Below are positions 1 through 64,000 of a DNA stretch of 64,000 bases, piece after piece. Location of the stretch: the NCBI RefSeq assembly GCF_004006315.1, contig NZ_CP026530.1, forward strand, positions 796,501 to 860,500. Direction: 5' to 3'. Below the pieces are notes generated by a model. The model made no database searches, was not told the DNA's origin, and was given only the letters and a program-made list of their open reading frames with translations. The position numbers and the translations under genes are program-made. This DNA is from Nautilia sp. PV-1. Its GTDB lineage: Bacteria > Campylobacterota > Campylobacteria > Campylobacterales > Nautiliaceae. Every line of letters starts with the position of its first letter. Within the stretch, counting starts at the first letter, position 1.

Positions 1-110
1 CAAAAGAAGAATTTAAAAACTCAGGTTTATATTTTATGGTATTTAAAGATACTGAAGGAGAAAAAAGAGTTATTTATAGAAGAAAAGACGGAAAATTAGG
101 ATTATATTGA
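1..110 (+). CDS. 3' end of an unidentified protein gene (partial)
   Basis: An open frame runs in from the left edge and stops at TGA 108-110, giving the last 35 residues. The tail is hydrophilic and rich in Lys, Arg, Glu and Tyr, with no membrane segment. It lies 38 bases before rpmH. Too little remains to name a family. Codon use matches the neighbours, so I take it as a real gene end rather than chance. Confidence 0.5.
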   Translation, partial: KEEFKNSGLYFMVFKDTEGEKRVIYRRKDGKLGLY

Positions 111-125
111 TTTTTTTGTTAAAAT
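111..125 (+). promoter_or_regulatory. Probable rpmH promoter
   Basis: A run of seven T and a G (111-118) leads into a TAAAAT -10 box at 120-125, about 24 bases before the rpmH start. The T-run plus -10 layout without a -35 is the usual Campylobacterota sigma-70 form. Inferred from sequence only. Confidence 0.45.
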
Positions 126-148
126 TCCGTCAAAAAAAAGGAGAATAA

Positions 149-283
149 ATGAAAAGAACTTATCAACCAAGTAAAATCAGAAGAAAAAGAACTCACGGGT
201 TCAGAGCCAGACTTAAGACTAAAAACGGAAGAAAAGTATTAGCTAGAAGAAGAGCTAAAGGTAGAAAAAGATTAGCGGTTTAA
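149..283 (+). CDS. rpmH: 50S ribosomal protein L34 (bL34)
   Basis: A 44-residue, very basic protein beginning [21 protein letters not shown], the diagnostic bL34 signature, and ending in RRAKGRKRL. Length is exactly that of the family. An AAAGGAG Shine-Dalgarno at 136-142 precedes the ATG with normal spacing. bL34 is a structural protein of the large ribosomal subunit. It heads the classic rpmH-rnpA-yidD-yidC cluster seen in most bacteria, here followed closely by rnpA (20 bases). Confidence 0.97.
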
Positions 284-303
284 ATAAAAAAGAAATAAAA
301 GAT

Positions 304-570
304 GTGTTGAAAAAAGGGAAGAGATTTTATAGCGATAATTTTTTATTGTATTATCTTCCCTCCGACACTTTAAAAGTGTCGCCTATAGTTTCTAAAAAAA
401 TTTCCAAAAAAGCGGTAATCAGAAATAAAATAAAAAGAAGAATCAGATACATTGCCTATAATTTGTTAAGCAATGGCGGATTTGCAATAGTTGCCAAAAA
501 AGACATATCGGAATATGATTTTGAAAAACTTTATGAAGAGTTTAAAAAACTTGCCACTAAAATTAATTAG
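304..570 (+). CDS. rnpA: Ribonuclease P protein component
   Basis: An 88-residue basic protein; the RNA-binding signature RNKIKRR sits at residues 40-46. RnpA assists the catalytic RNase P RNA in cutting 5' leaders from pre-tRNAs. At 88 residues it is shorter than the usual 110-120, which is common in this phylum. Start is GTG 304 (TTG 307 is an alternative); the ribosome binding site is weak, suggesting translational coupling or read-in from rpmH. Its 3' end overlaps the yidD start by 38 bases. Confidence 0.93.
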   Translation: MLKKGKRFYSDNFLLYYLPSDTLKVSPIVSKKISKKAVIRNKIKRRIRYIAYNLLSNGGFAIVAKKDISEYDFEKLYEEFKKLATKIN

Positions 571-865
571 TTTTTATCAATTGTTTATCAGTCCCTTGCT
601 GGGCAATAATTGCAGATATTATCCTAGCTGTTCAGAATATGCAAAAATTGAATTAGAAAACGATACTTTTTTAAGGGCTGTTTTTAAATCAACTGTACGC
701 TTTTTAACGTGTAACCAGTTATTTAAAGGCGGTATAGATTTCCCTGTTGTTAAAAGAAAAATAAAAACAACCTTTTTTATTAAAAAGCCTAAATTAAAAT
801 ACTGGCTTGTACCTACTAATAAAAAAGATCAATATATAGTAATAAAGGTCGAATATGGAGAATAA
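533..865 (+). CDS. yidD: Membrane protein insertion efficiency factor YidD
   Basis: A 110-residue protein carrying the YidD signature of Cys-rich CRYYPSCSEYA at residues 27-37, followed by the cytoplasmic helix. The family is a small peripheral inner-membrane protein thought to help YidC insert membrane proteins. The open frame extends back to 491, but ATG 533 gives the family-typical N-terminus; translation starts inside the end of rnpA. It is somewhat longer than the usual 70-85 residues because of a basic C-terminal extension. Its end overlaps yidC by 11 bases, so the two are probably coupled. Confidence 0.9.
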   Translation: MKSLKNLPLKLISFYQLFISPLLGNNCRYYPSCSEYAKIELENDTFLRAVFKSTVRFLTCNQLFKGGIDFPVVKRKIKTTFFIKKPKLKYWLVPTNKKDQYIVIKVEYGE

Positions 866-2393
866 CGGACAATTAAAAAGAATATTAATTGCTACAGTCA
901 TATCTTTTGCGTTTTTTGTTGCATATGATTATTTCGTGTTAACACCGAATCAGAAAGCTGCAGCGCAGATAGAACAGAATAAAACTCAAAAAACTGTCAC
1001 AAACACTAAAACAAACTCAAACGAAACAATTAAAACACAAATTAAAAAACAGCAAAACATAAAAACGGTTGCTACAATAACTTCTAAAAATTTTGAAATC
1101 AAAATAGACGCTTTAGGTAGAATAAGCAGTTTTAAACTTAAACAAAATAAATTTAACACAAAAAACGGTAAACATTTACAGCTTGTTAACTCTAAACTGC
1201 CTAAACCTCTTGAAATCAGATTTGAAAATCAGCAGCTTAACAAACTGGCTTTCACAGTACCTGTAAAAGCCGATAAAAGCAGTATTGTTTTAAATAACAA
1301 ACCTCAGGCATTGACAATTACGCAAAACTTAAAAACATTACAGCTCACAAAAATAATTACATTTTATCCAGACGGGCATTATGATGTAAAAATTAAACTT
1401 TCCAAACCGGCTATATATTATGTTACTCCGGGATACAGACCGAATGTTGCGGTAGACAAACTTACTATTCACGGTCTGGTTGTTAAGAAAAGCGACGGCA
1501 CCCTTACAATTGTAAAGGACGGAGACGCAGAAACTGAAACTATAGATAACGCCGTTGTAACTGCAGAGTTCGACAGATACTATACAACACTTCTGTTTTC
1601 AAAAAAACCTTACAGCGTTGTAATTCAGCCTGATAATGAACAAAATCCTGTTGCCTTTATCAAAGCTGACGACAACAGAGATTTTATAGGTTATATCGGA
1701 CCTAAATTCGTAGATACTTTAAAAGCTATAAATCCTCAGCTTGTAGATGTAGTTCAGTACGGAGTAGGTACATTCTTTGCAAAAAATCTGTTTTTCGTAT
1801 TGGATTTCTTTTATAAAATAGTCGGAAACTGGGGTATTGCAATTATATTACTCGTTATTTTGGTAAGACTTGTTCTGTTCCCTCTAACATATAAGGGAAT
1901 GGTAAGCATGTATAAACTTAAAGAGCTTGCTCCTAAAATGAAAGAAATACAGCAGAAATACAAAAAAGACCCTCAAAAACTTCAGCAGCATATGATGAAG
2001 CTTTATAAAGAACACGGTGCAAATCCTCTTGGAGGATGTTTGCCGCTAGTTCTTCAAATACCTGTATTTTACGGTATTTACAAGCTTTTATTATATGCAA
2101 TTGAATTAAAAGGCGCTTCATTTTTATGGATTCACGATTTAAGCGCTATGGATCCGTATTTTATTTTACCTGTGTTAATGGGTGTGAGTATGTATATTCA
2201 TCAAAGACTTACTCCTACAAATTTCCAAGATCCAATGCAGGAAAAAATATTTAAGTTCTTACCGCTTATTTTTACATTTATGATGGCTACATTCCCTGCA
2301 GGGCTGGTATTATACTGGACAACAAATAACATATTGTCAATAGCTCAGCAGTGGTTAATTAACAGAATTATGGCTTCAAAGGCTAAAAAATGA
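855..2393 (+). CDS. yidC: Membrane protein insertase YidC (Oxa1 family)
   Basis: A 512-residue protein. Residues 8-27 form the N-terminal transmembrane anchor, then a Gln/Lys/Thr-rich linker, the periplasmic beta-sandwich domain (about 70-300), and the conserved Oxa1-like insertase core (about 305-505) with five hydrophobic segments, the cytoplasmic helical hairpin after LTYKGMVSM, and the GGCLPLVLQIPVF motif. YidC inserts inner-membrane proteins alone or with SecYEG. It overlaps yidD by 11 bases and khpB by 4 bases (ATGA), typical of a translationally coupled operon. Confidence 0.97.
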   Translation: MENNGQLKRILIATVISFAFFVAYDYFVLTPNQKAAAQIEQNKTQKTVTNTKTNSNETIKTQIKKQQNIKTVATITSKNFEIKIDALGRISSFKLKQNKFNTKNGKHLQLVNSKLPKPLEIRFENQQLNKLAFTVPVKADKSSIVLNNKPQALTITQNLKTLQLTKIITFYPDGHYDVKIKLSKPAIYYVTPGYRPNVAVDKLTIHGLVVKKSDGTLTIVKDGDAETETIDNAVVTAEFDRYYTTLLFSKKPYSVVIQPDNEQNPVAFIKADDNRDFIGYIGPKFVDTLKAINPQLVDVVQYGVGTFFAKNLFFVLDFFYKIVGNWGIAIILLVILVRLVLFPLTYKGMVSMYKLKELAPKMKEIQQKYKKDPQKLQQHMMKLYKEHGANPLGGCLPLVLQIPVFYGIYKLLLYAIELKGASFLWIHDLSAMDPYFILPVLMGVSMYIHQRLTPTNFQDPMQEKIFKFLPLIFTFMMATFPAGLVLYWTTNNILSIAQQWLINRIMASKAKK

Positions 2394-3040
2394 AAGTAGA
2401 GGCAAAAACTCTTGAAGACGCCTATTACGAAGCTGCTAAAAAACTAAACTGTTCAGTTACAGATTTAGAGGTAAAAATAATCCAGTATCCTAGCCGCGGC
2501 CTTTTCGGCCTTTTTTCAAAGACCGCCATTATAGAAGTTGAAGAAAACATCCAAAGAGATATTGATAATGTTATTCCTGAAATACAGGAACATTTAAAAT
2601 ACCTTTTTTCTAAGTCCTGTTTTAATCTTGACACGTTTGAAGTAAGTAAATACGATGAAGAAACCGTATATATTAAAATCGACGGGGAAGACGCAGCGTT
2701 ACTTATAGGAAAAGAAGGATACAGATACAATGCGCTGAATTTTATGCTTTACAGCTGGATAAATCAAAAATACGGATTTAAAGTTAGACTTGAAATTGCC
2801 GAATTTTTAAAAACCCAGGAAGAAATGTTAAGAAGCTTTTTGGTGCCTTTTATTGAAAGGGTTAAAGAAAGAGGCTATGGCAAAACAAAACCATTTGACG
2901 GAATACTTGCTTTTATCGCACTTGAAATATTAAGAGAAGAATTTCCTGACAGATATGTTGCTATAAAAGAAAGAAACGGTGAAAAATTTGTTGTTATAGG
3001 TGAAAAACATGGAAACGATAGCGGCAATAGCCACGCCTAA
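2390..3040 (+). CDS. khpB: RNA-binding protein KhpB (Jag/EloR)
   Basis: A 216-residue protein with three parts: Jag_N domain (about 1-52, with SRGLFGLF), a KH domain (about 75-145, with the GKEGYRYNALNF loop) and a C-terminal R3H domain (about 146-210). The family binds RNA and in Firmicutes affects cell elongation. It starts at an ATGA overlap with yidC, and its 3' end overlaps mnmE by 32 bases. This yidC-jag-mnmE order is conserved widely, supporting the call. Confidence 0.92.
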   Translation: MKVEAKTLEDAYYEAAKKLNCSVTDLEVKIIQYPSRGLFGLFSKTAIIEVEENIQRDIDNVIPEIQEHLKYLFSKSCFNLDTFEVSKYDEETVYIKIDGEDAALLIGKEGYRYNALNFMLYSWINQKYGFKVRLEIAEFLKTQEEMLRSFLVPFIERVKERGYGKTKPFDGILAFIALEILREEFPDRYVAIKERNGEKFVVIGEKHGNDSGNSHA

Positions 3041-4337
3041 CGGCGTCGGCGCCATTTCAATAGTCAGACTTTCCGGAGACAATGCTCTAGATATTGCAAA
3101 AAAACTTACAAAAAAAAATCTTCAGCCAAGAATCGCAACACTTTCAAAATTGTATGACAATAATAATGACCTTATCGATATAGGGCTTGTTATATATTTT
3201 AAAGCCCCTAATTCTTTTACCGGAGAGGATATAGTAGAGTTTCAATGTCATGGAGGAGTTGTTGTCAGCAGGCTGGTGCTTGAAACGCTGTTTAATTACG
3301 GTGCCAGACCGGCAATGCCGGGCGAATTTACTAAAAGGGCTTTTTTAAACGGTAAAATAGACGCTTCACAGGCTGAGGCGATTGCTAAACTTATAGAAAC
3401 AAGGTCGCGAGAGGGAGCAAAACTTTTATCAAGGCAGCTTGACGGTGACCTTGCTAAATTTGTTAATGAAGTCAGAGAAAAACTTGTAGAAATAATGGCT
3501 TATACAGAAGTCTTTATCGATTATGCCGAAGAAGATCTGCCTGAAACTTTAGGATATGAAATAGAACAGAGACTTGATACCATAAAAAAACTGCTTAACC
3601 ATACGTTAGAAGCCAGCAAACGAAGAGAAGGAATGCTTAGCGGCTACAAGGTTGCTATCATAGGTAAGCCCAATGTTGGTAAAAGCTCTATTTTAAATGC
3701 TCTTTTAAATAAGCAAAGGGCAATTGTAAGCGACATTGCAGGCACGACAAGAGACACGATAGAAGAAGATATCCAAATAGGGTCACATTTAATCAGAATT
3801 ATTGATACGGCCGGAATAAGAGCCGCTAAAGACGAAATAGAAAAGATAGGCGTGCAAAGGAGCAAAGAAGCAATAAAAGAAGCTGATATAGTTCTGGCTG
3901 TATTTGACGCCGGAGAATTTGATTCAGAAGATGAAGAAATTCTAAATTTAATAAAAAACAGCAATAAAGACGTAATTGTAATAATTAATAAAATTGATAA
4001 AGGCATCAGTTTCGATACTGATATATTCGGCTCTCTTCCGAGTGTTAAAATATCTGCAAAAGAAGATATATCTCCTTTAATTGCGAAACTAAAAGAGCTT
4101 CTTGACAATTACAGCGGAGAGGATGAACATATTCTTATTTCGGCAAGACAGATATCAGCTGTAGAAAAGGCCGTTAAATCCATAGAAGAATCTAATGAAT
4201 TTTTAAAAACCGGAGAGCTCGAACTTTTCAGTTATCATATACAGGATGCTATTAAAGCTATAAGCGAAATTACAAAACCTTTCGAATATGACGAGATGCT
4301 TGATAAAATGTTCGGAAGCTTTTGCGTAGGAAAATAA
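3009..4337 (+). CDS. mnmE: tRNA U34 carboxymethylaminomethyl GTPase MnmE
   Basis: A 442-residue protein. The N-terminal tetrahydrofolate-binding domain begins METIAAIATPNGVG; the inserted G domain has a P-loop GKPNVGKSS near residue 219, DTAG and NKID motifs; the C-terminus ends in FCVGK, the conserved catalytic-Cys tail. With MnmG (not in this window) it modifies the wobble uridine of certain tRNAs. I choose ATG 3009 over the upstream GTG 3000 because it gives the family's standard N-terminus. It overlaps khpB. Confidence 0.97.
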   Translation: METIAAIATPNGVGAISIVRLSGDNALDIAKKLTKKNLQPRIATLSKLYDNNNDLIDIGLVIYFKAPNSFTGEDIVEFQCHGGVVVSRLVLETLFNYGARPAMPGEFTKRAFLNGKIDASQAEAIAKLIETRSREGAKLLSRQLDGDLAKFVNEVREKLVEIMAYTEVFIDYAEEDLPETLGYEIEQRLDTIKKLLNHTLEASKRREGMLSGYKVAIIGKPNVGKSSILNALLNKQRAIVSDIAGTTRDTIEEDIQIGSHLIRIIDTAGIRAAKDEIEKIGVQRSKEAIKEADIVLAVFDAGEFDSEDEEILNLIKNSNKDVIVIINKIDKGISFDTDIFGSLPSVKISAKEDISPLIAKLKELLDNYSGEDEHILISARQISAVEKAVKSIEESNEFLKTGELELFSYHIQDAIKAISEITKPFEYDEMLDKMFGSFCVGK

Positions 4338-4351
4338 ACAAAGGAGCGATA

Positions 4352-4744
4352 ATGACAATAATTGAACTTAAAAAAATGATGATGAAAGCAAAAAGAGAAG
4401 ACAAAACAAAAGCAAATGCTTTAATGATGCTTGTTGACAGCGCACAGAAGATAGCTAAAGAAAAAGGCGAAGAAGTTAGCGAAAAACATATTCAGGAAGC
4501 TGCAAAAAAATTGGCGAAAATGGCTAAAGAATCTATAGAAGCCGGAATGGAAGAAGCAAAAAAAGAACTTGAAATTTACGAAAGTTTCCTTCCTAAAATG
4601 CTTGGTGAAGAAGAAACAACTAAAATTATTAAAGAGATAGTAGAAGAAATCGGTGGTAAAAATATGGGTGAAATTATGAAAAGGCTAAAAGCCAGAGGCG
4701 ATATCGATATGGCAATGGCAAGCAGGATAATTAAATCACTTTAA
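4352..4744 (+). CDS. GatB/YqeY domain protein
   Basis: A 130-residue, charged helical protein. The pattern IIELKKMMMKAKREDK at the start and a C-terminal block with MGEIMKRLKARG and DMAMASRIIK matches the YqeY family, which resembles the tRNA-binding tail of GatB. Its function is not established; a role with tRNA or aminoacylation is only suggested. ATG 4352 has a clear AAAGGAG site. The gene ends tail to tail with glutamate dehydrogenase, the two overlapping by 9 bases, so there is no room for a dedicated terminator. Confidence 0.85.
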   Translation: MTIIELKKMMMKAKREDKTKANALMMLVDSAQKIAKEKGEEVSEKHIQEAAKKLAKMAKESIEAGMEEAKKELEIYESFLPKMLGEEETTKIIKEIVEEIGGKNMGEIMKRLKARGDIDMAMASRIIKSL

Positions 4745-7700
4745 CAATTGCAGTATTAAAGAATTTGCTATATGGGATAGAAGTACTAGAGATTTTTTCT
4801 CTTTTTTAATCCCGTTTATTTCTTCTATGATATCTTCATATTCGTCTTTTTTTCTGGAAATGTATGTTTGAAATGATTTTTTCAAAGAAGAAGAGTCGAA
4901 TTTATTTGAGTTTATAACTTCTTTTGCGAATGTAATAACGAAATATTCGATTAATCTTTCTATCTCTTCTTTAAGGTTTTTGTCTATTCTGTTTTTAGGT
5001 TTTGTTGTTTTAATCTCTTTTAAAATTTTATTTATTTTGAATTTTGTGATTATTAATTTAAATAATTCCAGTATGGTTTTGAGTTCGAGGTTGTATTCGT
5101 GTTTTATCATAAACATGGCTGGCAAGAATTTATAAAAATCTTTCCATTTTTCATATAATTCAAGTTCGTTTCCGTTTCCTATTATTGATTTAACTTCGTC
5201 TTTGTAAGTAATGAACAATAATGGTTTTACAGAACTGTTTTCGAGTGTTTTGACCATCCATTTAACCGCAAATTTTATTGTTTTTTCTATATCTATCAGA
5301 GTTTCATACTGTTTTTCTATATTTTTGATTTTCAATGCTTCTGTTCTGATTTTGTCTGCATCAATAAGTTCGTTCATTATCAGATAGCTTTCTATTTTAT
5401 ATTTAAAAGATTTTTCATGAAAATTGCTGATAAAATCAATACCGTGCGCGTTAATAATATTGTTGGCAATCTGTGTGGCGATAATTTCTTTTTTTAAAGG
5501 ATGATGCATTATATCGTTTTCAAATTTTTCTAAAAATTCTTCAGGAAAATATTGTTTTAAAAATTTGTCGTAATAATTTGACTCGAGAAGGTTGGAATTT
5601 ATGATATATTTTTTTACAAATATTTTACTGTAAAGCATAATAATTGCTAATACTGGCCTTATTGCTTTGCCGTTATAATAAACGGTTTCTATTTCGCTGT
5701 TTTTAGGAATGGAATAATTTTTTCTTTTAAAATAGTCTGTGTTTTTTTCCAAAACTTCTAAAACTTTTATAAGTTTTTCTTTATAAACCCTTCTTTCTTC
5801 AAGAGAAAGTACAAGAGCGTGATGAAAGTTATTGAGCAGCACTTTTTCTATTACGTTATTTTCGATATCTTTTAATACTTTTATTTTATCTTTTTCGCTT
5901 ATTTTGCCTTTGTCTACAAGCATATTAAGTATCATTTTTAAGTTAACTTCATAATCGCTAGTATTGACTCCTGCAGAGTTGTCTATAGCGTCAAGGTTTA
6001 TTTTTCCTCCGTTAAGGGCATATTCGTATCTTGCAGGCATGGTAAGTGCAAGATTTGCTCCTTCGCATACCGCATAGGCTTTGATTTCGTTGGCGTTGAT
6101 TCTTATGTTTGCGTTTTGTTTGTCGCTGATATGTATATTCTGTTCATCCGAAGATTTGACGTATGTACCGATTCCTCCGAAATAGAGTAGGTCCACTTTT
6201 AGTTTAAGCAGGGATTTGGCCAGCTCTTCCGCACTCATTTCGTCTTTTTTAGTATTGAGAAGGTTTTTTATTTCAGGAGAAAGTTTAATAGATTTCTGGT
6301 CTCTTTTAAATACTCCTCCGCCTTTGCTTATTTTGCTTTTGTCGTAATCGCTCCAGCTTAAAGAATTTTCAAAAAGTCTTTTTCGTTCTTTATATGCGGT
6401 TTTCGGATCGGGATTAGGATCTATAAATATTTCTTTATGGCTGATTGCCCCTATAAGCAGAAAATTTTTGTTAAGAAGCATACCGTTGCCGAATACATCT
6501 CCTCTCATGGAACCCACACCGACTACGCTTAATCTGTCTTTATATATATCTTGATTTTTTTCTATAAAAAATCTGCCGGTTGTATGTATTGCGCCTTTTG
6601 CCGTTATTCCTAGTTTTTTATGGGAATATCCGGTGCTTCCGCCGCTTGCAAAAGCGTCTTTTAAAAAATAGCCTCTTTTTATTGCTATTTCATTTGCGGT
6701 ATCGCTCATGGAAGCTGTGCCTTTGTCTGCCGCTACGACAAAGTAAAAGTCATTATCGTCGTATTTAACCAGATCGACATCTCCCACATCAATAAGATCG
6801 AGCAGGGCATCGATAAAAAGAGAATAATATTTTTTAAATTCGTTTTTGCTTACACCGTCTTTATATATAACAAAGCCGCCTTTTGCACCTTCGGGAATTA
6901 TAAGGGCGTTTTTGGCTTCCTGGGTTATCATAAGGTCTTTTATCTCTTCTCTGAAATCGTGAGGCCTGTCTGACCATCTCAAGCCGCCCCGGCTTATTTT
7001 GCTCATTCTTAAATGTATTCCGTTGAAATCGTTATGATAAACGTAGCTTTCTATATTAGGCTGCATTCCGAATAAAATATTTTTGAAATTTTGAGTGTTG
7101 ACTTTAAACGATATCGTTTCTTTGTTTAAAAAATAATTCGTTCTTAATGTGTTTTTTACGATGGTAAATAAAACTCTGAATATTTTGTCTTCGTTTAAAT
7201 TTTTTATTTTTTTAATCTCTTTGGATATGGTTTTTTCTAAAGAAAGGTCTTTTGTTGAAAATCTGTCTTTGAAATAATTTATAATATATTTCGTTAATTT
7301 TGAATTATTTAATAATGCAGAAATAATTAGATTTTCATTAAATTCGTAAAAAAGCTGGTTTTGATATTTGATAAGAGCTCTTAAAAGAGATATTTCTCTA
7401 AGGGTAAAACCCTCCCACGCCATATAATACAGTTTGCAAAGGGTGTATATTTCGTTTAAAAGCGCTTTTTGTAATATTTCAAGAAAAATATGCTTATATT
7501 TAAAAAAAGTATCCGTATGCTGTATGTTTGTTTTTATTTTATATACATATATGCCGTCGTTTATAAATGATACGGAATCCAATATGTCAATATTGAAGTT
7601 TTGGAATATATTGCTGATTTTTGTTATCGGGAGTTTTTCTTTGGAATATATGTGAAAAGTTTGAGTCTCTTTTTCAAAGGAGATGTGTATTTTTTCAAAT

Positions 7701-7753
7701 TCCGGTATTTTATAATCTTCATTTGAGATTAACTGTTTGCATAAATCTTTCAT
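4736..7753 (-). CDS. NAD-specific glutamate dehydrogenase, large type
   Basis: A 1005-residue protein. The segment SRGGLRWSDRPHDFREE, the GAKGGFV block, the ASGGSTGYSHKKLGI region and GSMRGDVFGNGMLL are hallmarks of the large bacterial NAD-GDH family (GDH-180 type). It converts glutamate to 2-oxoglutarate and ammonia with NAD. Family members are often about 1600 residues; here much of the N-terminal regulatory region is absent, so this is a shortened form. The ribosome binding site is weak. It lies downstream of the tiny basic ORF and converges on the YqeY gene. Confidence 0.85.
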   Translation of the reverse strand: MKDLCKQLISNEDYKIPEFEKIHISFEKETQTFHIYSKEKLPITKISNIFQNFNIDILDSVSFINDGIYVYKIKTNIQHTDTFFKYKHIFLEILQKALLNEIYTLCKLYYMAWEGFTLREISLLRALIKYQNQLFYEFNENLIISALLNNSKLTKYIINYFKDRFSTKDLSLEKTISKEIKKIKNLNEDKIFRVLFTIVKNTLRTNYFLNKETISFKVNTQNFKNILFGMQPNIESYVYHNDFNGIHLRMSKISRGGLRWSDRPHDFREEIKDLMITQEAKNALIIPEGAKGGFVIYKDGVSKNEFKKYYSLFIDALLDLIDVGDVDLVKYDDNDFYFVVAADKGTASMSDTANEIAIKRGYFLKDAFASGGSTGYSHKKLGITAKGAIHTTGRFFIEKNQDIYKDRLSVVGVGSMRGDVFGNGMLLNKNFLLIGAISHKEIFIDPNPDPKTAYKERKRLFENSLSWSDYDKSKISKGGGVFKRDQKSIKLSPEIKNLLNTKKDEMSAEELAKSLLKLKVDLLYFGGIGTYVKSSDEQNIHISDKQNANIRINANEIKAYAVCEGANLALTMPARYEYALNGGKINLDAIDNSAGVNTSDYEVNLKMILNMLVDKGKISEKDKIKVLKDIENNVIEKVLLNNFHHALVLSLEERRVYKEKLIKVLEVLEKNTDYFKRKNYSIPKNSEIETVYYNGKAIRPVLAIIMLYSKIFVKKYIINSNLLESNYYDKFLKQYFPEEFLEKFENDIMHHPLKKEIIATQIANNIINAHGIDFISNFHEKSFKYKIESYLIMNELIDADKIRTEALKIKNIEKQYETLIDIEKTIKFAVKWMVKTLENSSVKPLLFITYKDEVKSIIGNGNELELYEKWKDFYKFLPAMFMIKHEYNLELKTILELFKLIITKFKINKILKEIKTTKPKNRIDKNLKEEIERLIEYFVITFAKEVINSNKFDSSSLKKSFQTYISRKKDEYEDIIEEINGIKKEKKSLVLLSHIANSLILQLLK

Positions 7754-7767
7754 AATAACTCATTTTT

Positions 7768-7819
7768 AAAAAAGAAAAAGAAGTTATTTAGTATATAAAA
7801 CTCTTCTTCTTTTTCTTTT
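7768..7819 (-). terminator. Purine/pyrimidine hairpin overlapping the end of the 19-codon ORF
   Basis: A perfect 14-bp inverted repeat pairs 7806-7819 with 7770-7783, leaving a 22-nt loop that holds the last codons and the stop. Read on the minus strand, an A/G-only arm inside the coding sequence is followed by a C/T arm ending in a T run. It can act as an intrinsic terminator for the small gene although the stem is A:U-rich. Readthrough would enter the glutamate dehydrogenase gene. Confidence 0.5.
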
Positions 7820-7843
7820 CATTTTAAATTTTCCTCTTGCCAT
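7784..7843 (-). CDS. Candidate 19-residue Arg/Lys-rich small protein
   Basis: Encodes MARGKFKMKRKRRRVLYTK and stops at TAA (plus-strand 7784-7786). Ten of the 19 residues are Lys or Arg. A perfect AGGAGG lies 4 bases before the ATG and a TATAAT box lies about 35 bases upstream, so initiation signals are the best in this region. The composition resembles short ribosomal proteins such as bL34, and a role in binding rRNA is the most natural guess, but I do not recognise a family. It sits 53 bases after the Memo-like gene and 30 before glutamate dehydrogenase. The coding nature is inferred from signals, not homology. Confidence 0.6.
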   Translation of the reverse strand: MARGKFKMKRKRRRVLYTK

Positions 7844-7877
7844 ATAACCTCCTTTTGTGTGGAAGTTAACATTTATA

Positions 7878-7883
7878 ATTATA
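7878..7883 (-). promoter_or_regulatory. -10 box for the 19-codon ORF
   Basis: TATAAT on the minus strand, preceded by a T-rich stretch with TTTTTTGT. A start of transcription near 7871 would give a leader of about 28 bases ending in AAAAGGAGGTTAT. The leader is just long enough for the ribosome binding site, as expected for a dedicated mRNA. Confidence 0.5.
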
Positions 7884-7896
7884 ACAAAAAATTATA

Positions 7897-8697
7897 TTAA
7901 ATAAAAATTGCGCTCATATATCCAACTACCTGTTTTTCATCTCCGCTGACATCTGCACTGGTTCTGTAATCCACCACGAAAGAGGCCAAATTTATTTCAA
8001 CACTTGCTAAAATCATGGCTTCAATTCCGATTTTACCGCATGCTTCACAGTTTTTCAATTTATTGACATCCTGTTCCGCCACGGCTTCTAAGCAGTTGTA
8101 ATCAAGGGCGTTAGCCGTTTTTATATCATAATAATGGCTTAAGTCGGAACTGATAACGACTAAAACGTTGTTTGCAATTAAAAACTTTATTATTTCTTTT
8201 AATTTTTCCGGAGAATAGTTTGAATAAACCATTTCTATTACAGGCACGCTGTTTCCGAAATAATGATAAATAAACGGCATCTGCACTTCTGTAGAATGTT
8301 CTGTATGAACGTGTTCTAAATTCTGTACTCCGAAATTCTCTATAAGCTCTTTTGAAAGCTGAACATTTACAGGCAGAATGCCGCAGGGCGTTTCATACGA
8401 ATCTTCAAGCGTTACGCTTATACCGTCAAATGCAAATTTATGTGATGGGCCTATAACCGCTATTGACGAAGGTTTTGTGTTTTGCGCTATTCTGTATGCA
8501 AAATTGGCGGTAAATCCGCTGTAAACCCATCCGGCATGCGGAACTATTAACGCTTTTGGTTTTAAAGAAAAAATTTCTTTTGCTTTTTCTGCATCGACAT
8601 TTTCATCTAAAATCATATTAAATCTTCTGATATAATCGGTAACGGCTTCGCATGTACCGCCGTACCATTCTTTTACTACCGCTTTTCTCATTTCCAT
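7897..8697 (-). CDS. amrB: AmmeMemoRadiSam system protein B (MEMO1-like)
   Basis: A 266-residue protein. HAGWVYSG at residues 54-61 and the SSDLSHY block match the MEMO family, which is related in fold to extradiol dioxygenases and holds a metal site. The eukaryotic relative is MEMO1; the bacterial function is unknown. Its start overlaps the end of the radical SAM gene by 10 bases, so both are made together. The third usual partner, an AMMECR1-like protein, is not adjacent here. Confidence 0.88.
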   Translation of the reverse strand: MEMRKAVVKEWYGGTCEAVTDYIRRFNMILDENVDAEKAKEIFSLKPKALIVPHAGWVYSGFTANFAYRIAQNTKPSSIAVIGPSHKFAFDGISVTLEDSYETPCGILPVNVQLSKELIENFGVQNLEHVHTEHSTEVQMPFIYHYFGNSVPVIEMVYSNYSPEKLKEIIKFLIANNVLVVISSDLSHYYDIKTANALDYNCLEAVAEQDVNKLKNCEACGKIGIEAMILASVEINLASFVVDYRTSADVSGDEKQVVGYMSAIFI

Positions 8698-9695
8698 ACT
8701 CCTTTAATTTTTTCTCCGCATTTAGGACAGGAGGCTTTACCGTATTCATTAATATTCAAAATGTTTTTTTCGACCCTGTAAATGCTTCTTACTATCAGTT
8801 CTTCTCCGCATTTCGGACAGTATGTAATAACAGGAAGAGCTACATTTCCTAAATATACGTATTTAAGCCCGGCTTTTTTGCCTATTTCATACGCTTTAGC
8901 CATTGTTGTCATAGGTGTAGGCTCTTTATCTGTAACCTTATAGTCGGGATGAAATCTGCTTATATGCCACGGGATATCCGTACTTACGCCTGCAATAAAT
9001 TCGGCTATCTGAGTCAGTTCTTCATCACTGTCATTGTCTCCCGGTACTATCAAAGTAGTTATTTCCTGCCATATTCCGGCGTCATACAGTCTTTTTATAG
9101 TATCCAGTACGTCTTCTAAATTCCCCTTTAAGACTTTTTTATAATATTCGGGTTTGAAACTTTTTAGATCCACATTGCATGCGTCAACCCAGTTTTTCAT
9201 ATCTTCAATTTCATACACGCTTTCAAAACCGTTTGTTACGAAAACGTTTTTAAGACCTTTTTCCTTTGCTAATATTCCTACGTCTCTTGCATAAGGATAA
9301 AATACGCTCGGTTCGTTATATGTGTATGCGATTGACTTTGTATTGTATTGAAGCGCAAGGCCTACCATCTGTTCAGGCGATACGTAAACGGATGTGTTTA
9401 CGTTGTCGGTATGTGCAATCTGCCAGTTCTGACAAAAAGGGCATTTAAAATTACATCCCACAGTTCCAAATGATAAAATATCGCTTCCCGGTAAAAAATG
9501 AAAAAGAGGTTTTTTTTCAACAGGATCAATATTTATACTTGAAGGATGCCCGTATACGAGGTTTTTAAGTGACCCGTTTTCATTCATATTAATACCACAT
9601 ATACCTACCTGTCCTTCTTTTAAAATACAGTGGTACCTGCATAAAAGACATTTTATTTTACCATTTTCAAGAGGTTCGTAATATTGCATGGGCAC
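8688..9695 (-). CDS. amrS: AmmeMemoRadiSam system radical SAM enzyme
   Basis: A 335-residue radical SAM protein. The 4Fe-4S motif C-x3-C-x2-C is at Cys81, Cys85 and Cys88. An N-terminal Cys cluster (Cys16, 19, 23, 33) and a C-terminal zinc-ribbon with two CPKCG knuckles (about 296-331) match the AmmeMemoRadiSam enzyme, a relative of pyruvate formate-lyase activase. Substrate unknown. First gene of the unit; SD AAAGGAG lies upstream of the ATG at 9695. Confidence 0.88.
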   Translation of the reverse strand: MPMQYYEPLENGKIKCLLCRYHCILKEGQVGICGINMNENGSLKNLVYGHPSSINIDPVEKKPLFHFLPGSDILSFGTVGCNFKCPFCQNWQIAHTDNVNTSVYVSPEQMVGLALQYNTKSIAYTYNEPSVFYPYARDVGILAKEKGLKNVFVTNGFESVYEIEDMKNWVDACNVDLKSFKPEYYKKVLKGNLEDVLDTIKRLYDAGIWQEITTLIVPGDNDSDEELTQIAEFIAGVSTDIPWHISRFHPDYKVTDKEPTPMTTMAKAYEIGKKAGLKYVYLGNVALPVITYCPKCGEELIVRSIYRVEKNILNINEYGKASCPKCGEKIKGVWK

Positions 9696-9771
9696 TCCTT
9701 TGTTTTATATATTATACCATAAAGGAGTAAAAAAGTAAATGAAATTTGGAAGGAAAGTTTAGTTTTGTTGA

Positions 9772-10758
9772 CTAAACCATCTGCCAGCTTATTTTTTTAT
9801 AAGGACAGTTTTTCCCTTTGCTGGCAAAAGCTGAAGTGTCTACCTCGAATTCACCTTTTTGAAGCTTTACGGTCTGTTTGATTTCTATATTAAAAAGTTT
9901 GGCGGGATTGTGTGAAACAAGTCTGGTAACCGTATCGGCAGGAAGAGGCAGGGAGTATGCAAGCTGGCTGAAAATATCGAGTTTGCTTATACCGAATTCC
10001 GCTTCTTCCAACGGCACGTCTTTGTAATTCGCCGCAATGTGATTTGAAGATATAAAATCAACAATTTCTTTTTCACAGGCTTCAAGCAGGGCGTCTTTAT
10101 CTTTACTGCTTCTTAAAGGAGGAAATGTTTTGTAAAGAGAATTGAAATCTTTCAGGTTTTCATCACAGAAATAAAGATTGTCGATGCATACGTCAACGTA
10201 GATGTTTTCTGGCTTGTTTTTTAAAATTTCTATAGATTCTTGTGTTGTAATGCCCTGAAATATGACTTTTGCTTTAAAATGGCGTGAGAGTTCGTAGATT
10301 TTTGCCACTTCCGCACTTTCCGAATATGAAGGTATTCCGCTTACACCGAGCGAATACGCTATTTCGCTGTCATGCATTACCCCGCTGCTCAGGGCTTTAT
10401 TGTTACAGTTTACGAATATAGGAATATTCAGAAATTCCGCATATTCGAAAACTCTTTTGAGCAGGTTCATGTCTTCATCGGAATTAATATAAATGGCGCT
10501 TGCGCCTTTATCTTTTAAAATAGATATGTCTGTCAGTCTGTTTTCATGAATTCCTTCGATTGCAACAAGAAGCTGAAAATCCGATTCGTTTGCTCTTTTC
10601 AAATTATAAGCTAAATGAAGTTTATCAAAAATCGGTTTAATGGTAGGTATCATTAATATGCTGCATACTCCTCCGTTTTCGGAAGAATGGGCAAGTCTTT
10701 GTACGCTTTCCGAGTTTTTAACATTTAAATCGATACTTTTTGGCACTTCTATAGTCAT
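9772..10758 (-). CDS. Non-catalytic dihydroorotase-like protein (PyrC')
   Basis: A 328-residue amidohydrolase-fold protein. It begins at the position of the first barrel strand; the family motif IDLHVHLRE reads IDLNVKNSE, so both metal-binding His are gone. The PPLR motif (about 212) and the later SNHIA block, where active enzymes carry a metal Asp, are recognisable. Such inactive dihydroorotases in this phylum are taken to act as a structural partner of aspartate carbamoyltransferase (PyrB); pyrB is not in this window. The N-terminal beta-sandwich strands are also missing. Confidence 0.75.
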   Translation of the reverse strand: MTIEVPKSIDLNVKNSESVQRLAHSSENGGVCSILMIPTIKPIFDKLHLAYNLKRANESDFQLLVAIEGIHENRLTDISILKDKGASAIYINSDEDMNLLKRVFEYAEFLNIPIFVNCNNKALSSGVMHDSEIAYSLGVSGIPSYSESAEVAKIYELSRHFKAKVIFQGITTQESIEILKNKPENIYVDVCIDNLYFCDENLKDFNSLYKTFPPLRSSKDKDALLEACEKEIVDFISSNHIAANYKDVPLEEAEFGISKLDIFSQLAYSLPLPADTVTRLVSHNPAKLFNIEIKQTVKLQKGEFEVDTSAFASKGKNCPYKKISWQMV

Positions 10759-10772
10759 TTCGAGCCTTTTTT

Positions 10773-10780
10773 ATTATAAT
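10773..10780. promoter_or_regulatory. Nested divergent -10 boxes
   Basis: The eight bases ATTATAAT contain TATAAT on the plus strand (10775-10780, toward the 60-residue membrane protein) and TATAAT on the minus strand (10773-10778, toward the PyrC-like gene). They lie inside an inverted repeat GCCTTTTTT/AAAAAAGGC that also supplies an AAAGG-type ribosome binding site to each side. The two promoters should exclude each other. Confidence 0.5.
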
Positions 10781-10800
10781 TTTACTAAAAAAAGGCAGTT

Positions 10801-10983
10801 ATGTTGATATTTTATATTATAAATCTGATTGTTTTATCCAGTGTTGTAGGATATTTTGCTTTTAGGCTGGGCCATAATTTTTGGATTTTTTTTATACTTT
10901 CACTTTTGCTTTCTCCTATAGTGGGAGGTCTTTTTTTGGCTGTTTACGATTATTATAAAACATTTATGAAAGGCAGATTATGA
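10801..10983 (+). CDS. Small two-helix membrane protein
   Basis: A 60-residue hydrophobic protein with two predicted transmembrane helices (about 3-21 and 28-48) and a short basic tail. No family recognised. It begins about 20 bases after a TATAAT box with an AAAGGCAG site, and its stop overlaps the start of the next membrane protein by 4 bases (ATGA), so the two probably form a unit. Confidence 0.65.
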   Translation: MLIFYIINLIVLSSVVGYFAFRLGHNFWIFFILSLLLSPIVGGLFLAVYDYYKTFMKGRL

Positions 10984-11459
10984 AACAGAGGTACATGGAG
11001 ATTTTAAAAAAGGTTTATCCTAATTTAACTCCTAGGGATGAGGCTATATTTGAAGAGATTATGAATGACGAAGGACTTGGAAAGTGCAAACCTAAATTTA
11101 ATCTTTGGGGATTTTTATTCGGCTGGTTTTATCTTCTTTACAGACACGCTTATGTGGAAGCTGTTGCGGTTTTGATTGTTTCGTTAATGATAGGGTATTT
11201 TTATCTTCCGGGTATGGTTGTAATAAACTCTCTTATAGGAGGTTTTTGTTATTACTTTTTATATCTGAATAAATTTTCTATGGACGTTGACAGGTGCGGA
11301 GGCGTTTCTTTTCCGGATATGGAGTGCCTGAAAAACAAAGCTAAAACAAATAAATGGGCGGTGGTGTTTGCTGTTGTGCTTATATTGATTTTAATTTGGC
11401 CGGTTGTTTACGCCATTGTAACGGGCCATCAGTTAAGAACGCCTCAAAATCCGTATTAA
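10980..11459 (+). CDS. DUF2628-like membrane protein
   Basis: A 159-residue protein. A short cytoplasmic N-terminus is followed by FNLWGFLFGWFYLLYRHAY, the aromatic pattern seen in DUF2628-type proteins, then transmembrane helices (about 50-95) and a last one (about 120-145). Function unknown. Cotranscribed with the small membrane protein before it. Family call rests on the aromatic motif only. Confidence 0.6.
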   Translation: MKQRYMEILKKVYPNLTPRDEAIFEEIMNDEGLGKCKPKFNLWGFLFGWFYLLYRHAYVEAVAVLIVSLMIGYFYLPGMVVINSLIGGFCYYFLYLNKFSMDVDRCGGVSFPDMECLKNKAKTNKWAVVFAVVLILILIWPVVYAIVTGHQLRTPQNPY

Positions 11460-11466
11460 TCTTTGA

Positions 11467-11472
11467 TATAAT
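11467..11472 (+). promoter_or_regulatory. purD promoter -10 box
   Basis: TTTGATATAAT, with TATAAT at 11467-11472, 20 bases before the purD ATG and directly after the preceding stop codon. An AAAAAAGG ribosome binding site follows. No -35 is apparent. Confidence 0.55.
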
Positions 11473-11492
11473 TTCGTAAAAAAGGCTTATAA

Positions 11493-12749
11493 ATGAAAAA
11501 AGTTTTGATAATAGGAAGCGGAGGTAGAGAATACAGTATCGGTTATTTTATGAAAGACGAAGCTGAACTGTTTTATGCTCCGGGAAACGGTGCGACTGAC
11601 GAATTTGCAACTAATATCGATATTAAAGATTTTGAAGAGCTTGCAAACTGGGCTAAAGAAAACAAAATAGATCTGACTATCGTAGGACCTGAAGATCCTC
11701 TGGTAAACGGAATAGTTGACGTATTTAAAAAGCAAGGTCTTACTATTTTCGGACCGAGTGCAGATGCGGCCAGACTGGAGGGAAGCAAAGTTTATATGAA
11801 AAACTTTCTGAAAAAATACAATATACCTACTGCAAAATACATCGAAACATCTGATAAAAACGAAGCGTATGAGTTTATCGACAGATGTGAAAAGCTGCCT
11901 ATCGTTGTAAAAGCTGACGGACTTTGTGCGGGTAAAGGGGTAATTATTGCCGAAAGTAAAGACGAGGCTAAAAAAACAGTTGAAGAGATGCTAAGCGGTA
12001 AAGCCTTCGGTGAAGCGGGCAAAAAAGTAATCGTTGAAGAATTTCTTGACGGATATGAGTTAAGTATGTTTGCTATCTGCGACGGAAAAGATTTTGTGCT
12101 TCTTCCTGCGGCTCAGGATCACAAAAGACTGCTTGACGGAGACAAAGGACCTAATACGGGAGGGATGGGCGCATATGCTCCGACTCCGCTTGTTGATGAC
12201 GTGCTTTATGAAAAAGTTAAAGAAAGGGTTATAAGACCGACTCTTAAAGGTATGCAAGAAGAGGGCGCTCCGTTTGAAGGTGTGCTTTTTATAGGTCTTA
12301 TGATAGTCGATAACGAACCTTATGTATTGGAATATAACGTAAGATTCGGGGATCCTGAGTGTGAGGAACTGATGGCTTTAATTGACAGCAGCGTTTATGA
12401 TATGTTTTATAACGGGGCTACGAAACAGCTTGATAAAATAAATGTAAAAATAAAAGATATGGTGGCGGTAGGCGTTGTATGTGCATCTAAAAACTACCCT
12501 TATTCAAGCAGCGAGCCGGCTGAAATAACCGTTGATGATTTAAGCGGCTGCAACGGCTATATATCTTATGCTGGAGTCAAAAAAATAGACGGTAAACTTA
12601 TGGCTACCGGCGGAAGAGTGCTTGTTTGCGTCGGATTTGGAAAAGATGTGAAAGAAGCAAGGGACGAAGCATATAAAATCGTAGATAAAGTACATTTTGA
12701 CGGTAAAAAATACAGAACCGACATTGCGTATCAGGCGATAGGCAAATAG
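11493..12749 (+). CDS. purD: Phosphoribosylamine-glycine ligase (GAR synthetase)
   Basis: A 418-residue ATP-grasp enzyme of purine synthesis joining phosphoribosylamine and glycine. Seen are the N-terminal [11 protein letters not shown], the [12 protein letters not shown] block, [10 protein letters not shown] in the ATP-grasp domain, [12 protein letters not shown], and [15 protein letters not shown]. Full length for the family. It has its own promoter. No other purine gene is adjacent; this scattered arrangement is common in Campylobacterota. Confidence 0.97.
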
Positions 12750-12753
12750 ATAA

Positions 12754-12785
12754 GTGGATAAGTCGTAAAGTGGATAAGTTGTGAA
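12754..12785 (+). repeat. Two-copy 16-bp tandem repeat
   Basis: GTGGATAAGTCGTAAA (12754-12769) is followed directly by GTGGATAAGTTGTGAA (12770-12785), 14 of 16 matching. It fills most of the 63-bp gap between purD and the RDD gene. No function is evident. Confidence 0.7.
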
Positions 12786-12812
12786 GGATAAAGAATTTAA
12801 ACAAGGAAACGG

Positions 12813-13259
12813 ATGGAAGAAATAATTAACAGACTTGAAAGAGAAGGCCTTAAAAAAGCTTCTCTTACTAAAAGAGCGATTGCAATGACTATTGACGATC
12901 TGCTGATATCTCTTATAATCGTTTTTGCTTTCTCTTCACAGTTTGCACATGCAAAATCTTATGAACAGGTACTTATGCTTACGAACGAGCTGTTCGGGTA
13001 TATTTTTGTTGCTTATACGTTATATCACTGGATATTTATTGCACTTTACGGTAAAACTATAGGTAAAATGATTGTTAAAATCAGGGTGGTGGATGTGCAG
13101 ACCCTTGACAATCCTTCCTGGATGAGGTCTTTTGTCAGAAGCGTAGTAAGAAATTTTGATGAAATGTTTTTTTATTTAGGTATGGCTTATGCGATAGTTG
13201 ATCCTTTAAACAGGGCCATTCACGACATAGTAGGACGATGCGTTGCTGTTGAGGATTAG
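12813..13259 (+). CDS. RDD family membrane protein
   Basis: A 148-residue protein. RAIAMTIDDLLISL near the N-terminus is the RDD-type signature, followed by transmembrane helices (about 25-45 and 60-85), the GKTIGKMIVKIRVVD motif and a third hydrophobic stretch near 118-138. RDD proteins are small integral inner-membrane proteins, some proposed as ion transporters. It overlaps lptD by 17 bases, which suggests coexpression. Confidence 0.85.
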   Translation: MEEIINRLEREGLKKASLTKRAIAMTIDDLLISLIIVFAFSSQFAHAKSYEQVLMLTNELFGYIFVAYTLYHWIFIALYGKTIGKMIVKIRVVDVQTLDNPSWMRSFVRSVVRNFDEMFFYLGMAYAIVDPLNRAIHDIVGRCVAVED

Positions 13260-15237
13260 TTTTTTATTTATTTCTGTTTTTTCTTTTTTATTTGCGGATG
13301 TGAAAATATTTGCTACGAAAGCAGTAGATTCAAACAACACCATTAAACTTAAAAATCCTATTATTATTTACAATAACTCTATAATTCAGGCCCAAAACGG
13401 TCTTATTACCGATAAACGGAAGATTATACTTACCGGTAAGGTGTATGTTTCGTATCAAAACAGATCTTCTATTTTAGCTAATTCTTTAATTGCTTACAGT
13501 TCCAGAAATATTACAATGAATGATATTTTTTTTTACGACAAATCTATGGACGGATGGATTGTAGCTAAACATTCCGTTTCAAAAAATGAAAATATTTTTT
13601 TTAAAAAAATATATTTTTCAACCTGCTGTGTAGAAAAACCCGACTGGTTTATGAAAGCTACAAGAGCTAAATATAACAGAAAAAACAAATCCTTAAAACT
13701 TTATAATCTCGTACTTGTTATAAATAAAGTTCCGGTACTGTATCTGCCTTATTTTTATGTTAATTTTGATAAAACCAGAAGAAGCGGTCTTTTAAGACCT
13801 TATATCGGATATTCTCAGAATGAGGGTATTTTGTATTCACAGCCTATATATTTCGTTACTTCTGTAAACACGGATTTAGAAGTGACGCCTACAATAAGAA
13901 CTCTCAGAGGCAAGGGAGTTTATGCGATTTTCAGATTTGTCGACTCATCACATTCAAAAGGAAGTATAAAAGCAGGAATTTTCAGAGACGATACAGATTA
14001 TTACATAGCAAACAATCTGGCTTATCAAAAACATTACGGTTATAACATTAAATATGAAAGAAACGGTGTTTTTGGAAACAGGGACGCTTTATATATGGAT
14101 TTAAAATATGCTAATGACGTAGACTATTTTTATCTTGACGCATACAATTATAAATTTAACGATACTTATCTTTCCGATAAACTTATAACATCGGAACTGA
14201 ATTATATTGTAACAAACGAAGATTATCTTCTAGGGTCTTATTTTAAGTACTTTATAGATACCACAAAGCTAAGCAATGACACTACATGGCAGATACTTCC
14301 GCAGCTTAATTTTCATAAATTTTTAAGTAAAGATTTAGGCTTATTGAATCTTTTAGATGTAAATGTCTATAACTATTACAGAAAAGTCGGTTCTAATTTT
14401 GTTTTGGCGGACTTGCTTTTCCCTGTATCATATAATATTTCGTTATTTGACGATTATCTTAAGTTTAAAATTACGGAAACTCTAAGTTCGGGTTACGGTT
14501 TTTATTATCAGACAAGCTCGTTGAAATCAAAATATACGAATCTTTCAACCCAGTTTAAACTGTATACTTCATTAACGAAAGTAAGCGGAGACTACATACA
14601 TATCTTATCTCCGTCACTGCTTGTTAATATAAAAAATTATTCTAAATCTACTATATATACCGACTTGATGAATGTTCCGGATTTGCAAAATTATGTCTCT
14701 TTTAATCTGTTTCAGATTATAGAAAACAATTTTTTCAGTCTGACTCATACGCTTAACGATACATATTATCTTGATTTGAAAAAATATTCCGATCTTGAAA
14801 ATATATTTAATCTTAAAATCGGAAATTATACATTTGATGAAAATAACCGCTACTCAATTGAAAACAGGGATGTAACTTATAATAATTTTAAAATTAGTTA
14901 TAATAATAATCCGTTTTATGGGTTTATTTCACATGTATATCAGAAAAACATATCTAAATCCATAACTTTGGGGGCGAGTTACAATACCAGCAAATATAAA
15001 AAAGTTTACACAGAGTACAGTTACGATTTAAACAATAAATACAGAAAATACTGGCTTTTAGGTGTAAAACTGAATAAAAAGTGCTGGGATTACGATTTGA
15101 GTTTTAAACAGTCACGTATTCCGATTCTTGAAGAAAACGGAATTTCGTACAGACAGGATAACATTATTACCATAAACGTTGAATTGAAACCTATAGGCGG
15201 TCTCAATCAAACTTTTGTATTTAAAGGAAACAAATGA
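13243..15237 (+). CDS. lptD: LPS-assembly protein LptD
   Basis: A 664-residue outer-membrane protein. A signal peptide (about 1-18, starting at TTG 13243 with AGGA seven bases upstream) is followed by an OstA/LptA-like beta-jellyroll (about 20-130) and a large beta-barrel rich in alternating Tyr/Asn/Lys strands. The motif VLYLPYFYVNFDKTRRSGLL and the following GYSQNEG are typical of LptD. It inserts lipopolysaccharide into the outer leaflet with LptE. Shorter than the E. coli protein (784), as usual in this phylum. It overlaps the MCE gene by 4 bases. Confidence 0.88.
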   Translation: MLLRISFLFISVFSFLFADVKIFATKAVDSNNTIKLKNPIIIYNNSIIQAQNGLITDKRKIILTGKVYVSYQNRSSILANSLIAYSSRNITMNDIFFYDKSMDGWIVAKHSVSKNENIFFKKIYFSTCCVEKPDWFMKATRAKYNRKNKSLKLYNLVLVINKVPVLYLPYFYVNFDKTRRSGLLRPYIGYSQNEGILYSQPIYFVTSVNTDLEVTPTIRTLRGKGVYAIFRFVDSSHSKGSIKAGIFRDDTDYYIANNLAYQKHYGYNIKYERNGVFGNRDALYMDLKYANDVDYFYLDAYNYKFNDTYLSDKLITSELNYIVTNEDYLLGSYFKYFIDTTKLSNDTTWQILPQLNFHKFLSKDLGLLNLLDVNVYNYYRKVGSNFVLADLLFPVSYNISLFDDYLKFKITETLSSGYGFYYQTSSLKSKYTNLSTQFKLYTSLTKVSGDYIHILSPSLLVNIKNYSKSTIYTDLMNVPDLQNYVSFNLFQIIENNFFSLTHTLNDTYYLDLKKYSDLENIFNLKIGNYTFDENNRYSIENRDVTYNNFKISYNNNPFYGFISHVYQKNISKSITLGASYNTSKYKKVYTEYSYDLNNKYRKYWLLGVKLNKKCWDYDLSFKQSRIPILEENGISYRQDNIITINVELKPIGGLNQTFVFKGNK

Positions 15238-16637
15238 GGAATGAAGTAAAGGTGGGGATTTTTATATTTTTAGGTTTGTTGTCTTTAATATTTTTAACCC
15301 TTCAGGTTAACAGTCTGCAGGATTTTAATAAAAAAGGGTATCCTTTATATGCATTGATAGGTGATGCAAGCGGATTGGCAAAAAAAGCCAAAGTTAAAAT
15401 GAGAGGTGTTGAAATAGGAACTGTTGAAGATTTACAGCTTGATAATAATATAGTAAAACTGAAACTTTTAATAAATAAAAATGTAAAAATACCTAAAGGA
15501 TCCGTAGTTACACTTGCTCAGGATAATTTTTTAGGCGGAAAATATGTGAAAATCATTCCATCTCAGAGTTATACTTATTATAAGCCCGGAGCTGTAATAA
15601 CAAAATATGTCAATACGGTTTCCATGGATGATGTAATGGCAAACATAAACGGAGCGGTAAATGATGTTAAGGTGTTAATACGAAAACTTAACAGGACTTT
15701 GGATGAAAAAACAATAAAAAATTTAAAAGAAACAATATCAAATATCAAAGATTCGTCTGTTACGCTTAAGTCGATACTAAATACGACAGATAAAAAACTG
15801 CCTGTGCTTTTAGACAATGCAAACGATTTGGTACTGGAATATAAAAAAGCTGGAGTTACTTTAAATAAAAAACTTCCCGACATAATGAATAAAACCGATA
15901 AGCTTGTTACTAAGTTTAATAAAACAGGCGATATTATTAATGCCAAACTCGGTAAACTGATGGATGAATATATAAAATTAGGCAAAAATGCCAACGGTAT
16001 TTTAAACGACAACAAAAAAGGTATAAAAGAAGCCGTTGCCAGCGCAAAAGATTTCTTTGTTAGCGGAGGAGAGAGCTTCAAAAAAATTGACAATTATTTA
16101 AGTTCGCTTTCAAAAAGCCAGATTATGGTTGATATCCAGAGTAACTATATGGCAAGAGACGATTATTTTAAAACGTCTGCTTATATAACATATCTTCCTG
16201 TTCCGACAAAATATTACATCTTAGGCGTAACAAGTTCAAAAGACTTTTCTGATCTTTCAAAAATCAATTTAAACCATCAGGAAGATAAAGTATATATAAG
16301 CGCCGAATACGGAAAAAGATTTGATGATCTGCTTCTTAGAGGAGGTATTATAGAAAATACCGGAGGTATCGGTCTGGATTATTTCTTGGATCATGATAAA
16401 ATCAAATTAAGCAGTAATATTTATGATTTCAATGCCGTTAACGATGTAAGAGGAACAAATCCTCATCTTACATTTAAAGGTACATATTTATATTTGAAAC
16501 ATATTCAGTTTATCGGCGGTGTTGATAATATACTTAATACAAATGCCAGAACGTTTTTCTTGGGAGTCGGAGTTAAATTTAAAGACAACGACTTAAAAAC
16601 AATATTAAGCGGAGGTGCTTCATCATTTCTAAAGTAG
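15234..16637 (+). CDS. MCE/MlaD family lipid transport protein
   Basis: A 467-residue protein with one N-terminal membrane anchor (about 7-26) and an MCE domain (about 36-115, with GDASGLAKKAKVKMRGVEIG). Then comes a long helical, coiled-coil-like region (about 130-290) and a C-terminal domain of mostly beta strands (about 300-460). MCE proteins form periplasmic hexamers moving phospholipids between membranes. Its ATPase and permease partners are not here. Being coupled to lptD by ATGA overlap fits an outer-membrane building role. Confidence 0.82.
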   Translation: MRNEVKVGIFIFLGLLSLIFLTLQVNSLQDFNKKGYPLYALIGDASGLAKKAKVKMRGVEIGTVEDLQLDNNIVKLKLLINKNVKIPKGSVVTLAQDNFLGGKYVKIIPSQSYTYYKPGAVITKYVNTVSMDDVMANINGAVNDVKVLIRKLNRTLDEKTIKNLKETISNIKDSSVTLKSILNTTDKKLPVLLDNANDLVLEYKKAGVTLNKKLPDIMNKTDKLVTKFNKTGDIINAKLGKLMDEYIKLGKNANGILNDNKKGIKEAVASAKDFFVSGGESFKKIDNYLSSLSKSQIMVDIQSNYMARDDYFKTSAYITYLPVPTKYYILGVTSSKDFSDLSKINLNHQEDKVYISAEYGKRFDDLLLRGGIIENTGGIGLDYFLDHDKIKLSSNIYDFNAVNDVRGTNPHLTFKGTYLYLKHIQFIGGVDNILNTNARTFFLGVGVKFKDNDLKTILSGGASSFLK

Positions 16638-16888
16638 ACGAGATTAAGTGGGCCTGTAAAGTATTAAATGTGGCGCCTTTAAGCAGTCTGGAAGACGTAA
16701 ACAGAAAATATAAAAAACTGGTAAAACAGTCCCATCCGGATATTAGCGGAAAAAATGATAAAATTGCGGATATAAACAGGGCATATGAAATACTTAAAGA
16801 CTACATAAGAAACTATAAATTTTCGTTTACGGAAGATGAGATATTAAAACAGTATCCCGGAGAGTTTTTAAAAAAGTTTAAGGTTTGA
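16625..16888 (+). CDS. Small J-domain protein with apparent ATT/ATC start
   Basis: An 87-residue protein made almost only of a J domain: helix I includes WACKVLNV, helix II NRKYKKLVKQ, the HPD tripeptide follows, then helices III-IV. J domains stimulate Hsp70/DnaK ATPase. The first ATG/GTG/TTG in frame is GTG 16670, but that would cut off helix I. A strong GGAGG (16611-16615) sits 6 and 9 bases before in-frame ATC 16622 and ATT 16625, so one of these rare codons is likely the start. The gene begins inside the end of the MCE gene. Confidence 0.75.
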   Translation: MSKVDEIKWACKVLNVAPLSSLEDVNRKYKKLVKQSHPDISGKNDKIADINRAYEILKDYIRNYKFSFTEDEILKQYPGEFLKKFKV

Positions 16889-16889
16889 T

Positions 16890-17483
16890 ATGAAGAAGTT
16901 CAAGAACAGACAGGAAGCTTTGGATAAACTGCTTTCAATATTAGATATTAATGCGGTAGATGATATGCTGATTATCAGTATCAGTGAAAGAGGAAACTTT
17001 TATGCAAGAGAAATAGCAATGAGAGGGGGGCTTCTTGAAGGTGATTTTTTGTTTATAGAAGAAATAAAATCACCTGAAAACAAAGAGACGTCTCTTGCAG
17101 CAATAAGTGAGACTAAAGATTATGTTTTAATAGATGAGCTTATAAAATCGTTTGAAATTACGGACGATTACATTTTTAGTGAAGCCGAAAGGGTGTATGA
17201 AGAAAAAATTTTGCAAAATATATATAAATTTCGCGGCGGAGAGAGTATAATTTCATTACACAATAGGAATGTTCTATTAGTAGACGAAGGAGCTAACACA
17301 GGTCTTACGCTTTTATGTGCGATTAAAAGTTGTATAGCGAAAAAAGCGGCAAGTATAAACGTGGCTTTGCCTTTAATAGCTAAAGATACTGCTAGAGTTA
17401 TAGAAAAACTTGTTGATAATACATATTTTGTTTATGAAATAGAAGATTACATTGATACAGATTTTTATTTTAAGGAGATATAA
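16890..17483 (+). CDS. Phosphoribosyltransferase-like protein
   Basis: A 197-residue protein with a type I PRTase fold pattern: an early ERGNFYAREIA, and VLLVDEGANTGLTLL near residue 131, the PRPP-binding loop in a variant form (usual VDDGIATG). The acceptor base cannot be read from the sequence. It follows the J-domain gene by one base and overlaps pnp by one base (TAATG). Function beyond the fold is unknown. Confidence 0.7.
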   Translation: MKKFKNRQEALDKLLSILDINAVDDMLIISISERGNFYAREIAMRGGLLEGDFLFIEEIKSPENKETSLAAISETKDYVLIDELIKSFEITDDYIFSEAERVYEEKILQNIYKFRGGESIISLHNRNVLLVDEGANTGLTLLCAIKSCIAKKAASINVALPLIAKDTARVIEKLVDNTYFVYEIEDYIDTDFYFKEI

Positions 17484-19651
17484 TGAGTTGTGAAGTAGAA
17501 TTAAATATTAATAACAGAAAACAGAAGTTTGTTTTAAATAAAGTTGCAAAACAGGCAAACGCCTCTGTCTGGTTTGAAGACGGAAATACAGTAATGCTTG
17601 CTACGCTTACGTATAATCCTGATGAAATGGTGGAAGAAGATTTTGTTCCGCTTGTGGTTCAGTATGTTGAAAAAGCGTATGCTGTGGGAAAAATACCTGC
17701 GGGATTTGTAAAAAGAGAACAAAAACCGGGAGATTTTGAAACTTTAACGGCGAGAATCGTAGACAGAAGTTTAAGACCGCTTTTCCCTAAAGAGTACGGA
17801 TATAATACCGTCCTTACGGTAATGGCTTTAAGTGCGGATGAAGACAGTGATTTACAAACAGCAGCGATGAATGCTGCGGCTGCATGTATGTATTTAAGCG
17901 ATCTGCCTTTTGCAAAAATGGTATACGGTGTTAGAGCCACTAGAATAAAAGGCGAAGTTATTATAAACCCAACATTAAGCCAGCTTGAAGAAGGAGATTT
18001 CAATCTGTTTGTTACCGGAACAAAAGACGAGCTTTTAATGATAGAGTTTGCCGCTCAGGGACAGGAAGAAGTTGAAATAATTCCTGTTGACGATATCATG
18101 CTTGACGGTGTTCCTGTAGAAAACACAATTGTAAAATACAGAATAAACGAAATTAAAGAAGACGAACTTGTAGAAATACTTGCAAAAGTTCAGGAAGCCA
18201 TTAAAGAAGGCGCGGAAGCATATGAAGAAGCGTTAAAACCGTTTAAAAAAGAAGCTGTTAAATTTGAAGAAAGAAAAGAAGAAGATATTAGCGAGTACAT
18301 CGAACTCATAAGAAGCAAATATTCTAATGAATTGAGAGAAATCATTAAACATTTAAGTAAAAGCGAAAGAGATTATCTTCTAAAACAGTTTGCAAGAAAA
18401 ATAGCTTCGGCTTTAAATAAAGAAGAAGAATTTGAAAATATATTAAAAGCTGTAAAACAGGTTAAAAGAGAAATTGTCAGAAGTATGATTTTAAATGAAG
18501 GTATCAGGGCTGACGGAAGAAAACTTGACGAAATAAGACCTATATCTATTGAAACGAATGTGCTTCCTAGAGCACACGGAAGCTGTCTGTTTACAAGAGG
18601 ACAGACTCAGGCGCTTGCCGTAGCTACTAGGGGCGGTGATATGGATGCTCAGGTTTACGGCAATCTGACAGATAAAGAGGAAAAACTTGAGAAATTCATG
18701 CTTCATTATAATTTTCCTGCGTTTAGCGTAGGAGAAGCTGAAAGATTAGGACCGCCAAGCAGAAGGGAACTTGGCCACGGAAATCTCGCAAAAAGAGCGA
18801 TTGAACCGTTAATTGATCCTGAATATGAAGAAACTGTAAGGGTTGTAAGCGAAATACTTGAAAGTAACGGTTCTTCTTCGATGGCTACTGTATGCGCCAG
18901 TTCTCTTGCGATGAAGGCAGCTAAAGTTCCTCTTCTTAAAATGGCCGCCGGTATTGCGATGGGTCTTATCACTGAAGACAACAAATATGCAATATTGACC
19001 GATATTATGGGGCTTGAGGATCATGACGGAGATATGGACTTTAAAGTTGCGGGAACTTTCGACGGTATTACCGCAATGCAGATGGATATAAAACTCGGAG
19101 GTATTTCTCTTGATGTGCTTAAACAGGCTCTGTTCCAGGCAAGAGACGCTAGAGCGTTTATATTAGAGCTTATGGAAAATGCTGCAAAAGAAATAAAATA
19201 TAACGAAGACGTACTGCCTAAAGCTTTAAGCTTTAAGGTGGATCCTGACAAAATTATCGATATAATCGGTACTGCAGGAAAAACCGTAAAAGAAATTATT
19301 GCTAAATTCGGTGTGACAATAGACCTTGACAGAGATACAGGCAAAGTTAAAATATACGGTGATGATCATGACTCTTTAAACGGAGCTAAAGACTATATTT
19401 TAAATGTTATATGCAAAGACGACAGACCGAAAACTCCTGAGTTTGAGATAGGTAAGATTATTGAAGGAGAAATTAAAAGAGTAGTTGATTTCGGAATGTT
19501 TATAGAAATAGCTCCCGGTGTGGAAGGACTTCTACATAAATCAAAATTAAACGGTAAAAATCCTAGCGACTTTAAAGAAGGGGATAAAATAAAAGTAAAA
19601 GTGCTTTCTCAAAGCGGATTTAAAATTGAGTTGGCGTTAGTGGAAGAGTAA
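17483..19651 (+). CDS. pnp: Polyribonucleotide nucleotidyltransferase (PNPase)
   Basis: A 722-residue enzyme with the full family layout: first RNase PH domain (about 5-235), helical linker, second RNase PH domain (about 335-560, with GRKLDEIRPI and FTRGQTQ), KH domain (about 575-640, with IGTAGKTVKEI) and S1 domain (about 650-718, with DFGMFIEIAPGVEGL). It degrades RNA 3' to 5' with phosphate. ATG 17483 has AAGGAG eight bases upstream. Cotranscribed with the neighbours. Confidence 0.98.
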   Translation: MSCEVELNINNRKQKFVLNKVAKQANASVWFEDGNTVMLATLTYNPDEMVEEDFVPLVVQYVEKAYAVGKIPAGFVKREQKPGDFETLTARIVDRSLRPLFPKEYGYNTVLTVMALSADEDSDLQTAAMNAAAACMYLSDLPFAKMVYGVRATRIKGEVIINPTLSQLEEGDFNLFVTGTKDELLMIEFAAQGQEEVEIIPVDDIMLDGVPVENTIVKYRINEIKEDELVEILAKVQEAIKEGAEAYEEALKPFKKEAVKFEERKEEDISEYIELIRSKYSNELREIIKHLSKSERDYLLKQFARKIASALNKEEEFENILKAVKQVKREIVRSMILNEGIRADGRKLDEIRPISIETNVLPRAHGSCLFTRGQTQALAVATRGGDMDAQVYGNLTDKEEKLEKFMLHYNFPAFSVGEAERLGPPSRRELGHGNLAKRAIEPLIDPEYEETVRVVSEILESNGSSSMATVCASSLAMKAAKVPLLKMAAGIAMGLITEDNKYAILTDIMGLEDHDGDMDFKVAGTFDGITAMQMDIKLGGISLDVLKQALFQARDARAFILELMENAAKEIKYNEDVLPKALSFKVDPDKIIDIIGTAGKTVKEIIAKFGVTIDLDRDTGKVKIYGDDHDSLNGAKDYILNVICKDDRPKTPEFEIGKIIEGEIKRVVDFGMFIEIAPGVEGLLHKSKLNGKNPSDFKEGDKIKVKVLSQSGFKIELALVEE

Positions 19652-19652
19652 A

Positions 19653-20747
19653 ATGTTTGAAAAATATCCTTTTGAAAAGCTGAATGAACTTTTAGAGGGA
19701 ATTGTTCCTGAAACTGACAGACATTATATTCTTACAATAGGGGAACCACAGTTTCAGACTCCCCGTTTTATTCAAAAAGCGCTTTGCGACAACAGTGCTT
19801 TATTGAATAAATACCCTAAAACGGCAGGTGAAGAAAGTCTGAAAGAAGCGCTTATAGGTTTTGTAAAAAGAAGATATGATATTGTACTTCAAAAAAATCA
19901 GATACTCCCTACATTCGGAACAAGAGAAGTTCTTTTTAATTTTCCTCTGTTTTTAAAACCCAAAAAAACGGCTTTTCCGAATCCGTTTTATCAGATATAT
20001 GAAGGTGCGGCAGTGGCTGCCGGCAGTAAAATTAAATATCTTCCTCTGACAAAAGAGAACGGCTTTAAAAATACACTTTCTCAACTGGACGGAGATGAAG
20101 ATTTTATAATTATAAACACTCCGAATAATCCTACAGCCAGTGTTATGAATATGGATGAACTTATAAAATGGGTTGAATATGCTTTAGAAAGAGATATTAT
20201 TATGTTAAGTGACGAATGTTACAGCGAACTTTATATAGATGAAAAACCGCCGTCAATACTTGAAGCGTGTATAAAAGCCGGAAATGAAGATTTTAAAAAT
20301 ATTCTCGCCATTAATTCCATATCAAAAAGAAGTTCGGCACCGGGACTCAGAAGCGGGTATATTGCCGGAGATGCCAAGCTGCTGAAAAACTATCTTCAGT
20401 TTAGAACATATGTCGGGTGTGCTTCTCCTCTTCCTTTGCAAATGGCTGCAAAAGAAGCATGGAGTGAAGATTCGCATGTAGAGAAATTCAGAGAAGAATA
20501 CAGAAAGAATTTTCAGATTGCAAAAGAAATTTTGGGTGTTGAAATTCCAAAAGCCACTTTTTATATATGGCTTGAAGTCGACGACGATATTGAGTTTACA
20601 AAAAAAGCTTGGAAAAAAGGTGTAAAAGTTATGCCGGGAAGGTTTATGGGAAGAGAAGGTGCCGGTAAAGGCTATGTGAGAATCGCGCTCGTTTATGACG
20701 AAAAAGCGACAGAAGAAGCGTTAAAAATATTAAAGGAACTGCTATGA
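19653..20747 (+). CDS. dapC: PLP aminotransferase, DapC-type (succinyldiaminopimelate transaminase)
   Basis: A 364-residue class I/II aminotransferase. NTPNNPTASVM, DECYSELY and the PLP-lysine motif NSISKRSSAPGLRSG (Lys near 225) are visible. In H. pylori the like gene sits next to murC and is annotated as the lysine/diaminopimelate pathway enzyme; the same region here ends in murC. Substrate is therefore inferred from context; other amino-acid transaminase activity is possible. Confidence 0.75.
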   Translation: MFEKYPFEKLNELLEGIVPETDRHYILTIGEPQFQTPRFIQKALCDNSALLNKYPKTAGEESLKEALIGFVKRRYDIVLQKNQILPTFGTREVLFNFPLFLKPKKTAFPNPFYQIYEGAAVAAGSKIKYLPLTKENGFKNTLSQLDGDEDFIIINTPNNPTASVMNMDELIKWVEYALERDIIMLSDECYSELYIDEKPPSILEACIKAGNEDFKNILAINSISKRSSAPGLRSGYIAGDAKLLKNYLQFRTYVGCASPLPLQMAAKEAWSEDSHVEKFREEYRKNFQIAKEILGVEIPKATFYIWLEVDDDIEFTKKAWKKGVKVMPGRFMGREGAGKGYVRIALVYDEKATEEALKILKELL

Positions 20748-21205
20748 GTATATTAAAACAGTATGAATTATTGGACAAACTGATTCATCAAAACAAAGAA
20801 GATGAAATCAATGAAGTATTCAGAAAAATATTAGAGGATACTTTTAAACTGGTAAATGAAAAAATTGAAAAAGAACAAACCCTGGATGTAAACAATCCGG
20901 AAGAGCGTGCCGCTATAAGAGCTATGTTTGAATATATGCTTGAATTATGGGACGAACAGGCAATAGATGAAGCAAAAGCCGTAGGATATGATATGGTTTA
21001 TCTTGTAGATGATCAAAAGATTAAAGAGATGTTCAGTATGTTTGTAATCGGAATGTTAGCGGGACTCGGTTTAGACGAATTTTTTGAAAAATACGTCAAA
21101 TCGAATAAAGTATATAAAGATATGTTTTTTACAGAATTCGATGATAAAATTGACGACCTTGTAGTAAAATACAGAGATAAATTCAAAGAGGAGTTCAGCA
21201 GCTGA
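20744..21205 (+). CDS. Conserved-looking hypothetical protein, acidic helical
   Basis: A 153-residue acidic, mostly helical soluble protein with no signal peptide. A mildly hydrophobic stretch near residues 95-110 (FVIGMLAGLGL) may be a buried helix. No family recognised. It overlaps the aminotransferase by 4 bases (ATGA) and murC by one base, so it is translated with cell-wall precursor genes; that is the only functional hint. Confidence 0.7.
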   Translation: MSILKQYELLDKLIHQNKEDEINEVFRKILEDTFKLVNEKIEKEQTLDVNNPEERAAIRAMFEYMLELWDEQAIDEAKAVGYDMVYLVDDQKIKEMFSMFVIGMLAGLGLDEFFEKYVKSNKVYKDMFFTEFDDKIDDLVVKYRDKFKEEFSS

Positions 21206-22509
21206 TGAAAATACATTTTGTCGGAATAGGGGGGATAGGACTTAGCGGACTGGCAAGGTATATGCAAAAAAAATCTCATGAAATTACCGGAAGCGATATT
21301 GCCGAAACGAAACTGATCGACTCTTTAAGAAAAGAAGGTATAAAAATAGATATACCTCACAGTGCTGAAAATATTAAAAATCAGGATCTTGTAGTGCACA
21401 CGGCAGTGGCAAAAAAGGATAATCCTGAACTAGTAGCAGCAAAAAAAAGAGGGATAAAAACCCTCAGCCGCAGGGAATTTCTGCCTTATGTAGTAAAAGA
21501 TAAAAAGGTTATATCTGTTTGCGGCGCACACGGAAAAAGCACTACGTCTGCGATTTTAGCTTCCATACTGCCTGAAACGAATGCGATAATAGGCGCCGAG
21601 AGTAAAGATTTTCATTCGAATATGCGATACAAAAACAGTGATTATCTTGTATTTGAAGCAGACGAGAGTGACGGAAGTTTCATAGATTCCAATCCGTATA
21701 TAGCCGTTGTGACCAATACAGAGCCTGAACATATGGAATATTATGAGCATAATCTTGAAAAATTTTATTCACATTACGAAGAATTTTTAAAAAAAGCTGA
21801 AATAAGAGTTGCAAACGGCGATGACGATTTTATAAAGACACTTGATATTCCTATTAAAAAAGTTTCTATCAATGATGCTAAAAATATCCGTTATGAAATA
21901 ATTCAAAACAAACCAAAAACCGTTTTTGAATACAAAGGTTTTGATTTTGAAGTTTACGGATTTGGAGAGCATCTTGTATTGGATGCTATGCTTGCGATTG
22001 AAGCAGCAAATGAACTTATATCTATGGAAGAAATCCAAAATAACATTAAAAATTTTCAGGGAATTAAAAAACGTTTTGATATTTTGCAAAACAGTGAAGG
22101 CTTTATTTTAATTGATGATTACGGACATCATCCTACTGAAATAAAAGCCACTCTTCACAGTGCCAAAATATTTGCCAAACTTAACGGAATAGATAAAGTA
22201 ACAGCAATATGGCAGCCGCATAAATACAGTAGAACAATTGATAATTTAGACGCTTTTATTGAATGTTTTAACGAAGCGGACGAACTGGTTATTCTGCCTG
22301 TATGGGAAGCCGGGGAAAAACCCGTAAAAATTGATTTTGAAACACTTTTTGCTAAACACAACCCGATATTCGCTAAACGGCTAATTGCTAATAGTAATAA
22401 TATTATGTTAATTAATAAAGCCGGAGAGAATATAAAAGATATCAACGAAGGGCTTATAATAGGTTTCGGAGCAGGGGATATTACTTATCAGTTAAGAGGT
22501 ATAATATAA
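21205..22509 (+). CDS. murC: UDP-N-acetylmuramate-L-alanine ligase
   Basis: A 434-residue Mur ligase. The N-terminal dinucleotide-like HFVGIGGIGLSGLARYM, the ATP loop GAHGKSTTSA (near residue 106), EADESDGSF and the DDYGHHPTEI block near residue 304 are all MurC hallmarks. It adds the first L-Ala of the peptidoglycan stem peptide in the cytoplasm. Last gene of the run from the RDD/lptD region; a hairpin terminator overlaps its stop. Confidence 0.96.
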   Translation: MKIHFVGIGGIGLSGLARYMQKKSHEITGSDIAETKLIDSLRKEGIKIDIPHSAENIKNQDLVVHTAVAKKDNPELVAAKKRGIKTLSRREFLPYVVKDKKVISVCGAHGKSTTSAILASILPETNAIIGAESKDFHSNMRYKNSDYLVFEADESDGSFIDSNPYIAVVTNTEPEHMEYYEHNLEKFYSHYEEFLKKAEIRVANGDDDFIKTLDIPIKKVSINDAKNIRYEIIQNKPKTVFEYKGFDFEVYGFGEHLVLDAMLAIEAANELISMEEIQNNIKNFQGIKKRFDILQNSEGFILIDDYGHHPTEIKATLHSAKIFAKLNGIDKVTAIWQPHKYSRTIDNLDAFIECFNEADELVILPVWEAGEKPVKIDFETLFAKHNPIFAKRLIANSNNIMLINKAGENIKDINEGLIIGFGAGDITYQLRGII

Positions 22510-22529
22510 CATCCTAAACCTCTTTTTTT
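22494..22529 (+). terminator. Intrinsic terminator at the end of murC
   Basis: AAGAGGT (22494-22500) pairs with ACCTCTT (22518-22524), followed by more T. The 17-nt loop contains the murC stop codon. A 7-bp stem plus T run is a modest but convincing rho-independent terminator. Confidence 0.65.
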
Positions 22530-22668
22530 AAACTTCTTCTAAAACAGTTAAATTACTATTATCATATGTATGTTGCCGTATAAACACTTATTTTATTCAA
22601 AAGTAAAACATTCATTAATAACCCGAACTCACAAAAATTATAAATGCGGATATTTTTTTAATACATTG

Positions 22669-22674
22669 TATAAT
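22669..22674 (+). promoter_or_regulatory. Promoter of the racemase gene
   Basis: TTGTATAAT with TATAAT at 22669-22674, preceded by a T-rich segment; 28 bases before the ATG. A TAGGAG ribosome binding site follows at about 22690. The rest of the 193-bp gap holds no gene I can see. Confidence 0.55.
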
Positions 22675-22702
22675 TATTAAAATTTTTATTAGGAGAGCTA
22701 TT

Positions 22703-23380
22703 ATGAAAATATGCGGACTTATCGGAGGAATGAGCTGGGAGAGCAGTGCTGAATATTATAAAATTATTAATGAGGGAATTAACCGAAAATTAGGGGGACT
22801 GCACAGCGGTAAAATTATACTTTACAGTGTGGATTTTGAGGAAATCGCCATACAGCAAAGAGAAGGCAACTGGAAAGGAAGTGCCGAAATCCTTTCAAAC
22901 GCCGCGCAGGCTTTAGAAAAAGCGGGAGCTGATTTTATTATGATAACCACAAATACGATGCACAAAGTAGCCGAAGATGTTAAAGAATCAGTCAATATAC
23001 CTTTAATTGACATAAGACAGGTGGTTTCGGAACAGATAATAAAAGAAAACTTAAAAACAGTTTTACTGTTAGGTACAAAATTTACAATGGAAGATGATTT
23101 TTATGTAGGATATCTTAGAAACAAAGGGATTAATATAGTTGTTCCTTCTGAAGGACATAGAAATCTGATACATAAAGTGATTTTTGACGAACTGTGTCTT
23201 GGTATTACGAAAGAAGAATCAAAAAAAGAGTTTTTGAAAATCATTAATTCATACAATGCCGACGGCGTGATTTTAGGTTGTACAGAAATAGGAATGCTTG
23301 TAAAACAGGAGGATTTGAATATAAGAGTTTTAGACACCACTATAATTCATGCGAAAAAAGCGGTGGAAATTATGATTTAG
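22703..23380 (+). CDS. Aspartate/glutamate racemase family protein
   Basis: A 225-residue protein beginning with GLIGGMSWESSAEYY, the signature of the YgeA-like racemase group. The first catalytic position, usually Cys before NT, is Thr (TTNTMHK) while the second is Cys in LGCTEIG; this Thr/Cys arrangement is known in the YgeA type, whose preferred substrates include L-Asp and L-Glu. Cytosolic, single gene with its own promoter. It shares four bases at the stop with recG on the other strand. Confidence 0.85.
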   Translation: MKICGLIGGMSWESSAEYYKIINEGINRKLGGLHSGKIILYSVDFEEIAIQQREGNWKGSAEILSNAAQALEKAGADFIMITTNTMHKVAEDVKESVNIPLIDIRQVVSEQIIKENLKTVLLLGTKFTMEDDFYVGYLRNKGINIVVPSEGHRNLIHKVIFDELCLGITKEESKKEFLKIINSYNADGVILGCTEIGMLVKQEDLNIRVLDTTIIHAKKAVEIMI

Positions 23381-25155
23381 CCGAGATAACGTTTAACGTC
23401 TTCAAGTATGTGCAGGTCTTTTACCTCATCGAAATATCTGAAACTTTCTCCGCTTTGTGCTTTGCCGTCAAGAAGATCTCCCGATTTTCTGAACTCAAGA
23501 TCCAGTTCCGCTATTTTAAATCCGTCAAGAGTTTTGGCAAACGCTTCGAGTCTTTTATTGTTTTTATCATTGGTATATAAAAAACAGTATCCTTTTTGAC
23601 CGTATCTTCCGACTCTTCCCCTTAGCTGGTGAAGCGTTGCGAGACCTAATCTTTCGGCTCCGACAATTACGATAGTTGTAAGTTTCGGAAGAGATATTCC
23701 CACTTCTATAACCGTGGTTGTAATGAGTATTTTCCCTTTTTGCCTGAATTCGACAAGTATGTCTTCTTTGTTTTTGTCTTTGCCGTGCGTAATATATACT
23801 CCGTCAAAATATTTAAGCCAGAATTCTTTTCCTTCTTCTATACTCTGATAACTGAAATTTTCAGATTCTTCGACCAAAGGATATACAACCACAACCTGGT
23901 TTCCTTTTGCCGTTTCGTTTTGAATATGGGCTATTAAATTTTTAAAGTCTTCTTTTGATATTATTCGGGTGTCAATGTCTTTTTTAAAAGGCAGCTCTTT
24001 TATAAGACTCACATTTACGAAACTGCTCATTATAAGAGCCTGCGTTCTTGGAATAGGTGTGGCGCTGAACTGAAAATAATGAGGAACCGTGTCTGCTGCG
24101 GAAGTCAGTTTTTCCAGGCTGGCTCTTTGATTGGTTCCGAATCTGTGCTGTTCATCCACCATTACTACATTTACCTTAGGCAGGTTTTGATAAAGTAAAG
24201 CGTGTGTTCCGATTAATAAATTTGCATTTTTTAAATCATTTGGAGTGAATTTACTCTTTTGTGTTACAAGTACGGTTTTAAATGATTTTCCGTTTTTTAT
24301 TTTCCATTTTCCGTTTAAATATTTGTCAGCTTCTTCGTATATCTGATTTGCCAATATGGAAGTAGGGCACATTATTATTGATTTTTCAGCCATATACGCC
24401 GTTGCAAGCATAACAACCGTTTTACCGCTTCCGACGTCTCCTATTACCACGCGTCTTGCCTGTGTGGGCTTAGATATGTCGTTTTTTATGTCGTTTATTA
24501 CTTTTAACTGGTCGCCGGTAAGTTTAAAGGGAAGTGATTTTATAAAAGGCTCTGGATCTGCTCTCAGACCGATAGAGGGAAGAACTGTTTTTTTATTTTT
24601 CAGTTTGTTTAAATAATTAAAAATTTCTGCCCATTTTAGAGCATACATCAGTTTTTGTTCCTGAATATGCTCCTGAGTCTGGGGAAAGTGCATAAAAAAC
24701 AGTGTTTTGGCGATGTTTTCTGGAAGAATGGAAAGGTTTTCCATTGTGACGTATCTTTTTATAAGAGCTCTCAGGCTTCTTATATTGAGATTTGTTTTAT
24801 ATACGGGCGTTATTTCGTTTATTCTCGTTATCGGTTTTGGCTGGACGATTTGGTGGTTTTTGATTTCCCCTCTTATATATACGGTGCTGCCTGCTTTAAA
24901 AACGGACTCATGCCATTTTTTAAACTGAAAAAAGACACCCCATATAATCTGATTGACATTTTTGAGATAAAATTTTATTCTTGTTACTTTCGGAGATTTC
25001 TTAACTTCTAAAATTTCAGCTTCAAAAGCCTGGGGAGAAGACATAATATATGGATACAGGTGGTTGTCTTCATATTCTTTCGGTTTTATAAGAGCCAGTT
25101 CAAGAGGAGATTTGACTCCTATTTTTTTAAGTTTTTCCAGATCTTCTCTGGTCAT
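23377..25155 (-). CDS. recG: ATP-dependent DNA helicase RecG
   Basis: A 592-residue superfamily 2 helicase. An OB-like wedge domain (about 20-140), Walker A GDVGSGKTVV (near 240), DEQHRFG (motif II), QFSATPIPRT (motif III), and QLRGRVGRYGQKG (motif VI) are present, with the RecG-specific C-terminal hairpin region. It remodels stalled replication forks and Holliday junctions. Shorter than the E. coli enzyme (693), as in other Campylobacterota. It begins one base after the stop of the M16-like gene. Confidence 0.95.
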   Translation of the reverse strand: MTREDLEKLKKIGVKSPLELALIKPKEYEDNHLYPYIMSSPQAFEAEILEVKKSPKVTRIKFYLKNVNQIIWGVFFQFKKWHESVFKAGSTVYIRGEIKNHQIVQPKPITRINEITPVYKTNLNIRSLRALIKRYVTMENLSILPENIAKTLFFMHFPQTQEHIQEQKLMYALKWAEIFNYLNKLKNKKTVLPSIGLRADPEPFIKSLPFKLTGDQLKVINDIKNDISKPTQARRVVIGDVGSGKTVVMLATAYMAEKSIIMCPTSILANQIYEEADKYLNGKWKIKNGKSFKTVLVTQKSKFTPNDLKNANLLIGTHALLYQNLPKVNVVMVDEQHRFGTNQRASLEKLTSAADTVPHYFQFSATPIPRTQALIMSSFVNVSLIKELPFKKDIDTRIISKEDFKNLIAHIQNETAKGNQVVVVYPLVEESENFSYQSIEEGKEFWLKYFDGVYITHGKDKNKEDILVEFRQKGKILITTTVIEVGISLPKLTTIVIVGAERLGLATLHQLRGRVGRYGQKGYCFLYTNDKNNKRLEAFAKTLDGFKIAELDLEFRKSGDLLDGKAQSGESFRYFDEVKDLHILEDVKRYLG

Positions 25156-25156
25156 T

Positions 25157-26308
25157 TTATTCTTTCGTTACTATTGAGAAGGTGATATCTTTAATCTCAG
25201 GATGTCTGCTGATAAAAGAATTAACTTCTTCTAATGATGTGTTTTTTATAAGATCAAGTTCTTTGTCATAGTAATTTTCAGGAAGATTAAGATAAATTTC
25301 ATTAAATTTTTTAAGCAGTCTTTGATTTAGCGTTTCGCTTCTTAAAGGTTCGCTTCCTATAAGGAACTGTTTTGCCTGTGTAAGTTCTTCGGATGTGATT
25401 CCGTTTTCATAAAAGTCGTTTATCATTTCTTTGACTATTTTGATTGAATCTTCCGTATTTTCAATTTTAGTCTGAAGATAACCGTTTAAAAGCTTATATG
25501 ATTTTTTAAATACGTTATTTGTATACGCGCTGTAGGCATAACCTCTTTTAACTCTTATTTCTTCCATCATTCTGCTGCCGAAACCTCCGGCTCCCAGAAT
25601 AAAGGTTGCTATTTTCGCCAGATAAAGCTCTTTATTGTAATCCGCGTCAAAATTGGAAGCAAAATGAATGTAGCTCTGTTCCACATTTTTATATACCTGA
25701 ATATCATCCGATTTTTTAGCCTTAAAAAAAAGATGGCTGTTTTTTTGCGGTTTAAAAAGGGCGGTGAGTCCGTCAAGGTTCAGATCTTTGCCTCCGTTGA
25801 TTATAATATATTCTTTTTTAAACAGCGATTTGTAAAAATCTTTTACTTTGTCTAAAGTTATGTTTTCGGTGTTTTCTCCCATCACCGGATATGAAGCGGG
25901 AGTGTTTTTAAAAATTTCTTTATGAAGATTAACGGCCGCAATATAATCGTTGTCGTTTTTTTTATTCTGAATTTTTGCATTAATCTCTTTTTTTGACTTT
26001 TCAAATGCCTCTTCGTTTAAATTAGGATATTGCAGCAGTTCAAGGAGAAAACCAAGCGCTTTTTTTTCTTTTTCGTTTAAAAATTTTAACGATACGGTGA
26101 GAAATTCTTTATTAACGCTTACATTCAGCGTTATTGCGTCCTGTTCCAAGTCGTTGTAAAATTTTTCTTTTTTTGCAGTAGTGCCTTTTGTATTAAGCAT
26201 ATGTGATAAAAAATATGCCACACCTTCATCCGCATAAATGCTTCCGGAATGCTGAAACACTATTTCCAGTACCGTTCTTCCTAGGTTGTCTTTTTCAAAA
26301 ATTATCAT
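25157..26308 (-). CDS. M16 peptidase-like protein lacking the zinc motif
   Basis: A 383-residue protein with the M16 N- and C-terminal half-domains. The usual metal motif HxxEH reads YFLSH at residues 32-36, so two of the ligands/catalytic residues are lost. The later GAGGFGSRMMEEIRVKRGYAYSAY (two adjoining motifs, near 233-256) matches the C-domain of M16 proteins. It is probably not a protease; non-catalytic subunits occur in this family paired with an active one. The active partner is not in the window. Sits directly upstream of recG. Confidence 0.72.
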   Translation of the reverse strand: MIIFEKDNLGRTVLEIVFQHSGSIYADEGVAYFLSHMLNTKGTTAKKEKFYNDLEQDAITLNVSVNKEFLTVSLKFLNEKEKKALGFLLELLQYPNLNEEAFEKSKKEINAKIQNKKNDNDYIAAVNLHKEIFKNTPASYPVMGENTENITLDKVKDFYKSLFKKEYIIINGGKDLNLDGLTALFKPQKNSHLFFKAKKSDDIQVYKNVEQSYIHFASNFDADYNKELYLAKIATFILGAGGFGSRMMEEIRVKRGYAYSAYTNNVFKKSYKLLNGYLQTKIENTEDSIKIVKEMINDFYENGITSEELTQAKQFLIGSEPLRSETLNQRLLKKFNEIYLNLPENYYDKELDLIKNTSLEEVNSFISRHPEIKDITFSIVTKE

Positions 26309-26331
26309 ATTTCTCCTTTATGATTCTTGTG

Positions 26332-26892
26332 TTAATGAGGGCTGTTTAATAAAATAGTTGCGGAATTTTCAAGAATAATGGCTTTTTTAATGGCTTCTTT
26401 GATGTCTCTTGCTATGATATATACGCCGAAACCTCTGATTATTACTATATTTTTATCCCTGAGATTTTTGGAAATAATAAAATCTTTGTTTTCTTCCCAT
26501 TTCTGGACATCGTCTATTTCTATGATTTTAACTTTGTCCAATATCTGTCTACCTAAATAATCAATAGGTTTGAAATATGTGTGTTCTAGCGAGTATGTTA
26601 TTATGTTCAGAGGAAATACGTTTAAAATTGTTTTAGCGTAAGAGATGTCTTTATAAATTCTTGCATGGATGTTAATATCCGCAGACGTTTCTTTCCATGA
26701 CAGATCTTTTTTGTTTATATGTACGATTTTACAGAAATCTTCTTCGTAAATGGATTTATGATGATTGTTTATAATCATTTTATCGTTCTCAAGCTTTAAG
26801 GAAATACTTCCTATGCCTAAATTCATCATGTTTTTTTCATACAATATTTTAGCTGTTAATTTATATTCGTCTAATATGGTCGAAACTACCAA
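26332..26892 (-). CDS. Class II aldolase/adducin-like protein lacking zinc ligands
   Basis: A 186-residue protein. The order of motifs follows the class II aldolase fold: GIGSISLK (for GNISVR), SADINIHARIYKDI, then ILNVFPLN in place of VVHTHP (both His replaced, residues 91 and 93), and VIIRGFGVYIIARDIKEA for LRNHGVVVVG. No zinc site remains, so aldolase or epimerase activity is unlikely. Homology call is from motif order only. Start at 26892 faces a divergent promoter shared with rsmH. Confidence 0.55.
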   Translation of the reverse strand: MVVSTILDEYKLTAKILYEKNMMNLGIGSISLKLENDKMIINNHHKSIYEEDFCKIVHINKKDLSWKETSADINIHARIYKDISYAKTILNVFPLNIITYSLEHTYFKPIDYLGRQILDKVKIIEIDDVQKWEENKDFIISKNLRDKNIVIIRGFGVYIIARDIKEAIKKAIILENSATILLNSPH

Positions 26893-26908
26893 GTTTAGCC
26901 TTTTTTGC

Positions 26909-26925
26909 TATAATTATACTATAAT
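26909..26925. promoter_or_regulatory. Divergent promoter region with repeated TATAAT
   Basis: CTATAATTA occurs twice, 11 bases apart (26908-26916 and 26919-26927), giving two -10 boxes toward rsmH (26909-26914 and 26920-26925). A minus-strand TATAAT lies at 26913-26918 toward the aldolase-like gene. One-turn spacing of two boxes may allow two start sites. Confidence 0.45.
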
Positions 26926-26950
26926 TAAACTTAAAATGGAGAAATGAAAA

Positions 26951-27922
26951 TTGATTATTAAAAACAGCGAAAAACTAAAATCCGACGCTTCTTTAGATGC
27001 CGGTAACGAATTAAACATACCTCACATACCTGTACTTTTAAATGAAACACTCGAACTATTTGACGATATGCCTAAAAACGGATATTTTATAGACTGTACT
27101 TTAGGTTTTGGGGGACACAGCGAAGCGATACTTGAAAAGTTCCCAGAAATAAAGCTTATCGGAATAGATCAGGATGCGGAAGCTATGAATTTTGCAAAAA
27201 AAAGACTCTCAAAATTTTCAGACAGGGTTGAATTTATCAATAAAAGAGCTTCAGAAGCATTAAAAGAGCTTCCTAAAGATCTGCCTGTAGCGGGGATTTT
27301 GGCCGATATAGGAGTCAGCAGCTATCAGCTTGACAATCCGGAGAGGGGATTTACTTTTGAAAGCGATGAGCTTGATATGAGAATGAACAAAAATCAGGAG
27401 CTCAGCGCCAGGGAAGTTCTTAATTATTATTCCAGAGAGGATCTTGAGAGAATTTTCAGGGATTACGGAGAGTGCAGAAGATATAAAAAAGTGGCAAACG
27501 CAATAATTTCCAAAAGACCTATTAAATCAAACAGGGAATTTGCCGATATATTAGGACATATAGGCCTGAAAGACAAAAAAGCTTTGGCAAAAGTTTTTCA
27601 AGCGGTCAGAATAGAAGTAAATAACGAATTGAATGAATTGGAAAAAATTCTTGAAAATTCCGAATTTTTAGCCAAAAACGGCACTATTTTAGGTATAATA
27701 ACCTTCCATTCGCTTGAAGACAGAATTGTTAAAAACAGATTCAAGCAGTGGTCGAAAAAATGTATATGCCCGCCGGAGGCTATAAAATGCGAATGCGGCG
27801 GAAATCATCAGCTTGGAAAAATATTAACAAAAAAACCTCTTACTGCTTCAAAAGAGGAACTGAAAACCAATCCGAGAAGCAGAAGCGCAAAACTCAGGGG
27901 GTTTAAATTTATCAGGGGATAG
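26951..27922 (+). CDS. rsmH: 16S rRNA (cytosine-1402-N4) methyltransferase
   Basis: A 323-residue methyltransferase. HIPVLLNETLELF, CTLGFGGHSEAIL (SAM site), ADIGVSSYQLD, FQAVRIEVNNEL and ITFHSLEDRIVK are RsmH hallmarks. It methylates C1402 of 16S rRNA in the decoding centre. I use TTG 26951 with GGAG upstream; this leaves about 24 residues before the usual start of similarity. Followed after two bases by an FtsL-like gene, the standard start of a division/cell-wall cluster. Confidence 0.95.
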   Translation: MIIKNSEKLKSDASLDAGNELNIPHIPVLLNETLELFDDMPKNGYFIDCTLGFGGHSEAILEKFPEIKLIGIDQDAEAMNFAKKRLSKFSDRVEFINKRASEALKELPKDLPVAGILADIGVSSYQLDNPERGFTFESDELDMRMNKNQELSAREVLNYYSREDLERIFRDYGECRRYKKVANAIISKRPIKSNREFADILGHIGLKDKKALAKVFQAVRIEVNNELNELEKILENSEFLAKNGTILGIITFHSLEDRIVKNRFKQWSKKCICPPEAIKCECGGNHQLGKILTKKPLTASKEELKTNPRSRSAKLRGFKFIRG

Positions 27923-27924
27923 GG

Positions 27925-28218
27925 ATGAATGCAGAAATAAACGCAAAAGAAAAAACGGAACTTTTAGACAATATAGAAGATTATATAGTTCAGGAGAGTC
28001 TTTCTTCTACAATTATCAGAAATCTTATTCTTACAATTGTATTTTCTCTTACGATTTTGTTTCCTAAAATTTATATATCTTCGGAAATATATTTAAAATC
28101 AGTCAAAATCAATAAACTTCTAAACGAATATTATTCACTTAAAGCGGAAAATTCTCTTTTGGCATCTAAAATAGAAAAAATTAAATTCAAAAACAGAATG
28201 GAAAAACTTACTTTTTAA
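27925..28218 (+). CDS. FtsL-like small bitopic membrane protein
   Basis: A 97-residue protein: cytoplasmic N-terminus (about 1-30), one transmembrane helix (about 32-55), then a periplasmic coiled-coil segment rich in Leu, Asn, Lys and Glu. This plan and the position right after rsmH match FtsL, a divisome subunit that is poorly conserved in sequence. No ftsI follows; an RND gene does. Call is by topology and position. Confidence 0.55.
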   Translation: MNAEINAKEKTELLDNIEDYIVQESLSSTIIRNLILTIVFSLTILFPKIYISSEIYLKSVKINKLLNEYYSLKAENSLLASKIEKIKFKNRMEKLTF

Positions 28219-28253
28219 TATTTTTTATTAACTCCATCTTAATTAATTTTTGC

Positions 28254-28259
28254 TACAAT
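28254..28259 (+). promoter_or_regulatory. Promoter of the RND gene
   Basis: TTTTTGCTACAAT, with TACAAT at 28254-28259, is a good match to the Campylobacterota extended -10. It is 20 bases before the ATG at 28280, with AAAAGAGG as ribosome binding site. Confidence 0.55.
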
Positions 28260-28279
28260 TTCCGCAAAAAAGAGGATAT

Positions 28280-31200
28280 ATGAAGAGATTTATAGAATTT
28301 TTTATTAAAAATGCGGTATTTACGCATGTTCTTTTTTTAATTGTGATTATATCTTCTATTTTGGCTTACAGAAACGTAGCAAAAGAGCTTTTTCCTCCCG
28401 CAACGCTTGATAAGATCCTTATACAGGGCGGATATCCCGGCGCCAGTCCTGAAACTCTTGATAAAATGGCGGTTACGCAGATAGAAGACGATCTGAAAAG
28501 CTATCAGGAAGTTTCATCCGTTGAAAGCGTTATCAGAAACGGAAGTTTTACAATAACCGTAAATTTAAAACCGGGAGCAAATAAACTGGAGCTCCTGAGC
28601 GAATTTAAAACAATAACATCAAACTTAAAAAAAGACCTTCCAAGCGATATGAGCGAACCGAGTGTCACTATTGCAAAAAAAGCTTTTCCTCTGATGTTTA
28701 TATCCGTAGCGAGCAACGTTTTAAACAAAGACCAGCTGCTTAAAGACGCCGACAACGTTAAAAAAATTCTTTCTCAGATTAAAGACCTTACGCAGATTGA
28801 TATTCGTGGTGACAGTGACAAAAATATATATTTTAAACTTGATAATCAGAAAATAGAAAGTCTGGGTATAAATAAATCCCAGCTTATAAATGTTCTTTCT
28901 CAGGTTTCCACTATATTTCCGGTCGGAAAAATAGAAGGCAAAAAACACTATTTTATTTCAATGTATCCGAAAAACCTTGAACAGTTTAAGAATATGATAA
29001 TTACTGTAGGAAACGTAAAAGTCAGATTAAAAGATATAGCTGATATAAAAAAAGAGTATGCCACTCCTACACAGATTGGCAAATACGACGGAATTCCAAA
29101 TATTACTATTGATGTCAGAAAAGGCGAAAGCGGAGACGCGATTGCTATCAGTCAAAAAATCAGACAGATTCTTAAAAAATATCATGAAAAACATCCGGAA
29201 GTAACTTTCGGTATTTCAACCGATACCAGCAAATGGGTTAGAAACAGGTTCAATACGGTTGTCAGCAATATCATATTCGGGCTGATACTGGTGTTTTTTG
29301 TTATGTGGATTTTTCTTAACTGGAGAATATCCCTGGTCGTTACGATGGGAATTCCCACTTCTTTCGCGATAGCAATGATTTATCTGGATTATGCGAATCT
29401 GTCTTTAAACCTCCTTTCAATGCTCGGTGCTCTTATAGCTCTTGGTATGATAGTCGACGAGGCTATAGTAGTGGGCGAGAATATCTACCGCCATATGCAG
29501 ATGGGAAAAGACAAAGTAACCGCTGCCATTGAAGGGACTTCGGAAGTTTTCTGGCCGGTTATGGCTTCATCAACTACTACTATTTTGGCTTTTATGCCTA
29601 TGCTTTTGATAAAAGGCGAAATAGGCGTTTTTATGAAAATACTGCCGATAATGATTACCGTTTTGATTCTTTCTTCATTATTTGAAGCATTTGTGTTTCT
29701 GCCGCTGCATTCAAAAGAGATATTAAAAGTTGAAAAAAGTTCAAAAGACCGTTTTTGGAATAAGTTTTCCGCACTCTATAAAAAAATGCTTACTTTCTTT
29801 TTCAAAATAAGATATGTCGCGTTAATGTTTTTTTTAATATTCGTTCCTGTATTAATCGGTATAGGTATGAAACATTCAAAATTTCAGCTGTTTCCGACTT
29901 TTGACGCAAGTCAGATTTATGTAAACGGAAAATTTGAAAGCAATTACACAATAACCCAGACCGCAGCGGCGATTAAAAAAATCGAAAACGACCTTAAAAA
30001 ATATCTGGGTAAAGACGTGGAAGGTTTTACTACCGTTGTGGGTATGCAGATGAACAATAAAGGAGAAGCAAATATAGGTGCAAACTACTTTCATATTTTT
30101 GTCGATTTAAACGATAAAAAACCTACCGATTTTTATAATAAATATATTGCTCCGATATTTAAACCCATCAAAGTGAAAAACCAGATCAGGACACATACCG
30201 CTCAACAGCTGGCACAGATGTTTAAAAAAGATTTTTCTCATATAAAAATACCTGGAATGGTCGAGCTTAACGTAATAGTGCCTCAGGCGGGTATTGTCAA
30301 AAGCGATATAGTAATAAGTATCGGTGGCAAGTCTCAAGAAGAAATAATAAAAGCTATCAAAAAACTTGAAAACGTTATGAAAAAGATAAAAGGCGTTTAT
30401 AACATATATGACGATGCTGAACTGGGGGCTGATGAGTTAAAACTGAAAATCAATCCTTACGGACAGAAACTCGGCTTTACGCAGGTGAGCCTGTTTAACG
30501 AGCTTAGAGGCTTTTTCGGCGAAGCGGAATATGATAAAACGTTTGATAAAGACGGCATCGTAAAAATTATTTTAAAAGACAAAAACAAAGACTCTTATAA
30601 TGAACTTAAAAATTTCAGAGTTACGGTTCCCGGAACAAATCAGTATATCGAACTTGATAAAGTCTGCGATTTTGTAATAACCAGAGCTTTTAAAAAAATA
30701 CACAAATACAACGGTATTGCCGCAAAAACCGTATACGGTTCGTTAAACAAAAAAATCATTACAACTGCAGATTTTTATAAAAAAGTAGACCCGCTGCTCA
30801 AAGAGTTTAAAAAAGAAGGGCTTACCGTATTGATAGGGGGAGCCGCCAAAACCAGCAAGGCGTTTATGAAAGATCTGGAAGAATCCTTAATAGTAGCTGT
30901 ACTGTTAATATTCTTAGTTTTGGTGCTTATGTTTAATTCTGCGGTGCTGCCGTTTGTTATCATTTCCGTAATACCGTTGTCGTTTTTAGGTGTTATTGTC
31001 GGAAACATGATTATGGATATGAATATGACTATGCTTGGAATGATAGGAATTGTCGGTCTTGCAGGTGTTGTGGTTAATGACGGAATCGTTATGATAGATT
31101 TTATAAAAAGGGCAAGAAGCGTAAATGAGATACTGGAATTTGCTTCACATAGGCTTAGACCCGTTTTACTGACGTCTATTACTACGTTTTTCGGTCTTTT

Positions 31201-31399
31201 GACACTTATGTTTTTCCCAAGCGGCCAGTCTGCAATTTTGCAACCTCTTGCAATTGCATTAGGCTTCGGTCTGGCGTGGGGTACTGTGCTGAATCTGTTT
31301 TATCTGCCGATTTTTTATTATATTTTGAGACGGCGCAGACTTAAATGCAGTATGACGAGTTTGTGCTATGATATATTCAGCAAATTTAAAAGGAAATAA
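28280..31399 (+). CDS. RND family efflux permease (AcrB-like)
   Basis: A 1039-residue protein with 12 predicted transmembrane helices and two large periplasmic loops, the AcrB plan. GGYPGASPETLDKM is the typical pore-domain start. The proton-relay pair in helix 4 is Asp393-Glu394 (VDEAIVVGEN) rather than Asp-Asp, and the helix 10 Lys is Asn933. No periplasmic adaptor or outer-membrane channel gene is adjacent, so it is an orphan pump here. The open frame extends to 28250, but ATG 28280 has the RBS and standard N-terminus. Substrate unknown. mtaB starts at the next base. Confidence 0.9.
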   Translation: MKRFIEFFIKNAVFTHVLFLIVIISSILAYRNVAKELFPPATLDKILIQGGYPGASPETLDKMAVTQIEDDLKSYQEVSSVESVIRNGSFTITVNLKPGANKLELLSEFKTITSNLKKDLPSDMSEPSVTIAKKAFPLMFISVASNVLNKDQLLKDADNVKKILSQIKDLTQIDIRGDSDKNIYFKLDNQKIESLGINKSQLINVLSQVSTIFPVGKIEGKKHYFISMYPKNLEQFKNMIITVGNVKVRLKDIADIKKEYATPTQIGKYDGIPNITIDVRKGESGDAIAISQKIRQILKKYHEKHPEVTFGISTDTSKWVRNRFNTVVSNIIFGLILVFFVMWIFLNWRISLVVTMGIPTSFAIAMIYLDYANLSLNLLSMLGALIALGMIVDEAIVVGENIYRHMQMGKDKVTAAIEGTSEVFWPVMASSTTTILAFMPMLLIKGEIGVFMKILPIMITVLILSSLFEAFVFLPLHSKEILKVEKSSKDRFWNKFSALYKKMLTFFFKIRYVALMFFLIFVPVLIGIGMKHSKFQLFPTFDASQIYVNGKFESNYTITQTAAAIKKIENDLKKYLGKDVEGFTTVVGMQMNNKGEANIGANYFHIFVDLNDKKPTDFYNKYIAPIFKPIKVKNQIRTHTAQQLAQMFKKDFSHIKIPGMVELNVIVPQAGIVKSDIVISIGGKSQEEIIKAIKKLENVMKKIKGVYNIYDDAELGADELKLKINPYGQKLGFTQVSLFNELRGFFGEAEYDKTFDKDGIVKIILKDKNKDSYNELKNFRVTVPGTNQYIELDKVCDFVITRAFKKIHKYNGIAAKTVYGSLNKKIITTADFYKKVDPLLKEFKKEGLTVLIGGAAKTSKAFMKDLEESLIVAVLLIFLVLVLMFNSAVLPFVIISVIPLSFLGVIVGNMIMDMNMTMLGMIGIVGLAGVVVNDGIVMIDFIKRARSVNEILEFASHRLRPVLLTSITTFFGLLTLMFFPSGQSAILQPLAIALGFGLAWGTVLNLFYLPIFYYILRRRRLKCSMTSLCYDIFSKFKRK

Positions 31400-32620
31400 T
31401 TGAAAGTTTATATTAAAACATTCGGCTGCAGGAGCAATACATACGACAGTGAAATAATGAAAAACACAATTCAGTCTGATATTGCGGCAAATGAGGATGA
31501 GGCTGATATTATTATAGTGAATTCATGCACGGTGACTAATTTTGCCGACAGGGATTTAAGACAGTATATTAATAAATGGCAGGATAAAAAAATAATTTTA
31601 ACCGGATGTGCCGCTTATACTCAGGGTGAAGAGCTTTTTAACAGCGGTAGAGTCCAAAGCGTACTCGGACATAAATATAAAGAGGAAATTGACAGGTATC
31701 TTGATTTTAACGGAGTGAAACTAGGAAATTTCGATTTTGTAAACAAAAAAATCATTACTTCATTTTCAAAAACAAAAGCTTTTATAAAAATTCAGGAAGG
31801 ATGCGATTTTGAGTGCGCATACTGTATAATTCCTAGTGTGCGGGGACATTCAAGAAGTCTTGACGAAAAAACAATTCTCAAACAGATAGAAACTCTTTCT
31901 CAAAACGGTATAAGCGAGTTTGTGTTAACGGGTATCAATATGGGCAGTTACGGCAAAGACACAGGCACCACGCTTGCCGATCTGGTAGAAAAAATTTCTA
32001 AAATCAGAGGCGTTAAAAGAATAAGACTCGGTAGTCTGGAGCCTAGCCAGTTAAATGACAAACTGATAGATTTGACCAAAAACGGCATACTGGAAAGACA
32101 TCTTCATATTGCACTACAGCATACAAGCGACAGAATGCTGAGGATTATGAAAAGAAGAAACAGGGTAAAACAGACACTTGAGCTTTTTGAAAAACTTGCA
32201 GCAGAGAAAATCGCTCTGGGAACGGATTTTATTGTCGGACATCCGGGAGAAAGCGAAGAAATTTGGAATGAAGCCCTGGAGAATTTTAAAAAATACCCTC
32301 TGACACATATACATGTATTCAGATTCACTCCAAGAGACGGAACACATTCGGCTGAGCTTAAACAGGATGTAAGAGGGGACGTAGCTAAAAAACGTGCTAA
32401 AATTATAGAAGAAATAGTCAGAAAAAATAATTATAATTTCAGAATAGAAAATAAAGTTCCTTTGGTCGTCCACGTAGAAAATTATAAAAAAGGCTATTAT
32501 GAAGGATATGACCAGTTTTATAATAAAATGCTGATTAAAAGCGGTCAGAATATTAAAGGCGGCTGGATAACTTTTGAAGAATATGACATAAAGGATGTAA
32601 ATTATGCAAAAATCCAATAA
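31400..32620 (+). CDS. mtaB: tRNA t6A37 methylthiotransferase MtaB
   Basis: A 406-residue MiaB-like radical SAM enzyme. An N-terminal UPF0004 domain has Cys in FGCRSNTYDSE and NSCTVTNFADRD, the radical SAM motif is CDFECAYCIIP (near 137-147), and a C-terminal TRAM-like region follows. The N-terminal YIKTFGCRSNTYDSE pattern fits MtaB (2-methylthio on t6A37) better than MiaB. Start TTG 31400 directly follows the RND stop with AAAGGA upstream. It overlaps the FtsH-like gene by 17 bases. Confidence 0.88.
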   Translation: MKVYIKTFGCRSNTYDSEIMKNTIQSDIAANEDEADIIIVNSCTVTNFADRDLRQYINKWQDKKIILTGCAAYTQGEELFNSGRVQSVLGHKYKEEIDRYLDFNGVKLGNFDFVNKKIITSFSKTKAFIKIQEGCDFECAYCIIPSVRGHSRSLDEKTILKQIETLSQNGISEFVLTGINMGSYGKDTGTTLADLVEKISKIRGVKRIRLGSLEPSQLNDKLIDLTKNGILERHLHIALQHTSDRMLRIMKRRNRVKQTLELFEKLAAEKIALGTDFIVGHPGESEEIWNEALENFKKYPLTHIHVFRFTPRDGTHSAELKQDVRGDVAKKRAKIIEEIVRKNNYNFRIENKVPLVVHVENYKKGYYEGYDQFYNKMLIKSGQNIKGGWITFEEYDIKDVNYAKIQ

Positions 32621-34088
32621 AAACACGCTGATAGTGTCCGTAATAACGGGTATTATTATTGCGCTTCTTTTATTTGCTTCGTTAAAAGGCGACGGGCTTG
32701 ATATAAAAACACTTATTAATCAGATAGTAGCCGTAATTATTGTATTCGGTTTTTTTATTCTGCTTGTTGTACTGCTCAGAAAAGCGGTTCCGGCTCAGCA
32801 ACAGCCTCCTCAGCAGGTGCAGGTGCAGATGGATACCGGAATTGAAAAGGATTTCGTTATAAAACCCACTACTTCCGATGTTACTTTTGAAGACGTCGCG
32901 GGAATCAGCGAAGTAAAAGAAGAACTGGTAGAAATTGTTGATTTTTTAAAAAATCCGGACAAATACAAAGCATTCGGAATTGAACTGCCTAAAGGAGTGC
33001 TGCTTGTAGGGCCTCCTGGTGTAGGTAAGACGTTAATAGCTAAAGCTCTTGCCGGGGAGGCGGGTGTGCCGTTTTTTTATCAAAGCGGAAGCAGCTTTGT
33101 GCAGATGTACGTCGGTGTAGGCGCTAAAAGGGTGAGAGACCTGTTTACAAAAGCAAAAGCGACTGCTCCAAGTATAATTTTTATAGACGAAATAGACGCA
33201 ATAGGAAAAAGCAGGGGAAATTTAAGAAACGATGAGAGGGAAGCCACTTTAAACCAGCTTTTAACAGAAATGGACGGTTTTGAAGGAAGCAGCGGTGTAA
33301 TTGTAATCGGCGCCACTAACAAGGTTGAACTTTTGGATGAGGCTTTATTAAGACCCGGAAGATTTGACAGAAGGGTTTATGTAGAACTGCCGGGTCTTAA
33401 CGACAGGGTTGAAATACTCAAAGTTCATCTTAAAAACAAACCGTTTAAAGGAAATTTGGAAAACATCGCAAAAATGACAGTCGGTTTCAGCGGGGCGGCG
33501 CTGGCCAGTCTTGTAAATGAAGCTAGCATATATGCTCTTAAACAGGGGAAACATTTTGTTGAAGAGGAGGATTTTTACGCCGTTAAAGACAAAGTTTTGG
33601 TAGGTAAAAAACGACTTCAGACATATAACCCTAAAGAAAAAGAGATACTAAGCTATTATCAGGCGTGTAAAGCTGTAATCGCTGAATGGTTGAGTGTTGA
33701 TTTTGAAAGAATATCCCTTGTAAAAGACGATTTTAAAGAAGAAGACAAAGAAATAGTTTCAAAAACTGAAATGATGAATAAAATTCAGGTTTATCTTGCC
33801 GGCAGAGTGGGTGTTGAAGACCGTTTTAACGAAAAGTATTCAAACGCACATCTGGATTTAAAAAAAGCAAGGGAACTTGCTGTAAAAATGGTAAAAGATT
33901 ATGCAATGGGAGAAAGTATCGTTTCTGACGAAAGCGAAATAGCCAACATCTTAAATGATGCTTTAAGCGAAGTAAAAGTGCTTTATGCTTCAAATATAAG
34001 AATGATTGAAGCGGTTTATCACGTACTTTTGGAAAAAGAAGTAATACATAAAGAAGATTTTGAAAAACTGAAAAATGAAATATTTTAA
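32604..34088 (+). CDS. FtsH-like AAA+ ATPase without the protease motif
   Basis: A 494-residue protein. Two N-terminal transmembrane helices would normally flank a periplasmic part; here there are hydrophobic segments at about 8-25 and 38-60. The AAA+ module is complete: Walker A GPPGVGKT (about 136-143), Walker B IIFIDEIDAIG, and the second region of homology ALLRPGRFDRRV. In the C-terminal domain the zinc protease motif HEAGH is replaced by YQACK near residue 351, so it cannot be a metalloprotease of the known type. Followed by bioV with 14 bases overlap. Confidence 0.85.
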   Translation: MQKSNKNTLIVSVITGIIIALLLFASLKGDGLDIKTLINQIVAVIIVFGFFILLVVLLRKAVPAQQQPPQQVQVQMDTGIEKDFVIKPTTSDVTFEDVAGISEVKEELVEIVDFLKNPDKYKAFGIELPKGVLLVGPPGVGKTLIAKALAGEAGVPFFYQSGSSFVQMYVGVGAKRVRDLFTKAKATAPSIIFIDEIDAIGKSRGNLRNDEREATLNQLLTEMDGFEGSSGVIVIGATNKVELLDEALLRPGRFDRRVYVELPGLNDRVEILKVHLKNKPFKGNLENIAKMTVGFSGAALASLVNEASIYALKQGKHFVEEEDFYAVKDKVLVGKKRLQTYNPKEKEILSYYQACKAVIAEWLSVDFERISLVKDDFKEEDKEIVSKTEMMNKIQVYLAGRVGVEDRFNEKYSNAHLDLKKARELAVKMVKDYAMGESIVSDESEIANILNDALSEVKVLYASNIRMIEAVYHVLLEKEVIHKEDFEKLKNEIF

Positions 34089-34563
34089 CGGGTTTTGCCT
34101 AAAAGACGAATTTAAACTTTTTTCTGAATATATTGAAGACAATGCTTTTACCGTAGCGGGGTTTAGTTACGGAGCTCAAAAAGCGCTTACATATGCATTA
34201 AAAAAAAATGCCAGAATAGACAAACTGCAGCTTTTTTCTCCGGCATACTTTGAATACAGTGAAAAGATAATTGAATTAAACTTAAGAGCATTTAAAAACG
34301 ACAAACGAAAATATATAGAAAATTTCTTGAAAAAAGCAGGATTTTTTAATGAAAAATATCTGGATTATGAGTGCGGCGAATCTGACTTATTAAATCTGTT
34401 TACTTTTGACTGGGAAATAATAAAAGAGTTAAACAATGTAAAAATAGAGATTTTTTTGGGAGAATTTGATAAAATCATCGCTTTAAAAAAGGCTGAAAAA
34501 TTTTTTAAAAATTACGGTGACGTTTATATAATAAAAAAAGCAAATCATTTTTTAAGGAGTTAA
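34075..34563 (+). CDS. bioV: BioV-like pimeloyl-ACP methyl ester esterase
   Basis: A 162-residue small alpha/beta hydrolase. Nucleophile elbow GFSYGAQ with Ser31, then GEFDKII with a candidate Asp, and His158 near the C-terminus (KKANHFLRS) give a Ser-Asp-His triad. It matches the short Helicobacter BioV type, which frees pimeloyl-ACP for biotin synthesis. No other bio gene is in the window; call rests on size, triad and the FtsH-like neighbour. It starts inside the end of the FtsH-like gene. Confidence 0.65.
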   Translation: MKYFNGFCLKDEFKLFSEYIEDNAFTVAGFSYGAQKALTYALKKNARIDKLQLFSPAYFEYSEKIIELNLRAFKNDKRKYIENFLKKAGFFNEKYLDYECGESDLLNLFTFDWEIIKELNNVKIEIFLGEFDKIIALKKAEKFFKNYGDVYIIKKANHFLRS

Positions 34564-34564
34564 C

Positions 34565-35683
34565 TTGGAAGAACCCACGAGGCATATTTTTAAAGAATAC
34601 TGGGATATTTTTGTAGGATTTAGTGCACTGCCGCTGGCAGTTGTTTTTCATTTACAGGGATTAAGCGTTATCGCTACTTTTTTTGCTGCAATCGGAATAG
34701 GCGCTTTGGCCGTTACAATATCCGAAATAGCGGAAATTCTTGCTGAGAGATTCGGTGAGCCTTTCGGAAGTCTGATACTTACGTTTAGTGCTGTCTTGGT
34801 TGAGATATTGATTTTATTTATGGTTGTGCTTGAGGCTAAAACCCATCCGGAAGTTGTTGAAACCGTAAAAAACGGTATTATAGCCACAGTAATAGTGGAT
34901 TTAAACGCTCTGCTGGGAATAGCCGTTTTTGTTGGAGGGCTTAACTTTAAAGAACAGGTACACAATGAAGACACATCGGCTAGTTATACCACTATACTGT
35001 TTGTTGCCGCTGCTATGCTTTTGGTGCCTACAACTATTTCAATGCATTCCGATCAAAAAGCTTTATACAGCGCAAGTTTGATAATTGCCGCTCTTCTTGC
35101 TGTATATTATTTCTTTATTTTTAAATTTCAGACGGATACGCATGTGCATTTCTTTAAATTCAAAAAAAGAAGCAGGGTAAAAAAATATAAAAGAGACGAT
35201 GAAGAAGATGAAGATTATTATTTTGATAAAAAATCAAACTTTTTTAATATCGGTTTTTTGATATTTTTATTAGTCTTAATCGGAGTACTTTCGGAAATTT
35301 TTGCAAAAGACGGCGTAGGAGTTTTTCAGAATTTCGGCTTAACCGCTGGATTTGTCGGTATTTTGATTGCGTTTGTAACAGTGGCGCCTGAACTTTTTAC
35401 GGCAATCAGGGCTGCAAAAAACGACGAAATGCAGCGTGTCGTAAACATAGCAATGGGAGCGAGCACTGTCAGTATACTTTTAACTGTTCCTTCTTTGATA
35501 TTCTTATCATTGATAGTGGGTGTAAATCTTACTCTTGATTTTACCCCGCTTCAGGTTGGAGCTTTAATACTTACGATTATTCTTGTGTGGAAAACTACGG
35601 AAGACGGTGAAACCAATTATCTTGAGGGACTTTCTCACTTAATGCTCTTTTTAAGTTACGCCGTAATAGCCATTTTTTATTAA
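34565..35683 (+). CDS. Calcium/cation:proton antiporter (CaCA superfamily)
   Basis: A 372-residue protein with about ten to eleven transmembrane helices in two repeats. The repeat motifs GFGEPFGSLILTFSAVLVEI-like and VTVAPELFTAIRAAKNDEMQRVVN carry the conserved acidic residues of ChaA/CAX-type exchangers. A charged, acidic cytoplasmic loop (about 200-222, KRDDEEDEDYY) joins the halves. TTG 34565 has AAGGAG upstream. It would export Ca2+ or Na+ for protons. Ends the run that began with the RND gene. Confidence 0.85.
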   Translation: MEEPTRHIFKEYWDIFVGFSALPLAVVFHLQGLSVIATFFAAIGIGALAVTISEIAEILAERFGEPFGSLILTFSAVLVEILILFMVVLEAKTHPEVVETVKNGIIATVIVDLNALLGIAVFVGGLNFKEQVHNEDTSASYTTILFVAAAMLLVPTTISMHSDQKALYSASLIIAALLAVYYFFIFKFQTDTHVHFFKFKKRSRVKKYKRDDEEDEDYYFDKKSNFFNIGFLIFLLVLIGVLSEIFAKDGVGVFQNFGLTAGFVGILIAFVTVAPELFTAIRAAKNDEMQRVVNIAMGASTVSILLTVPSLIFLSLIVGVNLTLDFTPLQVGALILTIILVWKTTEDGETNYLEGLSHLMLFLSYAVIAIFY

Positions 35684-35746
35684 ACTATTTCTTTTTTTCC
35701 CTTTTTTATAAGTAAAAGTTATCTTTTTATTAAATTTCCTGTTAAT

Positions 35747-35757
35747 TATGATAAAAT
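35747..35757 (+). promoter_or_regulatory. Promoter of the TRAP binding protein gene
   Basis: TATGATAAAAT at 35747-35757 holds a TAAAAT -10 preceded by a T/A-rich tract, about 30 bases before the ATG, with a strong AAAGGAG site near 35777. It is the only promoter-like element in the 104-bp gap. Confidence 0.45.
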
Positions 35758-35787
35758 GAAACGTTAAAAATTATAAAGGAGAAAAAA

Positions 35788-36876
35788 ATGGATAGAAGAA
35801 AATTTCTTAAAACTGCAGGGGTAGGGGCTGTAGCGGCGTCTACTTTTACGACGAACCTTTATGCTAGAAGCACTAAAACTCTTAAAATCTGTCTTTCATG
35901 GCCGAAGACGCTTCCTATTATGGGAACAAATATGCTCTGGTTTGCTGATAAAGTTAAAGAGCTGAGCGGCGGAAGCTTAAAAGTTAAAATTTACGGAGCA
36001 AATGAATTAGTGCCGGCGCTTGGTGTATTTGACGCATGTTCAAAAGGGCTTATTGACGGATTCCATTCAGGACCTTATTACTGGAAAGGTAAAAATATCG
36101 CATTTGCACTGTTTAGTTCATTCCCTTTCGGCATGAACGCAAACGAACTTGATTCATGGTTTGATTTTGCCGGCGGAATGGATCATTGGAGAAAACTTTA
36201 CGCTAAATATAATTTAATTCCGTTTAAAGGCGGTAATACCGGAAACCAAATGGGCGGATGGTTCAGAAAACCTATTAAATCGCTTGCTGATATGAAAGGC
36301 CTTAAAATGAGAATTCCGGGACTCGGCGGGGAAGTTATGGCGGAATTAGGCGTTAAACCTGTAAATATCCCGGGAGGAGAAATATACACCGCTCTTGAAA
36401 GAGGCGTTATTGACGCTACTGAGTGGGTAGGACCGAGTCTTGATATTAAAATGGGCTTCTATAAAGTTGCTAAATACTACTATTCAGGATGGCATGAGCC
36501 GGGAAGTATTCTTGAACTTACATTTAACAAAAGAACTTTTGAAAGACTTCCAAAAGAACATCAGGCTATTCTTACTGCTGCGGCTAACATGCTTCACAGT
36601 AAAATATTTACTGAATTCGAATATCAAAACGCAATTCAGCTTAAAAACATTCTTAACGGAAAATATGACGTTAAACTCGGCGTTTTCCCTGACGATGTTA
36701 ATGAAGCTGCTAAAAAAGCCACAATCAAAATTCTTAACAAATATGCTAACCAGTCAAAAGATTTTGCTACTGTATATGAAAATATTAAAGCATATTTCCC
36801 TGTTGTCAGAAAATGGACTGACACGCTTCCTAAATGGTATCTTGATATCAGAGATCAGGGAACTATCGTTGATTAA
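35788..36876 (+). CDS. TRAP transporter solute-binding protein (DctP family), Tat-exported
   Basis: A 362-residue periplasmic protein. The N-terminus MDRRKFLKTAGVGAVAAS is a twin-arginine signal (RRKFLK). The mature part has the DctP features: a central MKGLKMRIPGLGGEVMAELG region with the carboxylate-binding Arg, and IYTALERGVIDATEWVGP. This subgroup usually binds 2-oxo acids, but the ligand is not certain. No DctQ or DctM membrane genes are nearby, so it is an orphan. Own promoter and strong terminator suggest a highly expressed single gene. Confidence 0.88.
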   Translation: MDRRKFLKTAGVGAVAASTFTTNLYARSTKTLKICLSWPKTLPIMGTNMLWFADKVKELSGGSLKVKIYGANELVPALGVFDACSKGLIDGFHSGPYYWKGKNIAFALFSSFPFGMNANELDSWFDFAGGMDHWRKLYAKYNLIPFKGGNTGNQMGGWFRKPIKSLADMKGLKMRIPGLGGEVMAELGVKPVNIPGGEIYTALERGVIDATEWVGPSLDIKMGFYKVAKYYYSGWHEPGSILELTFNKRTFERLPKEHQAILTAAANMLHSKIFTEFEYQNAIQLKNILNGKYDVKLGVFPDDVNEAAKKATIKILNKYANQSKDFATVYENIKAYFPVVRKWTDTLPKWYLDIRDQGTIVD

Positions 36877-36900
36877 GAGGATTTTTCCTCTTAATTTTTT
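36872..36900 (+). terminator. Strong intrinsic terminator after the TRAP gene
   Basis: A perfect 10-bp stem (36872-36881 with 36886-36895), a TTTT loop and then five T. The left arm includes the stop codon TAA. This is the clearest terminator in the window. Confidence 0.85.
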
Positions 36901-37081
36901 ATCTTATTATTTGAGTCTGACACCAAATGTTTTAATGCTTTTTTAGTTTGTTTTGTTATCTAATACTTTTAATCTTATAAATAATTCGAAAATTAAATTA
37001 ATGTAAATAAAAACTTTCATTATTCGGCAACGAAAGGCTTTTATTTATTAAAACCTAATGTGTTTGATCTAATTTAAGGCA

Positions 37082-37708
37082 TTATACAAAATCTTTAAGA
37101 ACTTCACTGCATAAGGCAAATCCGAAAGCTCCGGTTACTCCTACGAAACTTCCCATTTCGCATTTTACAGGCTTTTCTATAGAATATACAGCTTTAAAAT
37201 CACCGTTAAATTTTTCTTTTTTTAATCTGTCCCTTACTTTTTTGGCAAGTGGGTCGGTATTTGTTTTCCATATGCTTTCTATTCTTATTTTTGTAGGGTC
37301 TATTCTTTTTGCCGCTCCCATTGAGGAGATTATTTTGGGATGGGCTGATTTTATTAAGGCTATTTTTGCGTCAAGATCGTCTATTGCATCTATAACAATA
37401 TCATAATGACCAATATTTAAAGATATTATATTTTCGTTTGTTATTTTCATATCGACAGGCGTTATACCGGGATAGAGTCTGGCTAAAACTTCCACTTTTT
37501 TTTCTCCGGTATATTCACTGCCTATCTGTCTGTTTTGATTGGTTATGTCAAATGTATCATAATCCACTATTGTAATATTTTTTACGCCGGAGCGGTACAG
37601 GCATTCAAGGGCGTATCCGCCGACTCCGCCGGCGCCGCATATTAAAATTTTTAAATCTTTCAAATGTTCGAATTTAGAAAAAAGTTTTCTGCATCTGTCA
37701 TATCTCAT
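37082..37708 (-). CDS. tcdA: tRNA threonylcarbamoyladenosine dehydratase (TcdA)
   Basis: A 208-residue E1-like/ThiF-fold protein. GAGGVGGYALECLYRSG (nucleotide site, about 25-41), the TNQNRQI motif, DAIDDLDAKIAL, and RIDPTKIRIESIWKTNTDPLAKK with the ending VTGAFGFAL follow TcdA closely. TcdA cyclises t6A37 of tRNA to ct6A. It is somewhat shorter than usual (about 250). Its start overlaps ycaO by 11 bases, so the two are produced together. Confidence 0.85.
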   Translation of the reverse strand: MRYDRCRKLFSKFEHLKDLKILICGAGGVGGYALECLYRSGVKNITIVDYDTFDITNQNRQIGSEYTGEKKVEVLARLYPGITPVDMKITNENIISLNIGHYDIVIDAIDDLDAKIALIKSAHPKIISSMGAAKRIDPTKIRIESIWKTNTDPLAKKVRDRLKKEKFNGDFKAVYSIEKPVKCEMGSFVGVTGAFGFALCSEVLKDFV

Positions 37709-38942
37709 GAAGTTTCCTTGAAAGATTGAGTATATTTATATATTGCTCGGAAAATTCCGGCTTTTTACGGTTTTTATAATAAAATTCGAAATCGTCGGCA
37801 AATACCGGGTCATTAAATTTTACACCGATTAATGCTCCTATTTCGGTTGCAAAAGAGTATTTAAGCTCGTCTATTATTTCATATATTTCATTTTCCGGGT
37901 ATTTTTCGTAATTTAATATTTTGTCCCTGTAATAAAGTTTTCCCTGGTTTATATTGTTAAAAATCATATCTTCAACAGGGTAAACCTCGCTTATTCCCGG
38001 TATGATAACCTGCAGGGCAAAATACGGATTGGCTTCGTATACTTTAATATATTCCTCTTGTGAAAAAACATCCAAATCATCAAAATCCCATTTTGCGACT
38101 TTAAACAGAGGGTTTTTTAAAAAATTGACATGAACGTCTCCGCTTAAATTGACAAAATGTCTGTAAAGATTAAAAGAGTTCTTAACTTCTTCTATATTTT
38201 CGTTAAATCTGCCTCTTTCCCTCATTTCCGTCTGCCATAGTTCCAGGTAGGCTTTTTTTACAGCTTCTTCCCTGTTCAAATCACACCCGAAAGAGAGAAT
38301 TATTTCTCCGTCTTCTATAAAACTGGCAGCCATTACAGGATATTTACCGTTTAGTGTTGCGTCGTAAATCTGTATATTTTCAGAATTTAAAGGGTGGTCT
38401 ATTTTAGGCAGCGGCAGTCCGTATTTTATAACGTCAAATTTTACGTATCTTTCAATAATTTCCGTTTTTGCGTTGTAATATGCCGTGTTTAAATCAAAAT
38501 GAAACGCCATACCGTTGCTCGCATACAGGTTTTGCAGAATGTTTATAGGAAAATAGACGGTTTTGGCAGTGGATTTTTCAATAAACGGTATTGATAAAAT
38601 ATCAAAACTGTCGCTGTTAAAATCGATTAAATCTTCTTTTTCCATTTCTTCCGTTTTATAGTGGCGTTTAAGCTTTTCATTTAAAAATTCACCTGTGTGC
38701 ATATTCGGATAAAGGTTGTTGATATAGTATTCTTCAAAATAGTTTCTTGTTATTATTCTTTCACACATTTCACCGTATGCGCTTAGAAGGGCTTTTTGTT
38801 CGTTTTCTCCTTTGCCGTAGCTGGTAAAACCTGTTTTATAATCTGTCAGTTTTGAAAGAAAAACGTTTTTTTCAGGATTTGTTACCGAATGTCTGAGATT
38901 AAGCCCGAACCTTGTTAAAAAGGCATGTAATTTTTCATACAT
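37698..38942 (-). CDS. YcaO family ATP-dependent protein
   Basis: A 414-residue YcaO-domain protein. The ATP-binding segments are intact: TSYGKGENEQKALLSAYGEM with the Glu/Arg pair (about 40-62), NAKTEIIERYVKFD (about 180), and KKAYLELWQTEMRER (about 260). YcaO enzymes activate backbone amides with ATP (thiazoline/thioamide formation, or in E. coli a role with RimO). The C-terminus lacks the Pro-rich PxPxP tail of azoline-forming members. It overlaps tcdA and surE. Substrate is unknown. Confidence 0.82.
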   Translation of the reverse strand: MYEKLHAFLTRFGLNLRHSVTNPEKNVFLSKLTDYKTGFTSYGKGENEQKALLSAYGEMCERIITRNYFEEYYINNLYPNMHTGEFLNEKLKRHYKTEEMEKEDLIDFNSDSFDILSIPFIEKSTAKTVYFPINILQNLYASNGMAFHFDLNTAYYNAKTEIIERYVKFDVIKYGLPLPKIDHPLNSENIQIYDATLNGKYPVMAASFIEDGEIILSFGCDLNREEAVKKAYLELWQTEMRERGRFNENIEEVKNSFNLYRHFVNLSGDVHVNFLKNPLFKVAKWDFDDLDVFSQEEYIKVYEANPYFALQVIIPGISEVYPVEDMIFNNINQGKLYYRDKILNYEKYPENEIYEIIDELKYSFATEIGALIGVKFNDPVFADDFEFYYKNRKKPEFSEQYINILNLSRKLHEI

Positions 38943-39702
38943 TTATATTCTTTAACTCTTCTATTGTTTCGTAAGCAGTAATGTCCAGTTTTAAAGGTGT
39001 TATAGAAACGTAGCCGTTTTTGACTGCAAAAAAATCGCTGTTTTCTTCTTCTTTGAATTTTAAAGGATGCAGTCCTATCCAGTAATATTCCTCGCCTCTT
39101 GGGTTATGGTGTTTGTGAGCGTCGAATCCGTAGAGCCTGTATCCGAGTTTTGTGACTTTATATCCTTTTATCTCTTTTGTGTTAGGAATGTTTACGTTAA
39201 GTATCTGCCTGTGCGGAATATTTATTTTTCCTTCGAGTACTTTTTTCGTAAGCTCTCTTGCAACGTCTGCAGCTTTTGACCAGTCGACTTCAGCAGGCGG
39301 AATGTCATAGCTTTTGAGCACCTGGGAGAATGCTATAGAAGGGATACCGTGAACGGCTCCTTCAAAAGCGCCGGCGGCAGTCCCCGAATAATTTACATCT
39401 TCTCCCATATTCGCGCCGTGGTTTATTCCGCTTAATACTATATCGGGTTTTTGTTCTTTAAAAATTTTATCCATTGCAAGATAAACGCAGTCAGCCGGAG
39501 TTCCGTCATCAAGCTTAAAGAAATTTTTATCTATTTCAATAAATCTTAAAGGTTTGGTAATCGTAAGAGAATGAGAACATGCGCTTTTATGTGTAGCCGG
39601 AGCCACGATATACACTTCACCCAAATCTTTTACGGCGTTAATTAAAACTTCAAGTCCTTTCGCTTCAAAAGAATCGTCGTTTGTTATTAAAATTTTTGGC
39701 AT
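38935..39702 (-). CDS. surE: 5'-nucleotidase SurE
   Basis: A 255-residue protein. N-terminal ILITNDDSFEAKGL holds the metal-binding Asp pair (residues 8-9), SGINHGANMGEDVNYSGTA follows, and the C-terminal part includes SVTPL-like ISITPLKLD (here VSITPLKLDIT). SurE is a metal-dependent nucleotide and polyphosphate phosphatase. AAGGAG precedes its ATG. It is the first gene of the surE-ycaO-tcdA operon. Confidence 0.95.
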   Translation of the reverse strand: MPKILITNDDSFEAKGLEVLINAVKDLGEVYIVAPATHKSACSHSLTITKPLRFIEIDKNFFKLDDGTPADCVYLAMDKIFKEQKPDIVLSGINHGANMGEDVNYSGTAAGAFEGAVHGIPSIAFSQVLKSYDIPPAEVDWSKAADVARELTKKVLEGKINIPHRQILNVNIPNTKEIKGYKVTKLGYRLYGFDAHKHHNPRGEEYYWIGLHPLKFKEEENSDFFAVKNGYVSITPLKLDITAYETIEELKNINV

Positions 39703-39725
39703 AATTCTCCTTAAAAAGGTAGTTA

Positions 39726-40232
39726 ATGTATAAAAAATATCTGCGTCCCGATATATCTTTTAAAATTTTATCAAATTACCCGTTTTATTCAGCCGATATT
39801 GAAGAAGATTTTGAAAAGTTCAAACAAAGACTTTCCGAATATGACGTGGGAGTGTGGGTTAATGATAAATGGAGAATTGAGAATGGAGAACTTAGAATTA
39901 CTGATTTAAAAATTTTCAACTCATTAGGTGATGAACTCGGCTGGGAAGATATCGTCTTAAATTATATGAAATCGCTTAATACGTTTATGAGAGAACAAAT
40001 AGGTGTCTGCATAGATAAAAGTATTCCCAGAACTATAGACAATGAACTTACATATCTTATAATTCAGAGAAAAAATAAAAAAGAATTCAGCGACATGTTT
40101 TTTGTCGCAGTTGACGGGGAAGTGATTTTTCCTATGATAAACAAGGAGTTTGACATAAATTTAGCTATAATTAAATTAGCCGAATGGAAAAACAGGGCAA
40201 GTATAAAAAATTTGATAAAATTCCAAAATTAA
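39726..40232 (+). CDS. Hypothetical cytosolic protein
   Basis: A 168-residue soluble protein without signal peptide or membrane segment, rich in charged and aromatic residues. No family recognised. It starts 24 bases from surE on the opposite strand, with an AAAAAGG site, and precedes gpmA by 18 bases, so the two may be cotranscribed. A repetitive stretch GGAGAATTGAGAATGGAGAA at 39871-39890 lies inside the frame without breaking it. Confidence 0.65.
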   Translation: MYKKYLRPDISFKILSNYPFYSADIEEDFEKFKQRLSEYDVGVWVNDKWRIENGELRITDLKIFNSLGDELGWEDIVLNYMKSLNTFMREQIGVCIDKSIPRTIDNELTYLIIQRKNKKEFSDMFFVAVDGEVIFPMINKEFDINLAIIKLAEWKNRASIKNLIKFQN

Positions 40233-40250
40233 TTTTCATAAAGGATGAAT

Positions 40251-40940
40251 ATGGCAAAACTTGTATTAGTCAGACACGGAAAAAGCGAATGGAACAAACA
40301 AAACAGATTTACGGGGTGGGTTGACGTTGACCTGGCTCCCGAAGGTATAGAAGAAGCCAAAAAAGCCGGTAAAAGATTAAAAGAAGCCGGTTTGAGTTTT
40401 GATATATGTTTTTCTTCATATCTTAAAAGGGCGATTAAAACAGGGATTATTATTTTAGAAGAACTTGATCTGCTGTGGCTTGATCATATAAAAGACTGGA
40501 GATTTAACGAAAGGTTTTACGGTGCTCTTACCGGGCTTAACAAAGATGAAGTAAAAGCTGAAGTGGGTGAAGAAAAATTTCTTCTTTACAGAAGAAGCTA
40601 TGACGTTCCGCCTCCGCCGCTAAGCGAGAACGATCCTAGACATCCTAGATTTGATCCTAAATATAAAAACTTTCCTCAGGAACTGCTTCCTAGTACCGAA
40701 AGTCTAAAAGACAATCAGATAAGAGCAATGCAGGCGTTTCATGAAAGAGTGGCTCCTCTTTTGGTAGAAGGAAAAGACGTATTAATTACAGCTCACGGAA
40801 ATACGATAAGAGGGATGGTTAAAGAGCTTGACGGAATCAGTGATGAAGATATTCCTAAATTCGAAATCGCTACGGGTATTCCAAGAATTTATGAATTCGA
40901 CAAGGCCCTTCATATACAGAAAGTCTATAATTTAGACTAA
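40251..40940 (+). CDS. gpmA: 2,3-bisphosphoglycerate-dependent phosphoglycerate mutase
   Basis: A 229-residue enzyme. LVRHGKSEWN with the phospho-His (His9), FTGWVDVDL, ERFYGALTGLNK (Glu) and ITAHGNTIRG (second His) match GpmA. It interconverts 3- and 2-phosphoglycerate. The open frame starts at ATG 40245, but the AAAGG site at 40240-40244 touches that ATG; ATG 40251 has correct spacing. It shares CTAA at its end with the minus-strand gene. Confidence 0.95.
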   Translation: MAKLVLVRHGKSEWNKQNRFTGWVDVDLAPEGIEEAKKAGKRLKEAGLSFDICFSSYLKRAIKTGIIILEELDLLWLDHIKDWRFNERFYGALTGLNKDEVKAEVGEEKFLLYRRSYDVPPPPLSENDPRHPRFDPKYKNFPQELLPSTESLKDNQIRAMQAFHERVAPLLVEGKDVLITAHGNTIRGMVKELDGISDEDIPKFEIATGIPRIYEFDKALHIQKVYNLD

Positions 40941-41197
40941 CTTCTCTTTTCTATTATTTTTACGATAACGGGTGCAAAAAACTCAATCATGCCCGGTGTC
41001 GTAACAAGTTCTAAAAATAAAAATTTTAAAGCCAGATAATAATCACCTTTGTTTAATGATGACAAAACAGGCGCTATATCTATTTGGGGGTCGCATTTTA
41101 TAAGATTTTCCCTTGCCTCTTGAAGCGTGAGCCGTTTTGTTCTTTTGCCTTCCATCAAGGCTTTTAAATTTTCTTTGGCTTTTTCTAAATCATTCAT
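40937..41197 (-). CDS. Small hypothetical protein in a YqjD/YqjE-like unit
   Basis: An 86-residue helical protein: a basic N-terminal half with KRTKRLTLQEARENL and a more hydrophobic C-terminal half (about 55-80). No family recognised. Third gene after a YqjD-like and a YqjE-like gene with 8-base overlaps, the place taken by YqjK in E. coli, though I see no sequence likeness to it. Its stop overlaps the gpmA stop. Confidence 0.6.
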   Translation of the reverse strand: MNDLEKAKENLKALMEGKRTKRLTLQEARENLIKCDPQIDIAPVLSSLNKGDYYLALKFLFLELVTTPGMIEFFAPVIVKIIEKRS

Positions 41198-41498
41198 TTT
41201 TTATACTTTTCGCAAATATAAACGCTGCAATAAAAAAAATAAATGAAATAACAAAAAGAGCGATAAAATCGGGCATAAATTTTTCCAGCAGTTTATAAAG
41301 CCCGAAACAAAAAACACTGAAACCCAATACAAACAAAACGGCAAAAATAAAATAAAAAGCGAAATTTTTCGATAAATAATTCAGCTTTTTTCTCTCTTCT
41401 TTAAAAAATTCGCTCCACTCCTGTTTTAAGGCATTGCTCTGCGCTTCAATTAAATCAGATACGGCAAGTAAAAAGTCACTTATCGTAACTTTACTCAT
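41190..41498 (-). CDS. YqjE/holin-like two-helix membrane protein
   Basis: A 102-residue protein: amphipathic N-terminus with many Glu and Lys, then two transmembrane helices (about 45-70 and 74-96). This matches the Phage_holin_3_6/YqjE-like layout. Function unknown; in E. coli yqjE lies with yqjD. Overlaps both neighbours by 8 bases. Confidence 0.6.
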   Translation of the reverse strand: MSKVTISDFLLAVSDLIEAQSNALKQEWSEFFKEERKKLNYLSKNFAFYFIFAVLFVLGFSVFCFGLYKLLEKFMPDFIALFVISFIFFIAAFIFAKSIKNE

Positions 41499-41748
41499 GT
41501 TTGTCCCCGCAGAATATTTTTCCTATTAAAAAACCTGCTATTCCGGCCACTATAGCCGCACTTAAAGGGTTTTCTTTAATTTTAGATTTTTCAATCAGTT
41601 CTTTTGTCTCATTTTTAATTTTTTCCAGTTTTTCAAGTTCTTCCTGCGGAATTAAATCGCTCAGAGTGTTTTTATTTACTTTTTCACTTAAAGTTTTTAC
41701 CATTTCTTTTAATTCTTCGATCTCTTTTTTTAAATCCTGTTGTTGCAT
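41491..41748 (-). CDS. YqjD/ElaB-like (DUF883-type) tail-anchored protein
   Basis: An 85-residue protein. A long charged coiled-coil (about 1-60, LKKEIEELKEMVKTLSEKV) is followed by PLSAAIVAGIAGFLIGKIF, the glycine-zipper tail anchor typical of the YqjD/ElaB family. Those proteins tether to the inner membrane and associate with stalled ribosomes. Call is by architecture. It starts 21 bases after fetB. Confidence 0.65.
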   Translation of the reverse strand: MQQQDLKKEIEELKEMVKTLSEKVNKNTLSDLIPQEELEKLEKIKNETKELIEKSKIKENPLSAAIVAGIAGFLIGKIFCGDKHE

Positions 41749-41769
41749 GACGGACTTCTTTTTTTTATA

Positions 41770-42486
41770 TTATAGCACTTTTTGGTTAATAAAGAACATA
41801 CTTCCGAAAAGCGCACTGAACAGATTGATACTAACTAACATATAAATAATGACTATCTGATAACTTACGGCTTCCAAAGGACTGGCACCTGCGAGCAGCA
41901 TACCTGTTGTAATACCCGGAATTGCCACAACTCCAATCGTCTGAAGCATGTTGTTAACCGGTATAAGTGCGGCTTTTATAGCCTGGCGCTGCATTATTTT
42001 CAAAGCTTCTTTTATATTGGCTCCTATGGCGATAAATGCTTCAATAAGCTCTTTTTGAAGTTCTAGTTCGCGTCTTATTCTTTCTATTGTAAGCGTGTAT
42101 GTGTTTAAAGAATTGCCTATAATCATTCCGGCAATGGGTATAAACTCGTTTGGTTTAAGAGAAATTATTTTAAAAACTATAAGTATCGTCAATATAATAA
42201 CCGTGCTGAGAGTTAACGACCAAAAAGCCGCTTTAAAACTGAATTCGCTTCTTTTTTTGGCTATATAAGCGGAATATAAAAGCATTGCCAGCACTATAGG
42301 AATATAATAAACAGGATTTGTGATTTTAAAAATAAAACCTAAAACAAAACCTAAAGCGGTGAGTTGTAAAAACGCTCTTAGAGAATTTATTAAGAGTTCT
42401 TTTTCTATACCTATTCTGAATTTGTATGAAATTATTAACGGGATTAAAATAAGAATAAAACTAAAGCCGACAAGACTGATCTGCAT
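41770..42486 (-). CDS. fetB: FetB/UPF0014 family ABC transporter permease
   Basis: A 238-residue integral membrane protein with about seven helices. The central block SLNTYTLTIERIRRELELQKELIEAF-type (two parts, near 115-140) and IPGITTGMLLAGASPLEAVSYQIVIIYM are characteristic of UPF0014. In E. coli FetAB exports iron. The ATPase FetA is not adjacent. First gene of the minus-strand run; its start faces the hisD promoter. Confidence 0.85.
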   Translation of the reverse strand: MQISLVGFSFILILIPLIISYKFRIGIEKELLINSLRAFLQLTALGFVLGFIFKITNPVYYIPIVLAMLLYSAYIAKKRSEFSFKAAFWSLTLSTVIILTILIVFKIISLKPNEFIPIAGMIIGNSLNTYTLTIERIRRELELQKELIEAFIAIGANIKEALKIMQRQAIKAALIPVNNMLQTIGVVAIPGITTGMLLAGASPLEAVSYQIVIIYMLVSINLFSALFGSMFFINQKVL

Positions 42487-42531
42487 ACAGAGCCTTTTTT
42501 TGAAATTTTAACATTTATGAGATAAATTTGA

Positions 42532-42537
42532 TACAAT
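42532..42537 (+). promoter_or_regulatory. hisD promoter -10 box
   Basis: TTTGATACAAT, with TACAAT at 42532-42537, 20 bases before the ATG at 42558 and followed by AAAAAAAGGGAAG as ribosome binding site. Confidence 0.55.
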
Positions 42538-42557
42538 TTCTTAAAAAAAGGGAAGTT

Positions 42558-43847
42558 ATGAAAATTATAAAAACAACTTCTTCAGAGTTTGAAAAAGAGT
42601 TTAACGAAATATTAACACGCGGTAAAATGGATATTGAAAATGTTGAGGGAATAGTTAAAAATATAATAAACGAAGTTAAAACAGAAGGCAACATTGCTCT
42701 CTTCAGACATATATCAAAATTTGACAAATGGTCTCCCGAAACGGATAGAGAACTTGAAATCTCTGAAGAAGAGATGAAAAACGCATACGAAAACTTAGAT
42801 GATAAATTAAAAAGTGCTCTTCACCTGGCATTTGACAGGATAAAATCGTATCATGAAAAACAGATGCCCAAAACATGGCTGACTTTTGAAGACAACGGCA
42901 CGGTATTGGGTCAGAAAGTCACACCGGTTGACAGAGCTGGAGTGTATGTTCCCGGAGGTAAGGCTTTTTATCCGAGTTCTCTTTTGATGAATGTTATACC
43001 GGCTATTGTAGCTGGTGTAAAAGAGATAGTGGTAACTACGCCCGTTATTGAAAACAAACCGAATAAACTGCTTTTAGGCGCGTTATATATATGCGGATGC
43101 CCTAAAACATTTAAAGTCGGAGGAGCCAGCGCCATAGCAGCAATGGCTTACGGAACCGAAACAGTTCCTAAAGTGGATGTAATTACTGGTCCCGGTAATA
43201 TATTTGTAGCAACGGCCAAAAAACTTGTTTACGGGGAAGTTAATATAGATATGATTGCTGGACCTAGCGAAATAGGTATTATTGCCGATAAAACCGCTAA
43301 ACCGAATTATATGGCTATAGATCTTCTTTCACAGGCCGAGCATGATGAAATGGCAAGTTCTATAATGATTACAGATTCTGAAGAGCTGGCTTTAAAAACA
43401 AAAGATGAGGTGTACAGGTTTTTAGCAGAACTTGAAAGAGAGGAAATAGCGAGAAAATCTATAGAAGAAAGGGGAGCAATAATAATAGCCGGATCAATAG
43501 AAGAAGCAATTGATCTTATGAATGAAATTGCCCCTGAACATTTGGAAATAGTTACTGCTAATCCTTTTGATCTTCTTCCGAAAATAAAACACGCCGGTGC
43601 CATATTTTTAGGAGAAAATACTCCGGAACCTATCGGGGATTACATAGCGGGGCCTAACCACACCCTTCCGACCGGCGGTACGGCTAAATTTTATTCTCCT
43701 TTGAATGTTGAAATATTTATGAAAAAATCATCTATTATTTCATTCAGCAGGGATGCGATAAAAGAAATGGGAGAAGAATGTGCGCTGCTTGCCCATACCG
43801 AAGGACTTACCGCACATGAAAAATCAGTTTTAGAAAGACTTAAATAA
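42558..43847 (+). CDS. hisD: Histidinol dehydrogenase
   Basis: A 429-residue enzyme carrying out the last two steps of histidine synthesis. VDRAGVYVPGGKAFYPSS, GASAIAAMAYGTETVPKVD, ITGPGNIFVATAK, DLLSQAEHDEMA and APEHLEI, with catalytic Glu-His, are clear. ATG 42558 is chosen over 42528 because of the GGGAAG site and standard N-terminus. No other his gene is adjacent. Confidence 0.97.
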   Translation: MKIIKTTSSEFEKEFNEILTRGKMDIENVEGIVKNIINEVKTEGNIALFRHISKFDKWSPETDRELEISEEEMKNAYENLDDKLKSALHLAFDRIKSYHEKQMPKTWLTFEDNGTVLGQKVTPVDRAGVYVPGGKAFYPSSLLMNVIPAIVAGVKEIVVTTPVIENKPNKLLLGALYICGCPKTFKVGGASAIAAMAYGTETVPKVDVITGPGNIFVATAKKLVYGEVNIDMIAGPSEIGIIADKTAKPNYMAIDLLSQAEHDEMASSIMITDSEELALKTKDEVYRFLAELEREEIARKSIEERGAIIIAGSIEEAIDLMNEIAPEHLEIVTANPFDLLPKIKHAGAIFLGENTPEPIGDYIAGPNHTLPTGGTAKFYSPLNVEIFMKKSSIISFSRDAIKEMGEECALLAHTEGLTAHEKSVLERLK

Positions 43848-44294
43848 TTGAGAGAAAAAATACTTTCTTTTTTCTCTTTTGTAAGCGACATAGTATGGAA
43901 TGTTTTTCCGAGTACGCCTTTGGCATTTCTGGCTTATCTCGGGATTATCACGTTTTTATGCCTGCTGATAATTTTTTATCTCGCAAGAAAAAACAAAAAC
44001 AAAAAGAAAACCGCTACAAATAAAAATAAAGAGCTGACACTTGAGGATTTGTTAAAAATAGCAAACAATCCAAAATCAACCACATCGGATCTTTTAACCG
44101 CATTGAAGCTTTTTAATGAAAATTTTGTAGTTGCGCAAAATAAAGAAAAAAGTTTTGAATTTTTTGAAAAGATTCTTTTTCATAAAAACAGACATAAAAA
44201 ACTTTTTGATTATTACCACGGAAGTATATTGCCCAAAAATATTACTTTTAAAGACGAACTTGATAAACTCGAAAAAAAAGCTCTTAATAAATAA
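43848..44294 (+). CDS. Hypothetical single-span membrane protein
   Basis: A 148-residue protein: short N-terminus, one transmembrane helix (about 24-46), a Lys/Asn-rich linker, then a helical cytosolic domain (LEDLLKIANNPKSTTSDLLTAL region, about 62-145). No family recognised. It starts at TTG 43848, the base after the hisD stop, probably by translational coupling. Converges on rpsO. Confidence 0.65.
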   Translation: MREKILSFFSFVSDIVWNVFPSTPLAFLAYLGIITFLCLLIIFYLARKNKNKKKTATNKNKELTLEDLLKIANNPKSTTSDLLTALKLFNENFVVAQNKEKSFEFFEKILFHKNRHKKLFDYYHGSILPKNITFKDELDKLEKKALNK

Positions 44295-44331
44295 ACTAAA
44301 TGTTATTTAAAATAAAAATGTGGAAAACGGA

Positions 44332-44363
44332 AGGTGTAAATCAGTGACAGACACCTAAAGGTG
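44332..44363 (+). other. Two mutually exclusive small hairpins
   Basis: AGGTGT (44332-44337) can pair with ACACCT (44351-44356), or CACC (44352-44355) with GGTG (44360-44363), sharing the middle arm. The second is followed by an A-rich run on the plus strand, equal to T-rich on the minus. It lies in the 90-bp gap between two converging genes and may serve as terminator for either. Confidence 0.35.
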
Positions 44364-44365
44364 AT

Positions 44366-44395
44366 ATAAAAAAAGAAATAGAGATTAAACTCTAT
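44366..44395 (-). terminator. Intrinsic terminator of rpsO
   Basis: On the minus strand ATAGAG (44395-44390) pairs with CTCTAT (44383-44378) and is followed by a T-rich tract. The stop codon lies in the six-base loop. A short stem but the right position. Confidence 0.6.
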
Positions 44396-44660
44396 CTCTA
44401 AGATTAAGAGCTGTAATCACTTCAAGATATTTGTCGTGATCTTTTCTTTTTAAGTATCTCATTAATCTTTTTCTTTGTCCAACTAATTTAAGTAAACCTA
44501 ATCTGCTTGAGTGATCGTGTTTGTGTGTTTGTAAATGTTCGTTGATTTCATTGATTCTTTCAGTCAATAATGCGATTTGAACCGCAGGACTTCCAGTATC
44601 TTTTTCATCATTTCCGAATTTAGCGATAATTTCTCTTTTTTTCGCCGAATCCAAAGCCAT
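44385..44660 (-). CDS. rpsO: 30S ribosomal protein S15 (uS15)
   Basis: A 91-residue protein. [17 protein letters not shown]-type motif (here [17 protein letters not shown]), [22 protein letters not shown] and LLRYLKRKD-like [10 protein letters not shown] are diagnostic. It binds the central domain of 16S rRNA. AGGAGG lies 5 bases before the ATG. Separate promoter, leader hairpin and terminator suggest a single-gene unit. It sits near flhA as in other Campylobacterota. Confidence 0.97.
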
Positions 44661-44682
44661 GTCAGCCTCCTGATTGGTAAAT

Positions 44683-44705
44683 TTTCAATTTTCATTGAAT
44701 TGAAA
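44683..44705 (-). promoter_or_regulatory. Inverted repeat in the rpsO leader
   Basis: TTTCAATT (44683-44690) and AATTGAAA (44698-44705) form an 8-bp perfect stem with a 7-base loop, 12 bases upstream of the ribosome binding site. S15 controls its own mRNA in several bacteria through leader structures, so this may be such a site. The transcription start is near 44703, so part of the arm may not be in the RNA. Confidence 0.35.
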
Positions 44706-44709
44706 TGAA

Positions 44710-44715
44710 AGTATA
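44710..44715 (-). promoter_or_regulatory. rpsO -10 box
   Basis: TATACT on the minus strand, preceded by TTTTTTTACAAAAAAG. It gives a leader of about 42 bases before the rpsO ATG. Confidence 0.45.
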
Positions 44716-44798
44716 CATCTTTTTTGTAAAAAAAGCAAATTTACATTTATGTCTGTTTACGATAAAATTAGCATCAGTTTTATAACCGGAGTGTAAAT

Positions 44799-46649
44799 AT
44801 GAGAATATTAATTACCGTTTTATTTTTAGTAATGTCGCTTTTTGCAAAAAACGTACTGATTTTAAACTCATATTCCATACAGCTTGCCTGGACTAAAGGA
44901 GAGCTTGAAGGTATTCTTAAAACCCTTAGGGGTAAAAAAGACTTAAAAAAATATATAGAATTTATGGATACAAAAATCTTCAGACCTAATCCGATAAGAA
45001 TGTATAATTATTACAATTATTTAAATAATAAATACAAAGGTATCAAATTCGATATTATCATAACGACCGACGACAATGCATTAAATTTCGTAAGAAAATA
45101 CAAAAACGACGGTCTTTTTAAAAATGCCAAAGTTTTCTTTTGCGGAGTAAACAACCTTAGTCTTGCGGACATATTGGACAAATACATATATACCGGTGTA
45201 TTTGAAAAAAAAGAGCCTCTTGAAAATCTAAAATTTGCAGAAAAAATAAAAAAAGATCTAAAATACGTATATATCGTATCTGACGCATCCATTTCAGGTA
45301 CACTGGTTGTAAAACAGTATCTAAATGCTTTTAAACACATTAAAAATATCAAATTTATAGTTATAAACACAAAAGACCTGAACGAAGTTTTAAATAAACT
45401 GAAAAACTATCATAAAAATTCAGTAATGATGCTTTTAACTCCTTCAAGCTATCATTTAAACGGCAAACATGTAAATTATGTCATAGCATCCCAGATGATA
45501 TCAAAGGTTTACAATGATCCGATAATTGTTCATACAGATATATTCGTAAATATTCCTAATACGAATATCGTAGGCGGTAAAGTTACTGATGCCTTTTCAC
45601 AGGGTGAAGAAGTGGCTAAAAAAGTGCTTGAATATCTTCAGGGCGTTCCGATTGAACACATTCCTTATACATTCGAAAAAGCAAATAAAATGTATTTAAA
45701 CGTAAAGAATCTGGAAAAATTCGGAATAGACGCTTATTCGCTCGGTTACAAAAACGCAATATATGTAAATAAGCCTACTACTTTCTGGGAGATATACAAA
45801 GAGTGGATTGTTACGTTTATCGCTGTTATTGGTGTGATTTTAATATTTTTGATTGTATTGGCGTTTAAAAACAGAAAATTAAGACAGTACAACGAAAAGA
45901 TAAGAGAATTAAACCAGTCATTGGAATACAGAGTTCAAAAAGCTGTTGATGAAATATCAAAAAAAGATCAGATACTTGCACACCAGACGAGACTTGCCGC
46001 AATGGGTGAAATGATCGGCGCCATCGCCCACCAGTGGAGACAGCCGCTTAATACGCTGGCCATAAATCTTCAGCTGCTTCCCGAATATGTGGAAGAACAC
46101 GGATGTGATGAAGACGCACTTGACGAATTCGTGGAAAAAAACATGAAAACAATATTTTTTATGAGTTCTACTATTGATGATTTCAGAAATTTCTTTAAAG
46201 ATGACAATAAAAAAACTCTATTTAGCATAAAAGTTGCGCTTGAAGATACGTTAAAATTAATTAACGAACAGCTGAAATCAAAAAATATAGAAGTAAAAAT
46301 AAACGGGGACGATTTTAAAGTATACGGAAGTAAAACGCAGTTTCAGCAGGTACTGCTGAATTTAATTTCCAACGCAAAAGACGCAATTGAAGAAAACGGT
46401 GTTCAAAAAGGTGAAATTGAAATTGTTATTGATTCAAAAAACAAAACAGTATCTATAAAAGACAACGGCGGAGGAATTGACGAAAAAATTATGTATAAAA
46501 TTTTTGATCCTTATTTTACGACAAAAGAGGTAAAAGGAAGCGGGATAGGGCTATATATGTCAAAAACAATTATTGAAAAATATTTTAACGGCAAACTTGA
46601 AGCTTCAAATGCAAAAAACGGTGCAATTTTTACAATAAAGTTTAACTAA
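44799..46649 (+). CDS. Membrane sensor histidine kinase with periplasmic binding-protein-like sensor
   Basis: A 616-residue protein: signal peptide or anchor (about 1-17), a periplasmic region resembling ABC substrate-binding proteins (about 20-320, starting LILNSYSIQLAWTKG), a transmembrane helix (about 337-360), a coiled coil, HisKA with IGAIAHQWRQPLNTLA (phospho-His411), and HATPase_c with LNLISNAKDAIEE, DNGGGID and GSGIGLYMSK. Its ligand is unknown. No response regulator gene is adjacent, so it is an orphan kinase between rpsO and the Rrf2-flhA pair. Confidence 0.88.
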   Translation: MRILITVLFLVMSLFAKNVLILNSYSIQLAWTKGELEGILKTLRGKKDLKKYIEFMDTKIFRPNPIRMYNYYNYLNNKYKGIKFDIIITTDDNALNFVRKYKNDGLFKNAKVFFCGVNNLSLADILDKYIYTGVFEKKEPLENLKFAEKIKKDLKYVYIVSDASISGTLVVKQYLNAFKHIKNIKFIVINTKDLNEVLNKLKNYHKNSVMMLLTPSSYHLNGKHVNYVIASQMISKVYNDPIIVHTDIFVNIPNTNIVGGKVTDAFSQGEEVAKKVLEYLQGVPIEHIPYTFEKANKMYLNVKNLEKFGIDAYSLGYKNAIYVNKPTTFWEIYKEWIVTFIAVIGVILIFLIVLAFKNRKLRQYNEKIRELNQSLEYRVQKAVDEISKKDQILAHQTRLAAMGEMIGAIAHQWRQPLNTLAINLQLLPEYVEEHGCDEDALDEFVEKNMKTIFFMSSTIDDFRNFFKDDNKKTLFSIKVALEDTLKLINEQLKSKNIEVKINGDDFKVYGSKTQFQQVLLNLISNAKDAIEENGVQKGEIEIVIDSKNKTVSIKDNGGGIDEKIMYKIFDPYFTTKEVKGSGIGLYMSKTIIEKYFNGKLEASNAKNGAIFTIKFN

Positions 46650-46689
46650 AAAAGATAATTTGTGTATAATTTTACAAAAAGGATGAAAG

Positions 46690-47106
46690 TTGCTGTTTAC
46701 TAAATCTACCGCATATACATTACACGCACTGGTTGAACTGTCAAAATTCGACAAACCGGTTGATGTTACACACTTGGCTGAAATTACAGAATTACCAAAA
46801 CCTTTTTTGGCAAAACTTTTACAGACACTTTCTAGAAAAGGTTTTGTTAAATCTTTTAAAGGTATACACGGAGGATTTATTTTAGCCAGAGATCCTAAAG
46901 AAATTAAAATTATAGATATCTTTAGAGTTATGGAAGATAAAAATTCTCTTGTGTTTTATTGCTCCAGTGATCCTAAAGACTGTATGAGGGGAAGGGCAAG
47001 CATATGTTCTATCAGACCTTTCTTTTCTTTTCTTGAAGACGAATTTTTAAAAATAATACAGCATTATACGCTAGACGACGTAATAAGGATGAAATCTGAT
47101 AAATAA
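46690..47106 (+). CDS. Rrf2 family transcriptional regulator
   Basis: A 138-residue protein. The N-terminal winged helix has STAYTLHALVEL and LPKPFLAKLLQTLSRKGFV, then GIHGGFILARDP. Three Cys (91, 98, 106; spacing 6 and 7) match the Fe-S cluster or redox site of IscR/NsrR-type members. Target genes are not known; flhA follows directly. TTG 46690 with AAGGATG upstream. An Rrf2 gene next to flhA is also seen in Campylobacter. Confidence 0.85.
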   Translation: MLFTKSTAYTLHALVELSKFDKPVDVTHLAEITELPKPFLAKLLQTLSRKGFVKSFKGIHGGFILARDPKEIKIIDIFRVMEDKNSLVFYCSSDPKDCMRGRASICSIRPFFSFLEDEFLKIIQHYTLDDVIRMKSDK

Positions 47107-49285
47107 AGTTAAAAACTCATTAAAAGTATTTAGCGAAATTACCGATTTAGGTGTTGTTGCATTTGTTTTTGCAATACTCTTAATCATTATAGTACCGCTT
47201 CCTAGCGGTATACTCGATTTTTTCTTAACTATTTCATTATCTGTGGGCGTACTTATACTGTTATTAAGTTTATATATTCCAAAACCTACTGATTTCACAA
47301 CGTTTCCGACTATTATATTAATTGTTACGTTATACAGGCTTTCGTTGAACGTGGCAACAACAAGAATGATTTTGTCTAAAGGTTACGAAGGACCCGACGC
47401 CGTGTCGAAAATTATTACGGCATTCGGTAATTTCGTTGTGGGAGGAAACTACGTAATCGGAATTATAGTTTTTATTATTCTGGTGATTATCAATTTTATG
47501 GTTATTACACAGGGTTCTACCAGGGTTGCCGAAGTTGCTGCAAGATTTACACTCGATGCAATGCCGGGTAAACAGATGGCGATAGACGCGGATTTAAACG
47601 CAGGACTAATAGACGAGGCGGAAGCTAAAAGAAGAAGAGCGGAGCTTATCCAGGAAGCCAACTTTTACGGGGCGATGGACGGTGCCAGCAAATTCGTAAA
47701 AGGTGACGCAATCGCAGGTATTATTATTACACTTGTAAATATTATCGCCGGATTTATGATCGGTGTATTCCAGCAGGGAATGGATTTGGCCCAGGCGGCG
47801 TCAACATATACGATATTAACCGTAGGTGACGGTCTTGTGGGACAGATACCCGCATTAATGGTGTCTACCGCTACCGGTATTATCATTACGCGTGCTACAA
47901 AAGATGAAACAAATTTTGCCGAAGGTGTTATCAAGCAGCTTATCAGAGATTATAAGGTAGTGATAATAGTAGGCACTATTCTCTTTTTTATGGCATTTAT
48001 CCCAGGATTTCCTACTGGAAGCATGATTTTTGTGGGTTCTGTGTTTTTAATTACCGGTTATTTAATGATGGAAAGCGAAAAAGGTGTCGATCCGATTCAG
48101 TCCTTAATTGCCAAATTTAAGAAAAAATCACCTCCTAAACCTAAAACTCAAAAAGAAAAAGAAGCCGCCAAAGAAGAAGAGCAAAAACCTAAAAAGTCTC
48201 CTGAAGAGCTCGCAAAAGAAGAAGAAAAAGTGCTTGAAGATATACTAAAAGTGGAACTTTTGGAGCTTGATATCGGATATCAGCTTATAAAAATAGCCGA
48301 TCCGAACCAGGGAGGAGACCTTCTTGACAGAATAAAAACAATGCGTAAAAAAATTGCCCAGGATTTCGGATTTTTAGTTCCTCAAATCAGAATTAAAGAC
48401 AATCTGCATTTAAAACCTACGGAGTATCAGATACTTCTTAAAGGCGTAGAAGTCGCAAAAGGAGAGATTTTCCCTGACAAATATCTGGCAATGTCAACGC
48501 CTATGGTTATTGAAGAGATAGAGGGCGAAAAAGTAAAAGAGCCGGCATTCGGAATAGACGCTATCTGGATAGACGAAGAGAAAAAAGAAGAAGCTTTAAT
48601 GAACGGTTACACCGTTGTTGACGCGTCAACCGTAATAGTTACCCATATAAGCGAAATAATTAAAAAATATGCCGAAGAGCTGCTAACCAGACAGGATGTA
48701 CAGGCCCTGCTTGACAGAGTAAAAAAAGATTTCCCGGCTATTGTTGACGACGCAATGAAAGTAGCAAACATTGGTCTTATTCAAAGGGTTTTAAAAGCTC
48801 TTTTACATGAAAAAATCCCTATTAAAGATATGATTACGATACTTGAAACGATCGCGGACATTGCCGAATACACTAAAAACATAGACGTAATAGTAGAACA
48901 TGTAAGAAGCTCACTGAGCCGTGTAATAACCAAGCTTTATGAAAGTGAAGACGGCACACTTAAACTGATAACGTTTGACACTCAGACAGAACAGTATCTG
49001 ATGAACAAACTTCAGCAGCAGGGTGAGCAGAAACAGTTTATTCTGACCGTGGCGGAAATGAATAAGCTGGTTGAAGAAATAAGCAACGCCGCTGCAGAAA
49101 TACTTAATAAAGGCATTGCTCCTGTCGTACTAATCGTGGATCCGTTAATAAGAAAACCTCTTGCAGAGATTCTTGAAAGATTCGGTGTTGACGTAGTGGT
49201 GCTCTCACACGCGGAAATAGATCCTAACGCCAAATTTGAAGTATTAGGCAGCGTTTCTATAAATTTTAACTCCAAAGAGGGTTAA
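47096..49285 (+). CDS. flhA: Flagellar biosynthesis protein FlhA, non-canonical start
   Basis: About 729 residues. FlhA is the export gate of the flagellar type III system: eight N-terminal transmembrane helices (about 20-300), then an acidic Lys-rich linker and the cytosolic domain (about 350-700). The PSGILDFFLTISLSVGVLIL and FPTIILIVTLYRLSLNVATTR motifs are typical. The first ATG/GTG/TTG in frame is GTG 47243, inside the first helices, so the true start must be earlier. The frame opens at 47093; CTG 47096 or ATA 47099 follow AAGGA at 47085-47089 with good spacing. Overlaps the Rrf2 gene. Confidence 0.88.
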   Translation: MINKVKNSLKVFSEITDLGVVAFVFAILLIIIVPLPSGILDFFLTISLSVGVLILLLSLYIPKPTDFTTFPTIILIVTLYRLSLNVATTRMILSKGYEGPDAVSKIITAFGNFVVGGNYVIGIIVFIILVIINFMVITQGSTRVAEVAARFTLDAMPGKQMAIDADLNAGLIDEAEAKRRRAELIQEANFYGAMDGASKFVKGDAIAGIIITLVNIIAGFMIGVFQQGMDLAQAASTYTILTVGDGLVGQIPALMVSTATGIIITRATKDETNFAEGVIKQLIRDYKVVIIVGTILFFMAFIPGFPTGSMIFVGSVFLITGYLMMESEKGVDPIQSLIAKFKKKSPPKPKTQKEKEAAKEEEQKPKKSPEELAKEEEKVLEDILKVELLELDIGYQLIKIADPNQGGDLLDRIKTMRKKIAQDFGFLVPQIRIKDNLHLKPTEYQILLKGVEVAKGEIFPDKYLAMSTPMVIEEIEGEKVKEPAFGIDAIWIDEEKKEEALMNGYTVVDASTVIVTHISEIIKKYAEELLTRQDVQALLDRVKKDFPAIVDDAMKVANIGLIQRVLKALLHEKIPIKDMITILETIADIAEYTKNIDVIVEHVRSSLSRVITKLYESEDGTLKLITFDTQTEQYLMNKLQQQGEQKQFILTVAEMNKLVEEISNAAAEILNKGIAPVVLIVDPLIRKPLAEILERFGVDVVVLSHAEIDPNAKFEVLGSVSINFNSKEG

Positions 49286-49990
49286 TTATTTAAACGCTAT
49301 AAATGTGGCAAAGTTGTTCCATCTGAATATTACTTCCGTTTCTTTAAATCCTGCGTTTTTCAGCATTTCAATATTTTCCTGCATAGTATAAGGAATAAGT
49401 ACGTTTTCAAGTGCTTCTCTTTTTTGGGCTATTTCAAATTCGCTGTAACCCATTTTCTTTTTATATTCATAATATATGTCAATCATTGTTTTATTTAATT
49501 TTTTATTTTCTGTAATCAGTTTTTCGCTCATTAAAAAAATTCCGCCGTTTTCAAGCGAATCATATATTCTTTTTATAAGTTTTTCCCGTTTTAGAGGTCT
49601 TACAAACTGAACGGTGTAGTTTGCTATTATGGCTTTGGCTCCTGAAAGATCGTACTTTAAAAAGTCGCTGTTTACAAATTCGACTTCAGATCCGAAGGCT
49701 TTTGCTTTGTTTTTTGCTCTTTTAATCATAGCAACCGAGTTGTCAATTCCTATCAGTTTTAAATTCTTTTTCTTTTTTGAAAGTTCAATTAAAAATGTAC
49801 CGGTGGAACTGCCTAAATCTATTACTTTATCTCCGTTTTGGAGGAATTTTTCTAAGATATCAATCTGCAGATTCAGATTTTCTTTATAAAAAGGTACGCT
49901 TCTGTTTAACATATCGTCAAAAACACTGGCAACTTCCTCGTCGAATTCAAACTGTTTTTCGATAGGTTTGCTGAAAACTTTATCTTCCAT
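49286..49990 (-). CDS. cmoA: Carboxy-S-adenosyl-L-methionine synthase CmoA
   Basis: A 234-residue class I methyltransferase-fold protein. [20 protein letters not shown] at the start is the CmoA signature, with [15 protein letters not shown] as SAM site and [15 protein letters not shown]. CmoA makes carboxy-SAM from SAM and prephenate for tRNA wobble uridine-5-oxyacetic acid. CmoB is not in the window. It ends exactly where flhA ends, with no spacer. Confidence 0.9.
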
Positions 49991-50003
49991 TTTTATCCTT
50001 TGG

Positions 50004-50009
50004 TATAAT
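50004..50009 (+). promoter_or_regulatory. metY promoter -10 box
   Basis: TTTGGTATAAT, with TATAAT at 50004-50009, 30 bases before the ATG. A partial minus-strand -10 (CATAAT) lies over the same bases toward cmoA. Confidence 0.5.
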
Positions 50010-50039
50010 TATGGTAATTTTATCAAAAAGGATTTTTTT

Positions 50040-51302
50040 ATGAAAGACGCCACTTTAGCACTGCATTTCGGATATGAAAAAGATAAACAAAAAACAATGC
50101 AGGTGCCGATTTATATGACGACTGCGTATGAATATGAAGATACCGATCACGCCGCAAGACTTTTTGATCTGCAAGAAGAAGGCAATATTTATACAAGAAT
50201 AGGAAATCCTACGACAAGAGTGTTTGAAAAAAGAATTTCTGCACTTGAAAGAGGAATAGACGCATTGGCAACCGCCAGCGGTATGGCTGCGATATTTTAT
50301 TCTATAGCAAACCTTGTACAAAGCGGCGATAATGTAATTATTTCCGATAAACTCTACGGAGGAAGTATTACATTAAATACACAGACTTTAAAACAGTTTG
50401 GAATAAGCGCAAAATATTTCAATGTACACACTCCGGAAAAACTTGATGAACTGATTGATGAGAAAACAAAACTGATATTAATAGAAAGTGTTGCAAATCC
50501 TGCGTTGACTGTGCCTGATTTCGGTAAAATAACCGAAATTGCAAAAAAACACGGAGTTATTGTAATATGCGACAATACAATTGCCACTCCATACGGAATC
50601 AAACCTGTAGAACTCGGTGTAGACATTGTAGTACACAGTGCAAGTAAATATATTGTCGGAAACGGAAGCGCAATAGCCGGCTGTATCATAGAAGCTCCTT
50701 TTGCCAAAGATAAGCTTAAAACCGATAGATATTCGCAATTTAACGAACCGGATGAAAGTTATCACGGTCTTGTATATAATGAAAAATTTGATAATCCTTT
50801 TATTTCAAGAGCCAGACTGGCTCTTTTAAGAGATTACGGAGCGGTTATTTCACCGTTTAATTCATGGCTTCTTCTGCAGGGACTTGAACATCTGCACCTT
50901 AGAATAAAAGAACATTCAAAAAATGCTCTTAAAATTGCAGAATTTTTATCTTCTCATCCTAAAATTAACAAAGTAAACTATCCGCTGCTAAAGTCTGATC
51001 CTAATTATCCTTATGCCGAAAAATATTTAAAATATGCGGGTGGAATAGTAAGTTTTGAAGTATCTGATTACGAAACGGCAAAAAATATAGTTAAAAAACT
51101 TAAAATTTTTTCGCTTGTCACAAATATTGGAGACAGCAAATCTCTTGCAACACATCCGGCCAGTACAACTCATCAGCAGCTTTCGCATGAAGAGCTTGAA
51201 GCCGCAGGAGTTCCTGAAGGTTTAATCAGACTCAGTATCGGACTTGAAGACGTTGAAGATTTGATTAATGATTTAAAGGAAGCCATTGAGAAAACTAATT
51301 AA
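50040..51302 (+). CDS. metY: O-acetylhomoserine sulfhydrylase
   Basis: A 420-residue PLP enzyme of the Cys/Met metabolism family. YTRIGNPTTRVFEKR, ATASGMAAIFYS, and the PLP-lysine site VVHSASKYIVGNG are present, with the C-terminal THPASTTHQQLS typical of MetY. It joins O-acetylhomoserine and sulfide to give homocysteine. ATG 50040 is chosen (an in-frame codon at 49968 precedes the promoter). metX downstream provides its substrate. Confidence 0.95.
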   Translation: MKDATLALHFGYEKDKQKTMQVPIYMTTAYEYEDTDHAARLFDLQEEGNIYTRIGNPTTRVFEKRISALERGIDALATASGMAAIFYSIANLVQSGDNVIISDKLYGGSITLNTQTLKQFGISAKYFNVHTPEKLDELIDEKTKLILIESVANPALTVPDFGKITEIAKKHGVIVICDNTIATPYGIKPVELGVDIVVHSASKYIVGNGSAIAGCIIEAPFAKDKLKTDRYSQFNEPDESYHGLVYNEKFDNPFISRARLALLRDYGAVISPFNSWLLLQGLEHLHLRIKEHSKNALKIAEFLSSHPKINKVNYPLLKSDPNYPYAEKYLKYAGGIVSFEVSDYETAKNIVKKLKIFSLVTNIGDSKSLATHPASTTHQQLSHEELEAAGVPEGLIRLSIGLEDVEDLINDLKEAIEKTN

Positions 51303-51447
51303 TCAGATTTTTTTAATACCTATATTTTTAATTATATTCGGGCTGATAGTTTTTACTATTTTTTATACTTTTTTTGTTGAAGATTTAACTCAAAAAGAGT
51401 TTCAGAAAGTAAATAATATTGTTTTGAATAATGAAAAAAAATTTTAA
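51286..51447 (+). CDS. N-terminal membrane anchor of the GGDEF/EAL protein, out of frame
   Basis: A 53-residue frame starting at TTG 51286, with AAAGGA five bases upstream, inside the end of metY. It encodes a signal-anchor helix (about 7-30, FLIPIFLIIFGLIVFTIFY) followed by VEDLTQKEFQKVNN and stops at TAA 51445-51447 just past an A8 run. This looks like the true N-terminus of the next gene. A -1 shift in the A run would join the two into a protein of about 740 residues. Confidence 0.6.
   Translation: MRKLINQIFLIPIFLIIFGLIVFTIFYTFFVEDLTQKEFQKVNNIVLNNEKKF
51434..51441 (+). other. A8 slippery run between two frames
   Basis: Eight A after TG. In the upstream frame it reads GAA AAA AAA TTT, i.e. 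the heptamer A AAA AAA, a classic -1 slip site. A -1 shift, an RNA with 9 A, or a DNA insertion of one A all put the ribosome in the frame of the sensor/GGDEF/EAL body. Confidence 0.65.
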
Positions 51448-51455
51448 AAAGCAGT

Positions 51456-53507
51456 ATGAATTCTATCATCGATGCCGTCAATATGATAAGAGTGTCGACT
51501 TATCAGACTGCAAACAGAGACCTAAAAGAGATTTTAAACCTTGTTCAAAAAGACTTAATGAATTTTAAATCCAACCGCAAGCAGTTTTTTAAACTGCATG
51601 CGACAAGAAATATGTTTTTTTATATTATCTCTAAACAGATAACATACCCTGAGCTGTATCAAAGTTACATTAAAGTCGACGGACATAAATATCTGGTATC
51701 AAAATATAAAAACAGTGATTATCTTTCTGTAGAAAAAATACTTCCTGACGGCAGCAGGTTCGGTGTGGCTTACAGGCTTGGAATTATCAGAAATATGATT
51801 AAAAATGAAATTGTCGAATATATTAAAACAATAAACAAAAAAAACAAATTAAATTATGTAGCTATCGGACAGATTACAAACTGGTTTGCCAAAAAAGGAA
51901 AATTCGGAGTAATTATATACCATCCTATTACGTCTTTGATAGGCAAAGAGCTGGACCTGGACAAATCCGATATTAAAGGCAAGTATTATAAAAGAGAGTA
52001 TTTTAACTGTCTTAAACGAAAAAACGGATGTTTTATCAGCTACTATTATAAAAATCCAAAAACCGGTCTCGAAGAAGAAAAATTTTCATATTTTACGATT
52101 TACAGACCTTATAATTACGTTTTTGTAAAAGGGTTTTATTATTCGCAGGTTATGAAAGACATTAAGTCTATACAGGAAGATATTATTAATGACGTTAAAG
52201 AACTGCTGACATTTACTATCGTTCTTCTTTTGCTTTTCGTACTGGTTAGTTTCTTTATTGCATATCTTATTTCCAAAAAAATCATGAAACAGACTATTTC
52301 ACAGTATGAAAAACTTAAAAACAACTATGAACAGTCCCAAAAAGAACTTATGAAAAGGGTTTATTACGACAGGCTCACATGTCTGCCTAACAGAAATAAA
52401 CTGATTGAAGATATTGAAAATTATAAATCGGTATGTTTAATTGATATAGATGATTTTTCCGATTTAAACGATATATTCGGATATGAAACAGGTGATGAGA
52501 TATTGGTGCTTATTGCAAAAGAACTTACTAAAAAATACAAAAATGTATACAGAATAGGAAGCGACGAGTTTGCCATAGGCTTGACTTATATCGTTAAAGA
52601 AGAAGATTTAAAAGAAATTGTCAGAATGGATATTAAATATAACGATATAAAAATCAATTTTTCAGTCGGAGCCAGCTTTATGAAAGGAAAGCTTCTTGAA
52701 ACTGCGGAAACAGCACTGAAGCTGGCTTACAAAGACAAAATACTTAAATATAAGATATATGACGAAGCCATTCAAGAAGCACAAAAAGAAAGACTTCAAA
52801 AACTGCAGCAGCTGCTTGTCGTATTGGAAAACGAAGACATAATTCCTTATTATCAGTGTATAGTGAATAAAAACGGAGAAGTTATAAAATATGAATCTTT
52901 AATGAGAATCAAATACGAAAACAGAATAATTTCTCCTGCGGAATTTATGGATTTGATAAAAGAATTTAAACTTTATAACGCTTTTTCAAGAATTATGATA
53001 AAAAAAGTTTTTGAAAATATGGATAAATTCAACGGAATTCCGGTGTCTATAAATCTTTCATATATGGATATTTCAAATGAAAAAACGAAAAAATTTATTT
53101 ATTCTCTGTTGGAAAAACACCAGATATCAAATATAGTGTTTGAAATACTAGAAACGGAAAGTATTGAACAGTTTGACAAAGTTATTGAATTTATAACACA
53201 CGTTAAAAGAGACGGCGTAAAAATTGCAATAGACGATTTCGGAAGCGGATATTCAAATCTTATCAATATACTTTATCTTAAACCGGATTATTTAAAACTT
53301 GACGCATTTTTAATAAAAAACATCAATAATGTAATGTATTATGAAATAGTAAAATTTATTGTCGAATTTGCCAATAAATTTAATATAAAAACCATAGCAG
53401 AATTTGTAAGCGATAAAGAAAAGTTTGAAATACTAAAAAAAATAGGAATTGATGAGTTTCAGGGATTTTATTTTTGCAAACCGAAACCTTTAGACGAGTT
53501 AATATGA
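51456..53507 (+). CDS. Membrane sensor GGDEF/EAL protein (c-di-GMP turnover)
   Basis: 683 residues from ATG 51456. A periplasmic Cache-like sensor (about 10-240), a transmembrane helix (about 249-273), a GGDEF domain whose site reads GSDEF (residues 368-372), and an EAL domain with ESL (Glu480) in place of EAL and DDFGSGYSN. The GGDEF half may be inactive; the EAL half keeps its key acidic residues, so it may hydrolyse c-di-GMP. The first membrane anchor is only found upstream in another frame (see 51286-51447). Lies between metY and metX. Confidence 0.85.
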   Translation: MNSIIDAVNMIRVSTYQTANRDLKEILNLVQKDLMNFKSNRKQFFKLHATRNMFFYIISKQITYPELYQSYIKVDGHKYLVSKYKNSDYLSVEKILPDGSRFGVAYRLGIIRNMIKNEIVEYIKTINKKNKLNYVAIGQITNWFAKKGKFGVIIYHPITSLIGKELDLDKSDIKGKYYKREYFNCLKRKNGCFISYYYKNPKTGLEEEKFSYFTIYRPYNYVFVKGFYYSQVMKDIKSIQEDIINDVKELLTFTIVLLLLFVLVSFFIAYLISKKIMKQTISQYEKLKNNYEQSQKELMKRVYYDRLTCLPNRNKLIEDIENYKSVCLIDIDDFSDLNDIFGYETGDEILVLIAKELTKKYKNVYRIGSDEFAIGLTYIVKEEDLKEIVRMDIKYNDIKINFSVGASFMKGKLLETAETALKLAYKDKILKYKIYDEAIQEAQKERLQKLQQLLVVLENEDIIPYYQCIVNKNGEVIKYESLMRIKYENRIISPAEFMDLIKEFKLYNAFSRIMIKKVFENMDKFNGIPVSINLSYMDISNEKTKKFIYSLLEKHQISNIVFEILETESIEQFDKVIEFITHVKRDGVKIAIDDFGSGYSNLINILYLKPDYLKLDAFLIKNINNVMYYEIVKFIVEFANKFNIKTIAEFVSDKEKFEILKKIGIDEFQGFYFCKPKPLDELI

Positions 53508-53532
53508 TAAAATTACATGAAAAAAGGCCAAT

Positions 53533-54645
53533 ATGAAAATTGAAACTAAAACAGCCAAATTTACTAAGCCTTTATATTTAGAAAGCGGACGTATACTTGA
53601 GCCGTGGCAGATAATTTATGAAACGTATGGCGAACTTAATGAAGAAAAAGACAATGTCGTTCTTATAACCCACGCTCTTTCCGGTTCTCACCATGCTGCC
53701 GGAATGTATGAGGGAGACAGAAAACCTGGCTGGTGGGACGGACTTATAGGCGACGGTAAAGCTATAGATACAACCAAATATTTTGTTATTTCCACCAATG
53801 TCATCGGCAGCTGTTTCGGCTCAACCTCTCCGATGTCACCGATACAGCCGGGAAGCAGTGAAAGATACAGACTCAAATTTCCTGTAATAACCATTAAAGA
53901 TATGGTAAAAGCGCAGAAAATCCTGCTTGATTCTTTGGGTATCAGACATTTAAAGGCTATTGTCGGCGGCAGTATGGGCGGTATGCAGGCTTTACGTTTT
54001 GCCGTGGATTTCCCAGGCTTTTGTGAAAACATTATTCCTATAGCCACAACGTATCAGACAAAACCTTACGTAATTGCCATTAATAAATCCATGATGGAAG
54101 CAATCAGGGCAGACAGTGAATTCAAAAACGGCAATTATGATCCGAAAACAATTAAAGAAAAAGGATTAAAAGGTCTTGCCGCTGCTAGAATGATCGGTTA
54201 TCTAAATTATATATCTCCAAAAACGTTCGAAAGAAAATTCGGAAGAGAATATGTCAAAACGGACGGTATGTTTGAACTTTTCGGAAGATTTCAGGTTGAG
54301 AGCTACCTTGAATACAACGGAGCGATGTTCCCTAAATGGTTTGATCCGTTAAGCTACATATATATTTTAAAAGCCATTTCGTTATTTGACATAAGCAGAG
54401 GTTTTAATTCACTGGAAGACGCTTTTTCACATATTTCTGATAAACTTCATCTAATATCTTTTAGCGGAGATACTCTGTTTTTTCCGGAAGAAATGAAAGA
54501 GATTAAAAACTATATGGACAAAGTCGGCGGCAGATGTAATTATTTTGAAATAAACAGCGATTACGGGCATGACAGTTTTTTGGTTGAACTGGATAAATTT
54601 GATTATATTATCAGTGACATACTTGAAGGTAAATATAAAAAATAG
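53533..54645 (+). CDS. metX: Homoserine O-acetyltransferase
   Basis: A 370-residue alpha/beta hydrolase-fold enzyme. HALSGSHHAAG, GSCFGSTSPMSP, the nucleophile GGSMGGMQALRFA with Ser147, and C-terminal GDTLFFP and YGHDSFLVE giving Asp and His. It acetylates homoserine for MetY. Some family members use succinyl-CoA; the sequence here does not decide. AAAAGG precedes the ATG. Cotranscribed with the c-di-GMP gene. Confidence 0.93.
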   Translation: MKIETKTAKFTKPLYLESGRILEPWQIIYETYGELNEEKDNVVLITHALSGSHHAAGMYEGDRKPGWWDGLIGDGKAIDTTKYFVISTNVIGSCFGSTSPMSPIQPGSSERYRLKFPVITIKDMVKAQKILLDSLGIRHLKAIVGGSMGGMQALRFAVDFPGFCENIIPIATTYQTKPYVIAINKSMMEAIRADSEFKNGNYDPKTIKEKGLKGLAAARMIGYLNYISPKTFERKFGREYVKTDGMFELFGRFQVESYLEYNGAMFPKWFDPLSYIYILKAISLFDISRGFNSLEDAFSHISDKLHLISFSGDTLFFPEEMKEIKNYMDKVGGRCNYFEINSDYGHDSFLVELDKFDYIISDILEGKYKK

Positions 54646-54680
54646 AATTTAATAAAATATTGAATTTTGAAGGAGTATTA

Positions 54681-54854
54681 ATGCAGGATTTTGAAAAAAA
54701 GCTAAATGAAGCCAAAAAACTTCTTGAAAAGCTGAATGATCCGGAAATAACTCTGCATGAAGCTATGGAGTTTTATAAAAAAGGCGTCAAGCTTTTAGAA
54801 GAGGCGACAAAAATGATTGAAGAAGCCAAACTGCAGTTTCAAGAAGTAAAATGA
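54681..54854 (+). CDS. xseB: Exodeoxyribonuclease VII small subunit
   Basis: A 57-residue, all-helical protein. DFEKKLNEAKKLLEKL, LNDPEITLHEAMEFYKKGVKLL and a second helix with EAKLQFQEV are the XseB pattern. It binds several copies of XseA (not in the window) to form ExoVII. ATG 54681 has AAGGAG; an earlier in-frame TTG 54660 does not. It overlaps the next gene by 4 bases. Confidence 0.9.
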   Translation: MQDFEKKLNEAKKLLEKLNDPEITLHEAMEFYKKGVKLLEEATKMIEEAKLQFQEVK

Positions 54855-55642
54855 AAATTGCGATTCTTCAAAGCGCCGAACTGCCTTTTGACAAAGCCAA
54901 ACTGAATTATTATTTAAATATCGCCAAAACCGAAGGCGCTAAGCTGTTTGTTTTGCCCGAATATGTTTTAAACAGATTTTTTAAAGAGCTTGAAAAAATT
55001 CCGGTTAATTTCATTAAAGAGCAGTCCAATCATCAGCTTAAGCTGTTAAAAAAACTTTCTTTGGTATATAACATCACTATAATAGCACCTTTGATTATTG
55101 TAAAAAGCGGGAAAAAATATAAATCTCTTGTCAGATTTCAAAAAGGCAAGGCAAGGTTTTATTACCAGCAGATTTTAATGCCTTATCCCCACTGGAATGA
55201 AGATTCCTTTTTTGAGAAAAAAGAATCAAAACCTCTTATTTTTTCTATCGGTAATATAAGAGTAGGGGCAATGTTTGGTTTTGAAGCCCACTTCAGCAAA
55301 TATTGGGATTATTTTTCAGAAAAAAAAGCCGATGTGGTTATTGTTCCGAGTGTAGGAACGTTTAATTCGTCAAAAAGATGGTTTGAACTTTTGAAAACGT
55401 TTGCATTCATAAAAAACGTATATGTAGCCCGCGTAAACAGAGTAGGCAACTGGAACGAATGGGAGTTTTACGGTGAAAGTTTTGTAGTGAGTCCTGACGG
55501 CGAGCTTATAAATTCACTTGGAAACAAAGAAGAGCTTTTAATAACAAATATAGACAAAAATCTTGTTAAAGAATCAAGAAGGGAATGGAAATTCGGACAG
55601 CTAAGCCGCAGGCTCACACTGTTTGAACCTGAGTGCCCTTAG
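54851..55642 (+). CDS. Nitrilase-like (C-N hydrolase) protein lacking the catalytic Cys and Lys
   Basis: A 263-residue protein with the nitrilase fold. The triad Glu is present (LPEY, Glu37), but the Lys site reads YYQQILMP (Gln near 106) and the Cys site reads GAMFGFEAHF (Gly near 143-144, where active enzymes have Cys). It probably does not hydrolyse amides or nitriles. The rest of the fold, including VARVNRVGNW and FVVSPDGELI, is intact. It overlaps xseB by 4 bases and mqnC by 4 (convergent). Confidence 0.78.
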   Translation: MKIAILQSAELPFDKAKLNYYLNIAKTEGAKLFVLPEYVLNRFFKELEKIPVNFIKEQSNHQLKLLKKLSLVYNITIIAPLIIVKSGKKYKSLVRFQKGKARFYYQQILMPYPHWNEDSFFEKKESKPLIFSIGNIRVGAMFGFEAHFSKYWDYFSEKKADVVIVPSVGTFNSSKRWFELLKTFAFIKNVYVARVNRVGNWNEWEFYGESFVVSPDGELINSLGNKEELLITNIDKNLVKESRREWKFGQLSRRLTLFEPECP

Positions 55643-56685
55643 TCAAATATTTCTAAAATTTCGTATGCCGTATTTCTTTTAGCCGGGATTTCCCCCACGT
55701 CTTTTATCAGTTCTATCATTTCCTGCTGATTCATGGCATTCTGTGCCCCGGCGCTTCTTACAACATTTTCTTCCATCATGGTGGATCCCAAATCGTTTGC
55801 CCCGTATTGCAGTGCAAGCTGACCGATATAGCTTCCCTGTGTAACCCAGCTGGATTGTATGTTTTTGAAATTATCCAAGAAAAGTCTGGCAACGGCCAGA
55901 TATCTTAAATATCTGTTTGAGGATGTTTTTTTAGTTACGATTCCTTCATTGTAAAGTGCCGTATTGTAAGGCTGAAAACTCCACATAATAAATGCTCTGA
56001 ATCCTCCGGTTTCATCCTGCAGTTCTCTGATAAGATTCCAGTGTTCGACGATTTCTTCAATAGTTTCCACTGTTCCGAACATCATTGTGGCTGTTGTTTT
56101 CATACCAATCTGGTGAGCCGTTTTATGAATTTCAAGCCATTTAGAGGTATCGATTTTTCTTGGAGCTATTATATCTCTTACCCTGTCGCTTAATATTTCG
56201 GCTCCTGCACCTGGAATTGAGCTTAATCCTTTTTCCTTTAATCTCTCAAGCACTTCTTTAATAGATATTTTTGATATTTTTGCAATATAGTCAATTTCAG
56301 GCGCAGAAAACCCGTGTATAGTAATTTGCGGATATTTTTTATGGATGTGCTCTACAAGATCTTCGTAAAAATCTATTTTGAGATTAGGATGAACACCGCC
56401 CTGAAAGAGTATCTGTGTCCCTCCTATTTCAATAAGTTCATCAATTTTTTTATCTATTTCTTCGAAACTAAGCACATAAGCGTCTTTGTCTTTTTTGTGT
56501 CTGTAAAAAGCGCAGAATTTACAATCTACCCAGCACATGTTTGTATAGTTTATATTTCTGTCTACAATAAATGTGGTTATTTTTTTGGGATGAAGTTCTC
56601 TTTTTTTAGCCAAAGCCATTTCACCAAGTGTAATCAGGTCTTCATTTTTAATCAATTCAACGGCTTTTTCTTTTGTTAATCTCAA
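55639..56685 (-). CDS. mqnC: Cyclic dehypoxanthine futalosine synthase MqnC
   Basis: A 348-residue radical SAM enzyme of the futalosine menaquinone route. INYTNMCWVDCKFCAFYR with Cys51, Cys55, Cys58; GGTQILFQGGVHPNLKID; IPGAGAEILSDRVR; MMFGTVET; and ANDLGSTMMEENVV match MqnC rather than MqnE. The route is universal in Campylobacterota. Other mqn genes are absent from the window. Confidence 0.92.
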   Translation of the reverse strand: MRLTKEKAVELIKNEDLITLGEMALAKKRELHPKKITTFIVDRNINYTNMCWVDCKFCAFYRHKKDKDAYVLSFEEIDKKIDELIEIGGTQILFQGGVHPNLKIDFYEDLVEHIHKKYPQITIHGFSAPEIDYIAKISKISIKEVLERLKEKGLSSIPGAGAEILSDRVRDIIAPRKIDTSKWLEIHKTAHQIGMKTTATMMFGTVETIEEIVEHWNLIRELQDETGGFRAFIMWSFQPYNTALYNEGIVTKKTSSNRYLRYLAVARLFLDNFKNIQSSWVTQGSYIGQLALQYGANDLGSTMMEENVVRSAGAQNAMNQQEMIELIKDVGEIPAKRNTAYEILEIFD

Positions 56686-56713
56686 AATTACTCCTTTTTT
56701 TCAAATAATTTTG

Positions 56714-56719
56714 TATAAT
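56714..56719 (+). promoter_or_regulatory. Promoter of the diguanylate cyclase operon
   Basis: TTTTGTATAAT with TATAAT at 56714-56719, a strong match to the phylum's -10 form, 45 bases before ATG 56765. It likely drives the cyclase, cvpA and lysS, possibly glyA. Confidence 0.5.
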
Positions 56720-56764
56720 TCATTAAATTTGGTTTTTTCCGATAATAACAAAAAAGGTTTAAGA

Positions 56765-57646
56765 ATGGAAGAAATAATTATAAAAATTTCCGAAAAAGCA
56801 ATGGAAGAGTTGAAAAAAGCTCATAAACCCCCGTATCCTCTATACTATAAGAATGTTTTCATATCTTTAGTCAAACAGGAAGGGATTTTTGAAGAACTCA
56901 ATCCTAAACTCATGTGTGTAGAACCGGACCTTAATGAAGTAATACTCAGCAAAACTGTTAAAACGATAAAAGAAGTCAGCAACGTTTCAAAAGAGATCAA
57001 GCAGGACTCAGAAAGCCTTATAGAAGAAGTTGCTCCTTTGCAGATAGATGATATCAAAGAAGCTATCATGCAGTTCAGCTCAGGACTGCTGCAAAAAATC
57101 AACAGACTCGAATCAACTGTTCATGAACTTGAAGTAGAGCTGGATAAAGCATATAAAGAGCTTTTAATAGATCCTTTAACAAAGGTTTATAACAGAAAAG
57201 CGTTAAATAAAGACTTAAACGAAATACTCGAAAAAGGAAAAGATAAAAACCTTGATTTGGTAATTGCGATAGTCGATTTGGACCATTTTAAAGATATTAA
57301 CGATAAATATGGCCATTTAGTCGGTGATTTTGTTTTGATTAAAATAGCCAATATTATCAAAAAAATGATAAGAAAAGAAAATAAAATTTACAGATACGGC
57401 GGAGACGAATTTGTTATTATCTTCAACAGAATGACAATGGCTCATGTAAAGCCAATCATTGAGAGAATCGTTCATAAAATTGAAAGTACGCTTTTAAAAT
57501 ATAAAGAAGATTTGATTAAAGTTACAGTATCTGTAGGTATTACACAACATAAAAAAGGCGATACGTTTGAAGAAATTATCAAAAGAGCCGATCATGCACT
57601 TTATCAAGCTAAAATCAGCAGAAACGGTTATGAAATAAAGGAATAA
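56765..57646 (+). CDS. Soluble diguanylate cyclase (GGDEF)
   Basis: A 293-residue protein without membrane segments. The N-terminal part (about 1-125) is helical and ends in a coiled coil (INRLESTVHELEVELDK). A full GGDEF domain follows, with DPLTKVYNRKAL, DLDHFKDINDKYGH and the intact GGDEF (residues 212-216), so it should make c-di-GMP. No inhibitory RxxD site is seen before GGDEF. ATG 56765 with AAAAGG is preferred over an upstream frame start at 56711, which lies at the promoter. Confidence 0.9.
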   Translation: MEEIIIKISEKAMEELKKAHKPPYPLYYKNVFISLVKQEGIFEELNPKLMCVEPDLNEVILSKTVKTIKEVSNVSKEIKQDSESLIEEVAPLQIDDIKEAIMQFSSGLLQKINRLESTVHELEVELDKAYKELLIDPLTKVYNRKALNKDLNEILEKGKDKNLDLVIAIVDLDHFKDINDKYGHLVGDFVLIKIANIIKKMIRKENKIYRYGGDEFVIIFNRMTMAHVKPIIERIVHKIESTLLKYKEDLIKVTVSVGITQHKKGDTFEEIIKRADHALYQAKISRNGYEIKE

Positions 57647-57647
57647 T

Positions 57648-58199
57648 ATGAGTATATTTGACGGAATTATTATAGCTATAACGCTTATACTGGCGATAAA
57701 GGGCTATTTTAACGGTATTATAAAAGAAGTCGCCGGCCTTATAGGTATTATCGGAGGTCTGTTTTTAGCTTCTAAATTTTTTCATCAGACGGGAATTTAT
57801 ATAAATGACCATCTTTTCAACATACCTAACAAATCGGCTGTTGATCTTGTCGGATTTATTGTTGTTTTTGTAGGTTTTTGGGTGTTGGCCGTTTTTGTAG
57901 GATTTTTACTTGGAAAAATACTCAAGTTAAGCGCTCTTGGAGTGCTGGACAGAATTTTGGGTTTTATTTTTTCGGGAGCAAAATTCTTTTTGCTTGTAAG
58001 TATTATAATTGCAATGCTCTGGCAGGTTGCATTTATCAGGGAAAAAATGAAGAATGTGACTAAAAACAGTTTTTTATTTCCTGTTTTAGTTAAAATTGGC
58101 AAAAAAATCATAAATATTACACCTCAGGATTTAGAAAAACTGGGGAAAAATGTTAAAATTTCATACCTAAAACATACAAAGGATACACTGAATGTTTAG
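57648..58199 (+). CDS. CvpA family membrane protein
   Basis: A 183-residue protein with four transmembrane helices (about 3-22, 27-45, 65-90, 105-127) and the CvpA motifs [16 protein letters not shown] and [13 protein letters not shown]. Named after colicin V production in E. coli; actual role unclear. It follows the cyclase by one base and overlaps lysS by 8. The cvpA-lysS-glyA order is the same in H. pylori. Confidence 0.85.
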
Positions 58200-59700
58200 T
58201 AACGAATATGTAAAACTCAGAATGCAAAAAGCTGATAAGTTAAAAGAAGCCGGTATTAATCCTTACGGACACAATGCCGTAAGAGATACAAAAATCGCAG
58301 AATTTTTAGAAAAAAACAAAGATGTTGAAAATTTAGAAAACAGACGCGACGAAAACAGAAAATTTACTGTTGCCGGAAGAGTTAAATTTTTAAGACTTAT
58401 GGGTAAAGCCGCATTTTTTAAAATTGAAGATATGAGCGGTATATTACAGGTATATATGTCAAAAAACGAACTTGGAGATAAATTCAATCTTTTAAAGAAA
58501 AATCTGGAAGTAGGGGATATCGTTGAAGTTACAGGGTATCCGTTTGTAACAAAAACGGGAGAGCTCAGTATTCATGCTGACGATGTAAAAATCCTGACAA
58601 AAGCAATACATCCGCTTCCTGAAAAATTCCACGGGCTTACAGATGTTGAAACAAGATACAGACAGAGATATCTTGATATGATAATGAATAAAGAGGTAAG
58701 AGATACATTTTTATTAAGAAGCAAAATTGTTTCATTGGTTAGGGAATTCTTCTTAAAACACGGATTTTTGGAAGTTGAAACACCAATGCTTCACACTGTT
58801 GTGGGCGGTGCTAACGCAAGACCGTTTATGACACACCATAACGCTTTAGATATCGACATGAATCTTAGAATTGCACCGGAACTGTTTCTTAAAAGACTGA
58901 TTGTAGGCGGATTTGAAGCTGTCTTTGAATTAAACAGAAACTTCAGAAACGAAGGTATCGACCAGACTCACAACCCGGAATTTACAATGATAGAATTTTA
59001 CTGGGCTTATCACACAAAAGAAGATTTAATGAAATTGACTAAAGAACTGTTTGACTTTTTATTTGAAAAATTAAATCTTCCTAAACAGCTTCAGTACGGT
59101 GATATAACTATTAATTTCGACAACTGGACAACTATTACATATAAAGACGCACTGGTAAAAATCGGAAATGTTCCAGAAGAGATACTTGAAGATGTGGATG
59201 CAATGAAAAAATATTTAAAAGAAGCCGGGGTAGAGCTTGAAGAACATATTGATTCTAAGGGAAAACTATGGGCGGAACTTTTTGACGAGTTTGTAGAAAG
59301 CAAACTTATAGATCCGACTTTTGTAACTGATTTTCCTATTGAAATTTCTCCACTTGCAAGAAGAAGCGACGAAAATCCTGAAATAGCCGAAAGATTTGAG
59401 CTGTTCATTGCAGGACGCGAAATAGCTAATGGATTTAACGAGCTTAACGATCCTCTTGATCAGTATGAAAGATTCAAAGCTCAGCTTGAAGCTAAGGCTA
59501 AAGGTGATGAAGAAGGTATGGAAATGGATGAAGACTACATTAGAGCGCTTCAATACGGCATGCCTCCTACCGCAGGTGAAGGTATAGGTATAGACAGACT
59601 TGTGATGCTTTTAACAAATTCACACTCTATTAAAGATGTGATATTGTTCCCGACTATGAAACCTAAAAAAGAAATTCAAAACGAAGACGACGTAAAATAA
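58192..59700 (+). CDS. lysS: Lysyl-tRNA synthetase, class II
   Basis: A 502-residue enzyme. An OB-fold anticodon-binding domain (about 50-150, [21 protein letters not shown]) and the class II core: motif 1 FLEVETPML, motif 2 [20 protein letters not shown], and motif 3 [13 protein letters not shown]. Full length. It attaches lysine to tRNA-Lys. Spacing to glyA is 14 bases. Confidence 0.98.
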
Positions 59701-59714
59701 AAAAGGAGATATAA

Positions 59715-60962
59715 ATGAGTTTAAGAGATTACGATATTGACGTTTATTCAATAATTGAAAAAGAGCTTGAGAGACAGACAAACCACTTAGAAATGATCGC
59801 AAGTGAAAACTTCACACTTCCTGAAGTTATGGAAGCTATGGGAAGCGTATTTACGAATAAATACGCAGAAGGATATCCGTATAAAAGATATTACGGAGGA
59901 TGCGAATACGCGGATTTAGTTGAGCAGTTGGCAATTGACAGGGCAAAAGAACTTTTCGGATGTGATTTTGCAAACGTTCAGCCGCATTCAGGAAGCCAGG
60001 CGAACGGTGCAGTATATGTTGCACTTCTAAAACCTCTTGATAAACTTCTTGGAATGGACTTAAGCAACGGAGGGCATTTAACTCACGGTGCAAAAGTTAA
60101 CTTCTCAGGAAAACATTATCACAGTTTCTCTTACGGAATTGACGAAAAAACCGGAAGAATCGATTACGACAGAGTAAGAGATATTGCAAAAATCACTAAA
60201 CCTAAAATGATAGTTTGCGGTGCAAGCGCATACCCGAGAGAAATTGATTTTGCAAAATTCAGAGAAATCGCTGATGAAGTTGGTGCTATTTTAATGGCTG
60301 ACGTAGCACATATCGCCGGTCTTGTTGTTGCAGGTGAGCATCCTCATCCGTTCCCGCACTGTGATGTTGTAACAACTACTACACATAAAACATTAAGGGG
60401 ACCAAGAGGAGGGCTTATTCTTACAAACAATGAAGAATACGCTAAAAAAATCAACAGCGCAATTTTCCCTGGAATCCAAGGCGGACCGCTTGTACATGTA
60501 ATTGCTGCTAAAGCTGTCGGATTTAAAATGAACCTTGATTCTAGCTGGAAAGATTATGCGAAACAGGTAAAAGCTAACGCAAAAGTACTTGCCGAAGTAC
60601 TGCTTGAAAGAGGATACGATATTGTAAGCGGCGGAACTGACAACCACTTGGTACTTGTGAGCTTCCTAAATAAAGAATTCAGCGGTAAAGAAGCCGAAGA
60701 GGCACTTGGAAGAGCCGGAATTACAGTAAACAAAAATACAGTTCCAGGTGAAAAAAGAAGCCCTTTCGTAACTTCAGGTATCAGAATCGGAAGCCCGGCA
60801 CTTACTGCAAGAGGCATGAAAGAAGATGAGTTCAGACTTATAGCTACAAGAATTGCAGATGTTCTTGATGATATTTACAATCTTGAACTTCAGGAAAAAG
60901 TAGCGGCTGAACTTAAAGAACTTGCAAGTAAATTTGTTATTTACGACAGACCTACTTATTAA
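59715..60962 (+). CDS. glyA: Serine hydroxymethyltransferase
   Basis: A 415-residue PLP enzyme. [39 protein letters not shown], and the PLP-lysine segment [16 protein letters not shown] (Lys near 226) are diagnostic. It makes glycine and methylene-tetrahydrofolate from serine. AAAAGGAG precedes the ATG. It ends 38 bases before the DUF1882 gene. Confidence 0.98.
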
Positions 60963-60967
60963 TTTTC

Positions 60968-60987
60968 GGGGGTTCTTCCCCTATAAT
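60968..60987 (+). promoter_or_regulatory. Short G/C hairpin and -10 box between glyA and DUF1882
   Basis: GGGG (60969-60972) pairs with CCCC (60978-60981) across TTCTT, then TATAAT follows at 60982-60987 and AAAAGGAG just after. The GC block stands out in AT-rich DNA. It may be a partial terminator or an internal promoter. Confidence 0.35.
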
Positions 60988-61000
60988 AAAAGGAGAGAAA

Positions 61001-61549
61001 TTGGCTTATACTGTTGATATCTCATTAATTAAAATGAATAAATCCTATTATTATGAATATAAAGGTACAATTGTAAATAAAATAGTTTATAAAGGCAGAA
61101 CATATTTTGACAAATATGAAAAAATCGACAGACCTTTAACATTTCAGATAATGAATGAGCATGCTGAAAGAAAAATTATAGTCGCACATGATTTAATAAA
61201 CAGACAGAGAAATATTGTTGAAAACATAGTGTTTGATTATAACGGGAGAGATCCTGAAAGATTTTGGAACAGGGCAAGTCTGTTGCTGAGAGAAGAGGGC
61301 TTTTTGAATTTTACTGCTTATCATTCAAAAACACCGGGACATTTGCACCTTTATATTCATAAAGGACACACGACATTAAACGAAGGAATACAAATTGCTA
61401 AGTCATTATCGATGAAACTGGCTACAAAACTTCCTAAACAGTGGAGGGTGTTTCCGACTGACGAGCTGCCTAGCGAATTTAATATTTTAAATTTGCCTTA
61501 TGAACTGTATAAAAAAGAAAGAGGAGCTGCGTGGGCTAGACACATGTAG
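61001..61549 (+). CDS. DUF1882 family protein
   Basis: A 182-residue soluble protein beginning MAYTVDISLIKMNKSYYYEY, with a later HSKTPGHLHLYIHKGHTTL block rich in His. It fits DUF1882, a family found in Campylobacterota right after glyA. Function unknown. Start is TTG 61001 with AAAAGGAG. Confidence 0.75.
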   Translation: MAYTVDISLIKMNKSYYYEYKGTIVNKIVYKGRTYFDKYEKIDRPLTFQIMNEHAERKIIVAHDLINRQRNIVENIVFDYNGRDPERFWNRASLLLREEGFLNFTAYHSKTPGHLHLYIHKGHTTLNEGIQIAKSLSMKLATKLPKQWRVFPTDELPSEFNILNLPYELYKKERGAAWARHM

Positions 61550-61564
61550 CAAAAAGGAGACAAT

Positions 61565-62263
61565 ATGGCTAACAAAGACGATTTACTAAATTTGAACGAC
61601 AATAAAAAAAATATTAAGAAACCTTTAATTTACGGTGCTATCGCATTTCTTGTATTTATAATTGCGATACTCGGGTTTGCTATTTATAATAATACGACTT
61701 CAAAACAGGATAATGTAGTGCTTCCTCCTCAGATTAAGCAGGAAAAACAGCAGGACACCATGTTTAAAGAAGTTCCTATAGAAGAAGAAAACAATACAGC
61801 GCAAAACAACAATGAAGGCAATCTTGCCGATAAACTAATTAAAAATGAAAAACAAAGCGAAGAAGCTAACAAAGCGGCTCCTGCACAGGAAACTCAAAAA
61901 CCTGCAAAGTCCGTACAGACAAATAAAAATATGCAGGAACAGCCTGTTACAGAAAAAGCAAAAACTCCCGTTAAAGCTGAAAAACCTGTAAAACACGTAA
62001 AAAGAACTGTTGCAGACAAAAAATATTATGTTCAGGTGGCTGCTTTAATGAAATATAAAAAACCTAATAAAAAGTTTTTGGAAATTATTAAAAGAGAAGG
62101 ATACAGTTACAGACTGTATAGAACTTATTACATCAAAAACGGCAAAAAAATAGAAGTTACTAAAATTTTAATAGGGCCGTTTGATAAAAATACAGCAAAA
62201 AAAGAGCTTAGCAAAATTAAAAACACTATTACACAAAACGCGTTTATTTATAAGGTCAGATAA
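61565..62263 (+). CDS. SPOR-domain membrane protein
   Basis: A 232-residue bitopic protein: cytoplasmic N-terminus (about 1-22), one transmembrane helix (about 24-44), a Gln/Lys/Ala/Glu-rich periplasmic linker (about 50-150), and a C-terminal SPOR domain (about 155-232, YYVQVAALMKYKKPNKKFL). SPOR domains bind denuded peptidoglycan at the septum, so a role in division is likely. It overlaps trpE by one base. Confidence 0.85.
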   Translation: MANKDDLLNLNDNKKNIKKPLIYGAIAFLVFIIAILGFAIYNNTTSKQDNVVLPPQIKQEKQQDTMFKEVPIEEENNTAQNNNEGNLADKLIKNEKQSEEANKAAPAQETQKPAKSVQTNKNMQEQPVTEKAKTPVKAEKPVKHVKRTVADKKYYVQVAALMKYKKPNKKFLEIIKREGYSYRLYRTYYIKNGKKIEVTKILIGPFDKNTAKKELSKIKNTITQNAFIYKVR

Positions 62264-63660
62264 TGGTTTATGACAAGTTTTTAGTTGATGAGTTTTCGCC
62301 TATAGCCATATATAACCAGGCAAAGCAGCTCTTTCCTAATGAAAGAATGTTCCTTTTAGAAAGCGTTATAAACAATACGGACGGAAATTATACTTTTCTG
62401 TTTATCGGAGAAAAAGAAAGAATCAAATATAAAAACGAAACAACTTATTATTATGACGGAAAAGATGAAAAAGAGTTTAACACCGACCCTTTTTCTTTTA
62501 TGAAAGACTATTACAAAAAAATTGACTTTGAATACTATAAAAACCTTTCCCGTAAACTTCAAATAGGTTTCGTAGACGGATTTGTCGGCTATATCGGTTA
62601 CGATATGGTAAAAGTTTTCGAGCCTGTGCTTAAAAAATCAATGGAAAACCTGAAAGATGAAACAAATATTCCTGATTTTTATATGATAAGACCTAAAATC
62701 ATTATCGGTTTTTCCCATAAATCTTCAGAAATGACTATTGTAATCAATGAAGAAAAATATGAAAACTATCTTTATATTATAAAAGATGTTATTAATTCCA
62801 CATACAAACATATACCTCTTAAAAAAGCGGAAATAATAGAGGAGCCTAAATTCGTATTTTCAAAAGATCAGTTTTATAAAATGGTCGAAACGGCAAAAGA
62901 GCATATAAAAGCAGGTGATATTTTCCAAATCGTGCTTTCGAACAGATTAAAAGTTAAAGCGAAAATAGACAGACTTTCTTTTTACAGAAAACTGAGAAGC
63001 AAAAACCCTTCACCTTATCTGTATTATCTTGATATTGACGATTTTGCAATTGTCGGAAGCTCGCCAGAAGTAATGGTCAGACTTAATGAAGACATGATTC
63101 TTTTAAGACCTATTGCCGGAACAAGGAAAAGAGGCAACACTTTAAAAGAAGACCTGGAAATGGAACAGGATATGATAAACGATCCAAAAGAAGTTGCTGA
63201 ACATATTATGCTTGTGGATCTAGGAAGAAACGATGTGGGGCGTGTAGCCAAAGCCGGAAGCGTTGAAGTGGAAGAGCTGATGAGAGTCGAAAGATATTCT
63301 CACGTAATGCATCTTGTCAGTGACGTTGTCGCCGAACTGGATAAACAATATGACATGTTTGATCTGTTTAAAGCCACATTTACAGCCGGAACCATGACGG
63401 GAGCTCCTAAAATTAAAGCAATGGAATTAATTGCAAAATATGAGGGTTTAAAAAGAGGATATTATGCCGGCAGTATCGGGTATTTCGGATTTGACGGGAA
63501 TATGGATACGGCTATTACCATAAGAACGGCGCTTGTTAAAGACGATGAAGTTATATTCCAGGCAGGTGCAGGTGTTGTAGCCGACAGCAAACCGGAACTT
63601 GAATATAAAGAAGTAAATAATAAACTCGGTGCTCTTGTCGCTACATTAAAAGAGTTATAA
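62263..63660 (+). CDS. trpE: Anthranilate synthase component I (or PabB-like)
   Basis: A 465-residue chorismate-binding enzyme. FQIVLSNRLKVKAK, SPEVMVRL, LRPIAGTRKRGNTLKED, LGRNDVGRVAKAGSVEVEEL and FTAGTMTGAPKIKAMELI are typical. The PIAGT motif fits TrpE; PabB cannot be excluded because no trpG or pabA gene is in view. It starts at the TAATG junction with the SPOR gene. Confidence 0.82.
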   Translation: MVYDKFLVDEFSPIAIYNQAKQLFPNERMFLLESVINNTDGNYTFLFIGEKERIKYKNETTYYYDGKDEKEFNTDPFSFMKDYYKKIDFEYYKNLSRKLQIGFVDGFVGYIGYDMVKVFEPVLKKSMENLKDETNIPDFYMIRPKIIIGFSHKSSEMTIVINEEKYENYLYIIKDVINSTYKHIPLKKAEIIEEPKFVFSKDQFYKMVETAKEHIKAGDIFQIVLSNRLKVKAKIDRLSFYRKLRSKNPSPYLYYLDIDDFAIVGSSPEVMVRLNEDMILLRPIAGTRKRGNTLKEDLEMEQDMINDPKEVAEHIMLVDLGRNDVGRVAKAGSVEVEELMRVERYSHVMHLVSDVVAELDKQYDMFDLFKATFTAGTMTGAPKIKAMELIAKYEGLKRGYYAGSIGYFGFDGNMDTAITIRTALVKDDEVIFQAGAGVVADSKPELEYKEVNNKLGALVATLKEL

Positions 63661-63674
63661 CAAAGGGATGAAAA

Positions 63675-64000
63675 ATGGGGGTTGTTAAAAGTTATTTGGG
63701 TTCAAAGGTCTATTACAGGCCTCAGGGATTTTTGGATGCCAACAATGCTTCGCTTATTATCACACCAAACGATATAAAAAGCTTTGAAAGCAGAAAGATA
63801 AAATATGTCAGTATCGATTTTGAAAAAGTGGTAAGCGCCAATATAAACGCAATAAGATTTTTAAACGATATATTTGAAACACTGTATAAAAAAGACATAG
63901 AGTGCTGTTTTTTTAACGCGAATAAAAGTGTTTACAATCTGGCTTTAAAAATAGAAAACAGATTTTTTAATATTTACGAATCGGAAGAAGTTGAAAAACT
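63675..64000 (+). CDS. STAS-like protein (5' part, cut by window end)
   Basis: The first 108 residues of a gene starting at ATG 63675 with AAAGGGA upstream. The alternation of VYYRPQGFLDANNASLI, YVSIDFEKVVSANINAIRFL and IECCFFNANKSVYNLALK resembles a STAS domain (anti-sigma antagonist fold). The nearby ATG 63669 leads to a stop after six codons. Function unknown; the rest lies beyond the edge. Confidence 0.6.
   Translation, partial: MGVVKSYLGSKVYYRPQGFLDANNASLIITPNDIKSFESRKIKYVSIDFEKVVSANINAIRFLNDIFETLYKKDIECCFFNANKSVYNLALKIENRFFNIYESEEVEK

Follow-up and report, generated by a model that had tools for sequence, protein, structure and literature searches.

A conserved 19-residue basic protein of the Nautiliaceae and a predicted leader hairpin over its Shine-Dalgarno sequence

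Introduction

Between a Memo-like gene and a glutamate dehydrogenase gene of Nautilia sp. PV-1, a sequence-only reading had drawn attention to a minus-strand frame of only 19 codons and had proposed that it was a real gene with perfect translation and transcription signals, whose product resembled a tiny ribosomal or RNA-binding protein. Does so short a frame encode a protein, and what might such a protein do? The question was addressed in the 64,000-nucleotide stretch of DNA that contains the frame (the window) and in genomes of relatives at increasing distance.

Results

The frame was recovered at the position and with the length first described, on the minus strand from 7843 to 7784 (ATG at 7843-7841, stop codon TAA at 7786-7784). 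Its product, MARGKFKMKRKRRRVLYTK, contains 11 Lys or Arg among 19 residues (58% Lys+Arg). A Shine-Dalgarno (SD) sequence, AGGAGG, is found on the same strand at 7848-7853, with the ATG 4 bases further on; starts of the type AGGAGG-N3-7-ATG occur only twice in the window, here and at a 91-aa frame at 44660 which, from its sequence, we take to be ribosomal protein S15. Further upstream, TATAAT at 7883-7878 is preceded, one base away, by TG and thus forms an extended -10 element (TGTTATAAT, 7878-7886, minus strand), and TGNTATAAT or a near match was present upstream of almost all copies of the gene described below. The two neighbours were as originally named, amrB of the Memo family upstream (7897-8697, minus strand; PF01875, E 2e-38) and a large NAD-glutamate dehydrogenase gene, gdh, downstream (4736-7753, minus strand; PF05088, E 6e-173); both lie outside the unit considered here, gdh being a variable neighbour. 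The radical SAM gene amrS overlaps amrB by 10 bases (8688-8697, minus strand), as expected for a tight operon.

When relatives were searched, as had been suggested with the original description, the peptide was found in 17 of the 21 genomes of the family Nautiliaceae and in none from other families of the order (peptide search, 41 genomes). A profile built from the peptide variants recovered the same 17 copies, one strong copy per genome, all as full-length matches with E values from 9e-12 to 1e-9. Their consensus was M[AP][RK]GKF[KR][ML]KRKRRRVLYSK, and the peptide of one genome (G002) was identical to that of the window. The KRKRRR core was invariant except for one change, in genome G015. 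The SD read GGAGG in 15 copies and GGAG in the most divergent copy (G006), and was lost in G015.

Nucleotide differences, summed over all pairs of copies, fell mainly at third codon positions (534, against 296 at first and 153 at second positions). Between the window copy and that of G006, pS was about 1.0, with synonymous sites saturated, and pN was 0.21; six of the eight codons from 9 to 16 (KRKRRRVL) had changed with no change of amino acid. Conservation in 17 of 21 family genomes, together with substitutions of the codon type, ruled out a chance ORF; an unconserved frame, or substitutions blind to codon position, either of which had been named as grounds for abandoning the gene, did not arise within the family. 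Conservation of the frame, its synonymous mode of evolution and the retention of a promoter-like -10 of its own mark the 19-residue protein, as judged from these sequences, as the product of a genuine gene, under purifying selection across the Nautiliaceae and independently transcribed.

Beyond the family, a phylum-wide sample of 397 genomes gave no further copies, the best non-family match having an E value of 0.01 across ten residues. Matches at E 0.01-1 in other families of the order were attributed to chance; those inspected were partial, in another frame or without a start and SD. A scan of 84,980 named genomes, in which low-complexity filtering and the exclusion of near records probably concealed other copies, returned 25 pattern matches, one of which was confirmed, in a MAG. 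As far as searched, the protein family thus seems restricted to Nautiliaceae.

The four family genomes without a match were inspected individually. One (G001) is 57% complete and has amrB truncated by a contig end, another (G017) has no amrB in its assembly, and in a third (G009) the contig stops 59 bases past amrS, ahead of amrB. The break in this last genome (L089, end of contig C75) is at a repeat-like GTTAGTAGA, just where amrB and the peptide were expected next. Only in G019 (locus L091) was the 3' end of amrB present with no peptide behind it; this genome is 70% complete, so a relocated copy may exist there. The G015 copy (L016:1484-1563), besides having lost its SD, carries the replacements G4E and R10G. 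G015 and G019, whose kinship was judged from the similarity of amrB and its neighbours alone, suggest a sub-lineage that appears to be in the course of losing the gene, G015 looking intermediate and G019 being without a copy after amrB. This apparent loss implies that the gene is not universally essential.

The SD is predicted to lie within a leader hairpin (7845-7868, minus strand), in which UAACUUCC (7868-7861) pairs with GGAGGUUA (7852-7845) with an energy of -9.1 kcal/mol; 5 of 200 shuffles were equally good. An equivalent hairpin was present in 15 of the 17 copies, each with ACUUCC, ACUCC or similar 6-12 bases ahead of GGAGG, the remaining leader having diverged. Because the leader arms were not placed correctly by automatic DNA alignment, pairing was assessed sequence by sequence. 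In these 15 copies the predicted probability of SD pairing at 37 C was 0.8-1.0. For ten copies, 0-5 of 400 leaders shuffled upstream of the SD paired as strongly; for the other five, whose stem has four pairs, the number was 12-27 of 400. The combined p of 6e-16 takes no account of relatedness among the copies and is no more than indicative. Species differed in the length of the arms and in the pairs flanking them (for example, UUAAC/GUUAA in G008 and CAC/GUG in G004), and covariation was mostly one-sided because the SD side is unable to vary. The G006 copy had no leader hairpin. A comparable occluding element was found at only one of 18 other SD-bearing starts in the window, and ACTTCC..GGAGG occurred at 8 further sites in the genome against 5 for a reversed-pattern control; two of these sites were read and neither was an evident gene start.

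With the SD sequestered in 15 of 17 copies, translation of the small gene looks regulated, according to these folding predictions, and not simply strong. The translation signals, formerly described as perfect, are therefore present as AGGAGG and ATG, but the SD itself is paired in a conserved hairpin. Predicted SD pairing was still 0.65 or more at 60 C, while N. profundicola grows best at 40-45 C and Caminibacter mediatlanticus at 55 C (PMC2628731), so a simple thermometer was not favoured.

A second hairpin, which had been noted for having the coding sequence as its left arm, proved real. It spans the stop codon in a terminator-like position (7769-7820, minus strand), with arms at 7820-7806 (the KMKRKRR codons) and at 7783-7769 (pyrimidine-rich, after the stop), and has an energy of -14.7 kcal/mol, which 1 of 200 shuffles matched. 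For 16 of the 17 copies, 0-4 of 63 control 3' flanks folded as well as this hairpin. It could terminate transcription, but it was not called a canonical terminator by a simple terminator scan.

The peptide was also compared with known proteins. No match was obtained in Pfam and NCBIfam at E up to 10, and a PDB sequence search gave two matches only, both to Hox-A13 at E about 5, neither of them convincing. Among small basic ribosomal proteins, there was no profile match for bS22/COX24 (PF08213, NF047430), whose Smith-Waterman score equalled that of shuffles, nor for bTHX (PF17070, TIGR04560). Similarity to bL37 was not clearly above that of shuffles. For eL41 (PF05162) there was no Pfam match, and hhalign aligned 5 columns with a probability of 12%; in shuffle controls, 6-31% reached the score of the peptide. 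In 80 genomes of the order, neither bS22 (PF08213) nor Thx (PF17070) gave a match over cut-off, suggesting that their ribosomal sites may be free.

Discussion

The best explanation of these results, to which we give about even confidence, is that the peptide is an RNA-binding, most probably rRNA-binding, accessory component associated with the ribosome, made under hairpin control from an independently transcribed Nautiliaceae gene. The peptide would act like bS22/eL41, as a basic plug in a 16S pocket (that of h27, h44 and h45), or like bTHX. The leader hairpin would limit production and would have to open before initiation, and control could be autogenous, as with many ribosomal proteins, the repressor being hypothetical. 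We favour association with the ribosome because tiny, basic, unannotated proteins have repeatedly turned out to be ribosome parts. Cryo-EM density led to the discovery of Borrelia bS22 and bL38, and one pocket is shared by bS22, mS38 and eL41 (PMC10618245, PMC10085706, PMC7005279); some of bS22, bL37, bL38 and eL41 were recognised solely as such density (PMC10618245, PMC10085706), and it is their size, charge and missing annotation that the present peptide recalls.

A ribosomal role would be the most likely single function. In its more specific form, the peptide would be a Nautiliaceae-specific ribosomal protein which fills a basic-peptide site, for example the eL41/bS22 pocket, independently of the known families and controls its own synthesis through the SD-occluding hairpin. 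We put this specific case forward tentatively, as possible and not as probable; in that case, and with the same reserve, a ribosomal protein of 19 residues would be shorter than bTHX, bL37 and bS22, the bacterial ones considered. Against a role on the ribosome in general, the gene is outside any ribosomal operon, no homology to small ribosomal proteins was detectable beyond composition, the protein was absent outside the family as far as searched, and G006 lacks the leader hairpin; a role that is essential everywhere is further opposed by the degraded G015 copy and by the absence from the amrB locus of G019. The earlier idea of a tiny ribosomal or RNA-binding protein stays plausible, but without detectable homology to bS22, bTHX, bL37 or eL41, beyond composition, to sustain it.

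A real, if minority, chance must be given to a regulated small protein that acts away from the ribosome through nucleic-acid binding or charge (for example a peptide of the nucleoid or RNA chaperone kind, or the small partner of an enzyme) and is translated only when stress, temperature or a regulatory RNA opens the hairpin. The near-invariant, highly basic core, the occluded SD, the dispensability of the gene in one sub-lineage and the moderately thermophilic, vent-dwelling nature of the family (PMC2628731) would all suit such a protein. However, 19 residues leave scant room for a fold, no gene is a constant partner, even amrB being unlinked in G006, and a hairpin predicted to be mostly closed at 60 C does not favour temperature acting as a simple switch.

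The position of the gene could instead point to a peptide functionally tied to AmmeMemoRadiSam (amrA/amrB/amrS), for example as regulator or substrate, which had been the second and weaker idea of the sequence-only reading. Indeed, 16 of the 17 copies are directly downstream of amrB. In G006, however, the peptide is at an unrelated locus where it keeps its own -10 and SD, between what we read from their sequences as an ABC-transporter-like cluster and a nuclease-like gene, whereas amrB is on another contig, followed by a presumably LysR-like gene. The G006 loci (L093 on contig C149 and L092 on C73) show a relocated copy with a differing C-terminus, VLGGKK, and amrB elsewhere. This separation breaks the strict link with amrB, and in G019 amrB has no peptide behind it, so linkage is not constant, nor does co-occurrence appear to be; what looks like the loss of both genes in G009 is explained by the end of a contig. 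Since the small gene also has its own -10, we consider a tie to AmmeMemoRadiSam improbable.

Quite improbable, too, is a leader peptide or attenuator, in which ribosomes on the ORF would unfold the 3' hairpin and so allow transcription to continue into the gene that follows (in the window, gdh). The left arm of this hairpin is indeed coding sequence, and a same-strand gdh comes next in eight of the 17 copies; in six, however, the next gene is convergent and there is nothing to attenuate, yet ORF and leader are conserved, and selection acts on the amino acids themselves. A leader role is made unlikely by this frequent convergence.

Least probable of all is a small regulatory RNA with an incidental or secondary ORF: both hairpins recur between species and the whole transcript (two hairpins, about 105 nt, with inferred ends) has a folding z of -3.9, but beyond the ORF the primary sequence shows little conservation among copies, changes inside the ORF are mainly synonymous, and Rfam had no match in the window. 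A type I toxin, considered on account of the 19 residues and the occluded SD, was rejected; the peptide has no hydrophobic segment and is family-wide, with one strong copy per genome, mostly in a fixed place.

The results describe a small protein family and a conserved leader hairpin, the latter missed by the sequence-only reading. They add a conserved protein, of a length usually missed by gene callers, in a deep-branching vent lineage with a sequenced isolate, and the SD-occluding hairpin offers a direct handle on the regulation of the small gene. If the peptide is on the ribosome, basic plugs of the bS22/eL41/bTHX type would have been recruited repeatedly, and lineage-specific ribosome parts would still be hidden in genomes.

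Among known systems, leader peptides of the trpL type likewise combine a short ORF with a hairpin overlapping the coding sequence; in contrast to them, the 19-aa gene has no constant downstream gene, the neighbour being convergent in six copies, and selection on its amino acids extends along the full length. Of bacterial ribosomal proteins, bTHX (30S ribosomal protein Thx) is also short and basic and comes from a thermophile ribosome, although no profile match to it was found here, and the mycobacterial type of bL37, of 24 aa, is likewise basic and lineage-restricted. The group formed by bS22, mS38 and eL41 (proposed uS22) shares with our peptide a tiny size, a composition of 55-65% basic residues and frequent lack of annotation, and eL41 also has a KRKRR run; the 19-aa protein is shorter than these, without homology beyond composition, and is a candidate only for a role on the ribosome. 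No membership in the bS22, eL41, bTHX or bL37 families could be detected for it, but by analogy it may function like one of them.
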